Made by a program: the position numbers and the translations under genes | DNA from: a virus | DNA: 59,354 nucleotides | Strand: one strand, 5' to 3' | IMG/VR virus record: IMGVR_UViG_3300020021_000011 | Coordinates: 1-59,354 of that record | In this document: positions 1 through 59,354 of the stretch, one piece after another | How the letters are laid out: every line of letters starts with the position of its first letter | Position numbering within the stretch: the first letter of the stretch is position 1 | Notes under the pieces: generated by a model | Seen by the model: the letters and a program-made list of their open reading frames with translations, nothing else | The model's database searches: none | What the model was told of the DNA's origin: nothing

Positions 1-204
1 ACATGGACTGCTAAATCTGTGATATATAATAATACACCTATTCTTATAACTACTATAGGTTTTATTATAAATGACTCAAAAGATTCTTTAGTAATAGCTT
101 CTACTATAGATCATGAAGATCATTGTATGAAAGGTGATTTGTGTATTATTAAAGCTACAATTAAGTCTATCAAGAAATTACCATTTATGTTTAAGTTTAG
201 GTAA
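1..204 (+). CDS. Small hypothetical protein, 3' part (gene continues from the window end)
   Basis: The frame is open from base 1 with no start of its own; codon 7 is a GTG. Joined to the last 30 bases of the window (59325-59354) it gives a continuous 77-aa protein that begins V-R-K-L-K-I-G-D-A-V-T-W-T. This is strong evidence that the window ends meet on a circular or circularly permuted genome. The product is small and soluble, with a hydrophobic beta-like core and Lys-rich end. I do not recognise the family. Confidence 0.8.
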   Translation, partial: TWTAKSVIYNNTPILITTIGFIINDSKDSLVIASTIDHEDHCMKGDLCIIKATIKSIKKLPFMFKFR

Positions 205-208
205 ATTT

Positions 209-427
209 ATGATAGATATAACTAACTTCACCATGAAGAATGATAAGATTGGTACTACAGTACTTATTAACTTAGTACTTGATATGGATACACATATTAT
301 TGATACAGTGGTATTAAATAAGCTCTATATAGGCTCTAATACTGAACATCTATTACTAATGGCTGAGTTAGAGGGTTATAAATATTACGTTAAGCAGGAT
401 AATAAACTTTTAGTAGGTGGGCAATAA
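209..427 (+). CDS. Hypothetical protein, 72 aa
   Basis: The frame is open from 134, but the ATG at 209 is preferred because it sits just after the previous stop (204) and avoids overlap. It runs to 427, sharing its last base with the start of the DNA polymerase gene, so the two are probably translationally coupled. The protein is mixed alpha/beta with a hydrophobic middle and no recognisable motif. Confidence 0.65.
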   Translation: MIDITNFTMKNDKIGTTVLINLVLDMDTHIIDTVVLNKLYIGSNTEHLLLMAELEGYKYYVKQDNKLLVGGQ

Positions 428-2490
428 TGCGTATCATAGTGGATATCGAAACAAGTTGGGCTATGGTTAATGGTCGAAGGTATCCACTTCCATTTGAAAC
501 GTCAAACCGTCTGGTTACAGTACAATGGCAGACTGAGAATGGGGATAAAGATATAGTAGTATTCAATCATAATGAATATATTATACAGGGACATGAAAAA
601 GCCAGAGTACAGGCAATGCTTGATTCAGCTACCCTACTTATAGGACATAATATTAAGTTTGATGTTATGTGGCTTAGAGAATGTGGATTTGAGGTTAAAT
701 GTCCATTATATGATACTATGATATCAGAATATATAAGGGCTAAAGGGCTTAAGTTAGACCTCTCTTTAAGGGGGAGCGCCGAGCGTAGAGGACTTACACC
801 CAAGCTGGATATACTGTCTAAATATATGGATGAAGGCGTTAACACTGATAGTATTCCTTTAAAAGAACTATGTGAATATGCTTTAGGTGATTGTCAGACT
901 ACATGGGAGTTATACAAATGGCAACAGGAGAATCCTCTTGCGGGAACTGCTAATGTAGAACAAATGATGAATGAGTTTGTGGACGTACTAATAACTATGG
1001 AACGTAATGGTACTTGTATAGATTTAGAGAAGCTTAATGAGATACAGACACAATATGAGCAGGAGTTTGTAGTCCTTGAGGCTAAGTTACAGGAACAGGT
1101 AAGAGATGTAATGGGGGATATGCCATTTAACCTTAGCTCAGGTGAACAGCTATCTCAGGTTATATATTCTCGTAAGATAAAGAATAAGACTGTATGGCGT
1201 GACTTATTTAATATAGGTACGGAGCTACGAGGTGCTGTATATAAGAAGAAACGTATATTTAAGATGTCTGACAATAAGTTTAAAGAGATTATACGTGACC
1301 AGACTAATAAAGTATTCCGTACAACACAATATATATGTGAGACATGTCACGGTAAAGGATTTATACGTAAGGTTAAGAAAGATGGTACTGAGTTTAAGAA
1401 AGATAATAGATGTTCATCCTGTAATGCTACTGGCTTTTGGTATATCAACGATACTCGCGTTGCTGGTTTCAGGATTACTCCAAAGAATACTGATTATATA
1501 TCAGATGGTGGGTTTTCTACTAATAAGAAGTTATTGTTAACATTAATGGATGATTCTAAGATAAATGATAAAGCTAAAGTATTCTTAAAGAACTATATGC
1601 GTTATGGGGCTATAAGTAGTTATCTTACTTCATTTGTGGATGGTATAAAGAATAATTGTAAAGGAAATATACTTCATGTCAACTTCAATCAATGTATTAC
1701 TGCTACTGCAAGACTTAGCTCAAGTAATCCTAACTTTCAGAATCTACCAAGGGATAAACAATTTCCAATCAGACAGACAATCATATCACGTTGGAAATCT
1801 GGTACTATCCTTGATTGTGATCTGGCTCAGCTTGAGTTTAGAGTGGCGGCTATTCTTTCAGGGGATTTAAAGGCAAGACAAGACATACTAGATGGGGTAG
1901 ATGTACATTCATACACAAGTAAGGTATTAACTGATGCAGGACAAGAGACTAATAGACAAGATGCGAAGTCACACACGTTCAAGCCTCTCTTTGGCGGGTT
2001 ATCTGGGACTGCCGCAGAAGTGGCTTACTACACCGCATTCCTTGATAAGTACTCACGCATTAAGGCATGGCATGATGAACTGTCAGACGAAGCTATTGCA
2101 AATAAAGAGATTATCAGTAAATCAGGAAGAATATATGCTTTCCCCACTGCTACAAGACAGAAGAATGGGAAGTCAAGTCAGTTTACACAAATAGTTAATT
2201 ACTGTGTTCAGGGATTTGCTACAGGCGATATTACACCGTGCATCATGATAGAAATGCAGAAAGAGATTATAGAACAGGGACTTAAAAGCTTAATAATATT
2301 AACTGTACACGATTCTGTAACAGCAGATGTTTATCCTGGGGAAGAAGAAGAAATGATTAAATTGTTTAAGAAAGTATTTGACAAAATACCTGAAATACTA
2401 TATAATAGGTTCTCGATTAAGATAGATATACCTATTGGGTATGAGTTAAAGATTGGTAGTAATTGGAGTTCAACAAAAAAGGTAGCATAA
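427..2490 (+). CDS. Family A DNA polymerase with 3'-5' exonuclease and a zinc-ribbon insertion
   Basis: Replicative polymerase of 687 aa. The N-terminal exonuclease shows Exo I (D6-I-E8), Exo II (H-N75-I-K-F-D79) and Exo III (Y151-A-L-G-D155). The polymerase domain has motif A (D463/D465 to E470, LAQLEFR), motif B (R510-x3-K514-x3-F518) and motif C (V-H628-D629-S). F518 occupies the O-helix position that is Tyr in T7 polymerase and Phe in E. coli Pol I. An unusual insertion in the thumb region (about residues 301-340) carries two CxxC pairs (C304/C307 and C329/C332) with DnaJ-like CxxCxGxG spacing. In T7 polymerase the thumb holds the thioredoxin-binding loop, so this may be a zinc-based processivity or partner-binding element (inference). 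No thioredoxin gene was seen. The identity as a polymerase is secure. Confidence 0.97.
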   Translation: MRIIVDIETSWAMVNGRRYPLPFETSNRLVTVQWQTENGDKDIVVFNHNEYIIQGHEKARVQAMLDSATLLIGHNIKFDVMWLRECGFEVKCPLYDTMISEYIRAKGLKLDLSLRGSAERRGLTPKLDILSKYMDEGVNTDSIPLKELCEYALGDCQTTWELYKWQQENPLAGTANVEQMMNEFVDVLITMERNGTCIDLEKLNEIQTQYEQEFVVLEAKLQEQVRDVMGDMPFNLSSGEQLSQVIYSRKIKNKTVWRDLFNIGTELRGAVYKKKRIFKMSDNKFKEIIRDQTNKVFRTTQYICETCHGKGFIRKVKKDGTEFKKDNRCSSCNATGFWYINDTRVAGFRITPKNTDYISDGGFSTNKKLLLTLMDDSKINDKAKVFLKNYMRYGAISSYLTSFVDGIKNNCKGNILHVNFNQCITATARLSSSNPNFQNLPRDKQFPIRQTIISRWKSGTILDCDLAQLEFRVAAILSGDLKARQDILDGVDVHSYTSKVLTDAGQETNRQDAKSHTFKPLFGGLSGTAAEVAYYTAFLDKYSRIKAWHDELSDEAIANKEIISKSGRIYAFPTATRQKNGKSSQFTQIVNYCVQGFATGDITPCIMIEMQKEIIEQGLKSLIILTVHDSVTADVYPGEEEEMIKLFKKVFDKIPEILYNRFSIKIDIPIGYELKIGSNWSSTKKVA

Positions 2491-2492
2491 AT

Positions 2493-3308
2493 ATGAGTAA
2501 AGCAGCAGCTAAATTAACGGAATCAGAAGAATATCTACAGCGTAAAATGCGTAAGACTGAGGAAAACCTTAAGTCACCATCTAAGAAACTTATCATTAAT
2601 ACATCAGCTATTGATGAGAATGGGAAGTCTATTAAACAGCATGTAGGTACTTTTCATATTGTGGGTACAGACTTGTATTCTGAAACTATCAGGTTTCGCC
2701 CATTATCCGCACTTAATAAACTTATTAAGATGACTAAAGGTAAGACTAAAGAAGGTACTGATACATGGAATTATGTAAATCAGACTATATTGTTTAGTAA
2801 CTATGGTGAAGTTATCTATGATGCTAAAGGTGGCACAGCTTGTGGTAAAGTATTCGGTGATGCACGTAAAGCCTTATCTCCAGCACAGGCAGAAGCTAAT
2901 AATGAGAAAGCTAAAAGCTTCATGTATCTATTCGGACTTGCTCAGTTTCCAGGTGAGAAAGAATGGCACTTCGTAGATCTTCGTGTTGGTGGTAAGCGTA
3001 TTATGGTTATAAGTGATGCTATATCTAATAAGAATATAGGTAAAACACACTTCATGAGTCAGTTTATTTATGATATGACTTGTATTGCTCAAGCAGCTAC
3101 TATTCATCCTAATCTTGAAATGAGATTGGATCAGAAAGCTGGTATACAGGATATAGCTAGTATTATTGATTATGATAATCAGATTAGTAACTATGTAGAA
3201 GAGCATAACTCCAGGATTATGGCTACCTTTAAGAAGTATAGCACACAAGCCGGCGCTATTGTTGAAGATGAAGAAGAAATTAATATTGATATTGGTGATG
3301 ACGAATAA
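2493..3308 (+). CDS. Probable ssDNA-binding protein
   Basis: 271 aa from the ATG at 2493, two bases after the polymerase stop; an upstream in-frame TTG (2463) would overlap the polymerase. The N-terminus is basic and helical, the middle looks beta-rich, and the C-terminus ends in a long acidic tail (EDEEEINIDIGDDE), as in phage ssDNA-binding proteins that use the tail to contact partners. Position directly behind the polymerase supports a replication role. No sequence family was recognised, so the call rests on the tail and context. Confidence 0.5.
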   Translation: MSKAAAKLTESEEYLQRKMRKTEENLKSPSKKLIINTSAIDENGKSIKQHVGTFHIVGTDLYSETIRFRPLSALNKLIKMTKGKTKEGTDTWNYVNQTILFSNYGEVIYDAKGGTACGKVFGDARKALSPAQAEANNEKAKSFMYLFGLAQFPGEKEWHFVDLRVGGKRIMVISDAISNKNIGKTHFMSQFIYDMTCIAQAATIHPNLEMRLDQKAGIQDIASIIDYDNQISNYVEEHNSRIMATFKKYSTQAGAIVEDEEEINIDIGDDE

Positions 3309-3333
3309 TTAACATTTAATAAAAGGATTTAAT

Positions 3334-3645
3334 ATGGCTACTAAGAAAAAGACTGCTACTATTGTAGATAAACTTGCATGTAATGAAGCTGCTAATATTG
3401 GTATAGATGTAACTAATTCACTAAATAATACGTCTAATGACTACAGACGTAGTGAAGCTTTGTCTATTGCTGTACGACTATTTACAGACACACCATTCAG
3501 GGAGATGCTAGAACCTAGAGTAGTAGGTGGTGAAATCCCAGATGTGCCTTTCTATAGTCTAACTACAGAGATTTATGAATTCCTTAAAACTGGTAAGTTT
3601 ACAGGATATAATAAGTTTCTTGAAAAGCAGAAAGATGCTGCATAA
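3334..3645 (+). CDS. Hypothetical protein, 103 aa
   Basis: Starts at ATG 3334 after an AAAGGA-type ribosome site (about 3322-3327). Lys/Thr-rich N-terminus followed by a mostly helical, mildly acidic body. It lies between the ssDNA-binding candidate and the exonuclease, so a replication or recombination accessory role is possible, but no motif shows it. Confidence 0.75.
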   Translation: MATKKKTATIVDKLACNEAANIGIDVTNSLNNTSNDYRRSEALSIAVRLFTDTPFREMLEPRVVGGEIPDVPFYSLTTEIYEFLKTGKFTGYNKFLEKQKDAA

Positions 3646-3649
3646 GAGA

Positions 3650-3669
3650 TAGCCTCACTGGATAGGCTA
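3650..3669. other. Short intergenic hairpin
   Basis: TAGCCT (3650-3655) and AGGCTA (3664-3669) form a perfect 6-bp stem with an 8-nt loop, just past the stop of the 103-aa gene and before the exonuclease gene. No T-run follows, so it is more likely an RNA processing or stability element than an intrinsic terminator. Confidence 0.35.
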
Positions 3670-3718
3670 AGTATGATGTGGTATTACCGTAGTAATTTAA
3701 AATGAGGAATTAGTCTTT

Positions 3719-4636
3719 ATGCCACATTATATTGAAGAAGCTATATATAAGTTTGTATCAAGCCCTAAGAAGCTTGACGATGATAAAGCATCGCTTATCA
3801 CGGGAAATAACAATATAAAAGATAGTTTACTAAAAGAACTCAGCTCAGAGTTTGCTGACAGAATCAAGGAAAGTACCATAAGACGGTACAGTAAGGATAA
3901 AGATGAGTCCTCTTTTAGTATTCGTATGTCTAATATTGGTCTGCCTATTCGCCAGCTGTGTCTCCAACGTGATAACGGAAGGGTCTCGAATCAGTCTTTT
4001 GCTATTAGTGGCTTTTATGGTGATATGCTTGAACATTTTACTTTGTTTCTATTAAAAGCTAGTGGTATTAATGTACAGGAAACTAATAAGAAGACTATAT
4101 TGGATGTTAATGGATACAAGATCCCCGGTGAACTAGATTTAATTATAGATGGTTCTGTATGGGATGTTAAGTCTGCATCTGATTACTCTTATGATATTAA
4201 GTTTGAATCTTATAAGTCTTTAGAAGATAATGATTCATTTGGGTATCTAGCACAGTTATTCGGATACGCAATGGCTGAGAATGTTCCTGTAGGTGGATGG
4301 ATAGTAATTAATAAAGCTAAAGGATTGATTAAAGTAGTACCAGTTCCTATTTCTATACAGAAAGCTTATAAACTCAAGTATATGCAAGAATTTGATGATA
4401 AGATAAAGCATATAACTACTGGCAAAGCTCCCCCACCATGTACTGGCGTCATTAAGGAGCAGTTTTACAAAAAAGATACAGGTAATTTAATACTTAATAG
4501 AGATTGTTTTTATTGTAACTATAAACAGCATTGTCATGAAAAATGCACACCATTAGATGATGTTAACTCTATTGCGCAAAAGAAAACACTTAAATATTAT
4601 ATAGGGGATATAAAATATCGTAATGCCAATGCTTAA
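3719..4636 (+). CDS. Cas4/RecB-like PD-(D/E)XK exonuclease with probable Fe-S cluster
   Basis: 305 aa. The nuclease core is readable: E105-H106 (motif I region), P-G-E-L-D140 (motif II), W-D149-V-K151 (motif III) and Q169 in a helix rich in YA. C81 plus a C-terminal C253-x2-C256-x5-C262 set matches the four-cysteine 4Fe-4S arrangement of Cas4 and AddB-type nucleases. The likely role is DNA end processing in recombination or replication, next to the ssDNA-binding candidate and an endonuclease VII homologue. The gene overlaps the next one by 14 bases. Confidence 0.88.
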   Translation: MPHYIEEAIYKFVSSPKKLDDDKASLITGNNNIKDSLLKELSSEFADRIKESTIRRYSKDKDESSFSIRMSNIGLPIRQLCLQRDNGRVSNQSFAISGFYGDMLEHFTLFLLKASGINVQETNKKTILDVNGYKIPGELDLIIDGSVWDVKSASDYSYDIKFESYKSLEDNDSFGYLAQLFGYAMAENVPVGGWIVINKAKGLIKVVPVPISIQKAYKLKYMQEFDDKIKHITTGKAPPPCTGVIKEQFYKKDTGNLILNRDCFYCNYKQHCHEKCTPLDDVNSIAQKKTLKYYIGDIKYRNANA

Positions 4637-5024
4637 AGGTTATAAATATAAATATTGTAAACAAGGGCATTTAATGTCTGAGAATGCTAAATCTAGTGGA
4701 AGAAAACGTAGATGTAAAATTTGTAATACTAAATCGTCTAAAGCAAGTGCATTAAGACTTAATTATAATATGACTATTGCAGATTTAGAAGCTATGAAAG
4801 TTGCACAAGATAATAAATGTGCCATATGTAAAGAAGTATTTATATTATCAAAGAATTGTCATATAGATCATGATCATAATTATGGAACCATTAGAGGATT
4901 GTTATGTTCTCATTGTAATCAGGGCTTAGGACATTTTAAAGATAACCCCCTTACACTAAAGATTGCTATAAATTATTTATTAGATAATATGAAGGAATTA
5001 ACAGAATGTCACTTAGACCGCTAG
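4623..5024 (+). CDS. Endonuclease VII-type HNH nuclease
   Basis: 133 aa. An N-terminal C-x2-C pair (KICNTK region) is followed by the endonuclease VII core: CAIC, then H-I-D-H-D-H, then G-T-I-R-G-L-L-C-x2-C-N-Q-G-L-G. This family resolves branched DNA in T4, and related phage enzymes act as nicking or homing nucleases. Context beside an exonuclease favours a recombination role, but mobility cannot be excluded. Starts inside the end of the exonuclease gene. Confidence 0.92.
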   Translation: MPMLKGYKYKYCKQGHLMSENAKSSGRKRRCKICNTKSSKASALRLNYNMTIADLEAMKVAQDNKCAICKEVFILSKNCHIDHDHNYGTIRGLLCSHCNQGLGHFKDNPLTLKIAINYLLDNMKELTECHLDR

Positions 5025-5179
5025 CTAAATCAATACAAGAGTTGTCTATTACCTTTGATCTACTTGGACTTGATTATCCAAGGCTGACAATAGATGTAGA
5101 TTCATATAGTAAACTATTAACTGAACTAGGCCTTAAGGGGTTACAAAGTCTGTACGGAATAGAAATAGAGGTGGTATGA
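5006..5179 (+). CDS. Small hypothetical protein, 57 aa
   Basis: ATG at 5006 lies inside the end of the endonuclease VII gene; the stop at 5177-5179 overlaps the next ATG (5176) in an ATGA arrangement. The chain of overlaps argues that it is translated. Leu-rich and amphipathic, with no motif. Confidence 0.6.
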   Translation: MSLRPLAKSIQELSITFDLLGLDYPRLTIDVDSYSKLLTELGLKGLQSLYGIEIEVV

Positions 5180-5328
5180 TATATAAGATAACATGCCTTA
5201 TAGGTAAGAAAGAGGAAACTAAGACTGTGTATACTAAAGGGGACGCAGTAGCTCATTATAGACTTAGACTAAGTGAAATGAGTTTTCCAGATGAAATATA
5301 TGTAGAAGAACTTAATGACGGAGAATAA
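5176..5328 (+). CDS. Small hypothetical protein, 50 aa
   Basis: Starts in an ATGA overlap with the previous gene. The sequence (MIYKITCLIG... to ...IYVEELNDGE) looks like a compact beta-alpha-beta domain with an acidic end. No family recognised. Confidence 0.6.
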   Translation: MIYKITCLIGKKEETKTVYTKGDAVAHYRLRLSEMSFPDEIYVEELNDGE

Positions 5329-5361
5329 GAATGTGGTGTAATTTAATAATGGAGGCGGCCT

Positions 5362-5562
5362 ATCCCAAGTCGTAGTCGTGCGCAGGCAAGATATATGGAG
5401 GAACTTCTTAACAATCCTCATAAAATTAAGCACTCAGGATTTACTCATGATGAAGTAAAGGAATGGGTAGAAGCTGATCGTGCTGGTGGTACTAAGAAGT
5501 TACCAGAACATACTAAGAAAAGTAGAAGTCCGAATTCTATTAATCAGCTATTGAAGAAATAA
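5362..5562 (+). CDS. Small basic protein, possible non-canonical ATC start
   Basis: The frame is open from 5350. The first in-frame ATG (5395) lacks a strong ribosome site and would truncate a P-S-R-S-R-A-Q-A-R-Y-M segment that resembles the PSKSxAQxRFM-type N-terminus of small phage proteins. A perfect GGAGG (5351-5355) lies six bases before an ATC codon at 5362. Starting there gives 66 aa beginning with Pro-Ser-Arg-Ser-Arg. The minimal alternative is 5395-5562 (55 aa). The C-terminus is Lys/Ser-rich. Function unknown. Confidence 0.55.
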   Translation: MPSRSRAQARYMEELLNNPHKIKHSGFTHDEVKEWVEADRAGGTKKLPEHTKKSRSPNSINQLLKK

Positions 5563-5563
5563 T

Positions 5564-5647
5564 ATGCATTTCCCTTTATATTATATTTATATACCATTAA
5601 TCCTGTTATATATAAGTATCATGTGTTACTACTGGAATAGAGACTAA
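5564..5647 (+). CDS. Tiny hydrophobic peptide, 27 aa
   Basis: ATG one base after the preceding stop. The peptide is almost entirely hydrophobic and aromatic (MHFPLYYIYIPLILLYIS...), as expected for a single membrane helix. No clear ribosome site, so translation is uncertain. Confidence 0.3.
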   Translation: MHFPLYYIYIPLILLYISIMCYYWNRD

Positions 5648-5680
5648 TATTAATAATTAATAAATAGAAAGGTTAATTTT

Positions 5681-5827
5681 ATGGCTGCAATACAACGTGG
5701 AAACAAGGGAACTCCTAAAATGGTTAATAAACTCCCTAAAGCTCGCGCCCCAAAGGTTAATTTAAAAGTACCTAAAGCTGTAACTGCCTCTAAAGTAAGA
5801 CAGCCTAAACCTGAATTACAGGAATAG
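5681..5827 (+). CDS. Small basic Pro/Lys-rich protein, 48 aa
   Basis: ATG at 5681 follows a GAAAGG ribosome site. The protein is rich in Lys, Pro, Val and Ala (KLPKARAPKVNLKVPKAV), probably disordered and nucleic-acid binding. It ends one base before nrdB, suggesting co-translation. Confidence 0.6.
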   Translation: MAAIQRGNKGTPKMVNKLPKARAPKVNLKVPKAVTASKVRQPKPELQE

Positions 5828-5828
5828 T

Positions 5829-6821
5829 ATGTCATTATTAAAGGAACGAATTGGTTATAAGCCTTTTAAATATGATTGGGCATATGAAGCTTGGCGTACC
5901 CAACAGTCTATACATTGGCTAGCTGATGAAGTTCCACTAGCTGATGATGTAAAAGACTGGAATAGTAAATTGTCTGTAGAAGAAAAGAATCTTCTTACTC
6001 ATATATTCAGGTTCTTTACTCAGGCAGATATAGAAGTCAATAACTGTTACATGACTAAATACGCCTCTGTATTTAAGCCTACAGAAGTAAAGATGATGCT
6101 TGCAGCTTTTGCTAATGCAGAAACTATACATATTGATGCTTATAGTCACCTGCTTGATACAGTAAGTATGCCAGAAGTAGAATATTCTGCATTCATGAAA
6201 TATAAAGCAATGAAGGATAAGTATGACTATCTGCATAGAGATACTCCTGATACTATTAGTGACTTGCTCATTACGCTAGCTACCTTTGGGGCATTTACAG
6301 AAGGTGTATCATTATTTAGTTCATTTGCTATGCTACTTAACTTTACCAGACAGAATAAAATGAAAGGTATGGGGCAGATAATAGCATGGTCTGTAAGAGA
6401 TGAAAGCCTTCATTGTGAGAGTATTATAAAGCTATTCCTTACATTACTTAAAGAGAATAGTAAAGATATAGATAGAGATGTACTTCATATAAAGATACTT
6501 GAAGTAGCAGAAGCTATAATACAACAGGAAGATGCTTTTATTGACTTAGCATTTGAAATGGGTGGAATAGAGGGTCTTACAGCAGATGAAATGAAGCAAT
6601 ATATTCGTTTTATAGCTGATAGGCGTTTATTACAGTTGAAATATAAACCATACTTTAAAGTCACCAAAAACCCTTTACCTTGGTTGGAAGAAATATTAAA
6701 TGGAAAAGAACACGGCAACTTCTTTGAAACAAGAGTCACAGAATATAGTAAATCAGCAACAACAGGTACATGGGAAGATGCGTTTGACTTTGGATCACTT
6801 CAGAGACTCTCTGCTCACTGA
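5829..6821 (+). CDS. nrdB: Ribonucleotide reductase small (radical) subunit, class Ia
   Basis: 330 aa. Generates and stores the tyrosyl radical used by NrdA to make dNTPs. The metal ligands align with E. coli NrdB: D67 (D84), E98 and H101 (E115, H118, in A-E-T-I-H), E158 (E204, in F-T-E-G-V), E192 and H195 (E238, H241, in D-E-S-L-H). The radical Tyr is Y105 (Y122). All are present, so the subunit should be active. It is followed directly by the large subunit gene, which overlaps its 3' end. Confidence 0.96.
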   Translation: MSLLKERIGYKPFKYDWAYEAWRTQQSIHWLADEVPLADDVKDWNSKLSVEEKNLLTHIFRFFTQADIEVNNCYMTKYASVFKPTEVKMMLAAFANAETIHIDAYSHLLDTVSMPEVEYSAFMKYKAMKDKYDYLHRDTPDTISDLLITLATFGAFTEGVSLFSSFAMLLNFTRQNKMKGMGQIIAWSVRDESLHCESIIKLFLTLLKENSKDIDRDVLHIKILEVAEAIIQQEDAFIDLAFEMGGIEGLTADEMKQYIRFIADRRLLQLKYKPYFKVTKNPLPWLEEILNGKEHGNFFETRVTEYSKSATTGTWEDAFDFGSLQRLSAH

Positions 6822-8520
6822 TTTCGGAAAAGCTACTTTATTAGATAGATATGTGTTAGAGGGTGAACCCCCGCAGGAACTATTTAGTAGAGTAGCCTTA
6901 GCTTTTGCTGATAATAAAGAACATGCACAGAGGTTATATGATTATATTTCACAACATTGGTTTATGCCTTCAACTCCTATTCTCAGTAATGGTGGTACTA
7001 AGCGCGGGCTGCCTATTAGCTGTTTTCTTAATGAAACTGATGACTCTCTTCTAGGAATTGTTAATCTATGGAATGAGAATGTCTGGCTTGCATCAAGTGG
7101 TGGGGGGATTGGTTCATACTGGGGAAACTTACGAGGGATGGGTGAAACGGTTGGGCAGAGGGGGGAGACATGTGGCATCGTGCCATTCATCAAAGTCATG
7201 GATTCACAAACTCTTGCAATTAGCCAAGGTAGTCTTCGTAGGGGCAGTGCTGCTGTTTATATACCGATTCATCATCCAGAAATAGAAGAATTCATTGATC
7301 TACGTAGACCGACAGGTGGAGACCCGCGTAGGAAAGCACAAGATCTGCATCACGGTATCTGTATAGATAATAAGTTTATGGAGGCTGTAGAAATAGATGA
7401 TGAGTATGAATTACTTAGTCCTAAAACTAAACAACCAATTAAATCTATTAATGCCCGTAGTCTGTGGATTAAACTTCTTACTACTAGACTTGAGACTGGT
7501 GAACCATATATTATATTTACTGATACTGTAAATGAGTTAAGATCTGATATATATAAGAGACTTAATCTTAATGTTAAGATGAGTAATCTTTGTTCTGAGA
7601 TCATGCTTGCTACAGGTAAAGACTATAATAACATGGATAGAACTGCTGTATGTTGTTTGAGTTCAGTTAATCTGGATTATTATGATTCCTATAAAGACAA
7701 TGAACAGTTCTTTGAAGATATACTTAAATTCTTGGATAATGTACTTACAGACTTTATAAATAATGCTCCTACTACTATGTCTAAAGCTACTTATGCTGCT
7801 TGGTGTGAAAGAAGTATTGGTTTAGGAGTAATGGGATTTCATTCTTATCTACAGAGTAAAGGCTTACCATTTGACTGTGCCATGGCTAAGTCTACTAATA
7901 TCAATATATTCAAGAATATAAGTAATAAATGTAATAAACTTAATATAAAGCTTGGTAAAGAACGTGGGGCCTGCCCTGATGGATTAGAATCGGGCATACC
8001 TAAAAGGTTTGCTAATGTTACTGCTATTGCACCCACTGCTTCTATATCTATAATAGCTGGTACTACTTCTCCTGGTATTGATCCGTGGACTGCTAATAGC
8101 TTCACACAGAAGACACTTAGCGGAAGCTTTAATGTCCGCAATCCTCATTTAGTTAAGTTATTGCAATCTAAGGATAAAGATACTAAAGAAGTATGGAGTA
8201 AGATAACTAGGGATGAAGGTTCTGTACAGGATTTAAACTTCTTAACTCAAGAAGAGAAAGATTTATTTAAGACTGCCTTAGAGTTAAATCCATACTGGAT
8301 TATTGAACATGCTGCTGATAGGACTCCTTATATAGATCAATCTCAATCTGTTAATATATGGCTACCAGCTAATATTAATAAGAAAGACCTAAACTTTGTG
8401 CATTATCTAGCATGGAAGAAAGGATTAAAGAGCTTATATTATTGTCGTAGTACTACTATTCAATCAGCAGATAAGATAAGTAAACAGATATCTTATGAGG
8501 AGTGCCTAAGTTGTCAGTAG
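6778..8520 (+). CDS. nrdA: Ribonucleotide reductase large (catalytic) subunit
   Basis: 580 aa from the ATG at 6778 (44-base overlap with nrdB); an upstream ATG at 6700 would add 26 Gln-rich residues and a 122-base overlap. There is no ATP-cone, so allosteric activity control is probably missing. Key residues from 6778: C82 (P-I-S-C-F-L), N270-x-C272-x-E274 (N-L-C-S-E) and C292/C293 (V-C-C-L-S-S), which match the E. coli C225, C439 and C462 positions. The C-terminal C-L-S-C-Q end provides the swinging thiol pair. It works with the adjacent NrdB to supply dNTPs for phage DNA. Confidence 0.95.
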   Translation: MRLTLDHFRDSLLTDFGKATLLDRYVLEGEPPQELFSRVALAFADNKEHAQRLYDYISQHWFMPSTPILSNGGTKRGLPISCFLNETDDSLLGIVNLWNENVWLASSGGGIGSYWGNLRGMGETVGQRGETCGIVPFIKVMDSQTLAISQGSLRRGSAAVYIPIHHPEIEEFIDLRRPTGGDPRRKAQDLHHGICIDNKFMEAVEIDDEYELLSPKTKQPIKSINARSLWIKLLTTRLETGEPYIIFTDTVNELRSDIYKRLNLNVKMSNLCSEIMLATGKDYNNMDRTAVCCLSSVNLDYYDSYKDNEQFFEDILKFLDNVLTDFINNAPTTMSKATYAAWCERSIGLGVMGFHSYLQSKGLPFDCAMAKSTNINIFKNISNKCNKLNIKLGKERGACPDGLESGIPKRFANVTAIAPTASISIIAGTTSPGIDPWTANSFTQKTLSGSFNVRNPHLVKLLQSKDKDTKEVWSKITRDEGSVQDLNFLTQEEKDLFKTALELNPYWIIEHAADRTPYIDQSQSVNIWLPANINKKDLNFVHYLAWKKGLKSLYYCRSTTIQSADKISKQISYEECLSCQ

Positions 8521-8711
8521 AAGATATCTTTAACTTATGCCTAAATAATAGATGGGCTACTCAAATTACTTATTTACCACACAAGGAAACACCTCATTTT
8601 ATATTTAAAGTAAAAGATGAGAAGTTACATAGAGATACCAGGTTAATAAAAGCCACTACATTAGAAGATATGTATATTTATTATTTAGAATTAGAGGAGA
8701 AATGGCAGTGA
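8511..8711 (+). CDS. Hypothetical protein, 66 aa
   Basis: A GTG at 8502 overlaps the ribosome site itself, so the TTG at 8511 is preferred: GAGGAG (8497-8502) lies eight bases upstream. The gene begins inside the nrdA end. The sequence (SVEDIFNLCLNNRWATQITYL...) looks like a small alpha/beta domain. No family recognised. Confidence 0.6.
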   Translation: MSVEDIFNLCLNNRWATQITYLPHKETPHFIFKVKDEKLHRDTRLIKATTLEDMYIYYLELEEKWQ

Positions 8712-8869
8712 ACTGGAGAGACCCTAATGCCTTGTATAAATGGCGTAATGAACTAGATGAAGATCATGCGTATTGCTGGGATGTACCAACTGGTGATATA
8801 GATGCTTTATTAAAGAATTATATAGAATTAATGTTAGAATGTCAGAAAAGAGGAATAATATATGGTTAA
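8702..8869 (+). CDS. Hypothetical protein, 55 aa
   Basis: ATG at 8702 is preceded by GAGGAG and overlaps the end of the previous gene. Acidic and Trp-rich N-terminal half (WRDPNALYKWRNELDED), then an amphipathic helix. No motif. Confidence 0.6.
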   Translation: MAVNWRDPNALYKWRNELDEDHAYCWDVPTGDIDALLKNYIELMLECQKRGIIYG

Positions 8870-9050
8870 GGATAAAAAAGAAGTTGACAATAAACCTAAA
8901 AAGAAGTATAATGTTAATCGTAGAGGATTCCATACCTCCAATATGACACAGGATATGAAGAAAGATCAGTTTGCTCCTAAGAGAGTAATCACACTAACTA
9001 CTAACGCTGAAGCACCATCTGGGGAGCAGGGGTTACCTGATTTACACTAA
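8862..9050 (+). CDS. Small basic hypothetical protein, 62 aa
   Basis: ATG at 8862 overlaps the previous gene by 8 bases. The N-terminal half is strongly basic (MVKDKKEVDNKPKKK), and the rest is polar and probably disordered. The stop shares a base with the next ATG at 9050. Confidence 0.6.
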   Translation: MVKDKKEVDNKPKKKYNVNRRGFHTSNMTQDMKKDQFAPKRVITLTTNAEAPSGEQGLPDLH

Positions 9051-9226
9051 TGAGATTGACACCTTACATAAACTTTAAATATAATACTCTACCTAATACT
9101 ACTTCTATTATATGTACAGAATGTAAGATGTTATTTAAAACAGATGTAACTAGAGAAGAAGTTTTAGCTGATGAAGCGTTATTTAATATTATAGTAACCT
9201 GTAAAGATCATGAGGTAGTCGAATAA
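9050..9226 (+). CDS. Small zinc-ribbon-like protein, 58 aa
   Basis: Starts on the last base of the previous stop (TAATG). Contains C-T-E-C near residues 22-25 and a later C-K-D-H, a possible three-Cys/one-His zinc site. Its stop in turn shares a base with the next start. Function unknown. Confidence 0.55.
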   Translation: MRLTPYINFKYNTLPNTTSIICTECKMLFKTDVTREEVLADEALFNIIVTCKDHEVVE

Positions 9227-9363
9227 TGCAGAAATACTTATTTATGTGGCGCGGGAATGCTAAAATATATCTATTCCCAGATTATAAATCAGCAGAATCT
9301 CATGCTAATTATATACGAACTGAGTTTAAAATACCAGTAACATTTACTTTACATAAGAAATAA
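9226..9363 (+). CDS. Small hypothetical protein, 45 aa
   Basis: Third member of a TAATG-coupled chain (9050, 9226, 9363). Aromatic-rich, probably a compact beta-alpha-beta fold. No family recognised. Confidence 0.55.
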   Translation: MQKYLFMWRGNAKIYLFPDYKSAESHANYIRTEFKIPVTFTLHKK

Positions 9364-9740
9364 TGACACAGATTAAGAAGCCTATATCAGTACAGAGTCG
9401 TAAGCAGAAGGGAAGAGGCCTCCAGAAGCATGTGGTAGCTAGAATACTTCATTACTTTCCTGAACTTAAAGCACAAGATGTTACCAGTCGTTCAATGGGA
9501 GCTGCTGGTGAAGATGTGTTATTAAGTCCTAAAGCCACAGATATGCTTCCTGTAGCCGTTGAGTGTAAGTTCAATAAAGCTATGTCAATATATAAATTCT
9601 ATGAACAGGCTATAACTAATGCTAATGGATTTGAGCCTATAGTAGTAATTAAACAAAATCATTCTAAGCCTCTTGTATTAGTAGACTTAGATGTGTTTCT
9701 AGCCTTAAGTAAACGAGCTTATAATAAGGAATTTAAATAA
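9363..9740 (+). CDS. PD-(D/E)XK nuclease, possible Holliday-junction resolvase
   Basis: 125 aa. After a basic N-terminus (QSRKQKGRGLQKHV) comes the nuclease core: S-R-S-M-G-A-A-G-E-D-V with the metal-binding E/D, then V-E-C-K (motif III), then a helix with F-Y-E-Q-A. This layout fits small phage endonucleases and resolvases. Adjacent recombination genes support branch resolution, but the substrate is not shown by sequence. Confidence 0.7.
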   Translation: MTQIKKPISVQSRKQKGRGLQKHVVARILHYFPELKAQDVTSRSMGAAGEDVLLSPKATDMLPVAVECKFNKAMSIYKFYEQAITNANGFEPIVVIKQNHSKPLVLVDLDVFLALSKRAYNKEFK

Positions 9741-10183
9741 TGAAACCAATGACTAGGTTTGCTATGAAATTTGATATTACTAATAATGGGTGTTGGAATT
9801 GGTTAGCTTGTATATTACCTAGTGGATATGGGCAATTTTATTTAAATGGTAAACATTATGCTGCTCATAGAGCTTCGTGGGAATTATATAATGGGGTAAT
9901 ACCTGATAAATTATTTGTATTGCATAAATGCGATAATAGGAGATGTGTTAATCCAGAGCATCTATTTCTAGGAACTACTACTGATAATATGAGAGATATG
10001 GTAAAGAAAGGTAGATGGAAATGTGGAATAAAAAGTGCTATAACTGAATCTAACGTTATAGATATAAAGAAATTACGAAATGAGGGACTCACATATAGAG
10101 CATTGGCTAAATTATTCAATTTTAAGAGTCATAAATCTATAATCAATATCATTAACAATAAAACATGGATTTTCAATGATTAA
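9740..10183 (+). CDS. HNH homing endonuclease
   Basis: 147 aa with the classic phage HNH layout: G-C-W-N-W-x10-YGQF, then A-A-H-R-A-S-W-E-L-Y-N-G, L-H-K-C-D-N-R-R-C-V-N-P-E-H-L-F-L-G-T. A C-terminal DNA-binding segment follows (residues about 95-147, AP2/HTH-like, L-T-Y-R-A-L-A-K-L-F-N-F). It is inserted between a nuclease and a phosphoesterase and overlaps both by one and eight bases, as is common for free-standing mobile HNH genes. Confidence 0.92.
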   Translation: MKPMTRFAMKFDITNNGCWNWLACILPSGYGQFYLNGKHYAAHRASWELYNGVIPDKLFVLHKCDNRRCVNPEHLFLGTTTDNMRDMVKKGRWKCGIKSAITESNVIDIKKLRNEGLTYRALAKLFNFKSHKSIINIINNKTWIFND

Positions 10184-10967
10184 AAAGATATTAGTTATTC
10201 CAGATGCACACGCCAGTGAGAAATATTCTAACAGAAGATTCACATGGTTAGGTAAATATATAGTCGATGAGAAACCTGATGTTATTGTTAATATAGGTGA
10301 TTTTGCCGACATGGAAAGTTTATGCTCATATGATAAGGGTAAGCGTAGTTTTGAGGGTAGGAGGTATAAGAAGGATATCAATGCTGTAATAGAGGCACAG
10401 GAGCTGTTATTTGCACCTATTAATGAATATAATAAGCAACAGAGAGTTAATAAGAAAGCTCAGTATAAACCTAGACTAGTATTAACAAGTGGCAACCACG
10501 CCAACAGGATTACTAGAGCCACTGAATTACAGGCTGAATTAGAGGGTACTATATCTATTGATGATTTAAAGTATGAAGAGTTTGGGTGGGAGGTAATACC
10601 ATTTCTTACTCCTATTAATATAGAAGGAGTTAATTTCTGTCATTACTTTACTTCTGGTATAATGCAGAGACCTATTTCTGGAGAACATGCTGCATACTCA
10701 TTAGTAACTAAACAGTTAGCGTCTTGTGTTGCTGGACACTCACACCTGAGAGACTTTGCTGAGAGAACTAATGCGCAAGGTAAAAAGATTATTGGGCTAG
10801 TAGTAGGGTGTTATTTAGAAGAAGATCAGATAGAACATTATGCTGGTGAGGCTAATAAGATGTGGTGGCGCGGAATTGTGAATTTACATAATGTTAAAGA
10901 TGGTGAATTTGATCCTGAGTTTATCAATGTTAATAGATTAAAGGATAAATATAATGAAAAAGCTTAA
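10176..10967 (+). CDS. Calcineurin-like metallophosphoesterase
   Basis: 263 aa. Motifs in order: I-P-D10-A-H12; N-I-G-D42-F-A-D; S-G-N-H-A-N-R; C-H-Y; and V-A-G-H-S-H-L. These form the two-metal site of phosphoesterases such as SbcD, MRE11 and DNA-repair nucleases. It sits in the recombination cluster, so a nuclease or nucleotide phosphatase role is plausible. Confidence 0.9.
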   Translation: MIKKILVIPDAHASEKYSNRRFTWLGKYIVDEKPDVIVNIGDFADMESLCSYDKGKRSFEGRRYKKDINAVIEAQELLFAPINEYNKQQRVNKKAQYKPRLVLTSGNHANRITRATELQAELEGTISIDDLKYEEFGWEVIPFLTPINIEGVNFCHYFTSGIMQRPISGEHAAYSLVTKQLASCVAGHSHLRDFAERTNAQGKKIIGLVVGCYLEEDQIEHYAGEANKMWWRGIVNLHNVKDGEFDPEFINVNRLKDKYNEKA

Positions 10968-11169
10968 AGAACAAGTAGAGACATTCTTACAAGGGTTGCC
11001 TATTAAAGACCATATTAAAGAGTTTCATATATTGCATAATAGCTATATTAAACCAGCTAAGATGGGGGAGCTGGGCTTAGGTAAGTATGATATTAAGCTT
11101 CATACTCACTATATAGATGAAGCAGGTATAAATGTATATGTAGTTATAGGCATTATAGTAAAGGATTAA
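10954..11169 (+). CDS. Hypothetical protein, 71 aa
   Basis: ATG at 10954 overlaps the phosphoesterase end by 14 bases. Basic N-terminus, then alternating hydrophobic strands ending in I-N-V-Y-V-V-I-G-I-I-V. No motif recognised. Confidence 0.65.
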   Translation: MKKLKEQVETFLQGLPIKDHIKEFHILHNSYIKPAKMGELGLGKYDIKLHTHYIDEAGINVYVVIGIIVKD

Positions 11170-11171
11170 GA

Positions 11172-11486
11172 ATGAGAAAAGATAACTTAATTATTAAAGG
11201 TAGTGGATTAGTATATTGTGGATGGTGTTACAGAGAATCTCATAACTGTATATGTATTCATGGGGAACCTGTACAGGATGAAATACAGAAACCTATTCAT
11301 TATAATCAAGGCGAGATAGAATGTATTGATGCTATTAAAGCCAGCATGACTCCAGAGGAATTTAAAGGATACCTTAAAGGTAACGTGGAGAAGTATATCT
11401 GGCGATATTCGTATAAAGGTAAGCCTAAAGAAGATCTACAGAAAGCTGAATTTTATCTTAGACGTCTTATAAAGGATTTAAACTAA
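11172..11486 (+). CDS. DUF3310 (T7 gp1.7-type) protein
   Basis: 104 aa. The C-terminal 65 residues match the DUF3310 signature: P-I-H-Y-x5-I-E-C-I-D-A-I, then G-Y-L-K-G-N-V-E-K-Y-I-W-R, K-G-x4-D-L-x-K-A-E-F-Y-L. T7 gp1.7, which carries this domain, is a dGMP/dTMP kinase, so a dNTP-supply role alongside NrdAB is reasonable. The N-terminal part has a Cys cluster (C-G-W-C ... C-I-C) that may bind metal. Confidence 0.85.
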   Translation: MRKDNLIIKGSGLVYCGWCYRESHNCICIHGEPVQDEIQKPIHYNQGEIECIDAIKASMTPEEFKGYLKGNVEKYIWRYSYKGKPKEDLQKAEFYLRRLIKDLN

Positions 11487-11980
11487 TGGCTGCTAAGACG
11501 TGTGCTAGATGTAAAGAAACTAAAGATGAGTTAGATTATTTTAAGGTATGTGGCGGCAAGAGTCTGAGAACTATATGTAAAGAATGTAGTAAATTTCATA
11601 GAAGGACATACACCACAAAGAATAGAGCTAGATTAACTGCCCAAGTAAAAGAAAAGAATAACAGATTTAAGAGAGAAGGAGTAGAATTATTAGGTAATAA
11701 ATGTCAAAGATGCAATATATTATTCCATATGTCAGCCATGGATTTTCATCATGTCGGGGCTAAGGATGGAAGACAAATTGCAGCTAAAGGATGGTCTAAC
11801 TTTCTTAAAGAGATAGATAAGTGTGTATTAATATGTTCTAATTGTCACAAATATATACATAATGAAGATAAAACATTCACTAACGATATAAAAGCTAAAC
11901 TATTACTTAATGAAATAACATTAGATGAAGCTAAACTATTAACTTTAACACATATGAAAGATACTTATGTCAACCCTTAA
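11486..11980 (+). CDS. HNH endonuclease with N-terminal zinc ribbon
   Basis: 164 aa. N-terminal C-A-R-C-K-E-T-K ... C-K-E-C resembles the treble-clef ribbons of phage HNH proteins. The catalytic part has C-Q-R-C, M-D-F-H-H-V-G and C-V-L-I-C-S-N-C-H-K-Y-I-H. Probably a free-standing homing endonuclease. Start coupled to the DUF3310 stop by TAATG. Confidence 0.87.
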   Translation: MAAKTCARCKETKDELDYFKVCGGKSLRTICKECSKFHRRTYTTKNRARLTAQVKEKNNRFKREGVELLGNKCQRCNILFHMSAMDFHHVGAKDGRQIAAKGWSNFLKEIDKCVLICSNCHKYIHNEDKTFTNDIKAKLLLNEITLDEAKLLTLTHMKDTYVNP

Positions 11981-12410
11981 ACACAAACACGTTCTATTAA
12001 ACTTAAAAGTTGAAAATCCCCCCAGAGATCATGAAGAAGTAGAAGCATTTCTATCATTTCTTATTAAACGTGTTAATATGAAGATAGCTAAAGCTCCAAG
12101 TATATTAAAGAATCCAACCGGATATTACTGCAACACATTAGGTAATTCTGGGGCTACTGGTACAGGTATCTTAGAGACTTCACACACAGCTTTACATACT
12201 TGGGATGAACAGAATCCATGCAAGTTTGACTTCGATTTATATAGTTGTAGTGAGTTTGAAGTAGAAAAGGTGTTGACTTTATGCCAGTGTTTTGATATAA
12301 TAGAGGGAACTTATATTATTATTGATCGTGATGGAGCAGTCGTACCTGTTGAGATTGGTAAGGTGGGTAAGGATGGAGTTATCTTAAGTAAACAAACTTT
12401 AGGAGAATAA
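11967..12410 (+). CDS. SpeD-like pyruvoyl-dependent decarboxylase (AdoMet decarboxylase family)
   Basis: 147 aa. The AdoMetDC signature is visible: G-A-T-G-T-G-I-L-E70-T71-S72-H73-T-A-L-H77-T-W, then D-L-Y-S-C94. S72 aligns with the Ser that self-cleaves to the pyruvoyl cofactor, H77 and C94 with the processing and catalytic His and Cys. The usual Glu just before the Ser is Thr here, and the His-to-Cys spacing is two residues longer. Canonical SpeD makes the aminopropyl donor for spermidine, but no spermidine synthase is present. Some SpeD homologues are known to have become ornithine or arginine decarboxylases, so the substrate is open. Confidence 0.85.
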   Translation: MSTLKHKHVLLNLKVENPPRDHEEVEAFLSFLIKRVNMKIAKAPSILKNPTGYYCNTLGNSGATGTGILETSHTALHTWDEQNPCKFDFDLYSCSEFEVEKVLTLCQCFDIIEGTYIIIDRDGAVVPVEIGKVGKDGVILSKQTLGE

Positions 12411-12412
12411 TA

Positions 12413-12553
12413 ATGGATAAATATACTTCATTAACTCAAGAAGAACTTAGTAAAGAACTACTTGCTCTTATAGCTAATTTAACTGAAAGAGTATATAATT
12501 TAGAATCTAACGTTAGAGATATAGAATCTAATATAGCTGGGGAGTCACTTTAA
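12413..12553 (+). CDS. Small coiled-coil protein, 46 aa
   Basis: ATG at 12413 follows GGAGAATAATA. Heptad-like Leu/Ile pattern (LSKELLALIANLTERVYNLESNVRDIES) predicts a coiled coil. Last gene of the first plus-strand block; it overlaps the convergent o-spanin gene by 9 bases. Confidence 0.6.
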   Translation: MDKYTSLTQEELSKELLALIANLTERVYNLESNVRDIESNIAGESL

Positions 12554-12760
12554 CGAAATACAGACTCTTTGATAATCTTTATCTACCCACCTAATAGGGC
12601 TATCTGCTGGAAGTTTAGTAATTTCCTGTCCTATTAGGTGTCTTTCATCTACATTAAATTGATGACATCTCACTATAGTAGCAGAATCACAAGCACTCAA
12701 TAGTAATATACTATTTAGAATCCCAATAAGACTCTTCTTCTTTATTAGTAAGCGGAGCAT
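12545..12760 (-). CDS. Outer spanin candidate (small lipoprotein)
   Basis: 71 aa. A basic N-terminus (KKK) and hydrophobic stretch lead to an L21-S-A-C24 lipobox, so the mature lipoprotein is about 48 aa. It starts inside the preceding minus-strand membrane-anchored gene in another frame, the classic nested Rz/Rz1 arrangement, and lies at the end of the lysis cassette. The +2 residue is Asp, which in enterobacteria is an inner-membrane retention signal, unusual for an outer spanin. The length is typical of Rz1-type proteins. Confidence 0.7.
   Translation of the reverse strand: MLRLLIKKKSLIGILNSILLLSACDSATIVRCHQFNVDERHLIGQEITKLPADSPIRWVDKDYQRVCISLK
12588..12640. other. Long inverted repeat at the convergence of the two gene blocks
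   Basis: CACCTAATAGG (12588-12598) and CCTATTAGGTG (12630-12640) form a perfect 11-bp stem; the 31-nt loop can fold further through GGAA/TTCC. It lies inside the o-spanin gene, 35 bases past the last plus-strand stop, where a terminator for the plus-strand block would be expected. No T-run follows, so intrinsic termination is uncertain. Confidence 0.4.
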
Positions 12761-12875
12761 TTGCTATTTCCTGTGTTTTCTTATTAACTGCGTACTGTTT
12801 TTCAAGAGCAACCGCCCACTGGACTAAACCAATAGAGCGGAGGATCAAGGTCAATATTGACAAATATATAGGCAT
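12711..12875 (-). CDS. Inner spanin candidate (Rz-like)
   Basis: 54 aa. One N-terminal membrane segment (MPIYLSILTLILRSIGLVQWAVAL) is followed by a charged helical region, the layout of inner-membrane spanins, though short. It overlaps the o-spanin gene by 50 bases in a different frame. Its ATG overlaps the preceding stop (TAATG). The call depends mainly on this nested arrangement beside the endolysin. Confidence 0.6.
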   Translation of the reverse strand: MPIYLSILTLILRSIGLVQWAVALEKQYAVNKKTQEIANAPLTNKEEESYWDSK

Positions 12876-13231
12876 TAAACTATGGCACCACTAGTAGGAG
12901 ATATAAGTTTGCCCGCAGCTACTAAATCAGCCTGAGCCTGTGCAAGTACAATAGCTTCAGCACCTTTAGCAATAGTAATACCAGCAGCCTCACCCTGAGA
13001 AACTATAGTAGCCCCAATGGTAGCCCATGAAGTACCAGTTGCAGCACCAGATAGAGCAGCAAGAGCAATGCTATACAGAGCAGTTAAGCCATTATGTTCA
13101 ATATATCCTAGAGCAGAAGCCCCGATAGCTCTTACTTCTACTTCAGTTTCATGTACTATAGGAGCAGACTGAAACTTATTATAGAAAGCAGTGAAGTCGT
13201 CTTTTAGTTCTTGTACAAATTTATTAGTCAT
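12875..13231 (-). CDS. Lysis-cassette protein, holin candidate
   Basis: 118 aa. Polar helical N-terminus, then two Ala/Gly-rich hydrophobic stretches (residues about 52-75 and 80-105) that could be weak membrane helices. It lies between the endolysin and the spanins and is coupled to the inner spanin by TAATG. A second holin candidate is encoded at 20743-20976, so this could be a pinholin, an antiholin or a virion protein. No family recognised. Confidence 0.45.
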   Translation of the reverse strand: MTNKFVQELKDDFTAFYNKFQSAPIVHETEVEVRAIGASALGYIEHNGLTALYSIALAALSGAATGTSWATIGATIVSQGEAAGITIAKGAEAIVLAQAQADLVAAGKLISPTSGAIV

Positions 13232-13253
13232 TGTTGTATACCTGTTTATTTAA

Positions 13254-13772
13254 TTAAGCTAATTCTTTTAATCTTCTTAACCAGCCAACTAAGAATTGCT
13301 CTTGAGAAGGATGACTGGTAGCTTGATTTACGTAGAAGCTTTTTCTTTGTAATAATATAGCGTTACGTAAGTCTTTAGTACCTACCATATGCATAGCATC
13401 TAAAGTATTTTCACCTATAGTACCATCTACAGCAATAGATTGCCCTAAAGTGTTAATAGCTTCTTGTACTATCTTACCAGCAGTGATAGGATTATGTTGT
13501 ACAAATGTATCAAATACTACATCTTGTATATCAGTAGGCATCTTATCAATATGATATTTATTCCAATATAACTTAGTATAAATATCTATAGCAGTCTGTT
13601 TAGGTAGATTCTTTATATCATTAACCGTAGCTAATGGATTTACAGACCTATAAGTATTAAGAGTAATACCCATATTAGTAGCACCACCAGCATCATTAGG
13701 ATTATTAACGTACCCACCTTCAAATGTGTCTATTACTCTGGCTATAGTAGCATCTTTACCTATCGTCTGCAT
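13254..13772 (-). CDS. Endolysin, GH108 lysozyme family
   Basis: 172 aa from the ATG at 13770-13772, which has an AAGGA site five bases upstream; a longer frame to 13889 would overlap the neighbouring gene. The catalytic region reads F-E18-G-G-Y-V-N-N-P-N-D-A-G-G-A-T-N-M-G-I-T, the GH108 signature with E18 as the catalytic acid. A C-terminal helical part with V-D-G-T-I-G-E-N-T resembles the family's peptidoglycan-binding domain. It degrades cell-wall peptidoglycan at lysis. No signal peptide is visible, so a holin is needed for export. Confidence 0.92.
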   Translation of the reverse strand: MQTIGKDATIARVIDTFEGGYVNNPNDAGGATNMGITLNTYRSVNPLATVNDIKNLPKQTAIDIYTKLYWNKYHIDKMPTDIQDVVFDTFVQHNPITAGKIVQEAINTLGQSIAVDGTIGENTLDAMHMVGTKDLRNAILLQRKSFYVNQATSHPSQEQFLVGWLRRLKELA

Positions 13773-13806
13773 AAGATTCCTTGTAATTAGTTGATATAAT
13801 GAGCTA

Positions 13807-16800
13807 TTATTTAGAAGTATTTGTTCCTCGTTTACCAGTGACGTTGGCAACATCAGAGTGTATATTAGAATTAGATGATGAAGCCTCATCCTTTTCTCCT
13901 TTCAAACTAGCAGCATAACGAGCTGATACAGATGCAAATAAGTCAGATACTGTACCATAGTTTTTATTCTGTAACGCTTGTACTACTTTCTGTGTGAATT
14001 CTTTATCTGTAAACATCTTACTTGCAAATTCATTATAACCTTTTGTGGTTAAATAGTCAACAAGTTTTTTACCAGAGCTTATTTCAATTAACCTAGCCCC
14101 CTGATTACCAGCTATACCACCAGCAGCAGAGCTTATTACTTTACCAGCTTTTTCACCTTTACTGAGAGTAGTGGGTACTTCTTGATTATATTGCAGCTTC
14201 TTGAGACTAGTAAGGGCATTACTTAAATCATCACCACCATCTGGGAACAATATATTAAGAGATTTATTAGCGTCTGTGCCTTTAGTAGAAGCTTCTTCAA
14301 TCCATTTAGAGGTAAACATCTTAGAGGCATTAGGCCCAGCTCCCTGATTTACAGCACTTGATACAGAGGTTAAATGATTAGCAACCATACCACGTACAGA
14401 ATCCACATCTACCCCATTCTTCTTAGCAAAGTCAAGGAAAGCAGATAACTTCTCTGGATTATCTATCAAATTCTGAACAGCTTCATTAGAGTTAGTCTTA
14501 TACTTTTTAAAGAAGTCATATATAGGAGCCGATTTAGTAGACTCTAATTTACTCTCTTTAATATCTATAAGTTTATCTATATCTTGCTGACTCTTAATAG
14601 CCTGAGAGACTTGTTTACGCACCATATTAGCATCTGGAGTAGCTAACTCTGAGATAGCTTTAAGATGGCCTTCTGGTGTAGTGAGTAATTTGTTAGCAAC
14701 ATCAGCGTTAAATTTACCACTAGAGTCAGTTGATTTAGACAATATATCTGATACAATGTGGTTACCAAATGATGTTGATATTGCTGGGTCTTTAGTAGCA
14801 GTTAACATTTCTTTCACATTCCTCGCCCCCTGGATACCTACAGTGGGAGTATATGTCTCTACAAACTTAGTAGCTGGAACTGTTTTAAGGTCTTGTTGAT
14901 CTTTTATGTAATCCCCATAAGATGTAGAAGAATAGCTCTTTGTATCTTTCAATACCTTATTAACATCAGCATCAAGAGTCGACTCCGGTAGACTAGACTT
15001 AGTAGTTACAGATGATGCCTGTTTCTGTATCTGGGGTAAGATATTAGTCTTATAATACTCCATACCTTCATTCAGTTTAGCTTGAGTCTCAGGAGGTAGA
15101 TTACTTACGGTGTCAGAGCGTATCTTAGTTATTTCATTCCTTATACTATCAAACTGTGCTCGTTCATCAGCAGTAGCTTCCATGTAACGTGGATCATGCC
15201 CGCTGGGAATAGTACTAGCTACATGATCTAAATCTGATAATGTATTAATAGGTACATCTAATTTAGCAGCATAAGCAGTAACAGCATTAGGAGCATTAGT
15301 TTGCCCACTTGTCCTGCCCACCATACTTAATGTGGTTGGGGATTCTGTTTCTATACTAATTGGTATCTTCTCAGCAGCAGAAGTTGAGTTAGCAAAGGCT
15401 TTATTCTTGAGTGTAATAAGGGATTCATATAGATTCTGATATCTATCACCTAAAGCAGCTGATGCTTGTTCTGTAGTCTGCCCAGCTCTAGGGGGCTGTA
15501 TACCATATACAGATGCGATAATATGTTGTGCTCTTGTATCACCATTCTTAGCAGCAGTTAAGTTAGCTAATACTGTATTAAGGCTCTCTACTTGAGAATC
15601 GTAGGCATTTTTAAGAGTACTAGTGGTAATCTTACCCTCATTAGCCTTAGCTTCATCAGTTAGAGCTGCTACAGAGCTATGTAACTTCTGTTCAGCCTCA
15701 GTATCCATGTTTATTACATTACCCTTAACCTCATTCTGTGTTTTAGATAACGTATTAAGTATATTCTGGTTAATTTCAGGATTCTCATTACTACCAACAG
15801 TAGCCATAGATGTAGGTATACCAGTTGATTTATCAAGCGCTTTACTAGCTTCTAATTCTGTATTCAACTTAGCTAATTGCTCAGGACTACCCCCACCAGC
15901 AAAACCTTTTACAATAGATTGACCTCTACGTGTTTCTGTGCTTAATAAAGCAGCAGTATCAGCAGTCTTACCCATTGCTCCTACGACTCCACCACCTAAA
16001 GCACCAGCTACAGGGCTTAATGCACCTACTTCAGCAGCATTAACAGCTCTATTAGGTATATCAGAGTTAATATCTGTACCACTATTATCTGTAATAGCAG
16101 CTGTAGCAGCCATTTGAGGAGCTTGTTTAAGCCCCGTACCCCATCCAGCTTTAATTAAGTCCATTCCACCTTTAGTAGCTATAGTAGCAGCATCACCAGC
16201 CATAGCAGCTTCACCGCCTATAGGTATAGCATAAGGTAACATACCAGTTATAGTCTGTGCTCCCTGAGCTAACCCTGGATTAGGAGCATTCTCAACACGC
16301 TGTTTCCCCATCTGAGCAGCAGAATTAAGTTCATTATAATACTCTTCAGCTTGTGGATTAGTCTTTTCAGTCTGAATGGGGGGTACAAATCCAACTCCAG
16401 AGCTTCCTTGAGTACCAGAAGTCACTGTATTATACGCAGATACTCCTAATTTACCTATGCCAGTAGTAATGTCTTCTAATCCTGATCCGATACCAGTACC
16501 CATAGATTCAATATCACCACTAAGAGTAGCATTACCCATAGTAGCAAGCTGTTTCTTACCTAGCTCATCTAATAAACCATGCTGATCAAGTCTAGCCATC
16601 TGGTCTCTAACATCAGAAGAAGTACCATCTACCTGTACAGAATGCTGTATAAAAGCTTTCTTATAATCGGTACTATCAACATTACTAGGTTTAGTTGGTT
16701 CAACTACTTTATCATAGTAACGAGAACGTACAGCTTCTTGATCACCTAAAGACAGAGTTTTAAATATATCTGAACCAGCTATATCAGGCCATTGTTGAGG

Positions 16801-16812
16801 AGTATCCACCAT
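13807..16812 (-). CDS. Large internal virion protein (ejection protein candidate), 1001 aa
   Basis: The largest product in the window. Long Ala/Ser/Thr-rich helical protein, with a Gly/Ala-rich stretch around residues 200-290 that could insert into membranes and coiled-coil-like segments elsewhere. Its size and position at the end of the virion operon, just before lysis, match the internal core proteins of T7-like phages (gp15/gp16), which are ejected to form a channel. No transglycosylase motif was seen. The start is two bases before the upstream gene stop. Confidence 0.6.
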   Translation of the reverse strand: MVDTPQQWPDIAGSDIFKTLSLGDQEAVRSRYYDKVVEPTKPSNVDSTDYKKAFIQHSVQVDGTSSDVRDQMARLDQHGLLDELGKKQLATMGNATLSGDIESMGTGIGSGLEDITTGIGKLGVSAYNTVTSGTQGSSGVGFVPPIQTEKTNPQAEEYYNELNSAAQMGKQRVENAPNPGLAQGAQTITGMLPYAIPIGGEAAMAGDAATIATKGGMDLIKAGWGTGLKQAPQMAATAAITDNSGTDINSDIPNRAVNAAEVGALSPVAGALGGGVVGAMGKTADTAALLSTETRRGQSIVKGFAGGGSPEQLAKLNTELEASKALDKSTGIPTSMATVGSNENPEINQNILNTLSKTQNEVKGNVINMDTEAEQKLHSSVAALTDEAKANEGKITTSTLKNAYDSQVESLNTVLANLTAAKNGDTRAQHIIASVYGIQPPRAGQTTEQASAALGDRYQNLYESLITLKNKAFANSTSAAEKIPISIETESPTTLSMVGRTSGQTNAPNAVTAYAAKLDVPINTLSDLDHVASTIPSGHDPRYMEATADERAQFDSIRNEITKIRSDTVSNLPPETQAKLNEGMEYYKTNILPQIQKQASSVTTKSSLPESTLDADVNKVLKDTKSYSSTSYGDYIKDQQDLKTVPATKFVETYTPTVGIQGARNVKEMLTATKDPAISTSFGNHIVSDILSKSTDSSGKFNADVANKLLTTPEGHLKAISELATPDANMVRKQVSQAIKSQQDIDKLIDIKESKLESTKSAPIYDFFKKYKTNSNEAVQNLIDNPEKLSAFLDFAKKNGVDVDSVRGMVANHLTSVSSAVNQGAGPNASKMFTSKWIEEASTKGTDANKSLNILFPDGGDDLSNALTSLKKLQYNQEVPTTLSKGEKAGKVISSAAGGIAGNQGARLIEISSGKKLVDYLTTKGYNEFASKMFTDKEFTQKVVQALQNKNYGTVSDLFASVSARYAASLKGEKDEASSSNSNIHSDVANVTGKRGTNTSK

Positions 16813-16814
16813 TA

Positions 16815-18590
16815 TTAAAGCCCAAATTGTTTAAATGCATCATTTAATGCTGGGTTATCGTTAGAAGTATTAGCTGCTTTCTGCGCAGGTGTGCCACTAG
16901 AGTTACTAGAATATACAATAGTCTTGAGACTATCTGGCCTTGGCTGTTGAGTTATAGGATCTATAGTACTTGTACCATCAGGAGATGACTTAGCTTGCCC
17001 CGTTCTTTCTAACTGCCAGTTCTCAAATGATTTAGCCATTGGGTTAAGCATAGACTTAGGATCAGATGGATTATAGTTCTTATAATCAATTATAGGATTA
17101 GCCTGTTGATATTTATCTATTACTTCATCTGCGCCTCTAAATACACCATTAACTTTAGCATATTGCTCATATCCATTAGCCATTTCTAGCTGACGGGCAT
17201 TAACCGCTTTCATAAAGTTAATAATATTCTCTCTACCCTGTGGTGTTTGACCAGAATTAGTAATCATATTCTTAAAAGTATTAAACTCTTGATTAGTAAC
17301 TCGTCCTTTAGTATTACTAAACATATTACGCTGCATCGAAGCTTCAAAGTGAGACATTACATCATTAGATGAAGATATTTCTGTAGGTTCACCTGTAATA
17401 GTAGACACAAGTTTTGACATAGCCGACTTTTCTTTAGCCCCAGTACCCCCGTTAATAAAGGCATTAATAGATTCTTCTGAATTAAGAGCCATTAAATCAT
17501 TAGCAGCTTGTGTTCTAGGAGCATTTATAAGTAGTGACTGTCCTGACTTAGGATTGGCTGGGTCAAGATCCTGATTACGTCTATTCTGTTCATTATCAAG
17601 TTGATTCTTATCACCTGCTACAGCTCTAATATTAACCATTGGGTTACGTAACTGTAATGGATCAGGAGAGAACTTACTATCATTAATAGGAGCTACAGAA
17701 GTACCATCAGCAAGTTTACCATTTAATAAATTATATGCCTGAGCATTCTTATTAGTTTTAAGGAAATCTTCTGCTCCTTTATAATCTTTATCATCTATAA
17801 GTTGTGTATAGGTCTGCCTATCTTGCGGACTTGTACCAAGTGCTTGTAATGAACTATTAGCATTCTGTATAGACTGTTTCTGACTATCATTTAACTGAAT
17901 ACCATTAGCTGCTAAAATCTTATCTTCTACAGGAGCAGGTTGATTACCTATAACTTTATTTACTGAACTATTATTAATAGCCTGATTAGTTACAGAGGGA
18001 TGATCAGGTGATTGAGCGCCTTGTCCCATTGGCTGTGGCGTAGATGCAGTTTGTATTGGTGGCTGTGGCTGCGGAACTACTGCCTGATTATCTGCCATGC
18101 CATTAGGTAAAGTATTATTAGCTGCTGGGGCATTACCAGATGGTCTAGTACCTTGAACTGGAGCACCTGTCTGCTGTTGTGCTGGCATACCTTGACTATT
18201 ACCAGTAGCAGCATCAGTAGGAGCAGAAAGATTAGGCATCTGAGGAGAATTACTCATAGCTCCGTTAACCTGTGAGGCTATCTGATTTGGCTGCTGACTA
18301 GTAGCCCCTTGTATATCCCCAAACAAAGCTCTATCTCTAGCCTGTTGTGCAGCTTGTGCGTCTGCATTCTTACTGGCTGTATCCTGACGTCTATTAGCTT
18401 CAGCATGATCAGCTACTGCCATCTCACCAGTAGTACGTAATGAATTATTAAGAACCATATTTCTATATTCCTCATCTTTCTTCATCTGTTCTATCTTTAT
18501 CTGTTGTGCAAACTTAGCCTGTTGTTCATTATCTGATACAACTTGATTAGCTAATCCACCAAAGAAACTACTTGCCCAATTACTAGCCAT
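16815..18590 (-). CDS. Internal virion protein candidate, 591 aa, Gln/Asn/Pro-rich
   Basis: The helical N-terminal third includes an Ala/Gln-rich segment (ADHAEANRRQDTASKNADAQ). A low-complexity Gln/Pro/Asn linker spans about residues 110-215, then a mostly helical C-terminal half. It ends two bases before the 1001-aa gene and is very probably part of the same complex. Confidence 0.55.
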   Translation of the reverse strand: MASNWASSFFGGLANQVVSDNEQQAKFAQQIKIEQMKKDEEYRNMVLNNSLRTTGEMAVADHAEANRRQDTASKNADAQAAQQARDRALFGDIQGATSQQPNQIASQVNGAMSNSPQMPNLSAPTDAATGNSQGMPAQQQTGAPVQGTRPSGNAPAANNTLPNGMADNQAVVPQPQPPIQTASTPQPMGQGAQSPDHPSVTNQAINNSSVNKVIGNQPAPVEDKILAANGIQLNDSQKQSIQNANSSLQALGTSPQDRQTYTQLIDDKDYKGAEDFLKTNKNAQAYNLLNGKLADGTSVAPINDSKFSPDPLQLRNPMVNIRAVAGDKNQLDNEQNRRNQDLDPANPKSGQSLLINAPRTQAANDLMALNSEESINAFINGGTGAKEKSAMSKLVSTITGEPTEISSSNDVMSHFEASMQRNMFSNTKGRVTNQEFNTFKNMITNSGQTPQGRENIINFMKAVNARQLEMANGYEQYAKVNGVFRGADEVIDKYQQANPIIDYKNYNPSDPKSMLNPMAKSFENWQLERTGQAKSSPDGTSTIDPITQQPRPDSLKTIVYSSNSSGTPAQKAANTSNDNPALNDAFKQFGL

Positions 18591-18594
18591 TATA

Positions 18595-19062
18595 TTATGC
18601 TCCTGCCATTATGCCAGATTTAATAGGGGAACTATTATCTACTGTTGGACTTAAATTAATAGGTGATTCATCATACATCTGATCTTTATTAGCAGCCATA
18701 AAGTTAGCAAAGTCCATATCAGGGTTCTTAATCTTCATATTCTTAACGCCTTTTAATACACCAATAGCTACAATCTGTTTAACTAAGATCTTACCAACTA
18801 ATAGAGCACAGTTAATTTGTATAATTCCATGTATAATAGCTGTAAATAGTATAGTACGCGCAATATACTCTGCTGGCACACCTTTACGAAGCATAACAAC
18901 TAGCTTAACTATATGTTTATCATCACTATGTAGTTTATCCCAGAAATACTCAGCAGCTTGTTTAGGATCTGTAAGTAACGGTGGTTTCTCCATAGGTAGC
19001 GAACCCGGCGTCATAGTTAATGATTGGCCTGGTACCTTAGCATTTAATCCATTATTAGGCAT
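18595..19062 (-). CDS. Virion-associated protein with membrane segments, 155 aa
   Basis: Polar N-terminus, then a hydrophobic block (residues about 66-110, ARTILFTAIIHGIIQINCAL followed by VGKILVKQIVAIGVL) that can form one or two membrane helices. Located among the internal virion genes, so a role in genome delivery across the host membrane is plausible. Confidence 0.5.
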   Translation of the reverse strand: MPNNGLNAKVPGQSLTMTPGSLPMEKPPLLTDPKQAAEYFWDKLHSDDKHIVKLVVMLRKGVPAEYIARTILFTAIIHGIIQINCALLVGKILVKQIVAIGVLKGVKNMKIKNPDMDFANFMAANKDQMYDESPINLSPTVDNSSPIKSGIMAGA

Positions 19063-19087
19063 ATTTTAGTTCTTTCGTTGAAGATAT

Positions 19088-19471
19088 TTATCTTCCTGTT
19101 TCTGATACACCAGTTTCACGAGCAATCATAGCATATGTTTTTAATCTTTGATTCCATTGATTCTCTAATGCCATAGGATCAGCGCCTTCAGCAGCTTGAA
19201 ATTGATTATGAGAATGCGCAGCAACCTCTGTCTGTACTTTACCTAAAGGATTTAATGTATGCCCTTCTAGCATACTAGAGAATCGTAAACCTTTAACAGC
19301 TTGATTTTCACCAGCAGTAGTCATATTACCATTACCAGTAGCTCCTAAAGCTCCGCCTATAGCTAAAGCATCCTTCCCAACAGTGGCATAAGTACTTAAA
19401 GAATCATTACCACTAAAGAAATCACCTAAGTTATTACTTAAACTTGAGAATATACTACCAAAATCACCCAT
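19088..19471 (-). CDS. Virion protein candidate, 127 aa
   Basis: Gly/Ala/Ser-rich with a hydrophobic N-terminal half and a helical C-terminal half containing several Gln and His. Part of the five-gene internal-virion-like cluster (13807-20736). No recognised family. Confidence 0.5.
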   Translation of the reverse strand: MGDFGSIFSSLSNNLGDFFSGNDSLSTYATVGKDALAIGGALGATGNGNMTTAGENQAVKGLRFSSMLEGHTLNPLGKVQTEVAAHSHNQFQAAEGADPMALENQWNQRLKTYAMIARETGVSETGR

Positions 19472-19482
19472 TTTAATTCCTT

Positions 19483-20736
19483 TTATAATGCTACAGTTGT
19501 GCTTGGTTGCTTAGAGCTAGTACCAGTAAATAAAGTACCTAGTAAACTACCAGCTAAGGCTCCTACAGAAGCTGCGTTACCATTGCCAACTAAGTTAGAT
19601 ACGAAGTTTTCATTATTGGCTGTCATAGCACTATTAGCATCAAATATAGCCTGATTCTGAGACGCAGTAAACTGAAATGCAGCATTATCCCTGAACTCTT
19701 GCCATAGATTATTCATAGCAGTAGAACTTAAATTAAATGCATTCTGTACATTAACCTGATTAGCAGCATTAGTAGCTGCTGTATTAGCTGTATTTACACT
19801 TCTTTGCCATAATACATTAGATTGATCAATAGCAAAAGCATTCTGTGCATTAAATTGTTGTGTATTAAAGGCTAACTGAGAGTTAAAAGTATTAAGAGCC
19901 TGTATCTGTTGTGAGTTAAACTGTTGTGCTTGTTCACCTAATCCTGCCTGTTGAATAGAAGCTGTATTAGAAGCAGTAGCATTAAACTGTGTCATAGCAT
20001 TAACACGATCAACATTCTGAGACTGTATTGTGCTTATAAGATTGGAGTTAAATTCATCAGCCTGCTGTTGATTAGTAGCATTAAATTGAGCAGCAGCATT
20101 AGTAGCAGCCTGATTAGACAATAGTGACTGTTGCATATTCTGTACATTCTGCATTCCAGTCTGTTGCTGATTAGATAGATTCTGCATATCCATCTGAAAG
20201 TATGTAGCAGCATCAGGAGCAGCAATATTAATAGCCTGTTGTTGTATAGCCTGTGCTATAGCTGTAGTACCTATAGTAGACATACCTAATCCACGAGAAG
20301 CACTGGCATTATTAGCAGCAGTTACAGCACCTATAGCCCATGCCGGTACATTACCATTCTGGAATTGACTATACAAAGAACTTAACTGACCTTGTACTGT
20401 ATCAAGAGGATGAACTTGACCTTGAGCAGCAGTTCCTTGAGCAGCCCCTGTCTGAGCAGCATTATATCCAGTAGAATTAACTGTAGCAGCACTATTCTGT
20501 GTAGTAGCATTAGCTTGAGTAGTATTAATAGTAGGAGCAACTACTTGAGGAGCACCAGCAGCTTGATTATTAGATATATTATACTGCCCATTATTAGCTA
20601 GATTGGTACCAGTTTGATTAGCATCCTGTAAAGTAGGAGTAAGAGTAGTATTAGAAGTTAATGTAGGATTATTAACCTGCTGCCCCATATACTGATCTAT
20701 GGGGGTACCTGCTGCACCTGTTGTAGCGTCAACCAT
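19483..20736 (-). CDS. Gln/Asn/Ala-rich virion protein, 417 aa
   Basis: Extreme composition: long runs of Gln, Asn, Ala and Thr, predicting extended coiled coil or fibrous helix (for example LLSNQAATNAAAQFNATNQQ), and a small Gly/Ala hydrophobic stretch near the C-terminus. It follows the fibre and holin candidate and precedes the other internal virion genes, so it is probably an ejection or core protein. Low complexity limits homology inference. Confidence 0.55.
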   Translation of the reverse strand: MVDATTGAAGTPIDQYMGQQVNNPTLTSNTTLTPTLQDANQTGTNLANNGQYNISNNQAAGAPQVVAPTINTTQANATTQNSAATVNSTGYNAAQTGAAQGTAAQGQVHPLDTVQGQLSSLYSQFQNGNVPAWAIGAVTAANNASASRGLGMSTIGTTAIAQAIQQQAINIAAPDAATYFQMDMQNLSNQQQTGMQNVQNMQQSLLSNQAATNAAAQFNATNQQQADEFNSNLISTIQSQNVDRVNAMTQFNATASNTASIQQAGLGEQAQQFNSQQIQALNTFNSQLAFNTQQFNAQNAFAIDQSNVLWQRSVNTANTAATNAANQVNVQNAFNLSSTAMNNLWQEFRDNAAFQFTASQNQAIFDANSAMTANNENFVSNLVGNGNAASVGALAGSLLGTLFTGTSSKQPSTTVAL

Positions 20737-20742
20737 GTTAAC

Positions 20743-20976
20743 CTATCTTGAAAGTAAATCTGTTGCCCATACTATACCTTTATGCCCAATAGCACCTAAA
20801 GTAAGTAATATAAGTCCGAATATCCATTTACCAGCTTTAATAGCACTTGTAAAAGTATTTAATTCTGTTAATATCTGTTTCTGTGTATCTATTAGTTCTT
20901 CCTGAGTATCTAATACTGCTTTCATCTGTTCTTGAAGACGAACTATATCGACTCTATTATCTATTTCTATTCCCAT
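20743..20976 (-). CDS. Holin candidate with coiled coil and one transmembrane segment
   Basis: 77 aa. N-terminal amphipathic coiled coil (RLQEQMKAVLDTQEELIDTQ), then a single membrane helix (WIFGLILLTLGAIG) and short tail, similar to XhlA-type proteins. In T7 the holin gene 17.5 also follows the tail fibre, as here, where the fibre ends at 20979. Most likely holin of the two candidates. Confidence 0.65.
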   Translation of the reverse strand: MGIEIDNRVDIVRLQEQMKAVLDTQEELIDTQKQILTELNTFTSAIKAGKWIFGLILLTLGAIGHKGIVWATDLLSR

Positions 20977-20978
20977 AT

Positions 20979-22871
20979 TTAATTACCTATAGCAATATAA
21001 TAAATACTAGCACTTAATCCACCACCAGCGAAAGTATTACACGCTAATTGAAACCCACTTACAGTAAGTGTATTTACAGCAGCTACACCACCAACAGGAG
21101 AATTACTATTTAATCCTATTACTACTGTATATATAGCTGTTGGAAATGCTGTGCCAAAAGTTACAGAACCAGTACCAGAAGTCGTAGTCCCCGTGCCCCA
21201 TTTGACAATAAGATTGCCAGTTGATGTTGGTATAGTAATAGTACCATTAGTAGTACCGGATTTTACTAATCCAAGATTACCTAAAGTAGTTGCTAAAGAA
21301 GCTAAATCGGATAAATTGTTTGCAGCTTGTAAACTCCCACCAGCAGCCGACTGTACAAAAGCAGTAGTAGCTATCTGAGTAGTATTTGTACCAAGCACGG
21401 CTGTAGGGGCTAATGGTGTTCCTGTAAAAGTAGGAGAAACAGCTAAAACATTAGACCCAGTACCAGTATTAGCAGTGATTGCAGTGCCAGCTATCTTAAA
21501 AGAATTACCTGTACCAGCAGTGTCAAAGGTTTTATTAGTAAATGTATCAGTAGTTGCTTTGCCTACAAGAGTATCAGTAGAGGTGGGTAATGTTAAAGTA
21601 CCAGTGTTTATTATAGCAGAAATTACTGGATTTGTCAAGGTTTTATTTGTTAAAGTATCAGTAGTTGCTCTACCAACATAAGTATCTGTACCTTGAAATG
21701 TAATAGTAGTAGCATCAGTACCAGCTAAAGTTAATGAATTATTTATAATAGCTGTTTTACCATTAGCAATAGTTAAAGTACCAGTAGAACTTGTTATAGT
21801 TAAACCATTTATAGTTTTATTAGTTAAGGCTTGAGTAGTACCAAGTGTAACTACAGTATCTGAACTAGATGGAAATGCAAATGAAGTACTATCAGTTCCT
21901 GTGAATGTAAGACTATTAGATACTGCATGTGTTTTACCATTAGCAATAGTTAAAGTACCAGTAGAACTTGCTATAGTTAAACCATTTATAGTTTTATTAG
22001 TCAAAGCTTCTACACCAGCTAATGTAGCTAAAGTACCAGTAGTAGGTAGAGTTAAACTAGTAGTTCCTGTAGCAGTTAAAGTAACACCAAATCCTCCAGC
22101 TATCGTTAAACTACCATTAACATTAATGTTTGTATTAGTAATATATATATTACCAGCACCATCAGTAAATATAACAGCGTAGTTACCTTTAGGAATAGTT
22201 AAACTAGCCCCTACAGTCCCGGCATTAATACTATCAGCAGCGTTAGGAGTAATAGTTAATGCTCCACCTTGCGCAAAAACTGATATATACCATAATGTAG
22301 TTAGATTAGTCGATTGGTCTATAGTATATGTAACAGCAGAACTGTTTACAAGTCGATACCCATATTGTCCTAATCCTATAGATTGACTAGTTCCAAATGT
22401 TTCTTCATACCCTGCTAAAGCTATATTAAGAGCAAGCCAGAATGATCCAGATGCAAAATACTGACATATAAGTGGGTAGCCTTCACCTACATCACCTAAT
22501 ACTACAGGAATATTACCAGTTAATGAAGCTTTTAGCAGTGGATTCGCTGGGCCGCCGTTAACTGATAATGTAACAGCATTAGTGTTAGTGCCAACTGGGG
22601 TAAATGTCAATAATTCACCATTACTCAGTGTAAAGTTAGTAGGTGATGTGCTAGTAACGGCAACTGCATTAACAGTACCACCAACAGTGGTAGCTATATA
22701 GATAACAGATGGTATAAGTCCACCCCCACCTACAGTACCATCGTGTATATGACCTACCGTAGAATCAAAAGCACTAGCTAAAGCATTAAATTCTGCATTT
22801 AAATCAGCTGCTGCAATTACATGTCCAGTTACTATATTACCACTAGCCTGACGAACGTAGCCCGAAGTCAT
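20979..22871 (-). CDS. Tail fibre with repeated shaft and gp53-like C-terminal domain
   Basis: 630 aa. The N-terminal region (S-G-x6-G-x-V-I-A-A-A-D-L-N-A-E-F-N) is typical of fibre attachment modules. The middle is made of repeated shaft units with the motif L-T-N-K-T-(I/L)-x-G-L-T-I. The C-terminus has W-G-T-G-T-T-T-S-G-T-G-S-V-T-F, then F-P-x-A, typical of the gp53-like receptor-binding domain. Probable host-recognition protein. Near-identical DNA repeats lie within the gene. Confidence 0.85.
   Translation of the reverse strand: MTSGYVRQASGNIVTGHVIAAADLNAEFNALASAFDSTVGHIHDGTVGGGGLIPSVIYIATTVGGTVNAVAVTSTSPTNFTLSNGELLTFTPVGTNTNAVTLSVNGGPANPLLKASLTGNIPVVLGDVGEGYPLICQYFASGSFWLALNIALAGYEETFGTSQSIGLGQYGYRLVNSSAVTYTIDQSTNLTTLWYISVFAQGGALTITPNAADSINAGTVGASLTIPKGNYAVIFTDGAGNIYITNTNINVNGSLTIAGGFGVTLTATGTTSLTLPTTGTLATLAGVEALTNKTINGLTIASSTGTLTIANGKTHAVSNSLTFTGTDSTSFAFPSSSDTVVTLGTTQALTNKTINGLTITSSTGTLTIANGKTAIINNSLTLAGTDATTITFQGTDTYVGRATTDTLTNKTLTNPVISAIINTGTLTLPTSTDTLVGKATTDTFTNKTFDTAGTGNSFKIAGTAITANTGTGSNVLAVSPTFTGTPLAPTAVLGTNTTQIATTAFVQSAAGGSLQAANNLSDLASLATTLGNLGLVKSGTTNGTITIPTSTGNLIVKWGTGTTTSGTGSVTFGTAFPTAIYTVVIGLNSNSPVGGVAAVNTLTVSGFQLACNTFAGGGLSASIYYIAIGN
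21753..22007. repeat. Direct repeat inside the tail fibre gene
   Basis: Bases 21753-21830 recur at 21930-22007 with only a few mismatches, a period of 177 bases. A second, more diverged pair lies at about 21527 and 21639. They encode the repeated shaft units and could recombine to alter fibre length. Confidence 0.75.
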
Positions 22872-22904
22872 TGTATATCCTCAATCTTTTCTATATTATA
22901 TGTA

Positions 22905-24455
22905 TTATCTTCTACCATGTTCACCGAATTCAATAGTGTATGAGTCTATTCGATGGGGTGGATTATTATCTGTTCCACTAAATTGAAATGCTATTAAGAA
23001 TCCAGAACCTACGATAGCTAATTTAAGTACTGGTAATGATATACCACCATATATTGCTGTATCATATACAGCTGTACCATATAATGCTCCTGCACTCATA
23101 GTGGTAAGAGTTAAAGATGGTGGTTGTAAGGAATTCTGTATCTGTGTATCTGGCTGTACATTAAGAATAACATTAAGTGCGCCTTGTATCTGTGTATATA
23201 CAGTTAATTTCTGTACTACTTTCCTAAGTGTAGAATCACTAAATGTTAAATCAGGAGATCTATACATATATGAAACAGCTGCACCATCAAAGTCATTACC
23301 ATTCTCAAGTCTATATACAAATCCATTAGTAGGATCACCAATAACTACAACTTCTTGGTTATTAATATATTGAGAATGCGCACAATATGGTTGTATACCT
23401 AATAATGTACCCCATTCATATTTAACATTAATAGGGTCATCTATACGTTTACCTACTACCCCAAATGTACTAACTTTAGGTACAGAACTATCGTAGACCC
23501 AACATCTGAATTGATTCTTTTGAGCAATATGTACACCACTATATGAATCTACACTTCTACCAGTAGTAAAATCATTAGCTAGGAGTAGTGGTTGAATATT
23601 CTTAGATAAAAGACCTAATTGTAAATCGCCTATTCTATAAGTAGCTGCTAAACTTCTGAATCCATCAGGAGCTAAGTATATTAAATCCCCTCCAACTTCT
23701 TGTATAGTATCCTGTCCAAGACAGCCTAAACCAGTAGTAATGGTATTAATCTGATAAGCTGGAGTAGTACCAGTTAGAACTATTTCATATATACTATTAG
23801 TACAGAACACATATAAAGTCTCTCTAAAAGTACGAATACCAGTTATGATATCACCGAAGTTAAATTCTATAGCTCCATCAGCACCATTAAAGTCTGTGTC
23901 CGTTACAGGAGCAGATAAAGATAACTTATTACCATTGCCATATCCTGCTAAAGCTATGGATTCATTAAAATAAGCAGCAAACTTAGGGTTAGATGGGGCG
24001 CCAGTACCATTAATTAGAGTATAAGTAGTACCGTCCCATTTAGCAGCATAATAAATACCATCTGTAATAATTATAGCTGTTGTAGCCATAACATAGGGTA
24101 ATATTCTAGCTTTTATACTAGTTCCCCCACGTGTAGAAGTATTTATTTTAGTCCAGCCGCTACCACTGGAGAAATAGATGTCATTACTTGTAGTAACAGT
24201 AGAATGACGAACGCCAAATACTCCACCGAGAGCAGCCCCAACGCCGAGTACAGGTGCATTAGTAGTCCCAGGTACAACTGTCGAATCCCACTTACTATAT
24301 CCTTGTATCCTTGCATATCCCCCCGCTATTGATGGTTCATAATTCTGTAATATAGTAGCTGCCCCAGGTTCATTGGTACCTAAAGTAAGTTTATCTACTG
24401 ATAAATCTAATCCACCTTTACATACTATAGGAAGTGACGCCCACCTGTCAGCCAT
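22905..24455 (-). CDS. Tail nozzle-like beta-propeller protein
   Basis: 516 aa. Repeated beta-strand blades with T-D-G-I-Y-Y, A-Y-F-N-E-S and L-Y-V-F-C-T-N-S-I-Y-E-I segments resemble the beta-propeller of podovirus nozzle or stabilisation proteins (the T7 gp12 role, which is longer). It directly follows the adaptor gene in the operon, the same order as in T7-like phages. Forms the distal tail tube; exact homology is unproven. Confidence 0.65.
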   Translation of the reverse strand: MADRWASLPIVCKGGLDLSVDKLTLGTNEPGAATILQNYEPSIAGGYARIQGYSKWDSTVVPGTTNAPVLGVGAALGGVFGVRHSTVTTSNDIYFSSGSGWTKINTSTRGGTSIKARILPYVMATTAIIITDGIYYAAKWDGTTYTLINGTGAPSNPKFAAYFNESIALAGYGNGNKLSLSAPVTDTDFNGADGAIEFNFGDIITGIRTFRETLYVFCTNSIYEIVLTGTTPAYQINTITTGLGCLGQDTIQEVGGDLIYLAPDGFRSLAATYRIGDLQLGLLSKNIQPLLLANDFTTGRSVDSYSGVHIAQKNQFRCWVYDSSVPKVSTFGVVGKRIDDPINVKYEWGTLLGIQPYCAHSQYINNQEVVVIGDPTNGFVYRLENGNDFDGAAVSYMYRSPDLTFSDSTLRKVVQKLTVYTQIQGALNVILNVQPDTQIQNSLQPPSLTLTTMSAGALYGTAVYDTAIYGGISLPVLKLAIVGSGFLIAFQFSGTDNNPPHRIDSYTIEFGEHGRR

Positions 24456-24500
24456 TATTCAACTTTCTCACTTGTAATTCTATATATATGCGCTAGATTC

Positions 24501-25454
24501 TTATTCAAAGCGCATGTACTCTGTTTGTGGAATTAATATTCTACGCATTTTATTAACATTCTTAGTATATCTATCTAACACAGAAGCAGCTTCTTCTACA
24601 TTATCACGAAACATATATGCATAATGTAATGCTTTATCTATAATAACCTGTTCAAATTGTACAGGAATAGTAGGTATATCTGTATATAATACTAAAGGGG
24701 CGGGTAAAGTAAATCCATAATAGTTTATAGTATATACTCTATCTGGAACTGGTGTAAGTATAATACTATTATCAGGCATTCTTACAACAGCAGCCGGTTG
24801 ATTAAAACTTGATGGAACTGCTTGTGGGGCTTTACCATTAATATCGTTTATTAATCCATTATCTTTATAAGTATTATAGTTAATAAGATTAATATTATTA
24901 GCTGGATATGCTGGCTGAACGGTAGGAGAAGTACCTAAAGAAGGAGTAGGAGCAGAAAAGGGAACTTCAAAAGTGAAGGAAGTAATAGTTGGAGTTGAGG
25001 CAACAGTCCATCCAGTAACAGCCCCAGCCCCTAAAGAGGCATTATAATATAGATTAGATCCAATAGAATCATTAATATTATATAGAGAGGCCGGATCACC
25101 AACTATTAATTGATGAGGTACAGATGTAATAACAGTAATTACTGTGCCTATTTTAGTAATAGAACTTATAGGGAGATATGGTTTAGGGATATAAAATGAA
25201 TCCCAGTTTATTGAGAAGTATGTAGATGGAAGAGTATAAGTCTGTTGACTTACTACTGTAGTAAATGTGTTTATCTGATAAGCAAAAGGCCAGTTAGTGT
25301 CCTCCTCTGTATAAATATCTAATATAGCTTGATTTACATAATTCTGTGCTTCAGCATAAAACCCATAAGCACTACTAAATGAAGTAGAAGTTAACTGAGT
25401 TTCATTAAACGGGCCAAGAACTTTATTAGTTAAATCAAGATAATTAGAAGTCAT
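24501..25454 (-). CDS. Head-tail adaptor (gp11-like)
   Basis: 317 aa. N-terminal helices, a beta-rich middle and two long C-terminal helices (F-E-Q-V-I-I-D-K-A-L-H-Y-A-Y-M-F-R-D, then A-A-S-V-L-D-R-Y) fit podovirus adaptor proteins that dock on the portal ring. The gene lies between the capsid genes and the nozzle candidate, as expected. Confidence 0.7.
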   Translation of the reverse strand: MTSNYLDLTNKVLGPFNETQLTSTSFSSAYGFYAEAQNYVNQAILDIYTEEDTNWPFAYQINTFTTVVSQQTYTLPSTYFSINWDSFYIPKPYLPISSITKIGTVITVITSVPHQLIVGDPASLYNINDSIGSNLYYNASLGAGAVTGWTVASTPTITSFTFEVPFSAPTPSLGTSPTVQPAYPANNINLINYNTYKDNGLINDINGKAPQAVPSSFNQPAAVVRMPDNSIILTPVPDRVYTINYYGFTLPAPLVLYTDIPTIPVQFEQVIIDKALHYAYMFRDNVEEAASVLDRYTKNVNKMRRILIPQTEYMRFE

Positions 25455-25520
25455 GTTTTATCCTATATTAAGAAATTAGTGAGTTTTATACTTGCCCACC
25501 ACAAGTTCGTTCACAGGAGA

Positions 25521-26009
25521 TTAAGACTGTGTAGTAGCAATAGGATCTGCACTTGCATCAAGAGTATATACAACAAATCGTATAGCTCCCTGAGTTGCAG
25601 TAGTATAAGTACCAGTGAGAGTAATCAACAGATTGTCAGCAGTTGAATAGAACCTAAGTGGATTAGTAGTCAAAGCCTGAGTAATTACAGAACCAGCAGT
25701 ATACGGAGTTGTATAAGCAGTAGTGTAACGGTTAGTTGAGCCTGCATCACCAATAACTAGACTGGTAGTACTAGTATCAAGAGTAGTAGTAATTACTGCC
25801 TGAAGACCTAGCAAGACAGTGCCTGCTGGGAAGTTCTGAATAGCAATAGCGTCACCAGTCGTAATAGCCTGAGCTGCTACGTTATTAGTCCCGTTAATGA
25901 TCTTATTAAGATCAATAACAGTCTTAGAGACAGTAATAGGAAGAGGTGAATTACCAACTCCTAATGGGCCTCCTGTACCACCTTTACGGTACTGTAGATA
26001 TGTAGCCAT
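25521..26009 (-). CDS. Capsid-associated beta-rich protein (decoration candidate), 162 aa
   Basis: Thr/Ala/Gly-rich, beta-sandwich-like. It is encoded directly after the major capsid gene. Similar in style to the 146-aa product at 34665-35105 and the 112-aa product at 39107-39445, so the three may be a set of surface proteins. No named family. Confidence 0.55.
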   Translation of the reverse strand: MATYLQYRKGGTGGPLGVGNSPLPITVSKTVIDLNKIINGTNNVAAQAITTGDAIAIQNFPAGTVLLGLQAVITTTLDTSTTSLVIGDAGSTNRYTTAYTTPYTAGSVITQALTTNPLRFYSTADNLLITLTGTYTTATQGAIRFVVYTLDASADPIATTQS

Positions 26010-26027
26010 ATTATGTTATCCTTTCAA

Positions 26028-26951
26028 TTATACGTCAATGATATTAGCGTATGCAAGAGCAAGCGCACTAGGACGAAGAACTTTATCACCGTATACAAAC
26101 AGAGTACGATTAATATCGCCAAAACTGCTTGGACTACGGACAATTTCATTCTTCAAGATAGAGGCTGCTGTAGCAGTTGCCATTGTGTGACCTGCAAGAA
26201 CTACATTATTACCTGATGTAGCATTTATAGGTGTGTTATTAGACTTATACAGACGGAAGCCATGAACACGATATTTAGACCAGAGATTCTCATTAACTAC
26301 AATGGAAGATTCACCAGTACCAATTACCTGTGCTTCAATAAGTTTACTATCTTCACGACGCAAAGCTTCATAGAAACTAGGAGCTGCCACAATAAACCGT
26401 TTACCATCATCAGGTACATTCTGCACATCAAGAAGCGTACAGAGATGTGAAAGAAGATCAAGAGGCGTATAATCATCTGCTCCACCGAAACCTACATTCA
26501 ATTCTACTGAAGTAGTACCCATAGTGTTAGTAGAACTCACACCAGATACCATATCACTTAGAACACCTGAATCATACTTATCACGAATAGCATAAGCAGC
26601 AGCATCTGCTGTAAGATTCATGTAATCAATATGAGACTGACGAACTTCGATATCATCTAGGTAGAACTGACAAGTAAATGCCTGGTTAATAACTAGTGTA
26701 ATATCTTCATCTACAATATCCTGAGACTGGATAATTTGTCCACGAGTATAAGACTGAACAGTCATAAGTGGCTGTTTAATAATACGGACAGTATCGCCCA
26801 TGTTGGAAATTTCGCCCTGGAATTCAGTATTCGTAACTTCATCAACTACGGCTGTTTTTTTGAGGGAAAGCAAAACTCGCTTGGAGTAAATTACCGGAGT
26901 AAATACACCATTAGGAAGATTGCCATACCCTGCTGCACTTGGAAATGCCAT
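26028..26951 (-). CDS. Major capsid protein
   Basis: 307 aa, HK97-fold-like pattern: N-arm (YSKRVLLSLKKTAVVDEVTNTEF), G-D-T-V-R-I, then F-Y-L-D-D-I-E, a helical spine (DYMNLTADAAAYAIRDKYD) and a C-terminal A-domain. It lies between scaffold and adaptor, the canonical place. The DNA here is visibly richer in G and C at third positions than its neighbours, typical of the most expressed virion gene. Confidence 0.92.
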   Translation of the reverse strand: MAFPSAAGYGNLPNGVFTPVIYSKRVLLSLKKTAVVDEVTNTEFQGEISNMGDTVRIIKQPLMTVQSYTRGQIIQSQDIVDEDITLVINQAFTCQFYLDDIEVRQSHIDYMNLTADAAAYAIRDKYDSGVLSDMVSGVSSTNTMGTTSVELNVGFGGADDYTPLDLLSHLCTLLDVQNVPDDGKRFIVAAPSFYEALRREDSKLIEAQVIGTGESSIVVNENLWSKYRVHGFRLYKSNNTPINATSGNNVVLAGHTMATATAASILKNEIVRSPSSFGDINRTLFVYGDKVLRPSALALAYANIIDV

Positions 26952-26993
26952 TAGATAGACTCCTTTGTTATAGGGCTTTTATACCCTGTTAAA

Positions 26994-27881
26994 TTAACTA
27001 TTTTCATCATAACGTCCTTCAGACATTGCCTTTAGGATTTCTGCTTCATATTTACCATATTTACTCATTGGGATTGCTTTAACTTCAGAAGCTCTCCATA
27101 TCTTACCGCCGCCCTGTCCAACTTCGACAATATTATTAGTAGTTACTGCCATAGCAGCAGCTCTATTGTCATTATCCTTCTGTGTTTTAGTTTTCTTTAC
27201 AATCCCTTTATCCTTTTTATAGATATCAAGACCTCTGGCAACTTCATTAACATTAGGAGATTCTATTAGAGATTTAAGTGATGGTACTTGTTCTTTATAC
27301 CATTCTAGAAAATCAGGATCAGTCTTTAATGATTCTGCATCTGGATGAATCTGCAATAATTCAGTCATAGCTCTTATAGCTGCTAACTGCTTAATACTAG
27401 TTTCATTATCTGCAATAGCCTTTTGAAGTTCAGCGTTAGTGCTCTGATTTGAGGTCTGAGCTATGGTTTTTATCATATCATATAGATAACCATATTTATT
27501 TCTAAATTCTGCAACTTCAGCAGGGGTAGATGGTAGTTTTATAGGTTCTTTCTGTAAGGTATCAAAAGCTTTTTCCCTTTCAGCTAACAGGCGAGCTTTT
27601 TCTCCTAACTCAGCATCCTTGGCTTTAATCTGCTTGTCCATATGAGACTGCAAATCACTATACCGTTTCTGCCAATCATGATTAGGCTCTGAAGAGTTTT
27701 TCCCATCCCCCGGAGTACCAGTATTACCTGAGTCCTGTGGAACCGTATCATCCTCTTCTTCTTTGTGATGTTTCGGTTTGTTTAAGTATAGAGTTCTTGG
27801 CTGGCTTGCGATTACATTAGCAACATTGTTCTCGGAAGGTGCAGTAGAAAACATTACACTTTGGGTAGCATTATTAGTCAT
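26994..27881 (-). CDS. Scaffolding protein
   Basis: 295 aa from ATG 27879-27881, which has AAAGGA six bases upstream; an extra 14 codons to 27923 lack such a site. Highly charged with a disordered acidic/Pro N-terminus, a central coiled coil (LQSHMDKQIKAKDAELGEKA) and a basic C-terminal region (KKDKGIVKKTKTQK). The gene lies just before the capsid gene, as for podovirus scaffolds. Confidence 0.8.
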   Translation of the reverse strand: MTNNATQSVMFSTAPSENNVANVIASQPRTLYLNKPKHHKEEEDDTVPQDSGNTGTPGDGKNSSEPNHDWQKRYSDLQSHMDKQIKAKDAELGEKARLLAEREKAFDTLQKEPIKLPSTPAEVAEFRNKYGYLYDMIKTIAQTSNQSTNAELQKAIADNETSIKQLAAIRAMTELLQIHPDAESLKTDPDFLEWYKEQVPSLKSLIESPNVNEVARGLDIYKKDKGIVKKTKTQKDNDNRAAAMAVTTNNIVEVGQGGGKIWRASEVKAIPMSKYGKYEAEILKAMSEGRYDENS

Positions 27882-27939
27882 AATTAATCCTTTAGAGTTG
27901 CAAAGCAAGTATCTAAGGTACATTTACCTTTGAAAGCCT

Positions 27940-28425
27940 CTATGAAGAGGGTGTTTCACTTTGTGTTGGTTGTGCAGCTTGAGAGGACTGAGCCTCAGCG
28001 GGTGCTTGATTTGCCGCAGAAGTACTCGTTGGAGTACTAGCATTCATTGCCTGTTGATCTTCCTGTAAAGCTTGTCCACCTTGTGGGACTGAACTACGTG
28101 GAACGATTGAGGCCATTTTAGTTGGGTCAGTTAATGGTTTGAAGTAATTATAAGCTTCGACTCCGCCTACTATACCCATTAATACTGCTGTTTCTGGTGT
28201 TAAATAATGATTTACAAACGCTTGTTGTATTGGTGGTAAACTATTAAGTCTTTGTTCAAGCTGTTGGTGTATCATCTGTTCTTTAGATATACCCATGCTA
28301 GGATCTGAAGCTCCTTGTGGCTGAGTAGCATCTGGGGCATTACTCTGATCTTGTGGCTGCTGATTACTCTGCATATTCATAGGAATAGTAGAAGCTTGAG
28401 TAGAGGGGCGCTGTGGAGAAATCAT
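27940..28425 (-). CDS. Pro/Gln-rich virion-associated protein, 161 aa
   Basis: Disordered Gln/Pro/Ser-rich ends flank a central folded segment with a short hydrophobic stretch (LTPETAVLMGIVGGVEAYNYF). It sits between the glycine-rich protein and the scaffold and overlaps the former by one base. Function unknown. Confidence 0.55.
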   Translation of the reverse strand: MISPQRPSTQASTIPMNMQSNQQPQDQSNAPDATQPQGASDPSMGISKEQMIHQQLEQRLNSLPPIQQAFVNHYLTPETAVLMGIVGGVEAYNYFKPLTDPTKMASIVPRSSVPQGGQALQEDQQAMNASTPTSTSAANQAPAEAQSSQAAQPTQSETPSS

Positions 28426-29639
28426 TATGCTGCTTTTCCTGTTGGTGTATTGACTGGTACATTAAGAATACCTCTACCTTGAGTATTAGAGGTTGCTACA
28501 GTAGGAGTCATGAAATTATTTGTATTACCATTTTGACCATTAGCATATAATGACGTAGGATTAGCTATAGCATTCTGTAAATTAAAGTTAGGATCGTAGA
28601 ATGCACTACTATTTATATGATTTAATTGTTGTTTTAAAGCATCTGGTATATTATATTGCTGCATAACTTCTTTACTTACAGCATCATTTAATGATCCGCC
28701 AGTAGTACCGCTCTTAAGAGTAGAGTCATATTTAAGTCCACCATTAATTAAATCAGAACCTACTTTAATACCATCTCTCTGCCCTACTGTAACCATAATA
28801 TTACCACCTTTACCCTGATCTGTAGGTGTAGCACCATTAGCTAGAAGAAACTGTGCTAGATTTGAGGCTCCTATTTGTTCAGTGTTTCTAGTTGCAGCAT
28901 TTGTAGGGCTATATTCTGAACCAGTTCCACTCTGGGTTCTGGCATATACATCATTTACTTGTCCGGTGGATATATTAACACCACCATTTTGAGTCATATC
29001 AGATGGAGTATTATTACCAAATAGTCCGCCTATAGTAGATCCAACTACTATACCGATACCTCCACCTATTGGCCCACCAAAGATACTACCAATTGCACCA
29101 CCAATTGCACCACCTATCTGCCCACCTTGAGGATTTCCACCAGTCCATCCAGCTATCTGTCCTCCATATGAATACCCAGCATAAGCAAAAGCAGCAGGAA
29201 CAGCAAAATCAGATAATGTAGCACCAGTCCATGCTGGAGCAGTAGTACCAGCTGTGCTAGGAGCAGCTAAGAACGCATCAGAACCACCTACACCAGTACC
29301 AATAGACCCACTTAGGTTAGCAGTAGCACTAGCACCACTAGCAGTAAGAGATGTACCGGCAACTGTACCTAAATTAGTGTTACCCCATGCATTAATAGGA
29401 GCTGTAACATTACTTGAGAACCACCCATTATTAGTTATAGCACTAGTAGGTACGTGGTTAAGTACACTATCTGTAGCTTGATTACCTAATTGCTGCTGTG
29501 CTTGTACATTCTGATTAGAGATTTGTTGTTGAGCACTACTAGTCGAGGGAGTAGTTCCAGATATAGGACTTTGTGCCTGCATATATGGCAGTGCAGTTAC
29601 AGTAGGTTGATCAATAGGATTTAATATATTAGTCGCCAT
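28425..29639 (-). CDS. Glycine-zipper virion protein, 404 aa
   Basis: Contains a striking glycine-zipper block (about residues 165-210: I-G-G-A-I-G-G-A-I-G-S-I-F-G-G-P-I-G-G), a pattern used for membrane insertion. The flanks are Ser/Thr/Asn/Gln-rich. Gene position between portal and scaffold plus this motif suggest a virion protein that contacts the host membrane, but no family was recognised. Confidence 0.6.
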   Translation of the reverse strand: MATNILNPIDQPTVTALPYMQAQSPISGTTPSTSSAQQQISNQNVQAQQQLGNQATDSVLNHVPTSAITNNGWFSSNVTAPINAWGNTNLGTVAGTSLTASGASATANLSGSIGTGVGGSDAFLAAPSTAGTTAPAWTGATLSDFAVPAAFAYAGYSYGGQIAGWTGGNPQGGQIGGAIGGAIGSIFGGPIGGGIGIVVGSTIGGLFGNNTPSDMTQNGGVNISTGQVNDVYARTQSGTGSEYSPTNAATRNTEQIGASNLAQFLLANGATPTDQGKGGNIMVTVGQRDGIKVGSDLINGGLKYDSTLKSGTTGGSLNDAVSKEVMQQYNIPDALKQQLNHINSSAFYDPNFNLQNAIANPTSLYANGQNGNTNNFMTPTVATSNTQGRGILNVPVNTPTGKAA

Positions 29640-29859
29640 TATTTATAGCATCCTGCATACGATCTGGTAATTCTTTAATGATTCGCACTATGGCCAACTT
29701 CCCCTGACTGCGGAGCAGTTCCAACTCCGATGTTGCCACCTCCACTTCCCATAGTATCTCCAGGGTTAAATTGTCCACTAGGATTTTCAGAGCTGCTTGA
29801 ACCTCCGGCTTGAGGAGAGGACTGAGTTTGTTGGCTAGGATTCTGTCCATTTTGACCAT
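29629..29859 (-). CDS. Overprinted 76-aa helical protein across the portal 3' end
   Basis: Encoded in a different frame, 185 bases inside the portal gene, then running 46 bases past the portal stop to overlap the next start (29637-29639). The ATG at 29857-29859 has an AGGAG six bases upstream. The product is a well-ordered amphipathic helical protein with a Leu/Ile/Val/Glu/Lys pattern (LLKPEVQAALKILVDNLTLE). In contrast, the portal frame here codes low-complexity Gln/Ser/Gly sequence. Ribosome site, composition and junction-bridging position all support a real gene. Function unknown. Confidence 0.7.
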   Translation of the reverse strand: MVKMDRILANKLSPLLKPEVQAALKILVDNLTLEILWEVEVATSELELLRSQGKLAIVRIIKELPDRMQDAINNGD

Positions 29860-31939
29860 TGGCGGCTCCTATAATATCTGCATATAATTTAGCAGTTGCT
29901 GGATCATTTATAATATCTTTAGGTTTAAGTCCAAGCGCTCTAACTAAATCAGTTAATACACCATCAAATTTAACAAATGGCGCTACATTAGGATTAGAAG
30001 CTACCTGAAGTAATGATAGAAGTCTCTGTGATTGCACTTCTTTCTGCATTAAGGCTTGAGTACCTTTAGCAACAATCTTTATATTACCACGTATTTCTGG
30101 TTTATCATCATTAAACTGCATATTCCAGTAGAAATAAGCTTTACCTAATGGTTCAATGATGAAATAATCAAAATTCTTAATTACAGTTTTAATATTTAAG
30201 TTAGCAGCCGACATAAGCATAGACATACCAGCGGCAGTACGACTAGTTCCAGTAACACCAGACTGACCATAAGAATAACTAGGTTGTCCAGCTTCTTCAT
30301 CAGCAATTTGACGTGCTTTATCATAAAATTGTACATGAGACTGTGCTGTATTAGGAATTGTTATACCGTACACACTTTGACCAGGTGCACCGCCTTGTTT
30401 ACGGAATATCTTACCTGGATAAAGAGTCATATCCTGTCCTGGAACAAGTTGATTCTCGTTAACTTCAAATATACAATTACCAGCAAATCTAAGATTATCA
30501 ATAGCCATACGCCAGTGACCATTCATAAGGTCTTGAGCATCACGGATATTCTCAGATAATCCTATACCCCATATTTGATAAGGGTGTTCTTCATACGGAA
30601 CTATATAGTATGGTAATCTATTAGGAGTAAATGGATTAAGAGCTACTCGTAATACTTCACCTTCAGCTACCCATACATTAACCTGTATCTGATCTTCCAT
30701 TTTAAGTAAAGTATCTTCATCAGCTATATCTAAGCCCCTGATCATTTCTTTATCAAGGAAACCCCAATATTCAAATACTTCATATCTACGATCATCAATA
30801 GTAGCTAAAGTCTGGTCACGTATTATGTTCTCCCAGAATTTACGTTCATGTCTGGCACCTTTACGTATAAGTCTATCTATAGCATCATGATCAAATAACT
30901 TCTGTTTCTTGAGTCCTCTAACAAGAGTTTCAGACATTAAATGTCGTTCAATAACATACGAAGCTTCAAATATATTCCTAGCATTAGGGTCTGGGTACAG
31001 AGACCACACAGATGCCCAGCTAACTCTTGGAGCTAACTTCTTCTCTGGATTATATGTTATCTTACCACTATCATCTCTATCCCACTTATGAATAGTATCT
31101 TCAATGGTAAATGGGCCTTTCATAGCTCCAGTACCAAAGATAACACACTCAAGTATAGCATTATTGAGGTGCCTATCTGCGTGTCCCTCAGTTAATTGAT
31201 CTTTAACTAGATCTTCAAGTGCTGAAGCAGCTAATTTAGCAGGATGTATTTCAGGAAACATCTTCTCATTAGGAGATGGACCATCTTGTACCTTCTTACC
31301 CTGAAGTAAGTTAGAGAATTTCTGTTGTAGTCCACCTAATAGAGTTTTCTGTGTAGCTCCAGGAGGTATTTGTTTATTATCACCAGCATAACCTATAATA
31401 TCAGCTGGATTAATATCTGGCATACTAGCAGGAGTTATAGTTACAGTATCCGCTATACCTTCTGGTTGATTTTCAGGTTCATAAGATATAGGGAAGTCAT
31501 CTTCTCCCCATAGTATTTCTCTTAATTGTCCATAAGCAGCTACATTCTTAGCTTTAGTAATCTTTACAAATGCTTCTGATGCTTGTGGATTACGTTCCTG
31601 TAACTTAGCAATCTTCTGGCGTTCAGCAGGAGAATATTCGCCACGATGCTGATAATATGATTTAATCCAGATATCTTCTGTAACACGTCTAGCAGTTTCA
31701 GCAAACTTGAATCTCTGGTTTACAAGAGCATAAATACCAGATAGATTCTTCTGTTTACCTACATCTGCTTCAGACATATTAAACATATTGGTTGCAGCAT
31801 CATTATCAGTTTTACCAACGCCAGCATCTTCAGGTTGCCCATTACCAGAATCTGTGAAACTAGATAAAGCTTTAGAAGCCTGGTTTAATCCAGCCTCTAA
31901 TCCTACACCCATTATATTACTATTACCAGAAATCGCCAC
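29675..31939 (-). CDS. Portal protein
   Basis: 754 aa, longer than the T7 portal. The N-terminal helical region (VNQRFKFAETARRVTEDIW) is followed by the stem/wing region with R-N-P-Q-A-S-E-A-F-V-K and W-G-E-D-D-F-P, then the central domain with Y-Y-I-V-P-Y-E-E-H-P and G-I-G-L-S-E-N-I-R-D, typical of podovirus portals. The last 60 residues are Gln/Ser/Gly low complexity, where another gene is overprinted. Forms the 12-subunit DNA entry ring with the terminase. Confidence 0.9.
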   Translation of the reverse strand: MAISGNSNIMGVGLEAGLNQASKALSSFTDSGNGQPEDAGVGKTDNDAATNMFNMSEADVGKQKNLSGIYALVNQRFKFAETARRVTEDIWIKSYYQHRGEYSPAERQKIAKLQERNPQASEAFVKITKAKNVAAYGQLREILWGEDDFPISYEPENQPEGIADTVTITPASMPDINPADIIGYAGDNKQIPPGATQKTLLGGLQQKFSNLLQGKKVQDGPSPNEKMFPEIHPAKLAASALEDLVKDQLTEGHADRHLNNAILECVIFGTGAMKGPFTIEDTIHKWDRDDSGKITYNPEKKLAPRVSWASVWSLYPDPNARNIFEASYVIERHLMSETLVRGLKKQKLFDHDAIDRLIRKGARHERKFWENIIRDQTLATIDDRRYEVFEYWGFLDKEMIRGLDIADEDTLLKMEDQIQVNVWVAEGEVLRVALNPFTPNRLPYYIVPYEEHPYQIWGIGLSENIRDAQDLMNGHWRMAIDNLRFAGNCIFEVNENQLVPGQDMTLYPGKIFRKQGGAPGQSVYGITIPNTAQSHVQFYDKARQIADEEAGQPSYSYGQSGVTGTSRTAAGMSMLMSAANLNIKTVIKNFDYFIIEPLGKAYFYWNMQFNDDKPEIRGNIKIVAKGTQALMQKEVQSQRLLSLLQVASNPNVAPFVKFDGVLTDLVRALGLKPKDIINDPATAKLYADIIGAANGQNGQNPSQQTQSSPQAGGSSSSENPSGQFNPGDTMGSGGGNIGVGTAPQSGEVGHSANH

Positions 31940-31946
31940 TTATAAC

Positions 31947-32102
31947 CTATTTCTTTTTATATTTAAGAATAGCTTTATCTACCTTCGTATCCTTCTTAGA
32001 ACCTTCTTTAAATCCAGTAGCTTTATCAACTACTTTATCTAGTTTAGAAGATTCAAACTTCTTCATGCCGTCCATCTTATCTTTCGATTTCTTAGCTTTC
32101 AT
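31947..32102 (-). CDS. Small Lys-rich protein, 51 aa
   Basis: Sits in the 165-base gap before the portal gene. ATG (32100-32102) to TAG gives MKAKKSKDKMDGMKKFESSK..., about one third Lys. Likely a DNA-binding or packaged basic peptide. It fills the gap exactly and is co-oriented, which supports it. Confidence 0.6.
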   Translation of the reverse strand: MKAKKSKDKMDGMKKFESSKLDKVVDKATGFKEGSKKDTKVDKAILKYKKK

Positions 32103-32104
32103 GA

Positions 32105-32620
32105 TTATTTATTCCTACTAGTAAAGATATTCGTACTAATCTTAACATTATCTGATGTTGGGTTCTTTCCTTGTCCACTTATTGGTAGGCTGCGCTTACC
32201 TTGATAATTAGCACCTTCATTACGCTCCTTTGATGCTTCATCTTTTTCAATGTTACCATTTACTTTCTTATCTTTATCCTTAGCTGCGAATCCACCAGAT
32301 CCGAATACACCATCATTACCCCCTCCTGGCATACCTTCAGCAGTAAATGAATAATCAACTCCAGCCCATACAGACTTATCTACGGAGTTATAATCTTTCT
32401 TACCAGCACCAACTGTATTACCAGTATATTCTATATTACCAAAGATTGATTCATCTTCAATACCCCCAGTAATTTCACCTTTACCTTTTTTAGGAGCAAA
32501 GTCATCGGCCCCCACTTTATTAGGTGTAGATCTTACTGCTGGGCCAAATGTATTATCAGACTCACCATCATTATTGAATCCCCATTTACTATCATTAGGA
32601 GTTCCTTTTGTATCTTTCAT
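32105..32620 (-). CDS. Hypothetical virion-region protein, 171 aa
   Basis: Gly/Asn/Asp/Lys-rich and probably largely disordered, with few hydrophobic residues. Encoded between the large terminase and the portal. No recognisable domain. Confidence 0.6.
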   Translation of the reverse strand: MKDTKGTPNDSKWGFNNDGESDNTFGPAVRSTPNKVGADDFAPKKGKGEITGGIEDESIFGNIEYTGNTVGAGKKDYNSVDKSVWAGVDYSFTAEGMPGGGNDGVFGSGGFAAKDKDKKVNGNIEKDEASKERNEGANYQGKRSLPISGQGKNPTSDNVKISTNIFTSRNK

Positions 32621-32647
32621 TTACTTATTCCTTTAAATTAATTTTAT

Positions 32648-34315
32648 TTAATACCCGAATGATTCACTTACTACTACGTTATTAGTTCCATACCCACCAT
32701 TATCTGCTCTCCATAAATAATCATTAGCTACCTTAGGTCTAGTCATAATAGCATATCTTAAAGCATCATAAGCATGATCCTGAACATCAGTATTAACGTC
32801 TTCAGGATTTCTATCATCTACAGGAAGAGATGATAACTCACTTATAATCTCTTTACAAGTATCAAATACAAATAGTCTAGGTCTTTGTGTATATTTATCT
32901 TTAGCTAGATATTCATGAATTTGCATTTTACCAGCCACACGAGACCCGGCACTAGAATCTGACATTCTCCAATAGCACCCAACATTATGCATTTCTTCTG
33001 CAACAGAAGGGCCATCTTGCCCTCTTTTAGCCCAGGTAGAACAGTCCAGTACCCCGTATCTAACGCGTTCTCCAGCTTCCATCTCAAGTACTTTTTTACC
33101 GAATTGAGAGGCTACTAATTTCTCTTTAGCTTTATTACCATTCTCTACCATTTCTCTATAAACATAGAGATTATTATCATAATCTACTGCTACCCATACA
33201 CAAACAGCTAAACTTGAGTATCCCCAATCACAGCCCCTAAATCTAAGCCAGTTATTAGGAATCTTAAATGGTTGGACAACATGAGTTTTCTTATTGAACT
33301 CTGAGAATGCTGCACCGGAGGCTGTATCCCAATCGCCATAACGCCATTGTTTCTTTAGAGTTTCATTCTCTATAGCTTCTAAAGATACAATATAATCTGG
33401 ATCATTCTTCATAAGGATAGAGTTATCTTCTACCGTACTATGTATCCATTTACGAGTGATAGTTCTTTCAACTCCATTTACTATATACTTTAGAGTAATA
33501 CGAGTATTAGACTCACCTCTATCTACAAATCGTTCTTTAACCCACCTATGTCCTGGGCCACCGGGATTTCCAGTAAAACGTAACTGGCGTTTAAGAGTAG
33601 GATCTGTAGTACGCAATGATTGTTTTAAGGTTTCTAGTATGTAGTCTGAATCATACTGGGTTAACTCATCAACCCCTAGCCATACATATTCCTGGCCTAT
33701 ATATTGATCTAAATCTTGTTCTGTATCACAGTACCCGAATTCTATAGTAGCACCTGAAGGAAATACGAACATCTTCTCCTGTTCTTTCCATCTAGTACCA
33801 GGTATTGCCTGTAAGTAAATCTTTCTTGCTCTTGACATTAATTCTCGTAGGCGTTTCATTGTCTTACGTATAATTAAGCCTTTAAAATTACCATTATTAA
33901 CGTATCTTAGTGGGTCAGCTATAAGAGCATCTGACTTACCACTACCTCTACTACCAGCGAAGAATACTTCTTCTTCAGAGGCCTCAAGGAATGCTATTTG
34001 TGGCTTATTATTAGGATCAGGCTGCCATATAATCTTTCTTGGCTGTACTGGTTCCTGAATTTCTTCAATCTTAACAGGTACTTCTACTTTAACTTCTTTT
34101 ATTACTTCTACAATTCTATCTACAAAGATTTGCTGTGGAACTATAACTTCTTTTATTACTTCTATAGTTTTAATCTTTTTAGCTTTAGCCTGCTCTCGTT
34201 TGAGCTTCTTCTTTTCCTGAAGTAATTTCTGTCTCTCCTGAGACTGTATCTTTGACCGGCTTATAGGTGGAGAAATCAGTTGGGGTTTTGTAGATTCTGT
34301 GTCTTTCGTTATCAT
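32648..34315 (-). CDS. Large terminase subunit
   Basis: 555 aa. Packaging ATPase and nuclease. Walker A G121-S-R-G-S-G-K-S-D, Walker B V-W-L-G-V-D216-E217, coupling motif F-T-G-N-P-G. The nuclease acidic residues are D363 (G-C-D-W-G-Y), D424 (V-L-D-C-S) and D513/D517 (D-H-A-Y-D-A). An N-terminal extension of about 95 residues is Lys-rich, then an I-K-E-V repeat, coiled-coil-like; it overlaps the upstream gene by 131 bases. No other ATG exists in this region, so the start is uncertain, but the core is certain. Confidence 0.95.
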   Translation of the reverse strand: MITKDTESTKPQLISPPISRSKIQSQERQKLLQEKKKLKREQAKAKKIKTIEVIKEVIVPQQIFVDRIVEVIKEVKVEVPVKIEEIQEPVQPRKIIWQPDPNNKPQIAFLEASEEEVFFAGSRGSGKSDALIADPLRYVNNGNFKGLIIRKTMKRLRELMSRARKIYLQAIPGTRWKEQEKMFVFPSGATIEFGYCDTEQDLDQYIGQEYVWLGVDELTQYDSDYILETLKQSLRTTDPTLKRQLRFTGNPGGPGHRWVKERFVDRGESNTRITLKYIVNGVERTITRKWIHSTVEDNSILMKNDPDYIVSLEAIENETLKKQWRYGDWDTASGAAFSEFNKKTHVVQPFKIPNNWLRFRGCDWGYSSLAVCVWVAVDYDNNLYVYREMVENGNKAKEKLVASQFGKKVLEMEAGERVRYGVLDCSTWAKRGQDGPSVAEEMHNVGCYWRMSDSSAGSRVAGKMQIHEYLAKDKYTQRPRLFVFDTCKEIISELSSLPVDDRNPEDVNTDVQDHAYDALRYAIMTRPKVANDYLWRADNGGYGTNNVVVSESFGY

Positions 34316-34652
34316 CGAGCATAATCTCTTTAAATGGGAAACGATTAAGTAATAGTAATCTTAATCCTTCACTAGATATGGTATGACCAGTATTGGCCAC
34401 TAACCATGTTGATACTTCCTTTAAAGAACAATCTTTTAGATATTCACGAGTCTTAAATAATAGTCTTAATGCTTTAATATCAGGGATACACAATTGCTTT
34501 TTTATGTCAAAAGTATATCCCCAAGGAGTAGTATGTCTTATCATTATTACTGGAAGACCAAGTTGTATAGCCTTAAGCCTATCATGATCTGCTATAGAAC
34601 AGAATGATGGTTTAATCTTTCTAACACTGGCTTTAGTATCAACGTAAGACAT
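34185..34652 (-). CDS. DNA-binding protein next to the terminase, 155 aa
   Basis: A predicted helix-turn-helix lies around residues 70-106 (Y-L-K-D-C-S-L-K-E-V-S-T-W-L, then T-I-S-S-E-G-L-R-L-L-L), preceded by a mixed alpha/beta part. The C-terminal 43 residues are encoded in the overlap with the large terminase. Probably a packaging-site or regulatory DNA-binding protein; small terminase is better assigned to 35144-35533. Confidence 0.6.
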   Translation of the reverse strand: MSYVDTKASVRKIKPSFCSIADHDRLKAIQLGLPVIMIRHTTPWGYTFDIKKQLCIPDIKALRLLFKTREYLKDCSLKEVSTWLVANTGHTISSEGLRLLLLNRFPFKEIMLDDNERHRIYKTPTDFSTYKPVKDTVSGETEITSGKEEAQTRAG

Positions 34653-34664
34653 ATTGAAGCTCTT

Positions 34665-35105
34665 TTACAAAGCTATTGGAAGAGTACGGAAGTAAATACG
34701 TAGCTGAATACTAGGAGCACCTGTACCTGTTACTTCAGCAGTTTTAGACTGCGCTACAATGGCTCCATTTACAGGAAGGACAGTAGCAGCTGCATCAGTA
34801 GAAGATGTAATAGCAGTAGTCTGATCTAAAAAGCCAGTAGTAGGTAAAGCAGTAGTTACTATAGCACCAGACCCATTAGTATATTTAAAATCTATACCAG
34901 CATTAGAACCTATTGTATAAGCAGTACCAGCAGCTTTAGTAGCATATATACGTTCTATAATATGTACAAAGCCAGCTGGGGGAGCAGCTATTACAGAAAT
35001 AGGAGTAGCATTAAGAGTTAACATCTGTGCATTAGTCAGAGTTACTTTTACATACTTCTCAATACGACGATTAGTTGATTTTCTATTAGTTCTTGATAGT
35101 GACAT
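34665..35105 (-). CDS. Beta-rich virion surface protein candidate, 146 aa
   Basis: Basic N-terminus (LSRTNRKSTNRRIEKY), then a Thr/Ala-rich beta pattern similar to the 162-aa protein at 25521. Lies between the small terminase and the HTH protein. Could be a decoration or head-fibre protein; not recognised. Confidence 0.5.
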   Translation of the reverse strand: MSLSRTNRKSTNRRIEKYVKVTLTNAQMLTLNATPISVIAAPPAGFVHIIERIYATKAAGTAYTIGSNAGIDFKYTNGSGAIVTTALPTTGFLDQTTAITSSTDAAATVLPVNGAIVAQSKTAEVTGTGAPSIQLRIYFRTLPIAL

Positions 35106-35143
35106 TTATTGATTCCTTAATGATAATGTACCCTACTAACGTA

Positions 35144-35533
35144 CTATTCTAGTTTCTTTGTTGGGAGAATAACAATACCTTTATCAGCTTTAACTTCAAT
35201 TTCCTGAGTTTCTTTTTTACCGAAACCAGCTCTATCTAGTAAACTATTAGCTGCTTTAATAATATTATCTGCCCCTAAAGTAGTAGGCGTTTCTATGACT
35301 TCTTTTAATTTATTAATAGCATCAGAACTATAGAGAGCCATAAATTCTAAGTTCTTCTCAACTATCTCAACTTTTAGAGTTTTTATAATCTGGTAAGCTG
35401 AAGTAGTATTAGAGTATCCCGCAGCTTCTTTAACAGCATTAATTCTAGCTACCATACCAATTGGTAAACCATCTGCATATATTAAGTCCAGGATAGCTTT
35501 TTGTTTATCGTTTAATTGTGTTTTATCAGTCAT
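35144..35533 (-). CDS. Small terminase subunit
   Basis: 129 aa. N-terminal helix-turn-helix-like region (L-N-D-K-Q-K-A-I-L-D-L, then A-G-Y-S-N-T-T-S-A-Y-Q-I-I), a helical oligomerisation part, and a C-terminal D-R-A-G-F-G-K-K-E-T-Q-E-I-E-V tail characteristic of small terminases. It is located shortly upstream of the large terminase and has its own promoter. Confidence 0.78.
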   Translation of the reverse strand: MTDKTQLNDKQKAILDLIYADGLPIGMVARINAVKEAAGYSNTTSAYQIIKTLKVEIVEKNLEFMALYSSDAINKLKEVIETPTTLGADNIIKAANSLLDRAGFGKKETQEIEVKADKGIVILPTKKLE

Positions 35534-35542
35534 AATTTAATT

Positions 35543-35585
35543 AGTATACACTATTTTTAAGTATTTGTCAAGTAAAATCTTTACT
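35543..35585 (-). promoter_or_regulatory. Sigma70 promoter with operator-like dyad for the terminase genes
   Basis: On the minus strand: -35 TTGACA (35571-35566), 17-base spacer, -10 TATACT (35548-35543), 10 bases before the small terminase start. The 15-bp dyad AGTAAAGATTTTACT (35585-35571, minus strand; 6-bp arms, 3-bp centre) abuts the -35. The same dyad and promoter layout recur at 40069-40111, implying shared control of virion genes. Confidence 0.8.
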
Positions 35586-35586
35586 T

Positions 35587-36726
35587 TTAATTAAATGTTA
35601 ATGCTTCATAAGAGGCTACTATAGAACCAGAAGAGTTTAGAGTGGCTGTAATAGTAGTAGCATTAGTTTGTGTTATATTAGGTAATATAGTAGCATGAGT
35701 TGTAGTTGCAGCAGTTGCAGTACTATACCCCAACCAATTACACAGGGTTTTAGTAGTATTAGCAGAAGTAATAGTAGCTGTATTAGATGTAGTAGCAGAT
35801 AAGGTTATGCTACCTCTCTGAGCTATCTGTGATAATACACCAGATACAAATTCAACTACAGAGAAGTTAACGACTATAGCAGCATCTCCCTGGGCAACTC
35901 CAGTTGTAGTAGTTACTGTAGTAGCATTAGTAAGAGTTATTCTTTGTTGATCAGTAGCATTTGTTTCATTTAAATTATTATCGCACCCGGCAAAGAATAA
36001 CATACTATTATTAGTAGTAACACTAGTTATAGCTTGTGTACTCGATACAGAATTATTAGTCCATGATTTACTGAATGCCTGTTTTGCCTGATTTAAAGCG
36101 GCTCCCTGAAATTCTATAACTACAAATCCTGCTATAGATGTACCACTTAATGTTCTAACAGTAGAAGTAACAGTAGTTGCATTAGTTAATACAAGAGTAG
36201 GAGTATTATTACCAAAGTTAAATGTGGCTAATGAACTAGTACACCCTAATAAATGTACTACAGCATTATTTGTAGTTACACTAGTTATAGTAGCAGTAGC
36301 ACTTGTACCAGAAGATACCGTAATAGTCCCAAATTGTACAGACTTAACTAAACTGGCAGTGGCATCAACTACAGCACAATTAACTACACATGCCCCGGCT
36401 GTACCAAGTGCTCTGGTAGCAGTAACTGTAGTTCCTGATATTGATACTCTACAGAATGCCTCTGATTGTACAGCAGTTGCACTTGTAGTATTACCTTGAA
36501 ATATTAAAAAGAATGTTCCAACTGCGGCAGTTACAGTAGCAGTAGCTGAAGTAGATAATGCAGGAATAGTAATACTTACCTGTTGTACAGAATTAATATA
36601 AGTAGTACCGCCAGCTACTTTATTCCAGAAGGTATTAGAAAAAGCTACTATAAACCCATCCTCATTCTTCCATATTCTATGGAGAGCAGTCTGTAAGATT
36701 GGTTTTAATATATTCAATATCTTCAT
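35587..36726 (-). CDS. Beta-rich repeated virion protein, 379 aa
   Basis: A short helical, basic N-terminus (ILNILKPILQTALHRIWKN) is followed by repeats with S-V-T-T-N-N and L-T-N-A-T-T-V-T motifs roughly every 85-95 residues. Thr/Ser/Ala content and repeats suggest a stacked beta structure such as a head fibre or tail-fibre partner. It follows the collagen-like fibre gene with one base between. Confidence 0.6.
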   Translation of the reverse strand: MKILNILKPILQTALHRIWKNEDGFIVAFSNTFWNKVAGGTTYINSVQQVSITIPALSTSATATVTAAVGTFFLIFQGNTTSATAVQSEAFCRVSISGTTVTATRALGTAGACVVNCAVVDATASLVKSVQFGTITVSSGTSATATITSVTTNNAVVHLLGCTSSLATFNFGNNTPTLVLTNATTVTSTVRTLSGTSIAGFVVIEFQGAALNQAKQAFSKSWTNNSVSSTQAITSVTTNNSMLFFAGCDNNLNETNATDQQRITLTNATTVTTTTGVAQGDAAIVVNFSVVEFVSGVLSQIAQRGSITLSATTSNTATITSANTTKTLCNWLGYSTATAATTTHATILPNITQTNATTITATLNSSGSIVASYEALTFN

Positions 36727-36727
36727 A

Positions 36728-39103
36728 TTAACTAAATGCTGCCTGACCTACTGCAAATATTGATGTACCATCTGATAAGAAAGTAATAATATCCACAGCT
36801 GAAGCTGCTGTGCTTAATATGAACTTAGTTCCACCGGCAAACTTATAAGCAGCTCCCCATGTTATAACTCTACTACCAGTACCATCTTGTGTTATAATTA
36901 AAGTATATGTACCGCCATTAACCATATTAGTAGGGTTACTTAATGTGAAGTTCTGTGCCGGGGTTAATGAGGCTGTTTGTTGTGTATTAAGATTCCATGG
37001 TACTGTAGTACCTGGAGTTAAAGCTGAAGTAGCAAAATATTGCTGCCCTGTCCAGGCATTTACATGAGTTAAATCAAGACTTATAGTACCAGTAGTAGTA
37101 ACAGGGCCTCCAGTTAAGCCAGCTCCAGTAGCTACACTTGTAACTGTACCAGTACCACTTATAGTAGTCCATGTTGGTAAAGAACTTGTGCCCTGATATG
37201 TTAATACTTGTCCGGCTGTTGCGCCAACTGTCGATACAGATTGTAAAGCTCCTGTACTTGTAGTACCACCAACAATAGGAGAATAGGCAGTTACAGATGT
37301 ATCTCCAGTACCTCCATGAGCAACATCTAATGTAGTACCATTCCATGTTCCTGAAGTAATAGTACCAACAGAAGTGAGAGATGAAGTTACTACTGTAGAA
37401 TTAAGTGTAGTACCAGTTAAGGTACCAGCTGGGGATATGACAACATTTCCAGAGGCTGCTGTTATTAATCCTTTACCATTAACTGTAAATGAAGGTATAG
37501 AAGTAGATGAACCAAAACTTCCTACATTACCATTTACTGTAGCTAAAGTTAACTGACCAGAAGAAGTAGGTGTATTAACATCCCCACCTTGAAAGGATGG
37601 ATTTGTGCTCCAGGCCGTAGCTCCAGAACTAAGAAATCTAATACTACCACCTACTGGAATAGTGTATGGAGCTGAGGCTGCCATTCCATTTATAGTATTA
37701 GTTCCATTTGGGTATACCAGAAGTGCATTTGCGCCTTGGTTAATGATAACATAGCCCCCGCGACTTGTATTAGTGACTGGCAATAACACGCCAGTTCCAG
37801 AAGGCGTAGATGTAATTGCAAAATACCCCGGCTGTGTTGACGCTGTTAAAACAGTAGCTGTAGCTTGGTTAGTCCCCGCAGCAGATACACTACTCATTGC
37901 TATATAACTTAAATTAAGACTGGAAGCGGCTGTAATTAACCCCTTACCATTGACAGTAATCACGCTCATTGCTGTTCCAGTACCAAATGAACCAACATTG
38001 GCATTTACTGTAGCTAAAGTAAGAACTGCACTACCAGGCCCAGAAGCTGTTCCATCTCCAGTAAGAGCAGTGATATAACTACCAGAAGCTTGATATTGTG
38101 GTATATTAAGTGTATCAGCAGTAAATGTAGCTGCCCCGGAAGTACCAGTAGTAGTAAGTGTAATAGGTACTTGATAATCTGTATCAGCAATAGCAGCACT
38201 TATAGCTGTACCATTCCCCTTAAGTATACCAGTTATAGTAGTAGATAAAGTAATAGCAGGAGTAGTAGTAGCAGTGGCCACAGTACCAGCAAAACCATTA
38301 GCAGTAACTACAGATACTGAACTTACTGTCCCCGATCCCCCACCTCCTGTAGAAGCTATAGTAATAGTAGTAGCAGTATGAGTAATTGTAGTATTAGCAC
38401 CAGCAATAAATGATTTAAGTTCTGCTACTCTTGGTTTAGCATGAGCTATTATACTAGTTCCTGAACCTATGGAAGTAAGTCTGAAACGATTCATACTACC
38501 AGCACCAGTAATAAAATCTTCTCTAAGACTATCTAATTCTTTAGGATTATATGAATCCCCTTTATCTCCCCTGTCACCTTTATCACCCTTTAATCCCTGG
38601 ATACCCTGCTTACCTGGGATTCCTTGTACACCCTGAATACCATTAGCACCAGTTAATCCTACTTCACCTGGTTTACCATCTCGTTCAATTACTGATTGTC
38701 TTACAATAATAACTGATTTATCTGGTAGCTTATATCTATCTGTATTACCAGTGTTATCTTCTGATTCTTTAAGATCTAAAGTACTAATATGTTTCCAGAA
38801 CTTAGTATTAGTAACTGGTTTATCCATATGATTCATTAAGGATTTATAAACTTTACCATTATTACTTACTACATCACCTTTTTGATAAAGCCCTAGCATG
38901 TTATAAGGTTCTATATCAAGATCTTCTATATCTTTATCAGTATCCTGACTAATTGTAGCTACATGCTCAGCTTCTGGCTCCCAGGCATTACTTATACCAG
39001 GTTCTTTACCCCAGGAATTATCCGCAGCTACCCATACTATATCACCATGAGTAACTATAGCATTTTTAGAATATAAATTATTCTTATTCCATTTATCTGT
39101 CAT
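36728..39103 (-). CDS. Tail or head fibre with collagen-like repeat
   Basis: 791 aa. The N-terminal domains (W-N-K-N-N-L-Y-S-K-N-A-I-V-T-H-G-D and Y-N-M-L-G-L-Y-Q-K-G-D-V-V) look like carbohydrate-binding modules of the chitin-binding type. They are followed by about 13 Gly-X-Y triplets (residues about 142-181, ending GLKGDKGDRGDKGDS) and a long Thr/Ser/Gly beta-helix shaft. The C-terminal F-T-L-S-N-P-T and I-T-W-G-A-A-Y-K-F-A-G-G is seen in fibre tips. Probable receptor-binding fibre distinct from 20979-22871. Confidence 0.8.
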   Translation of the reverse strand: MTDKWNKNNLYSKNAIVTHGDIVWVAADNSWGKEPGISNAWEPEAEHVATISQDTDKDIEDLDIEPYNMLGLYQKGDVVSNNGKVYKSLMNHMDKPVTNTKFWKHISTLDLKESEDNTGNTDRYKLPDKSVIIVRQSVIERDGKPGEVGLTGANGIQGVQGIPGKQGIQGLKGDKGDRGDKGDSYNPKELDSLREDFITGAGSMNRFRLTSIGSGTSIIAHAKPRVAELKSFIAGANTTITHTATTITIASTGGGGSGTVSSVSVVTANGFAGTVATATTTPAITLSTTITGILKGNGTAISAAIADTDYQVPITLTTTGTSGAATFTADTLNIPQYQASGSYITALTGDGTASGPGSAVLTLATVNANVGSFGTGTAMSVITVNGKGLITAASSLNLSYIAMSSVSAAGTNQATATVLTASTQPGYFAITSTPSGTGVLLPVTNTSRGGYVIINQGANALLVYPNGTNTINGMAASAPYTIPVGGSIRFLSSGATAWSTNPSFQGGDVNTPTSSGQLTLATVNGNVGSFGSSTSIPSFTVNGKGLITAASGNVVISPAGTLTGTTLNSTVVTSSLTSVGTITSGTWNGTTLDVAHGGTGDTSVTAYSPIVGGTTSTGALQSVSTVGATAGQVLTYQGTSSLPTWTTISGTGTVTSVATGAGLTGGPVTTTGTISLDLTHVNAWTGQQYFATSALTPGTTVPWNLNTQQTASLTPAQNFTLSNPTNMVNGGTYTLIITQDGTGSRVITWGAAYKFAGGTKFILSTAASAVDIITFLSDGTSIFAVGQAAFS

Positions 39104-39106
39104 TAT

Positions 39107-39445
39107 TTAACTATATAGTATATTTACAGTAATAGCAGTTCCCTGAGCAGTACTTCCTAAAGCAGTAGTAGTCGCAGCTATCTTAATTGAATTAGTAGTT
39201 ATAAATGGGCTACTACCAAATACTATATTAATACTCTGAGCAGCTGGTATACCTATTGATAATTTAGGAACTGTACTGCCAACTGTTACAGAAGCTGAAT
39301 CAAATATCTGTAAGTAAGTAACTGAAGCATTAGGATTATATGCTGTTATAGTATATATAGAACCTCTAGTACTTTTTACAGTAGCAGCTACAGCTAACAT
39401 AGCAGCATTAAGGTATGGTGTAGTAGTAATCTTATATAGAGCCAT
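39107..39445 (-). CDS. Beta-rich surface protein, 112 aa
   Basis: First gene of the minus-strand block. Pattern of alternating Thr/Ala/Ile strands, similar in style to the products at 25521 and 34665. The stop is three bases before the fibre gene start. Likely a small virion decoration or fibre protein. Confidence 0.55.
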   Translation of the reverse strand: MALYKITTTPYLNAAMLAVAATVKSTRGSIYTITAYNPNASVTYLQIFDSASVTVGSTVPKLSIGIPAAQSINIVFGSSPFITTNSIKIAATTTALGSTAQGTAITVNILYS

Positions 39446-39880
39446 TATTAATCTTTCTTTATTATATTTTTACTGAACACATTTATAAACAGTTATATTA
39501 AGTACTTATATATAATACTATATATAAATTATAGACGTAGTTCTTTTTCCGTACACCCCTGTCCCACCATATACCCTTAATAGAGATCTATTAGTATATG
39601 ATATAACATTTATACGGTATTAATAAGGGTATACGTAGATTAACTATGTTTAACTATACTGCTTGTTCTATATATCCCTGAAAGATATAATATGGATAGC
39701 CACTCCACCCCTGTCCTCAACTTCTATGAGAATTCATACTCTATTATTGTTTATAAGCCCTAATAGGTATTAGTAGGTTACAGTACGTCTTGTATAGATA
39801 TACCCCCAGCTACGTACAGCTTACGGGTGGAGCGGAAATACCTTATTGATATAATCAACAGGCCAAAGACTCCCATAGTG

Positions 39881-39910
39881 TTGGCACGGCACGCTAGTCC
39901 CCTGTATAAT
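39881..39910 (+). promoter_or_regulatory. Candidate sigma70 promoter toward the early block
   Basis: TTGGCA (39881-39886), 18-base spacer, TATAAT (39905-39910). The -10 is perfect. A transcript would have a leader of about 970 bases before the first gene at 40893, passing the C-run cluster and parS. Confidence 0.5.
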
Positions 39911-40068
39911 TTATTACCTTTAATATCTATGTCGGTTAATACAGGTTAGAGTAGTTTTTATTAAGACAGCGTTTACTCAGGCTGTTAGCTATATATTATA
40001 CCTTCTTCTAAGTTCTCCATTGCTGGCAGATGAGAAGTCCAATATAGTATATAATCTATTCAATGTGT

Positions 40069-40111
40069 ATTATATACTATTTTATATTAAATGTCAAGTA
40101 AAATCTTTACT
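40069..40111 (-). promoter_or_regulatory. Consensus sigma70 promoter with dyad for the virion operon
   Basis: Minus strand: TTGACA (40097-40092), 17-base spacer, TATAAT (40074-40069), a perfect consensus. The upstream dyad AGTAAAGATTTTACT (40111-40097) is identical to the one at the small terminase promoter. It drives leftward transcription into 39445 and the fibre, terminase and structural genes. Confidence 0.8.
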
Positions 40112-40188
40112 AAAGTATAAATATTATACAGTCAAACCTAAAGCTTCGCCAGAGTACTTATAGTTCTATTACAGAAGAATTAATACTA

Positions 40189-40207
40189 TTCAGGTAGGGG
40201 TATAGCT
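40189..40207. repeat. 19-bp sequence repeated in inverted orientation at 52307
   Basis: TTCAGGTAGGGGTATAGCT here is the exact reverse complement of 52307-52325. Both copies lie in non-coding DNA on either side of the early block. Confidence 0.8.
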
Positions 40208-40405
40208 CCTTAGTTGTTATATCGTCTATAACAGGCATTAGAATTAATCCTAGAGGTACAAGTACACCTACTCTACACCTTCTCCTTACTTTAGTATGTT
40301 TGTATATAAAAATCATATAAGATTGTAGTAAATTAGCTGATATATTTCAATATTGACTTGTTGGGTTTTAAATTATAGCTGCTATTATATTGATGTATAC
40401 GCATA

Positions 40406-40440
40406 CCCCAGACCCCCCACATGCCCCTTCCCTTACCCCC
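40406..40440 (-). other. Predicted G-quadruplex (five G-runs on the minus strand)
   Basis: Five C-runs on the plus strand (40406-40409, 40413-40418, 40424-40427, 40430-40432, 40436-40440) separated by 3, 5, 2 and 3 bases. On the minus strand this meets the G3+N1-7 four-run rule, a strong outlier in such AT-rich DNA. It lies about 90 bases from the parS match. Confidence 0.6.
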
Positions 40441-40530
40441 TTAATATATAAAAGAGTGCTTAAATAATAGGCAGCAATGAATATATGTAGATAAAACAAG
40501 ATGATAGTATTAATAGACAGGGATATATAA

Positions 40531-40546
40531 TGTTCCACGTGAAACA
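40531..40546. promoter_or_regulatory. parS: Exact parS (ParB/Spo0J binding) sequence
   Basis: TGTTCCACGTGAAACA is identical to the B. subtilis parS site and near-identical to parS across bacteria. No ParA or ParB gene is seen in the window, so it would be read by the host ParB. It lies in the non-coding hub. Confidence 0.75.
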
Positions 40547-40892
40547 ATGAGAATGATTCTTAATTGCAATATAAATGCTGCACTGCACAATAAGATAAAA
40601 TGATGTACATATAAAGTATATATCTGTAACAATCACTACACATTGAGCTAGGCATTATACAAGTTAAGAAGAGTGTGATAATAATACAACACAAGAGATT
40701 AATCATACATAACTTGTTATAAATAACTTGAAAGAACAATAAAATAGTATATTCGCGCACGTTCTATATAATATAGTATTGGCAAAACTATATATATAAA
40801 TAAAATGAATAATAATGAAAATAATAGTTGCATAAATAGAATATCTTGCTAATATGTATATAAGGTTAATAACACAAATAAGGAATATCACA

Positions 40893-41078
40893 ATGAATAG
40901 TCAAATCATCATACAGAATCTAGTTAAGTCTAATTCATTACAGCTATTACAAATATCTTATAGAAATGCTGTATTACATGATGATAAAGAGGAAATAACA
41001 TGGATTAAACAGGCTATTAGAATAAAGAAAGAACAAGTAGAAGCTAATAATTTATCTAATCATCATAAATACGCATAA
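40893..41078 (+). CDS. Small hypothetical protein, 61 aa
   Basis: ATG 40893 has AAGGAA upstream; the open frame extends to 40854 without a better start. Helical, basic, with Gln/Lys/Asn-rich content and no motif. First gene of the early block. Its AATAAGGAATAT leader recurs at the next gene. Confidence 0.6.
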   Translation: MNSQIIIQNLVKSNSLQLLQISYRNAVLHDDKEEITWIKQAIRIKKEQVEANNLSNHHKYA

Positions 41079-41084
41079 TATGTG

Positions 41085-41112
41085 TTGCACGAACAAAAGT
41101 ATTTGATAGAAT
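41085..41112 (+). promoter_or_regulatory. Candidate promoter
   Basis: TTGCAC (41085-41090), 16-base spacer, TAGAAT (41107-41112), 35 bases upstream of the gene at 41148. Moderate match to sigma70. Confidence 0.4.
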
Positions 41113-41147
41113 GACTATATTGAATATAACAAATAAGGAATATAAGC

Positions 41148-41327
41148 ATGGTTAAGTTAAATAAAACCCAAACTATTATACTTAATGAAATACAGGAAAG
41201 GGGTATGATGTTACAATGCAACATTACTCAACCGTTCAGTCAGAAGCGTAAACAGGCTGATAAGTTAGTCAAACAGGGACTATTATCAAAGACTGAAACT
41301 CACTGGTTTACTACATATAAGGAATAA
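41148..41327 (+). CDS. Small winged-helix-like protein, 59 aa
   Basis: ATG 41148 follows AAGGAATATAAGC. The sequence (K-T-Q-T-I-I-L-N-E-I, R-K-Q-A-D-K-L-V-K-Q-G-L-L, T-H-W-F-T-T) follows the helix-helix-helix-wing pattern of small DNA-binding proteins. Possible early regulator. Confidence 0.6.
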   Translation: MVKLNKTQTIILNEIQERGMMLQCNITQPFSQKRKQADKLVKQGLLSKTETHWFTTYKE

Positions 41328-41331
41328 GCCA

Positions 41332-41436
41332 ATGACTGAATCAGAAGCTAAATATATAACTTACCGTGATATTGGATTAATGATAATATCAGCCTGTATT
41401 ATGGTAATAACATTTCATTCAATTAACTATATATAG
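41332..41436 (+). CDS. Tiny membrane protein, 34 aa
   Basis: Four bases after the previous stop, behind AAGGAAT. One membrane helix (GLMIISACIMVITFHSI). One of several single-helix peptides in the early block. Confidence 0.5.
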   Translation: MTESEAKYITYRDIGLMIISACIMVITFHSINYI

Positions 41437-41449
41437 ATTGTACAAAGCA

Positions 41450-42109
41450 ATGATAACTAATAAAGAATACTCAAACTTACAACAGGCATATGATTACTTC
41501 AATAATCTATTGTTTGCTAATAAATTACCTCATGTTCTTATAACACTGCAACATGGTAAGAAATACTATGGTTACTATTGGCCTGAGAAGTTTGTTGAAA
41601 GGACTGATGATTCAAGCTCTGTAGGTGAGATAGCACTTAATCCTGACTTATTTGAAGGTAGAACTGATAAAGAAATACTATCAACTCTAGTACACGAACA
41701 GGTGCATGTATGGCAACAAACATATGGCGAACCGGGGAGGAAAGGTTATCATAATAAAGAATGGGGTAGCAAGATGAAAGAAATAGGCTTATATCCAAGT
41801 AATACAGGCAAAGAAGGTGGTAAAGAGACAGGCAGTAAGATGTCACATTATAGCATTAACCCTGGGGTTTTTGAGCGGTACTGTAATATACTATTAGGTG
41901 AGGGATTTAAACTTAACTGGCAGTCATTCATAGACAAGAAAGCAGATAAGAAAAAGAAACAAACCAGAGTTAAATACTGTTGTGCTGGATGTGGATTAAA
42001 TATGTGGGGTAAACCTGACTCTAATATTATCTGTGAAGATTGCTCAGATATCGAGGAACAGGTAATTGTTAAGCTAGTACCTGGTGATTTAGAAGATAAA
42101 GAGGATTAA
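41450..42109 (+). CDS. SprT-like zinc metalloprotease
   Basis: 219 aa from ATG 41450; a TTG 12 bases upstream is possible. Active-site helix L-V-H82-E-Q-V-H86-V-W-Q, then G-Y-H-N-K-E-W-G with the third ligand, and a C-terminal zinc ribbon (C-A-G-C-G ... C-E-D-C). SprT/Spartan-family proteases cleave DNA-bound or DNA-crosslinked proteins; in phages they are thought to clear host proteins or act in transcription takeover. The following gene starts two bases after its stop. Confidence 0.9.
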   Translation: MITNKEYSNLQQAYDYFNNLLFANKLPHVLITLQHGKKYYGYYWPEKFVERTDDSSSVGEIALNPDLFEGRTDKEILSTLVHEQVHVWQQTYGEPGRKGYHNKEWGSKMKEIGLYPSNTGKEGGKETGSKMSHYSINPGVFERYCNILLGEGFKLNWQSFIDKKADKKKKQTRVKYCCAGCGLNMWGKPDSNIICEDCSDIEEQVIVKLVPGDLEDKED

Positions 42110-42110
42110 T

Positions 42111-42308
42111 ATGATAGCAATTAAAATAAAACAAGGTGATGTTTTGTACAAATCAACGGTTAAAAGTCCTCCAAAAGAATCTATTAAATTAGTAGAAAAG
42201 AACTTGACTAAGTTTATATCAGGCTGTAAGCTTGACGATGTTGAATTAACTCGATTCAACACGGAATATGATAGTAAGCGGTTTGTATTTGAACATAACA
42301 TAGATTAA
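42111..42308 (+). CDS. Hypothetical protein, 65 aa
   Basis: Starts right after the protease stop. Lys-rich with alternating charged and hydrophobic residues; ends in F-E-H-N-I-D. No motif. Confidence 0.6.
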   Translation: MIAIKIKQGDVLYKSTVKSPPKESIKLVEKNLTKFISGCKLDDVELTRFNTEYDSKRFVFEHNID

Positions 42309-42318
42309 GGGTTATTAT

Positions 42319-42489
42319 ATGTTTCCTAAAGATGAAAAAGAAGTTAATGCTTCATTGGTTGGTAATGCGCCATATATGAAAATATACAATATTAAATCAG
42401 AATATGGAACAGCTAATATAAGAATAACAGCGCAAGAAATAGTTATATCTAACAGTGATTTGCGTATTACAATTAATAATAAGAATTAA
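42319..42489 (+). CDS. Small hypothetical protein, 56 aa
   Basis: ATG 42319. Acidic/polar N-terminus, then a beta-rich body (M-K-I-Y-N-I-K-S ... N-I-R-I-T-A ... I-V-I-S-N). No strong ribosome site; supported by position and length. Confidence 0.5.
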   Translation: MFPKDEKEVNASLVGNAPYMKIYNIKSEYGTANIRITAQEIVISNSDLRITINNKN

Positions 42490-42498
42490 TATAATATG

Positions 42499-42520
42499 CC
42501 TTGCTGTACTATAAGCAAGG
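42499..42520. other. Intergenic hairpin
   Basis: CCTTGCT (42499-42505) and AGCAAGG (42514-42520), perfect 7-bp stem with an 8-nt loop, just after a gene stop and overlapping the first leader motif. No T-run. Confidence 0.45.
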
Positions 42521-42536
42521 TTAGTTAGAGCTTTGA
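42518..42536 (+). promoter_or_regulatory. Leader motif, copy 1
   Basis: AGGTTAGTTAGAGCTTTGA, one of three copies of AGGTTARTTWRAGYYTTGA. It ends 45 bases before the ATG at 42582. Other copies are at 43084 and 58413. Confidence 0.5.
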
Positions 42537-42581
42537 GTCAAAGAGGATAGAAACAATAAGACGTAGTCGAAAAGGTCAAAC

Positions 42582-42695
42582 ATGCCTAGAAAGAATGTAA
42601 AAGAATATTATAAACAGAAGAAAGAAAACAATATATGCTTGTATTGTACTGAACCAGCTAAAGATGGAAAGAATAGGTGTGTTATACCGTGTTGA
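42582..42695 (+). CDS. Small Cys-rich peptide, 37 aa (HNH-like fragment)
   Basis: ATG 42582 has AAAAGG upstream. The peptide N-I-C-L-Y-C-T-E-P-A-K-D-G-K-N-R-C-V-I-P-C resembles the start of the zinc part of phage HNH proteins (C-x2-C-x-x-P-A-x-x-G-x-x-R-C) but stops before any catalytic His. Either a tiny zinc-finger protein or a remnant. Confidence 0.5.
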   Translation: MPRKNVKEYYKQKKENNICLYCTEPAKDGKNRCVIPC

Positions 42696-42776
42696 GTAAT
42701 CAACATCGTCAAGCTTTAGGCTTGAATACCACATATATAAATGAATACAACAAAGAATATAATAGGGGTTGACATA

Positions 42777-42869
42777 ATGGATAGAATAGTATTTATATTT
42801 AATTTAAGCTGTTATTTCTTGGTAGGTATAGTATTAGCAGCCTTAATGCACTTGTATAATAATTTATAA
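42777..42869 (+). CDS. Tiny membrane peptide, 30 aa
   Basis: ATG 42777 behind AGGGG. One helix (IFNLSCYFLVGIVLAALM). A TTGACA box overlaps its start, so it could also belong to a promoter region. Confidence 0.4.
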   Translation: MDRIVFIFNLSCYFLVGIVLAALMHLYNNL

Positions 42870-42884
42870 GAGGGGATAGAATAA

Positions 42885-43016
42885 ATGGTACATGCAATAT
42901 TATATACTTCTATGGTATGGATTATAACAGGGTTAACATTAGTAGGGATTTTGTGTTTTAAATATGAAATGTCTGTTAGTTTTCCTATAAATCAAATAAC
43001 TTCAAGAATTAAATAA
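42885..43016 (+). CDS. Small membrane protein, 43 aa
   Basis: ATG 42885 preceded by GAGGGG. Single helix (LYTSMVWIITGLTLVGILCF) with a short polar tail. Stops just before the promoter at 43020. Confidence 0.5.
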   Translation: MVHAILYTSMVWIITGLTLVGILCFKYEMSVSFPINQITSRIK

Positions 43017-43019
43017 CTG

Positions 43020-43048
43020 TTGACAAATATGATTATTACAATTAATAA
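43020..43048 (+). promoter_or_regulatory. Sigma70 promoter of the amidoligase module
   Basis: TTGACA (43020-43025), 17-base spacer, TAATAA (43043-43048). Drives the gene at 43149 with a leader of about 95 bases that contains the second leader motif. Confidence 0.65.
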
Positions 43049-43083
43049 GAAAGGAAAGTTTTATACCCGGCTTACTTTTAGCT

Positions 43084-43102
43084 AGGTTAATTTAAGTCTT
43101 GA
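43084..43102 (+). promoter_or_regulatory. Leader motif, copy 2
   Basis: AGGTTAATTTAAGTCTTGA, ending 46 bases before the amidoligase ATG. It is followed by TGCAGCTAAAA, which also follows copy 3 in nearly the same form (TGCAGTTAAAA). Confidence 0.5.
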
Positions 43103-43148
43103 GTGCAGCTAAAAACAAACACAACAATTTAACGAGAGGGAGTTAGAT

Positions 43149-44249
43149 ATGCTTAATAGAGTTAATGATATCAGCCCGTATATGGGATGTGACCCTGAAT
43201 TCTTTTTCAGGAAAGACGGGGAAATAGTAGGGGCAGAAACGATGCTTGCACCCAGTGGATTAGACGTAGGGAACGGCTCTAGGTTTATTATAGATGGAGT
43301 GCAGGCAGAACTTAATCCAGCGCCTAGTTTTTGCAGGGCTAATTTAGCTAATAATATCAGGGTTTGCTTTTCTACCCTTATCAAGGAAATGGCTAAACAT
43401 AAAGGTTTCACTGCTGATTTCTCAACCACTGTTGAAATATCTAAAGAAAACCTGGCACAACTTAATGAAGCTGCTAAACGCTTTGGATGTGCCCCCAGTC
43501 AAAGTATATATAAGAAAGTGGGTGTTAATATAGCTGGTATCGACCCTATCAAGTATCGTAAACGTGCTGCTGGCGGGCATATTCATATCGGTATGGATGA
43601 GTATAAGTCCTTTGGTCTTAAACGAGCATTAAAAGAAGACTATGCTAAAGTAGTACAGATGCTAGATATTATCTGCGGGAATACATGTGTACTAATAGAC
43701 CGTGACGAAGGTAATATTGAACGTAGAAAGCTATATGGCAGGGCAGGGGAATACAGACTACCAGAACATGGAATAGAATATAGGACTCTATCTAACTTCT
43801 GGTTGACGTCTTATCCATTACTGTCAATGGCATTCGGGCTTGCAAGGTTAGCTGTACAGCTTATAGCAGATAAGAATTATGTAGTATTATATAATGAGTT
43901 TATTAGTGCTTCTAATCTAGCTAATGTCCATAAAGCTATTAATAACAATGATTTTGATTTAGCTATGGAAAACTTTAAGAATGTTGAGAAGTTAATTATG
44001 GAAGTGTCTAATACTGGTGATAGATACACTGTAACCAGTGCTAATATTAAAGAGTTTCATCACTTTGTATATAAGATTAAATCAGATGGATTGAAGTATT
44101 GGTTTAAAGATGAACCCCTTAAACATTGGACTAGTATAAGGGAATGTCATGCAGGGGGGTTCCATGACTATCTTCTTAATGTAGTACAACCTGATATGCT
44201 TAAGGATAATAAATCACTACAAACTAAGGCAGCTACGAAAGTCGCCTGA
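43149..44249 (+). CDS. COOH-NH2 ligase (phiEco32-like type 2 amidoligase)
   Basis: 366 aa with glutamine-synthetase-like ligase motifs: G-C-D-P-E-F-F-F (13-20), V-Q-A-E-L-N-P (51-57), G-G-H-I-H-I-G (142-148), G-R-A-G-E-Y-R (197-203) and G-I-E-Y-R-T-L. This family was predicted in phiEco32-like phages to form amide or peptide bonds with ATP. A GAGAGGGAG ribosome site precedes the ATG at 43149. It belongs with the second ligase, amidotransferase and cyclotransferase at 47011-51054. Confidence 0.9.
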   Translation: MLNRVNDISPYMGCDPEFFFRKDGEIVGAETMLAPSGLDVGNGSRFIIDGVQAELNPAPSFCRANLANNIRVCFSTLIKEMAKHKGFTADFSTTVEISKENLAQLNEAAKRFGCAPSQSIYKKVGVNIAGIDPIKYRKRAAGGHIHIGMDEYKSFGLKRALKEDYAKVVQMLDIICGNTCVLIDRDEGNIERRKLYGRAGEYRLPEHGIEYRTLSNFWLTSYPLLSMAFGLARLAVQLIADKNYVVLYNEFISASNLANVHKAINNNDFDLAMENFKNVEKLIMEVSNTGDRYTVTSANIKEFHHFVYKIKSDGLKYWFKDEPLKHWTSIRECHAGGFHDYLLNVVQPDMLKDNKSLQTKAATKVA

Positions 44250-44371
44250 TTGCTCTATATACAAATGTTATTAATCACGCAGGTAGATATATGAAAACTA
44301 AATTAAGGTATTATATTATTAATAAAATTAACAACGTATAGAGCTAAATATACATAAGGAATTGAAACTAT

Positions 44372-44590
44372 ATGCAAATGATATTTAGTATAATATACTT
44401 TACTGGTATCTGTGCTGTTATGATACTTGCATGGCGTATTATATGGTGGCAAGAAGTAAAATATGAGAAAAATAATAAAATAATAGTTGACAATTGCGAT
44501 ACATTTGATACTATCATAATTAATAATAAGCCTGTAATAAGTTATAATAATACTCTTGTAGCTAAAATAAAGGATATAGATGATGTATAA
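44372..44590 (+). CDS. Small membrane protein, 72 aa
   Basis: ATG 44372 after AAGGAATTG. One N-terminal helix (IFSIIYFTGICAVMILAW) then a polar cytoplasmic part (KNNKIIVDNCDTFDTIIINN). No family. Confidence 0.6.
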   Translation: MQMIFSIIYFTGICAVMILAWRIIWWQEVKYEKNNKIIVDNCDTFDTIIINNKPVISYNNTLVAKIKDIDDV

Positions 44591-44735
44591 TATTATTAAT
44601 ATAAATACCGGTAAAACAGTAAGACAATACAACAGCTTAGATATTGCTTGTAATATAGTTGATATGCTTCATTCTACTGAACACCTTGACGAATCGGGCA
44701 AACTAGTGTCACAATATATAATAGAATTGCTGTAA
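44580..44735 (+). CDS. Small hypothetical protein, 51 aa
   Basis: ATG 44580 overlaps the previous stop. Likely two short strands and a helix (S-L-D-I-A-C-N-I-V-D-M-L-H). No motif. Confidence 0.5.
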   Translation: MMYNIININTGKTVRQYNSLDIACNIVDMLHSTEHLDESGKLVSQYIIELL

Positions 44736-44741
44736 AAGGAA

Positions 44742-45074
44742 ATGGGAATTAAGTCAATGATTAACATAGTACAGTCAGAAATACTTAATGCTGCGTGGCA
44801 AGAGTATCTATTATACAGAAATATGAGTTTAGATGTATATGACTCTGCTGTTGTTTTGTACAATTCAAGTCGTAATGATAAGAACACAGAAGTTGTAAAA
44901 CTAGAAGCATTTAAATTATATGATGAAGGTGATAAATTATATAAAATAAGTCTTGACTTATGGAAAGATGCAGTATATAAAATCTATGGTGAAATAAATA
45001 TAACATGGGAATATAAGTACGGCGGTTACTGTGCTATATTACCGGATAATATATATAAGTTTGAAAGATGGTAA
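44742..45074 (+). CDS. Hypothetical protein, 110 aa
   Basis: ATG 44742 lies very close to AAAAGGA; an alternative ATG at 44757 has GGGAA nine bases upstream. Mostly helical with many Tyr (residues 20-90), ending in a Gly/Tyr-rich strand part. No domain recognised. Confidence 0.65.
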   Translation: MGIKSMINIVQSEILNAAWQEYLLYRNMSLDVYDSAVVLYNSSRNDKNTEVVKLEAFKLYDEGDKLYKISLDLWKDAVYKIYGEINITWEYKYGGYCAILPDNIYKFERW

Positions 45075-45083
45075 GGCTTTAAT

Positions 45084-45254
45084 ATGATATATGGACAAAG
45101 ATATTTAATCTATCAGGATATTGGTGATGTTATACCAGAAGATAAAGGTAAATGGTTCTATTATGATACATGGAGTAGACCAGATTCCGATGTCGGGGGG
45201 TTTAAGACTGAGAAAGCCTGTAAAGATGCAGTTAATAAACTGTCTATAAATTAG
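45084..45254 (+). CDS. Small hypothetical protein, 56 aa
   Basis: Aromatic-rich strands (Y-L-I-Y-Q-D-I-G, W-F-Y-Y-D-T-W) and a C-terminal helix (T-E-K-A-C-K-D-A-V-N-K-L). Starts ten bases after the previous stop. Confidence 0.55.
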   Translation: MIYGQRYLIYQDIGDVIPEDKGKWFYYDTWSRPDSDVGGFKTEKACKDAVNKLSIN

Positions 45255-45266
45255 GGAATATATAGA

Positions 45267-45533
45267 ATGACAACTAAGTTGCAATTAACAACTGATAATA
45301 CTAAGATAGAATTTAGTGAGTTTATGCGCAGGTGTTGGGATAAACATATATATCCTGCTCCCATTGCATATGAAAACCCCGATGCTAAGTTTAGTAGTAT
45401 GGTTAGTTTCCGTGTTAAGATAGGGGAGATACATATACAGTTTAATAAGAGCGCAGACGGGCAAAACTTGTGTTATGTGGATATTAATAATCCAGCTACA
45501 CATAAAGCATTGCATGACATTAATTTTCTATAA
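45267..45533 (+). CDS. Hypothetical protein, 88 aa
   Basis: ATG 45267 after AGGGAATATATAGA. Mixed alpha/beta protein with W-D-K-H-I-Y-P-A-P and a beta-rich second half. No family. Confidence 0.65.
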   Translation: MTTKLQLTTDNTKIEFSEFMRRCWDKHIYPAPIAYENPDAKFSSMVSFRVKIGEIHIQFNKSADGQNLCYVDINNPATHKALHDINFL

Positions 45534-45547
45534 AGAGGACTTGAATT

Positions 45548-45997
45548 ATGCCAATAGATAATATTGAAATAGGGAAAGCTTATAAGACTAGAAGCGGGTT
45601 TAAAGTTATTATTACTCACATTATTGAAGGGGCTGAATATAGCCATAAAGTAATTGGGTATGCAGAAGGGTTTGCAACTGATATAAAATGCTGGTTAGTT
45701 ACTGGTAGGGTCAGTAGAACAGCTACTAATTCTCCCTTTGATTTAATGGATGAATGGATAGAGCCAGTTACTAAGCATATATTTATCAATGTGTTTGAAG
45801 GTAATGTATTAGGCTCTATCTGTAATACTCTTGAACAAGCTTTAGCATTTAATGGAGTAATTAAAACACTACATCAAGTAATAAATGTTAGCGAAGGTAG
45901 CATTATAAGAAGTACGTGGCTATTTCCAAATCGTAGACCTGTGACAGATGGTGAAATAATTGAAACGGAGGACGAAAGAGATGTCTTACTTAATTGA
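45548..45997 (+). CDS. Hypothetical protein, 149 aa
   Basis: ATG 45548 preceded by AGAGGAC. Begins with a G-K-A-Y-K-T-R-S-G-F-K-V-I-I segment like short SH3-like barrels of phage proteins, then mixed strands and helices, ending in an acidic tail (ETEDERD). No family recognised. Confidence 0.65.
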   Translation: MPIDNIEIGKAYKTRSGFKVIITHIIEGAEYSHKVIGYAEGFATDIKCWLVTGRVSRTATNSPFDLMDEWIEPVTKHIFINVFEGNVLGSICNTLEQALAFNGVIKTLHQVINVSEGSIIRSTWLFPNRRPVTDGEIIETEDERDVLLN

Positions 45998-46046
45998 GCA
46001 TATTAAATTAACTATAATAGTTTTTAAGGAATTATTCAAGAAATAA
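45981..46046 (+). CDS. Tiny peptide, 21 aa
   Basis: ATG 45981 has GGAGG nine bases upstream, a good ribosome site inside the previous gene end. Amphipathic/hydrophobic (MSYLIEHIKLTIIVFKELFKK), membrane-active in character. Uncertain because of size. Confidence 0.35.
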   Translation: MSYLIEHIKLTIIVFKELFKK

Positions 46047-46162
46047 GTATTGACATTTAAAAGAAAGTATGATTTAACTATGAATAATATGGAGATTGCA
46101 GATAAGCGATAAGAGGGGGATAACCATATAAAAATACTTCCCAAAGTAACATATAAAAAGGC

Positions 46163-46191
46163 TTGACAAATGACATTATTTACTTTATATC
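46163..46191 (+). promoter_or_regulatory. Candidate promoter
   Basis: TTGACA (46163-46168), 17-base spacer, TATATC (46186-46191), in a 210-base stretch with no convincing gene (46047-46259). Precedes the 57-aa gene at 46260. Confidence 0.45.
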
Positions 46192-46259
46192 TCTTTACAA
46201 GATTAGACCACTTATTTAACAGCTTATATAAGACATAAAGCAAGGCAGGACGCAAGAGG

Positions 46260-46433
46260 ATGAAATTATATTGGGTTAAGATAAAAGTAAATAGTAGCAC
46301 TCTTATACAACATATGTATGCTATGAGTATCTTTGCTATAGTTGATAGACTACATAAAAGTTATAAACCATTGAATACTTTACCAGAAATAGAAATAGTA
46401 TCTTGTGTTAAGATTGCTCAATCAGAGGATTAA
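46260..46433 (+). CDS. Small hypothetical protein, 57 aa
   Basis: ATG 46260 directly behind AAGAGG. Strand-helix-strand look (W-V-K-I-K-V-N-S-S, M-S-I-F-A-I-V-D-R-L-H, I-E-I-V-S-C-V-K-I). No motif. Confidence 0.55.
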   Translation: MKLYWVKIKVNSSTLIQHMYAMSIFAIVDRLHKSYKPLNTLPEIEIVSCVKIAQSED

Positions 46434-46437
46434 TAAT

Positions 46438-46587
46438 ATGCGAAGTTATTTTATTAAGTATACCCATGCCCATGCTTTATTCGTAAGACGGGTAAAGTTA
46501 GTTAGTGTGTTTGATTTAGTTAAATGGCTTATTAAAGAATATAAGACTGATATTAATATAAAATTTATAAATATACTGGATAAATAA
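46438..46587 (+). CDS. Small basic protein, 49 aa
   Basis: ATG 46438 is four bases after the previous stop; the frame is open from 46405 but that part overlaps the previous gene. Rich in His, Arg, Lys and aromatics. The stop adjoins the next ATG. Confidence 0.5.
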   Translation: MRSYFIKYTHAHALFVRRVKLVSVFDLVKWLIKEYKTDINIKFINILDK

Positions 46588-46833
46588 ATGACACATTTTA
46601 CCGAATACTTAATTGATAATATAACTCTGATAGCAATAGTATTTAATATTGTATGGACTATAATATTAGCTCTTAATTGGTATAAATTATTACATAAAAT
46701 AAACCAGGAAGATTTCAAGACGTTTTATTATACTCTTGTTTATAGTGATGCCAGAGATTTACATTATGATATTACCAGAATTATGGAAAAGCTTAATAAT
46801 AATACCTGGGTTAAGATAAAGTTAAAATATTGA
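46588..46833 (+). CDS. Membrane protein, 81 aa
   Basis: One strong N-terminal membrane helix (ITLIAIVFNIVWTIILALNW), then a soluble helical domain. Starts immediately after the previous stop. No family. Confidence 0.6.
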   Translation: MTHFTEYLIDNITLIAIVFNIVWTIILALNWYKLLHKINQEDFKTFYYTLVYSDARDLHYDITRIMEKLNNNTWVKIKLKY

Positions 46834-46856
46834 AACACTTAATGAAAGATTGCAAT

Positions 46857-47021
46857 ATGAATAAGTATTATAAAGCTGGTTTCTGTGATGGTATATTAGG
46901 AAGAAACTCAAACTTTTTATCATGCTTTTATAATCAATCAAGATATTATATAGGCTATTATGACGGGCGCAGGGAAAGAATACTTAGAAATATAAATATA
47001 GAGGTTGACTATGTCTGTTAA
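46857..47021 (+). CDS. Small Tyr/Gly-rich protein, 54 aa
   Basis: The frame is open from 46830 with ATGs at 46842 and 46857; the compact domain begins at 46857 (MNKYYKAGFCDGILGRN). The Y-x-x-G-x-x-D-G repeat (twice: A-G-F-C-D-G and I-G-Y-Y-D-G) is a pattern of small phage proteins of unknown function. It overlaps the cyclotransferase start by 11 bases. Confidence 0.5.
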   Translation: MNKYYKAGFCDGILGRNSNFLSCFYNQSRYYIGYYDGRRERILRNINIEVDYVC

Positions 47022-47481
47022 ACTATTTGTATATGGAACACTAAAAAAAGGACTTATTAATCACCGGTATTTACAAGGCGCAGAATACTTAGGCCGAGTA
47101 GATATAGCACATAGAAGATTAAGAATAGTTGAAGGCTTTGGTTATAACTTTCCTATAATAGAGAAGCATTGGGAACCGAGATATATATTTAATGGTACTG
47201 CTATTGATAGTGCAAGTATTAATCCTAATAAGTCCCCCTCTGTATCTGGGGAACTTTATCTGTGTGAAGATTCTCATATTATTGACTTGGATTATTTAGA
47301 AAAGGGCTATAGATTAGAATATGGGAATGATAATATATCTTATTATAGACCTCTATTTAGAACAGATAAATATACTTTAATGACGCCTGACGAAAATGCT
47401 ATATACAAATTTACAAAAACAGACCAGTTTAAGAAAGTTGAAACCAATGTCAAACCAAACAGAACCCAAAGCGCCACTTAA
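47011..47481 (+). CDS. Gamma-glutamylcyclotransferase-like protein (AIG2/GGCT fold)
   Basis: 156 aa from ATG 47011 with GAGG six bases upstream. Substrate-loop motif L-F-V-Y-G-T-L-K-K-G (5-14), S-G-E-L-Y-L (79-84) and L-D-Y-L-E97-K-G-Y with the probable catalytic Glu. GGCT enzymes release 5-oxoproline from gamma-glutamyl amines. In phiEco32-like phages such a gene accompanies amidoligases and a glutamine amidotransferase, as here, so it may trim or recycle the modification made by the ligases (inference). Confidence 0.85.
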   Translation: MSVKLFVYGTLKKGLINHRYLQGAEYLGRVDIAHRRLRIVEGFGYNFPIIEKHWEPRYIFNGTAIDSASINPNKSPSVSGELYLCEDSHIIDLDYLEKGYRLEYGNDNISYYRPLFRTDKYTLMTPDENAIYKFTKTDQFKKVETNVKPNRTQSAT

Positions 47482-47605
47482 TAAGCCAGTTCCAAACTAT
47501 TCTCAGTTTATTTTAGATTTAGACTTGACAGATAATGAATACTGTGATACAGATAATTTAAGGGATCAGGGACTAGAAATACCAGAACAGAGCGTATCTG
47601 ACTGA
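47447..47605 (+). CDS. Small acidic protein, 52 aa
   Basis: ATG 47447 lies inside the cyclotransferase end; the frame opens earlier (47396) but without a good site. Pro/Asp/Glu-rich, disordered. Could be a small partner within the amidoligase module. Confidence 0.5.
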   Translation: MSNQTEPKAPLNKPVPNYSQFILDLDLTDNEYCDTDNLRDQGLEIPEQSVSD

Positions 47606-47657
47606 TAATAAAGCATTATTTAAACAAATAGCATTTAATTTAAAAGAGGGGTCTCCT

Positions 47658-49895
47658 ATGTCGAAATACTATGTAATTACACCTGAAACTCTTACTATAA
47701 ATAACTTTATATCTAAGGGGGGTGAAGTTTTATTTACTGCTAAGATTGAAGAGTTTGGTTATAAAATTGAAACTGGTCTAACAGTATTCATGAATAAAGT
47801 TGTAGAATATTGGGAAGCTACCGGCATAGCTCGTAACTTTAATGAAAGTACAGCTAATGTATATTATATCCGTAAAGCTGAAACTGCTAACACAGTTACA
47901 GTAAAATTAACTAATGATGTATTAAAAGCAATGCTAGTATTAGTAAAACGTAGATTGCAAGATTGTACAAAGCAAGCAGAACTTATTATTAATGAGATTA
48001 AGACTTATGCTCGTTATAATGATTATAATGCTGCAACAAGCTCTGTATATGGTCTATGTGAGAGTCGACTTGTAGCTAAAGCTATTACTGCATATATTGA
48101 GGCTCTTGAAGCCCTTATTAGTGATAAGTCTAAGGTTCTTTATGTGGCTGAAACTGAAAGAACTAAAGATGAAATTATACGGTCAGCGCGCCCATTCCTG
48201 CAAGATATTGGGCCTGCGGGAAAGAAGCTCTCTATTAGCTCACAATATAAAGTAACTAGCTTAAAGAATAGCTCTATTAACTCAAGTAATGCTTTAACCG
48301 CTGAATATAACACATTTAATACCATATTCCAGAATCGCAGGGTTAATTATAGACATACTATATGTATTACTAAACTTATAATTGAGAATAAACCTAAAGA
48401 AACTGTTATAGACCTTAAGGTTGTATATCCTGAATTTGATGCGCATATTCAAGACTTCGGTAGAATCTTTTCAACAAATTTTAGCCGCCATATAACACCT
48501 AATGGCAGGCTACACAATATGATTAATGGTTCTTTTGATGCTGTATTTACTAGATTTAATAATATTAAAGTAAAACTAATATTCTTAGGATACGGGGAAG
48601 AAGAGGCAGTTAAATTAATCATTGACAAAGCTTTAAAAGATACCAGTATAAATAAACATGGATCATTTAATCATCTATATAATTTCACATTAGGAATTTG
48701 TGAATTAACTAAGCAATTACTACCGTCTATATTCTTATCTAACTACCTTCCATATGGTAGTAAAGAATCAAAGCTAGCTAACTATTATTTTATGACATGG
48801 GTAGCTAATAGACGCGTAACGAGATATGCATGGGCAGATGATAGAGAATTATTTAAAGAGCAAATATTAGACCAGCACAGCTGCTATGACCAGAGTGTTG
48901 GAGAATACAATAATAATGTTCTTAACTATCTAACCCCACGCTCGATGCCTAAAGAGAATGTTAAATCTTTTGGAGGGGATAAAGTATTTCAGGGTATCCC
49001 ATATCTGGGAGTTGAACTAGAAGTAGAAAGGGCTGAAAAGTGCGCTGAAAGTATTACTGAGGAAGTGCTTAACGATTTAGGCAAAGATTTTGTTATACTT
49101 AAAAGAGATGGTAGCTTAGGAGGACATAAACCATTTGAAATAGTTACTGTGCCAGCTACATTAGAGACACATAAAGCACGTTGGGCTAGTTTCATGGATA
49201 ACAAGATTGTAAAGCCTCAGTTAAGCAGTTTCAAGAGTGGTCGCTGTGGTATGCACGTACATATCAGCCGTGATTGCTTCACTGGATTGCATTTAGCTAA
49301 GTTTCTAAGATTTATTAACCATGTTGATAATGGAATGTTTGTTCATAAGCTGGCAGGTAGGGGGAGTACAGTAATGAATGTCTATACAGACCATGCAAAC
49401 CCTATCTTGTTCGGTATTGTATCTAATGCTACCCCAATTAAACAACAATTAGCTGCACTTAAACATTGTGCCAGGATTGGAGTTGAAGGTGGCAGAGGGG
49501 GGCACCGTGACACTGTTAGCACTACCTCTAAGCACGGCACTATAGAAGTAAGGATATTTAGAGGAAACCTTGCTAAATCACACTTCTATAAGAACATTGA
49601 ATTCGTCCATGCTCTATGGTCTTATACTAAAGATTGTGGAATGCGGGATTTAGATTATAAAGATTTTATACTATGGTTATTTAAAGATAATTGTAGTTCG
49701 TATAATAATCTTCAAGCTTGGCTTATAGCTAGTGGATATAATGTATCTAATCGTAATACAGATACTAAAGAGACTGAGGAAACTATTAAAAGAGTGCGGT
49801 TAATAGTTAATAAGAAGTATAATACTGGTAAAGATGATAAACTACGGAACTCTAAACAAACATCTTTAAAATCTGAACTATTAGCTAATTTTTAA
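47658..49895 (+). CDS. Second COOH-NH2 ligase (amidoligase_2 family), 745 aa
   Basis: The C-terminal half (from about residue 451) is an amidoligase: G-V-E-L-E-V-E (451-457), L-K-R-D-G-S-L-G, F-E-I-V-T-V-P-A, C-G-M-H-V-H-I-S-R-D (about 530-539) and H-G-T-I-E-V-R-I-F-R-G (626-636). The first 450 residues form a separate mostly helical domain I do not recognise, so the protein may carry its own substrate-binding part. It follows the cyclotransferase and precedes the amidotransferase. Ribosome site AAAGAGGGG upstream. Confidence 0.88.
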   Translation: MSKYYVITPETLTINNFISKGGEVLFTAKIEEFGYKIETGLTVFMNKVVEYWEATGIARNFNESTANVYYIRKAETANTVTVKLTNDVLKAMLVLVKRRLQDCTKQAELIINEIKTYARYNDYNAATSSVYGLCESRLVAKAITAYIEALEALISDKSKVLYVAETERTKDEIIRSARPFLQDIGPAGKKLSISSQYKVTSLKNSSINSSNALTAEYNTFNTIFQNRRVNYRHTICITKLIIENKPKETVIDLKVVYPEFDAHIQDFGRIFSTNFSRHITPNGRLHNMINGSFDAVFTRFNNIKVKLIFLGYGEEEAVKLIIDKALKDTSINKHGSFNHLYNFTLGICELTKQLLPSIFLSNYLPYGSKESKLANYYFMTWVANRRVTRYAWADDRELFKEQILDQHSCYDQSVGEYNNNVLNYLTPRSMPKENVKSFGGDKVFQGIPYLGVELEVERAEKCAESITEEVLNDLGKDFVILKRDGSLGGHKPFEIVTVPATLETHKARWASFMDNKIVKPQLSSFKSGRCGMHVHISRDCFTGLHLAKFLRFINHVDNGMFVHKLAGRGSTVMNVYTDHANPILFGIVSNATPIKQQLAALKHCARIGVEGGRGGHRDTVSTTSKHGTIEVRIFRGNLAKSHFYKNIEFVHALWSYTKDCGMRDLDYKDFILWLFKDNCSSYNNLQAWLIASGYNVSNRNTDTKETEETIKRVRLIVNKKYNTGKDDKLRNSKQTSLKSELLANF

Positions 49896-49917
49896 TTAAT
49901 TAAAAGGATAATATACT

Positions 49918-51054
49918 ATGTGTTTAATCGTAAATAAAATGGGGCGGGATGCCGTATTTACTGAGGAACAATTCAAAAGAATGATTCAGCAAAATGGGCA
50001 TGGTTTAGGTATAATGTATCGTGAAAAGGGGCGCATTATAGTTGAAAAGACAGTTGGTAGTGATAACGAGAAACTAGCTCTCTGGAAAGATGTTAAGAAT
50101 CGTACTGGTTATGCCATGCACGCTAGGTGGAAAACCCACGGAGAGATTAACGAAGAAAACTGTCACCCTTATAAAGTATTAGATATGGATGATGGTGATC
50201 CTATTGATATGTATATGATGCATAATGGGGTTATTACAGCCGCGCCTGAGATTGATAAAAAGATGTCAGATACTTGGAACTTTGTAGAATCTGTAATTAA
50301 ACCTATTGCTAAAGTAGATCCTAATCTTATATGGAATAATGAAGGTATACAAAGACTTATAAGGAACTTTGCCGGGGGTGGCAGTAAATTACTATTTATG
50401 CGCAGTGATCAAGTACCTGCTAATGAGCATGTATTAATATTTAATAGTGAAGCTGGTTCAGAAGTTACTGGATGTTGGTTATCAAACGCTAACTGTAATA
50501 TCTATCAACATCATAATAGGAATGCTACTTATTATAACAATAATAACAATGCTATTGTACCATTTAAAGATGATTATAACAAACCTTGGTGGGGTATTAG
50601 CAGAAAAGCCAAGAAAGTAACTACTGTTATTGAAGCTACTGTTGCAGAAGTCGAGACTGAATTAGAGCAGGAATGGGAAGAACCAACTAAGACTAGTGTA
50701 ACAGCTAGTGAATATCCTGATTATTCCGTGTATAAGAATCACACTAATGAAGTAGATAAAAAACTTGAAAATAAACTCTTGACAAATACTGTATTACCTG
50801 CTAAGAATGATTTGAAAGAAAGGGAAGATTTACTAACTCTGACATTACAGGCTTTATGCGCAATGTCAGATAAAGAAATGATTGAAGAAATACAATCTTT
50901 ACCATCTTTAGCTGCTGATGTAATTATTAATTTCTATAATGTCAAGATGGATAAAGATAAATTAGTGGAAGAAATTATAGACGATAAATTGGTTAACAAG
51001 ATTGTTAGCCTTATTCGCCACCTTCCTAATAAAGATAAACAGGCCGCTGCCTGA
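49918..51054 (+). CDS. Class II glutamine amidotransferase
   Basis: 378 aa. Starts M-C2-L-I-V, so Cys2 becomes the N-terminal nucleophile after Met removal. Further class II motifs: H68-A-R70, T-H74-G75, N81-C-H83-P84-Y, M-H102-N103-G104. The first 230 residues form the glutaminase domain; the remaining 150 are acidic, helical and not recognised. It probably supplies ammonia or makes a glutamyl intermediate for the two neighbouring ligases. Confidence 0.9.
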   Translation: MCLIVNKMGRDAVFTEEQFKRMIQQNGHGLGIMYREKGRIIVEKTVGSDNEKLALWKDVKNRTGYAMHARWKTHGEINEENCHPYKVLDMDDGDPIDMYMMHNGVITAAPEIDKKMSDTWNFVESVIKPIAKVDPNLIWNNEGIQRLIRNFAGGGSKLLFMRSDQVPANEHVLIFNSEAGSEVTGCWLSNANCNIYQHHNRNATYYNNNNNAIVPFKDDYNKPWWGISRKAKKVTTVIEATVAEVETELEQEWEEPTKTSVTASEYPDYSVYKNHTNEVDKKLENKLLTNTVLPAKNDLKEREDLLTLTLQALCAMSDKEMIEEIQSLPSLAADVIINFYNVKMDKDKLVEEIIDDKLVNKIVSLIRHLPNKDKQAAA

Positions 51055-51141
51055 TAAAGAATAGCTGATAAGATTAATTACTAATCCTCGTTAGCTATAA
51101 CGTGCCTATAAATATTAATATTAACAATGGAGATTATTACT

Positions 51142-51411
51142 ATGGCTACTGAAGCAAAGATTACTTATGCTACCGCGCACCGCACAACTGATCCTATTAA
51201 ACAGGTGCGCGTTTCTAATGCTGCTGGATATCTTGATTTGATTCTCAGCAAGAATGCTAACGGCAAAGCAGTGCGTATTGCTAACAAATTCAATGAACAG
51301 TGTGTATTCGTTTCTTTGAATGAAATTGATAGCCTTATCGACTCTTTGAAACTTGTTAAAGCTCAGGGGGTTAAACTCTCAGTTGATGATGTTACCTACA
51401 GCCGTGGCTAA
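51142..51411 (+). CDS. Hypothetical protein, 89 aa
   Basis: ATG 51142 has GGAG nine bases upstream; an earlier ATG at 51127 overlaps that site. Compact alpha/beta protein with codon use richer in G/C than its neighbours, suggesting high expression. Ends just before the tRNA-like region. No family. Confidence 0.7.
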   Translation: MATEAKITYATAHRTTDPIKQVRVSNAAGYLDLILSKNANGKAVRIANKFNEQCVFVSLNEIDSLIDSLKLVKAQGVKLSVDDVTYSRG

Positions 51412-51440
51412 TCTCACTAGAGGTTAACTTATCTAAGTCC

Positions 51441-51463
51441 TGAGCATGACTATAAAAGGCTCA
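51441..51463. other. Hairpin before the tRNA-like RNAs
   Basis: TGAGC (51441-51445) and GCTCA (51459-51463), 5-bp stem with a 13-nt loop. It follows AGGTTAACTTATCTAAGTCC, which resembles the leader motif with an insertion. May act in processing of the RNAs downstream. Confidence 0.3.
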
Positions 51464-51471
51464 TACCTATA

Positions 51472-51577
51472 CTGACGTGTGATTGTAAGGGGTAGCATTA
51501 TATGGATAATTACTGTAAGTCGCTGGTTCGCTGGTAATTTGAGATATGGTATAGGTTCGATTCCTATCCGTTAGTGC
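51472..51577 (+). ncRNA. tRNA-like RNA 1 (oversized)
   Basis: 5' CTGACG can pair with CGTTAG at the 3' end (one G-T), next to a clear T-arm (ATAGG-TTCGATT-CCTAT, 51551-51567). A D-arm-like GATTGTAAGGGGTAGCATT follows the 5' strand. AATTAC/GTAATT forms a 6-bp internal stem around a 20-nt loop instead of 7. At about 106 bases it is too long for a normal tRNA and no anticodon loop can be assigned. Could be an intron-bearing or degenerate tRNA or a tRNA mimic. Confidence 0.5.
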
Positions 51578-51583
51578 CTATAA

Positions 51584-51737
51584 GCAACTTGTGATTGTAA
51601 GTGGTAGCATTGCGACAATTGTTATAATCTGGTGCGGGAGTGAAATAGTTTAGCCCCTTTTAGTATTAAAGCTATGATCGCGAATTCGATGATTACACTA
51701 GTTTAGATTGGCTGTGGTTCGATTCCATACGGTTGCA
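51584..51737 (+). ncRNA. tRNA-like RNA 2 (oversized)
   Basis: GCAACT pairs with GGTTGC at the 3' end. T-arm TGTGG-TTCGATT-CCATA (51713-51729). It shares the D-arm-like segment (GATTGTAAGTGGTAGCATT) with RNA 1. TAATC/GATTA can close an internal loop of about 60 bases that contains a CTTT-TAGTATT-AAAG hairpin and CGAATTCG. Length about 154 bases, no encoded CCA. Related to RNA 1, so probably a tandem pair of one type. Confidence 0.45.
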
Positions 51738-51758
51738 ACCTTATTAGAAAGAATATAC

Positions 51759-51959
51759 ATGTCTAAGAGATTTATTAAATACACAATAGAAAAAGATACA
51801 TTTACTTATACAGATACTAAAGAAGAAATTAATTATATCCTATGGGGTACTTATATAGCTGAGAATGCTAAAGAAGTTGCTATACCTGTATTTGCCAGTG
51901 AAGATATAGAATCTACTAAAGAGATGTATAATCATATTACAGGGGGCGAATATGCCTAA
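51759..51959 (+). CDS. Hypothetical protein, 66 aa
   Basis: ATG 51759 with AGAAAG upstream; the frame opens earlier (51708) but that part overlaps tRNA-like RNA 2. Mixed alpha/beta (K-R-F-I-K-Y-T-I-E-K-D, then I-N-Y-I-L-W-G-T-Y). No motif. Confidence 0.6.
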   Translation: MSKRFIKYTIEKDTFTYTDTKEEINYILWGTYIAENAKEVAIPVFASEDIESTKEMYNHITGGEYA

Positions 51960-51997
51960 TAGTTATGTATGATAAAGAATATATGAAAGGATTGAAT

Positions 51998-52252
51998 ATG
52001 CCTATTAATGCACAAGTAATACCTAATCTTACAGATGAAGATATAAAAGCCCTACATCAATTTAGAGAAGATATACTAACTTTATGTGAGGTGGCTATAG
52101 TAGAACTTGAAAATAAACTATCTAAAGGCTATGAAGGGTTGGAACATGAAGCTTTCCTAGAACTAATAGATCAGACTATAGATGAATTTACTTATGATGC
52201 TATGGCAGATGAAATAGTTGATAATGAAGACGGCTACTATAATATGTGTTAA
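51998..52252 (+). CDS. Acidic hypothetical protein, 84 aa
   Basis: The ATG at 51998 has AAAGGA six to seven bases upstream, better than the ATG at 51965 that would add 11 residues. Strongly acidic helical protein (D-E-D-I-K-A-L-H-Q-F-R-E-D and E-L-I-D-Q-T-I-D-E-F). Acidic early phage proteins often inhibit host DNA-binding proteins, but this is only a possibility. Confidence 0.6.
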   Translation: MPINAQVIPNLTDEDIKALHQFREDILTLCEVAIVELENKLSKGYEGLEHEAFLELIDQTIDEFTYDAMADEIVDNEDGYYNMC

Positions 52253-52290
52253 ATATAGTGTTTAAACCTCATTAGAAGCTCATACAGTAT

Positions 52291-52322
52291 AGGTAATAGG
52301 GTATCAAGCTATACCCCTACCT
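52291..52322. other. Strong intergenic hairpin
   Basis: Outer arms AGGTA (52291-52295) and TACCT (52318-52322), inner GGGTAT (52299-52304) and ATACCC (52311-52316) with a CAAGCT loop. Its right arm contains the 19-bp sequence shared with 40189-40207. It could end early transcription (no T-run) or be part of an RNA. Confidence 0.5.
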
Positions 52323-52325
52323 GAA
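52307..52325. repeat. 19-bp inverted copy of 40189-40207
   Basis: AGCTATACCCCTACCTGAA, exact reverse complement of the copy in the 40-kb hub. The two flank the early block in opposite orientations, a layout that could allow inversion or shared protein binding. Confidence 0.8.
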
Positions 52326-52381
52326 GTATACTAACTACGCTGTAACCTATGTTAAAATGATTATATAAGGATATTGATAAA

Positions 52382-52441
52382 ATGATAGAATTTCTAGTAT
52401 GTGTAATATTGATAATTGTAATTATAAACATGTTGGCTTAG
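52382..52441 (+). CDS. Tiny membrane peptide, 19 aa
   Basis: MIEFLVCVILIIVIINMLA, a single hydrophobic helix, preceded by AAGGATATTGATAAA. Possible but small. Confidence 0.35.
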   Translation: MIEFLVCVILIIVIINMLA

Positions 52442-52442
52442 C

Positions 52443-52511
52443 ATGGAAATACTTATAGCTGGATTTAGTATTATGTTAGGTGCATTTATGATCAGGTTCT
52501 ACCCTACTTAA
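52443..52511 (+). CDS. Tiny membrane peptide, 22 aa
   Basis: Begins right after the previous stop; the sequence (EILIAGFSIMLGAFMIRFYP) is again one helix. No separate ribosome site, so only coupling could translate it. Confidence 0.3.
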   Translation: MEILIAGFSIMLGAFMIRFYPT

Positions 52512-52770
52512 AAAGGAAGGGGGGAAAGGACTATAGGATAGGGGGGATGGATATTACTTAATAATATTATTAATGTTATTTATATATAATACTATAATTA
52601 TAATATAGTTATTAAGTAATTATATATAATATTATATAAGATACTTAAAGGTTACTAAAGTAAGAATATATAATAAAGATAATACTTTAATAAGAGATAT
52701 TATTATAATAATACTTAAATAATTACTTTAATACAGGATAATAAAATGAATAAAGATTATTAATAACTTA
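52510..52770. other. Polypurine tract and very AT-rich block, origin candidate
   Basis: Bases 52510-52530 are 21 consecutive purines with a run of six G; another six-G run is at 52541-52546. From about 52552 to 52760 nearly every base is A or T. No gene is readable. This combination of a G-rich strand and an easily melted AT block, 240 bases before the primase gene, is typical of replication origins. Experimental support is absent. Confidence 0.4.
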
Positions 52771-52811
52771 TTAAGTATACGCTCATTGCTTCGCAATTTC
52801 GCTAGATAGTG

Positions 52812-52917
52812 TTTAAATTAATTATAATATAGGTTTTAAGCTAGTAAAACTATTTAAGCTACCTTGTATTAAAAACATTAATAGCACGTCTATAATGTAG
52901 GTTATAATTAATTTAAA
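52812..52917. repeat. 16-bp perfect inverted repeat flanking a 74-base spacer
   Basis: TTTAAATTAATTATAA (52812-52827) and TTATAATTAATTTAAA (52902-52917). A smaller hairpin ATTGC-TTC-GCAAT lies near 52787-52799. Could form a large RNA stem upstream of the primase genes or a cruciform in the AT-rich origin candidate. Confidence 0.6.
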
Positions 52918-52931
52918 TAGGATATATCCGT

Positions 52932-53012
52932 ATGAGAAAGCTTACACATGAACAGTTAATAAAGTTACCTGTAGGGGTTATAGTTAAAAGAAGTGATATA
53001 GAATTATGTTAA
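52932..53012 (+). CDS. Small peptide, 26 aa, upstream of the primase
   Basis: ATG 52932 behind AGGATATATCC; overlaps the primase start by 7 bases, consistent with a coupled leader peptide (MRKLTHEQLIKLPVGVIVKR...). Translation unproven. Confidence 0.45.
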   Translation: MRKLTHEQLIKLPVGVIVKRSDIELC

Positions 53013-53812
53013 ATACCATACAGAAACTAATAGACGAAACGCCTAATAATACAACTAGAAGGTTTCTATGTCCTTTCTGTATGAAAGCTTATACATTTAA
53101 TATAACTAAAGCTAATTCTGTAATTAAATATCATTGTTATAGTAATTCTTGTAATGGATCAAGTGGTTATTTTAAAACTATACCTGATACAGAAGAACTT
53201 AAAGTAATGATTAATAAAGATAAAGAACTAATTAAACCTGTATTTAAAGAACCTGCTTATTTCTTAAGTGGGCTTGCTCATAGTGATGTTTTTAAATATA
53301 TACAGGAACATAATGGAATGAGAGCTTATGAAGATTGTAATTATCATGTAGCTTATGATAAAGCAGAACACAGACTAGTTTATTTATTATATGAAAATAA
53401 TGAAGTAGTGGGAGCACTAGGGAGGACTTTATATAAATATTATAATCCCAAAACTAAGATATATGAAAACTCTAAAATAATGCCCTTTATAGTAGGTAGA
53501 TATAATACTATTATTAGGGCTGTTATAGTAGAAGATTGCGCAAGTGCCTGTGCTGTAAATGATGATAAAATGCTTGCTGGATTTGCATTATTAGGTACTA
53601 CGTTTAAGAATGAGTATATTCCGTATTTAAAGAAGTATAAAACTATATGGATAGCTCTTGATCCAGATGCTAGAAAAACAGCATTAGAGATTAAGAATAG
53701 CTTGACATATGTTCATAACGATGTTAGAATATTAAATATACCTAAAGATATTAAGAACATGTCTAAAAATGAATGGATAGAATTTAGAATAAACCATATA
53801 TATGGAGTATAA
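53006..53812 (+). CDS. DNA primase (zinc-binding and TOPRIM domains)
   Basis: 268 aa. N-terminal zinc finger C22-P-F-C25 ... C44 ... C49, as in T7 gp4 and DnaG-type primases. TOPRIM core: A-V-I-V-E176-D-C-A-S-A-C, then I-W-I-A-L-D219-P-D221-A-x-K. Makes RNA primers for lagging-strand synthesis together with the separate helicase at 57196. In T7 the two activities are fused; here they are split. Confidence 0.88.
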   Translation: MLNTIQKLIDETPNNTTRRFLCPFCMKAYTFNITKANSVIKYHCYSNSCNGSSGYFKTIPDTEELKVMINKDKELIKPVFKEPAYFLSGLAHSDVFKYIQEHNGMRAYEDCNYHVAYDKAEHRLVYLLYENNEVVGALGRTLYKYYNPKTKIYENSKIMPFIVGRYNTIIRAVIVEDCASACAVNDDKMLAGFALLGTTFKNEYIPYLKKYKTIWIALDPDARKTALEIKNSLTYVHNDVRILNIPKDIKNMSKNEWIEFRINHIYGV

Positions 53813-53815
53813 ATA

Positions 53816-54328
53816 ATGGGGATATTAAACAGGGTATTTGATTTTTTAAATCCTCAGCCTGGATGGGTTAGAGAACATAATGAAAAGATATTAAATTCTA
53901 CAATAAAAGTTAGAGAGGTTAAGACTATGAACTATAAAGAGATATTGTTTTTAATCCTTACAGATACTTTAGAAAAAGAAGTAAAGAAGTTTTCTATACT
54001 GGATATTAGACCAATATTAGACTTTCAAGAACTCGTACAAGACAATTTCAATGAACAGGCCGAGTTGATATTTGACAAATGGTGTAAAATCAAGGATGAT
54101 AATCAGTTTATGAATGAACGATATTTAGTCTTCAGGAATGCAGACTATAAATATAGAGAGTTTCTATTTAAGATAGAACATCAAAGATTTACTTTAACTG
54201 AATTAAAACAGTATCTGACTAAAGAGCTAGGTTTATCATTAGGGCTAGAACATCGTTTTAACAGCCTTAAATGGATAATTAATGATGCTCAAATGAGAGA
54301 TGTTCAGTTACTTGAACAAGTAGCGTAG
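53816..54328 (+). CDS. Hypothetical protein, 170 aa
   Basis: Starts three bases after the primase stop. Helical with several aromatic-rich amphipathic segments. A second ATG at about 53927 could give a 133-aa form. Probably a replication accessory by position; not recognised. Confidence 0.65.
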   Translation: MGILNRVFDFLNPQPGWVREHNEKILNSTIKVREVKTMNYKEILFLILTDTLEKEVKKFSILDIRPILDFQELVQDNFNEQAELIFDKWCKIKDDNQFMNERYLVFRNADYKYREFLFKIEHQRFTLTELKQYLTKELGLSLGLEHRFNSLKWIINDAQMRDVQLLEQVA

Positions 54329-54338
54329 GGGGTTTAAC

Positions 54339-54662
54339 ATGGATAGAGAAACAATGGGACTTAGTGAGGCGTTAAAGTATGCTATATACGGCTTATCTGA
54401 GTTACCTAATAGAAGTTTTACACTAGATGATGAAACTCATAACACAGCTTCACTTATAGAAATTTTAATGTTTGTGTTTTATAAATATACAACATTGACT
54501 TTACACGTAAGGGAGCCAATACAAGATACCCCTGCACCTATAGATAGAACTGGTAGGACTCTTGCAAGAGAAGAAATAGCTAGGATACACGCAGTTTTTG
54601 AAGGTTATAATCAACCAGAAGGTATAAACTTTAGAGAGCTAACAATACACCAATTTCAATAA
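54339..54662 (+). CDS. Hypothetical protein, 107 aa
   Basis: ATG 54339 after AGGGGG. Helical N-terminal half; the C-terminal half has a T-G-R-T-L-A-R-E-E-I-A-R segment. No family. Confidence 0.65.
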   Translation: MDRETMGLSEALKYAIYGLSELPNRSFTLDDETHNTASLIEILMFVFYKYTTLTLHVREPIQDTPAPIDRTGRTLAREEIARIHAVFEGYNQPEGINFRELTIHQFQ

Positions 54663-54673
54663 AGGATATGAAC

Positions 54674-54964
54674 ATGGGTAATAAAATGATTAAACAACCA
54701 TTTATAATAATGCTGGTAGGTATGCCTTGTAGTGGTAAGAGTAAGTTTGTAGAGGATTTTCTTACACCCTGGCTTATGAAACAAGAAATATATGCTGATG
54801 TACTTAGCACAGATGATATTGTTCAGCATGTAGCAACTGTTACTAAATCAAGCTTTACAAGTATACATAATCACCTTACTGCTGATTCAACTGCTATTAT
54901 AGACGCTAGAATATCACTTAGCTCTTATATGCATATGAATATCGTCCTAGTCAGTTTAACTTAA
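54674..54964 (+). CDS. Polynucleotide-kinase-like P-loop protein, N-terminal fragment
   Basis: 96 aa from ATG 54674, which has AAAGGA seven bases upstream. Walker A G-M-P-C-S-G-K-S-K, then L-S-T-D-D-I and I-I-D-A-R. This is the first half of a small kinase of the T4 Pnk type. The frame then ends early in M-N-I-V-L-V-S-L-T; the missing second half continues in another frame (54922-55218). Confidence 0.75.
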   Translation: MGNKMIKQPFIIMLVGMPCSGKSKFVEDFLTPWLMKQEIYADVLSTDDIVQHVATVTKSSFTSIHNHLTADSTAIIDARISLSSYMHMNIVLVSLT

Positions 54965-55218
54965 CTCGTAAGCAACGTAAATATAAACTAGCATTAATGA
55001 ACTATCAAGCTGATTATTTTAAGATAGCTATAGTTTTTAATGAAGATCACGCTACAATAACTAAACGTAATGAAGCTCGCACAGGAAGAACCTTAAAAAC
55101 ATCTTTAATGAAGGATTTAAGCAATAGATATTGTCCTGTAATACCAGATGAAGGATTTGACTTAATTGTTAAACCCAGTGAATTTATAGATGCTTTTATG
55201 AAAGATGAAGTTATATGA
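54922..55218 (+). pseudogene. Polynucleotide-kinase-like protein, C-terminal fragment in a shifted frame
   Basis: The frame is open from 54922 (ATG at 54997). Residues Q-F-N-L-T-R-K-Q-R-K-Y-K-L-A-L-M and F-K-I-A-I-V-F-N-E ... R-N-E-A-R-T-G-R match the second half of Pnk-type kinases. It lies in a -1 frame relative to 54674-54964, with a 43-base overlap. No standard slippery heptamer is visible, so a mutation, a sequencing indel or an unusual recoding event are the options. Confidence 0.65.
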
Positions 55219-55346
55219 TGAGGTCTTATTATACAAGTGGTAGTTATGATATCTGTGATACTTGCGGGGAAGAATATGATGAATTTACGCCTTGCGCATG
55301 TGAATCAGATGAAATAGAAGATAGTGACGAACTATTTAGTGATTGA
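55215..55346 (+). CDS. Small acidic zinc-ribbon-like protein, 43 aa
   Basis: ATG overlaps the previous stop. C-D-T-C and C-A-C could bind zinc; the C-terminal tail is very acidic (DEIEDSDELFSD). The stop overlaps a -35 box at 55343. Confidence 0.55.
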   Translation: MMRSYYTSGSYDICDTCGEEYDEFTPCACESDEIEDSDELFSD

Positions 55347-55371
55347 CATTATATCACCAATAGTATATAAT
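55343..55371 (+). promoter_or_regulatory. Perfect sigma70 promoter
   Basis: TTGACA (55343-55348), 17-base spacer, TATAAT (55366-55371), both boxes exact. It precedes the gene at 55397 by 25 bases. Confidence 0.8.
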
Positions 55372-55396
55372 ACATTTTCAATAATTAGGGGATATT

Positions 55397-55630
55397 ATGA
55401 AATTAAAAGCTTATTTACACAAATGGATTATTCAACATCATAGTAAAGATAGTTATGTACTTAGTGGTTATATAATGGATGATGAAGCTAAGAGATTTCC
55501 TAATAAGTCATTTATAAGAACTTCTAAGATAGTTAGTATAGATTTTGCACTAAGTCAAGCAGAAACTTTAAACACTTTATATTGTTTAGAGGAACCCGCC
55601 GAACATGCTCATTTAACAGGAAATTCATAA
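55397..55630 (+). CDS. Hypothetical protein, 77 aa
   Basis: ATG 55397 behind AGGGGATATT. Mixed alpha/beta; the pattern (Y-V-L-S-G-Y-I-M-D-D, S-F-I-R-T-S-K-I-V) suggests a small beta sheet. The stop shares a base with the next ATG. Confidence 0.65.
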   Translation: MKLKAYLHKWIIQHHSKDSYVLSGYIMDDEAKRFPNKSFIRTSKIVSIDFALSQAETLNTLYCLEEPAEHAHLTGNS

Positions 55631-55911
55631 TGGGAAACTTAACATTTAATGATGCTTTAGCACTTGAATCAACACACCTATCTAAATATTATGATAATCA
55701 TAGTTTAGTATCTGTACTACTTGATTCTTGTGTTGATTTAGGACAGGTGGTGCATAATCATGCGCAAGATACTATGGAAGGTACTGAACGTAAAGACGCT
55801 TTAAGGATAGCTGCTGTTATTATCAGATTATTAAGTATATCAGGTAAATATGGGCTAGATATAGGTAGAGCCTATAATGTAGAATTAAAGAAGTTAGAAA
55901 ATGTCGATTAG
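55630..55911 (+). CDS. MazG-like helical protein candidate, 93 aa
   Basis: ATG 55630 is coupled to the previous stop (TAATG); the frame opens at 55582 but overlaps. All-helical with C-V-D-L-G-Q-V-V-H-N and A-A-V-I-I-R-L-L-S-I-S-G-K-Y-G-L-D-I-G-R-A, the layout of the second half of MazG-type NTP pyrophosphohydrolases. The acidic metal-binding residues of active MazG are only partly present, so it may be inactive or a different family. Confidence 0.45.
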   Translation: MGNLTFNDALALESTHLSKYYDNHSLVSVLLDSCVDLGQVVHNHAQDTMEGTERKDALRIAAVIIRLLSISGKYGLDIGRAYNVELKKLENVD

Positions 55912-56368
55912 AACATATGTAATTAGCGATACTCATTTTGGGCATATTAATATATTAACCTTTAAGAGAAGTAACGGAGAGCCATTAAGAGCATTTTCTT
56001 CTATAGAAGAAATGGACGAGACTATTGTTGAGAACTGGAATAAGACAGTCAGGCCAAATGGCCATAAGAGACTAGTCAGAGGTAATCATGACCTGTTTCC
56101 CACTAAAGAGTATATGGAGTATTTTGAGGAAATATATGGAGTTAGAGTCTTACCTAAACTTGGATTAATTCTGTCTCATATTCCTATACACCCAGAGAGT
56201 TTAAGTAGGTGGAAATATAATGTACACGGGCACTTACACGCCAATCTAGTAACAATACCAGAAATAGATAATATAATTGATAGTAGATATATAAATGTTT
56301 CTTGTGAACGTGTAAACTATACTCCGGTTGATTTAGATGAAATTGAAAGTTTATTAGTTTATATATAA
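55901..56368 (+). CDS. Calcineurin-like phosphoesterase, small phage type
   Basis: 155 aa. S-D-T-H-F-G-H-I-N-I-L (9-19), R-G-N-H-D-L, L-S-H-I-P-I-H-P-E-S-L and V-H-G-H-L-H match the compact phage phosphoesterase family. Second enzyme of this fold in the window (the other is at 10176). Overlaps the MazG-like gene by 11 bases. Confidence 0.92.
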   Translation: MSIRTYVISDTHFGHINILTFKRSNGEPLRAFSSIEEMDETIVENWNKTVRPNGHKRLVRGNHDLFPTKEYMEYFEEIYGVRVLPKLGLILSHIPIHPESLSRWKYNVHGHLHANLVTIPEIDNIIDSRYINVSCERVNYTPVDLDEIESLLVYI

Positions 56369-56375
56369 ATAACCC

Positions 56376-56404
56376 TTGACAAAGTGTGATATATTTGCTA
56401 CAAT
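56376..56404 (+). promoter_or_regulatory. Strong sigma70 promoter
   Basis: TTGACA (56376-56381), 17-base spacer, TACAAT (56399-56404). Drives the genes at 56458 (basic peptide), 56619 (HNH) and the helicase leader. Confidence 0.78.
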
Positions 56405-56410
56405 AGCCCT

Positions 56411-56437
56411 CCAGTTAAGAAACTGGTGTTATAACAC
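56411..56437. promoter_or_regulatory. Hairpin and palindrome in the promoter leader
   Basis: CCAGTT (56411-56416)/AACTGG (56421-56426) stem with a 4-nt loop, followed by the perfect 12-bp palindrome GTGTTATAACAC (56426-56437), which shares one base. Positions +1 to about +30 of the transcript: operator, RNA-stability stem or both. Confidence 0.55.
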
Positions 56438-56457
56438 TAAATTAAGGACTATAAGAA

Positions 56458-56619
56458 ATGGCTAAAGATCATCCGGGGTTTAAGGGAGTTCAAAATAAGA
56501 TAGCTAGGACAGAGAATTTAAGTAAGGAATCAGCGGGGGCTATTGTAGCTGCTGCATCCAGAGAAGCCTCTAAGAAAGCTAAAATAAAGAATAAAAACTT
56601 AAAACGTGTGAAGGGATAA
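56458..56619 (+). CDS. Small basic helical protein, 53 aa
   Basis: ATG 56458 with AAGGACTATAAGAA upstream. F-K-G-V-Q-N-K-I-A-R-T-E-N-L-S-K-E-S-A-G-A-I-V followed by a Lys-rich tail. This layout occurs in small phage proteins of unknown function. Its own strong promoter suggests high expression. Coupled to the HNH gene by TAATG. Confidence 0.7.
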   Translation: MAKDHPGFKGVQNKIARTENLSKESAGAIVAAASREASKKAKIKNKNLKRVKG

Positions 56620-57014
56620 TGCTACATGTAACTAGAGAAGATTTCATAAAGGCACTGGAAACAGCTACAAGCGTTGATAGTTTATGCAAGATATTAGGTA
56701 AAAGTAAACCTTCTTTAAAAAGACGTTGGGTTGGTTTAATTAGACCAGATGGATATTATAATTACACAACTGAATTAAATCATAGAGTTATAATAGAGAA
56801 ATATCTTAATAGAAAATTAGATAGAAGTGAGCATGTTCACCACATAGATGGAAATAAAATTAATAATAAGTTAGATAATTTAATAGTTGTTAAAGCTTCT
56901 GTGCATAATAGTGTCCATGCTTCTTTAGAGAAATGCGCCTTTGAATTATTAAAACAAGGATTTATTGAATTCAATAAAGATTATTTAAAATACGAACTTA
57001 AAAAGGTGAAATAA
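56619..57014 (+). CDS. HNH homing endonuclease
   Basis: 131 aa. N-terminal helix-turn-helix (V-D-S-L-C-K-I-L-G-K-S-K-P-S-L-K-R) then G-Y-Y-N-Y-T, L-N-H-R-V-I-I-E-K-Y, E-H-V-H-H-I-D-G-N-K-I-N-N-K-L-D-N-L-I-V, a canonical HNH_3-type site. Inserted between the basic peptide and the helicase leader. Confidence 0.93.
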   Translation: MLHVTREDFIKALETATSVDSLCKILGKSKPSLKRRWVGLIRPDGYYNYTTELNHRVIIEKYLNRKLDRSEHVHHIDGNKINNKLDNLIVVKASVHNSVHASLEKCAFELLKQGFIEFNKDYLKYELKKVK

Positions 57015-57017
57015 GAA

Positions 57018-57178
57018 ATATACTGGAGGGGCGGCAGACGGATAAACTGTTTAGCGCCAGTATATGCAGCCCTAGCAATAGGTGTCTGTTCGTCATGGTG
57101 GAATTACACCTGCAAGGCTGATAATGACTTTAAACATTCAGCCCAGATATATTATAAGTATTTCAAGCGTAAAGCTTG
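57018..57178 (+). ncRNA. Structured RNA leader before the helicase gene
   Basis: Stem 1: ATATACTGG (57018-57026)/CCAGTATAT (57057-57065), perfect 9 bp. Stem 2: CAGCC (57067-57071)/GGCTG (57116-57120) around AGGTGT (57080-57085)/ACACCT (57106-57111). Competing stem 3: GGCTGA (57116-57121)/TCAGCC (57138-57143), extended by ATG/CAT. Stem 4: CAAGC (57164-57168)/GCTTG (57174-57178). Stems 2 and 3 share a strand and cannot both form, as in a switch. No gene in this 181-base gap. Confidence 0.6.
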
Positions 57179-57195
57179 CAGGAAGGTAAATGTAA

Positions 57196-58413
57196 ATGAG
57201 CGTAGAATTTCTTAAAGCGTTATTAGATTATAATTTCTTTGATAAACACAAAGCAAGTATAACTCAGGACTTTGTGCCAAAGGAATATTATGATTTGTAC
57301 AATACAATCATTAAGTCACACACAGATAATAAAACCTCCCTTACAGTAGAAGAATTAAAGGCTTTACACAAGAGCAATAATCCTGTGATGTCAAGAGCTA
57401 AAGAGGAAGCATTAGAACCTCTTTATACTCGTTTAAAAGAGATTCCAGAGTTTAGTCAACGTATCTTAGACAGTATAATCACTACTAAGATATCACAACG
57501 TATTGCTGATGAAATTGCTATTACTGCCATAGATATTGCCTCCGGTAAGTCTGAAAGTATTGATAATTTACAGAGTCTACTGGATAAATTAAAGAAAGTC
57601 AACACTAAAGTTGATGAAAAGATAGATTTACGCAAAATAGATATTATTAATCTGGTCAATACTAAAGCCCATAACCTTCAATGGAAATTTAATTTACCAG
57701 ACCTTCATGACCGTATAAGTGGTCTAGGAGCAGGGTATTTTGGTATAATAAGTGCGCGGCCAGACTGCGGCAAAACTAGCTTCTATATGTCCCTAACTTG
57801 TGCCCCAGACGGCTTTATACAGCAGGGGGCTAAGGTTCATATCATAGGTAATGAAGAAGGCAGGGATAGGCTTAAACTACGTGCTTTAAGTGCTTTAATA
57901 GGCATTCCTGACAGGGAAATAGAAAAAGATGCTGCTAGATATCAGGAAGAATATAAAGACACTTTAGAGAACCTTTATGTAGAGGATGGATTCGGTTACA
58001 CTATTGAAATGCTTGATAATTATTGTCATAATAATGAAGTTGATATCTTAATAATAGACCAGCTTGATAAATTAGGTGTATCAGGTAAATATGGAACCAG
58101 TGAAGAACGACTTAAAAGTATCTATGTTAAAACCAGAGAGATAGCAAAGCGACATAGTTGCGGGGTTATAGGTATCTGTCAAGCCGGATTTACTGCTCAT
58201 AATAAACTGCATTATGGATTTGAGTGTTTAGAAGGGAGTAAGACGGGAAAAGGTGCAGAATGTGACTGGTGTATCACCATTGGCATGGAGTTACAAACAG
58301 GGGGAACAGATAATTATTATAGAGTAGCTAACATCCCTAAGAATAAGGTTACAGGTAAGAAATCACCAGTAGCTTTTATATTAAACCCAGAAATAGCACG
58401 TATAAGTGCTTAA
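57196..58413 (+). CDS. Replicative DNA helicase, DnaB/RecA-like
   Basis: 405 aa. N-terminal helical domain (1-150), then Walker A A187-R-P-D-C-G-K193-T-S-F, N-E-E-G-R-D, Walker B V-D-I-L-I-I-D-Q-L-D and the H3/H4 segment (G-V-I-G-I-C-Q-A-G-F). Unwinds DNA at the fork with the separate primase (53006) and DNA polymerase (427). GGAAGG lies upstream of the ATG, just behind stem 4 of the RNA leader. Confidence 0.92.
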   Translation: MSVEFLKALLDYNFFDKHKASITQDFVPKEYYDLYNTIIKSHTDNKTSLTVEELKALHKSNNPVMSRAKEEALEPLYTRLKEIPEFSQRILDSIITTKISQRIADEIAITAIDIASGKSESIDNLQSLLDKLKKVNTKVDEKIDLRKIDIINLVNTKAHNLQWKFNLPDLHDRISGLGAGYFGIISARPDCGKTSFYMSLTCAPDGFIQQGAKVHIIGNEEGRDRLKLRALSALIGIPDREIEKDAARYQEEYKDTLENLYVEDGFGYTIEMLDNYCHNNEVDILIIDQLDKLGVSGKYGTSEERLKSIYVKTREIAKRHSCGVIGICQAGFTAHNKLHYGFECLEGSKTGKGAECDWCITIGMELQTGGTDNYYRVANIPKNKVTGKKSPVAFILNPEIARISA

Positions 58414-58431
58414 GGTTAATTTGAGCTTTGA
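58413..58431 (+). promoter_or_regulatory. Leader motif, copy 3
   Basis: AGGTTAATTTGAGCTTTGA, starting on the last base of the helicase stop and ending 42 bases before the ATG at 58474. Followed by TGCAGTTAAAA as in copy 2. Confidence 0.5.
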
Positions 58432-58473
58432 TGCAGTTAAAACAAGAATAATAAATTTAAGAGAAGGTCAAAT

Positions 58474-58788
58474 ATGAGATTTAGATTTTTCGTAGTACAA
58501 CATAATCAATCAGAGTTTGCTATACATGAAGGTTATGCAGATTTAGATGATAGACCTATCGCTATTAATGGAGAACCATTTACTCTATATCATTACAGTA
58601 AGAATGACCTAGAGGATATTATATCCATGATACAGAAAGACCTTAAAGATCCTCTAATTATACAGAATGATTGTGAGGCTCTTTATGATGCTTATGACAG
58701 TATTCATAATGGTAACTTTAGCTCTTATGATTTACCGCCAGAAGAACCATTTAATGAGAATGTAATAGAGTTTAAAAGGAGATCATAA
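58474..58788 (+). CDS. Hypothetical protein, 104 aa
   Basis: ATG 58474 after AGAAGG. Beta-rich N-terminal half (R-F-R-F-F-V-V-Q-H-N), helical second half. Ends one base before the Fic gene, so it could be its partner or regulator. No family recognised. Confidence 0.65.
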   Translation: MRFRFFVVQHNQSEFAIHEGYADLDDRPIAINGEPFTLYHYSKNDLEDIISMIQKDLKDPLIIQNDCEALYDAYDSIHNGNFSSYDLPPEEPFNENVIEFKRRS

Positions 58789-58789
58789 C

Positions 58790-59338
58790 ATGCAGAAGAA
58801 TAATGAACTTAGATGGATACAGTTTGTTCGTGACTCAAATAGAATAGAAGGTATACATAGAGAGCCTACTAAAGAGGAGGTGCTTGAATGCGATAGATTT
58901 ATTCATCTTGATAAAATAGATATATCAGAGTTGGTAAAGTTTGTCAAGATTTATCAGCCTAATGCTGTGCTGCGTGATAAGAAGGGATTAGATGTTCGTA
59001 TTGGTAACTATCTACCGCCAGAAGGTCAGGCAGCTATTCGTAAATGGTTGAATGAGTTACTTTCTGATATACAAACACCAGCACAAGGTAAACGTCCTTT
59101 AAGTGCATATGAAGCACATCAACAGTATGAAGCTTTACATCCATTTACAGATGGTAATGGTAGGTCAGGGCGTATGCTATGGTTCTGGATGCGTAAAGGC
59201 AATGCTCCGTTAGGCTTTTTACACCACTGGTACTATGACTCTTTAGGAGAACATCGTAATCAGACTGTCACAGTAGATGTAAAGAAAGAGGAAGCTATTA
59301 AAGCTTTAATTAAGGAGAAACTTAGTGAGAAAGCTTAA
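58790..59338 (+). CDS. Fic-domain protein (probable AMP-transferase), autoinhibited type
   Basis: 182 aa. Catalytic motif H117-P-F-T-D-G-N-G-R125-S-G-R128, a complete HPFx(D/E)GNGRxxR site with H117 as general base. Near the N-terminus, S16-N-R-I-E20-G21 fits the inhibitory (S/T)xxxE(G/N) helix of class II Fic proteins. Fic proteins transfer AMP (or similar groups) to Ser/Thr/Tyr of targets. The target here is unknown; host takeover or counter-defence are plausible. Confidence 0.9.
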   Translation: MQKNNELRWIQFVRDSNRIEGIHREPTKEEVLECDRFIHLDKIDISELVKFVKIYQPNAVLRDKKGLDVRIGNYLPPEGQAAIRKWLNELLSDIQTPAQGKRPLSAYEAHQQYEALHPFTDGNGRSGRMLWFWMRKGNAPLGFLHHWYYDSLGEHRNQTVTVDVKKEEAIKALIKEKLSEKA

Positions 59339-59354
59339 AATAGGGGATGCAGTA
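59325..59354 (+). CDS. 5' end of the small gene that continues at base 1
   Basis: GTG 59325 with AGGAG (59313-59317) seven bases upstream, overlapping the Fic stop. The frame reads V-R-K-L-K-I-G-D-A-V to the window end and continues in frame as T-W-T-A-K-S from base 1. Confidence 0.8.
   Translation, partial: MRKLKIGDAV

Follow-up and report, generated by a model that had tools for sequence, protein, structure and literature searches.

Several described systems show how a mobile genome may use DNA-binding proteins of the kinds considered here. Bacillus phage phi29 makes use of two proteins of its host, Spo0A and Spo0J (Meijer et al. 2005, as cited in PMC9437464). Phages of Alphaproteobacteria carry sites for the host regulator CtrA, clustered in gap regions and in terminal repeats, an arrangement linked to 'lytic deferment' (Mascolo et al. 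2022, PMC9437464). On plasmid RK2, KorB, a ParB-like clamp, and KorA, its lock, silence at a distance (PMC11790492). The DNA analyzed here, IMGVR_UViG_3300020021_000011 (59,354 nt, the whole of which we refer to as the window), belongs to an HMO-2011-like podovirus, judged by its terminase and portal. Our main finding is that it pairs a chromosome-type parS site with an adjacent iron-type box, a pairing that the preliminary description of this DNA had overlooked (Table 1).

Table 1. Features of the parS-containing hub and the large terminase gene in the window
Feature	Coordinates	Strand	Remarks
Large terminase subunit, HMO-2011-like	32648..34315	-	PHROGs, tblastn, alignment
Divergent non-coding hub	39446..40892		1.4 kb; between leftward structural/packaging block and rightward early block
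Sigma-70 promoter match, TTGACA-17-TATAAT	40069..40097	-	12/12 matches; faces structural genes
C-run cluster	40406..40440	+	about 95-118 bp upstream of parS
Chromosome-type parS, TGTTCCACGTGAAACA	40531..40546	+	exact match; single copy in window
Fur/Irr-type operator (putative), TGAGAATGATTCTTA	40548..40562	.	1 base after parS

The hub is bordered by the last gene of the leftward block (39107-39445, minus strand), a block containing the portal, terminase and structural genes, and by the first gene of the rightward block (ATG at 40893), which contains polymerase A, helicase, ribonucleotide reductase and others; parS lies between these two borders, within the 1.4-kb non-coding region that had been described. 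The G-run cluster reported nearby is present as runs of C on the strand given. Across the whole hub, promoter-like sites are no more numerous than in shuffles, and an Rfam search of the hub found no family. Used alone as bait, the window's terminase retrieved two close relatives, both fragments lacking the hub, together with distant ones, and its amidoligase retrieved no relatives.

The 16-mer is an imperfect palindrome and conforms to the 16-bp sequence TGTTNCACGTGNAACA that defines chromosomal parS sites, so that the exact match first reported is indeed there. It had also been called very unlikely by chance; the zero-order expectation for the window, counting either strand, is about 2.4e-5, and 0/100 dinucleotide shuffles contained it. 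No further parS sites were found in the window, where a scan allowing three mismatches stayed at chance level. The large terminase lies 6.2 kb away. A match to the ParB_N domain (PF02195) was not found in the window, consistent with the earlier remark that no ParB gene is seen, and the domain is missing in nearly all related records. The cognate parB on the same replicon that characterizes phage and plasmid ParABS systems is thus not found, and the window presents the situation of phi29, a phage with parS and no recognizable ParB of its own.

The box beside parS has one mismatch to the inverted repeat TGANAATNATTNTCA and is imperfect on its right side; forms that are perfect or nearly so occur in relatives. 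Its core, at 40550-40560, is the only AGAATNATTCT in the window. With this one mismatch, the box conforms to the inverted repeat type TGANAATNATTNTCA / TTTAGAATNATTCTAAA, which we take to be the Fur/Irr consensus. A second Fur-type match, TGATAATTATTGTCA at 58014-58028, lies inside the helicase gene and is probably due to chance.

Is the pairing shared by related phages? The comparison proposed in the preliminary description gave a mixed answer. A parS site with an iron-type box occurs in the hub of five HMO-2011-like lineages, namely the window and four others (L098; L202/L071; the L205/L304/L310/L327/L331 group; and L329, which carries the window's exact 16-mer), and these lineages differ in the flanks of the site. 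L205 was fetched by its terminase, not by parS, and has a perfect parS with AATTAGAATGATTCTAATT a few bases on; it is an independent case of the pairing. In L098 and L202 the boxes are imperfect, and 57-95 bp separate them from parS. All contigs read from four of the five lineages have runs of G or C no farther than 250 bp from parS, as do three of five contigs of the L205 group. On the negative side, parS at up to one mismatch was not found in 15 complete HMO-2011-like records, most of them cultured and including HMO-2011 itself as well as Roseobacter and Pelagibacter phages. Conservation of the site in cultured HMO-2011-like phages is therefore rejected, and the absence shows the element to be optional, gained and lost among these phages. 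Likewise, no parS turned up in phages 023Pt_psg01, C75C1 and DSL-LC04 or in Pelagibacter phage HTVC023P, where a single one-mismatch site is unconvincing; in HTVC027P a one-mismatch site is clear and intergenic.

This absence from 15 complete records would also suit a chance match or a relic of recombination with host DNA. We consider such an origin hardly credible, given an expectation of about 2e-5 per genome, the presence, in different flanks, of parS with an iron-type box in the hub of each of four further HMO-2011-like lineages, and the wider recurrence of the pair described below.

Some hubs contain sites for other host regulators. The hub of L098 has two perfect LexA-type boxes (L098:13556 and L098:13632; CTGTATAAATATACAG, CTGTACATATATACAG), and perfect sigma-54 promoter matches (TTGGCAYRNNNNTTGCW) are located 80-300 bp from parS in three HMO-2011-like hubs, at L098:13592, L202:5385 and L329:5351; L318 has an imperfect one, and the window has none. 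A general array of host-regulator sites was rejected. The LexA boxes are confined to L098 and the sigma-54 promoters to some hubs, and when dyads were sought near 119 parS sites, all non-redundant, GAATNATTC was the sole clear partner, a result biased towards this sequence because composite loci were in the set.

In a scan of viral contigs, many of which are fragments, parS was followed within 31 bp by GAATNATTC in 51 contigs; this partner had been picked after a few hubs were seen and was then tested collection-wide with a control, a permuted palindrome of equal composition, which gave three contigs in two groups. Per Mb of the loci fetched, there are 37 occurrences of GAATNATTC and 16 of the control palindrome, but about half of the GAATNATTC occurrences are composites, so its background is close to that of the control. 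Together with the window, the 51 contigs form 17 groups whose flanks do not align, and 51 versus 3 contigs and 17 groups refute chance or a relic as the origin of the composite class. In our judgement, four groups (L300, L302, L303/L320 and L330) look like chance background, leaving about 13. In the 17 groups, the boxes continue the palindrome over 2.5 of 4 pairs, compared with about 1 expected, and their flavor differs by lineage. The form TTTAGAATNATTCTAAA is presumably that of Irr in Alphaproteobacteria, and AATGAGAATNATTCTCATT and AAATGCGAATGATTCTCATTT are presumably those of Fur. The spacing between parS and the box varies from about 0 to 30 bp and is wider in L098 and L202, a poor fit to a rigid ParB–Fur complex. 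In several groups the representatives encode phage terminases, which belong to different families, or further genes of phages.

A tighter version of the pattern, searched against 257 Gb of genomes from bacteria and archaea, matched only one Methylocapsa MAG, and hence the composite is not ordinary chromosome anatomy. In that MAG (Bacteria.bin_47; L335-L346), parS and an Irr-type box form a dispersed chromosomal repeat on 12 contigs, beside ordinary chromosomal genes and with a conserved upstream segment, CTTGTAAG...CGGACAAAA. Multiple copies are also seen in L289 and L307, which have four and two, respectively, of parS with a box such as AAATGCGAATGATTCGCATTT, placed between small genes and each followed by a GCCAAAATTATACCATATAATTTTGGC-type palindrome.

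Which proteins would read these sites? No FUR-family gene and no ParB_N domain above the cut-off was found in the 49 records searched, comprising the window, L205, L071 and composite contigs. In a phage with no recognizable ParB or Fur-family gene, both proteins would be supplied by the cell, and since the pair recurs in many unrelated viruses without either, viruses that have it probably use two host proteins for genome control or segregation. One may instead consider a DNA-binding protein encoded by the phage as the reader of parS, as most phage genes are of unknown function and two composite records have a short ParB_N-like ORF, below the cut-off, close to parS. We regard this as very improbable. 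Besides the lack of such a domain above the cut-off in the 49 composite or HMO-2011-like parS records, 44 of 49 long parS contigs among the matches listed have no ParB_N match, and the distribution over hosts points to a host reader: in annotated phages, Escherichia, Salmonella, Klebsiella and other enterobacterial names are missing among the organism names with most parS records. Enterobacterial phages are numerous, and Escherichia, Salmonella and Klebsiella have no chromosomal ParB. At L323:1603-1920 (G086, G096), an ORF of roughly 100 residues with a sub-threshold ParB_N match adjoins one of the three parS sites of its record.

Beyond the composite class, parS of the chromosomal type appears to be common in phages. 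Viral contigs contain it in at least 120 stretches; the reversed 16-mer gave 1 and the centre-swapped one 58. Among annotated phages, the extended palindrome is found in 315 records versus 5 for the centre-swapped control, and the window's variant in 164; the 315 and 164 include redundancy, and some of the phages (e.g., Gordonia phages) may have their own ParB. Carriers of parS that infect laboratory strains include DSS3P8, with Ruegeria pomeroyi DSS-3 as host, and vB_PpuM-NoPa, with Pseudomonas putida KT2440. Among the matches listed, 38% of parS sites are intergenic against a background of 17%, the control giving 14% against 15%, and the flanks extend the palindrome with A before and T after. 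A large terminase is detectable at 27 of 120 parS loci and 0 of 58 control loci among the matches listed, a comparison somewhat biased because the queries came from parS-bearing phages. Host ParB recruitment, as first suggested for the window, can thus be inferred with good support, the site being over-represented in phages, enriched in intergenic positions and upstream of the terminase, and nearly always without a recognizable phage ParB. None of 120 sites of the window's variant among the matches listed has an iron box within 100 bp; most phage parS sites being without a box, parS must have a use without it.

One alternative to the model favored below is the capture of ParB for takeover of the cell. 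On replicating phage genomes, parS would pull ParB, and with it SMC, off the few chromosomal parS sites, with the iron box either titrating its own regulator or merely being a neighbor; this would disrupt host segregation or organize the phage DNA. Sites without a recognizable ParB are common in phages, and some records have several copies, as in the four of L289. L044, a viral contig of 117 kb, has eleven exact parS sites within 14 kb; each overlaps an ORF of at least 80 aa, and no ParB_N was found in the contig. Most phages, however, have one site, intergenic and near the terminase, a placement that titration does not need; one site per genome could hardly titrate a protein as abundant as Fur, and the pairing with an iron operator is left unexplained. 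We consider capture unlikely.

The position of the sites raises another alternative, in which parS marks the DNA close to the end used for packaging or injection, and ParB loaded at this place would help the genome to enter, protect its end or position it on arrival. Among the matches listed, 16 of 27 loci have parS no more than 3 kb upstream of the large terminase, compared with 5.9 expected, and Pseudomonas phage phiPsa374 and Vibrio phage phi 3 have it in their terminal repeats. In phi 3 the sites are at L356:388 and L356:2501, in the left repeat, one of them beside repeated TTTACANTGTAAA palindromes. A role at genome ends is nonetheless improbable in our view, given the distance of the window's site from its terminase and the extended parS of phi29, which is mid-genome in the connector gene; hubs, moreover, often adjoin the terminase anyway.

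We favor the following model, to which we assign a probability of roughly 0.5: the hub is a composite element for host ParB and a host Fur-family regulator, serving as a deferment and partition switch tuned to iron. Binding of both proteins is strongly inferred from the identity of the motifs; silencing, deferment and partition would follow by analogy with the systems introduced above. In this model, Fur or Irr of the host would tie expression of the hub's genes to the cellular iron state. A ParB clamp would load at parS and slide into the hub, where it may help to silence promoters near the site, and the DNA-bound iron regulator next to parS could act as a stop or clamp for ParB. Attached in this way, ParB may tether the waiting phage genome to the host segregation machinery. 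Iron-responsive control combined with attachment to segregation is favored because phi29, CtrA and KorB/KorA provide precedents. We speculate further that many unrelated phages convergently built an iron-gated switch, with ParB loaded beside a Fur-family repressor that holds or directs it, keeping the genome silenced and co-segregated until iron changes, although so general a scheme appears doubtful.

What is the relevance of such an element? The pairing of parS with an iron-regulator operator occurs in about a dozen lineages, and no report of this combination as a phage pair was found in the literature searched. It provides concrete loci, some of them in cultured phages, for asking how phages sense host nutrition and how phage genomes interact with segregation of the chromosome. 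To our knowledge, use of host ParB by a phage was known only for phi29 and spores, and we know of no interaction of ParB with Fur or Irr.

Compared with the known systems, the window shares with phage and plasmid ParABS a centromere-like site on a mobile genome, but its site is of the chromosomal type and no ParB was detected with it. As with KorB at OB and KorA at OA, a 16-bp site for a ParB-type clamp has the operator of a second DNA-binding protein nearby; the RK2 proteins, however, are plasmid-encoded and interact directly, whereas the window encodes neither recognizable protein. Like the CtrA phages, the window places putative host-regulator sites in a divergent gap of this type, although these concern ParB and the Fur family, binding is predicted, and one compact composite takes the place of many sites. 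The resemblance to phi29, which is virulent and has the same extended parS, lies in the apparent reliance on host ParB (Spo0J) and a nutritional host regulator. Unlike in phi29, the partner in the window is a Fur/Irr-type iron operator adjoining parS in a non-coding hub, and sporulation is not expected to be involved in a relative of phages of marine Alphaproteobacteria. Our best reading is that the composite extends two precedents, the joint use of Spo0J and Spo0A by phi29 and the CtrA sites of alphaproteobacterial phages.
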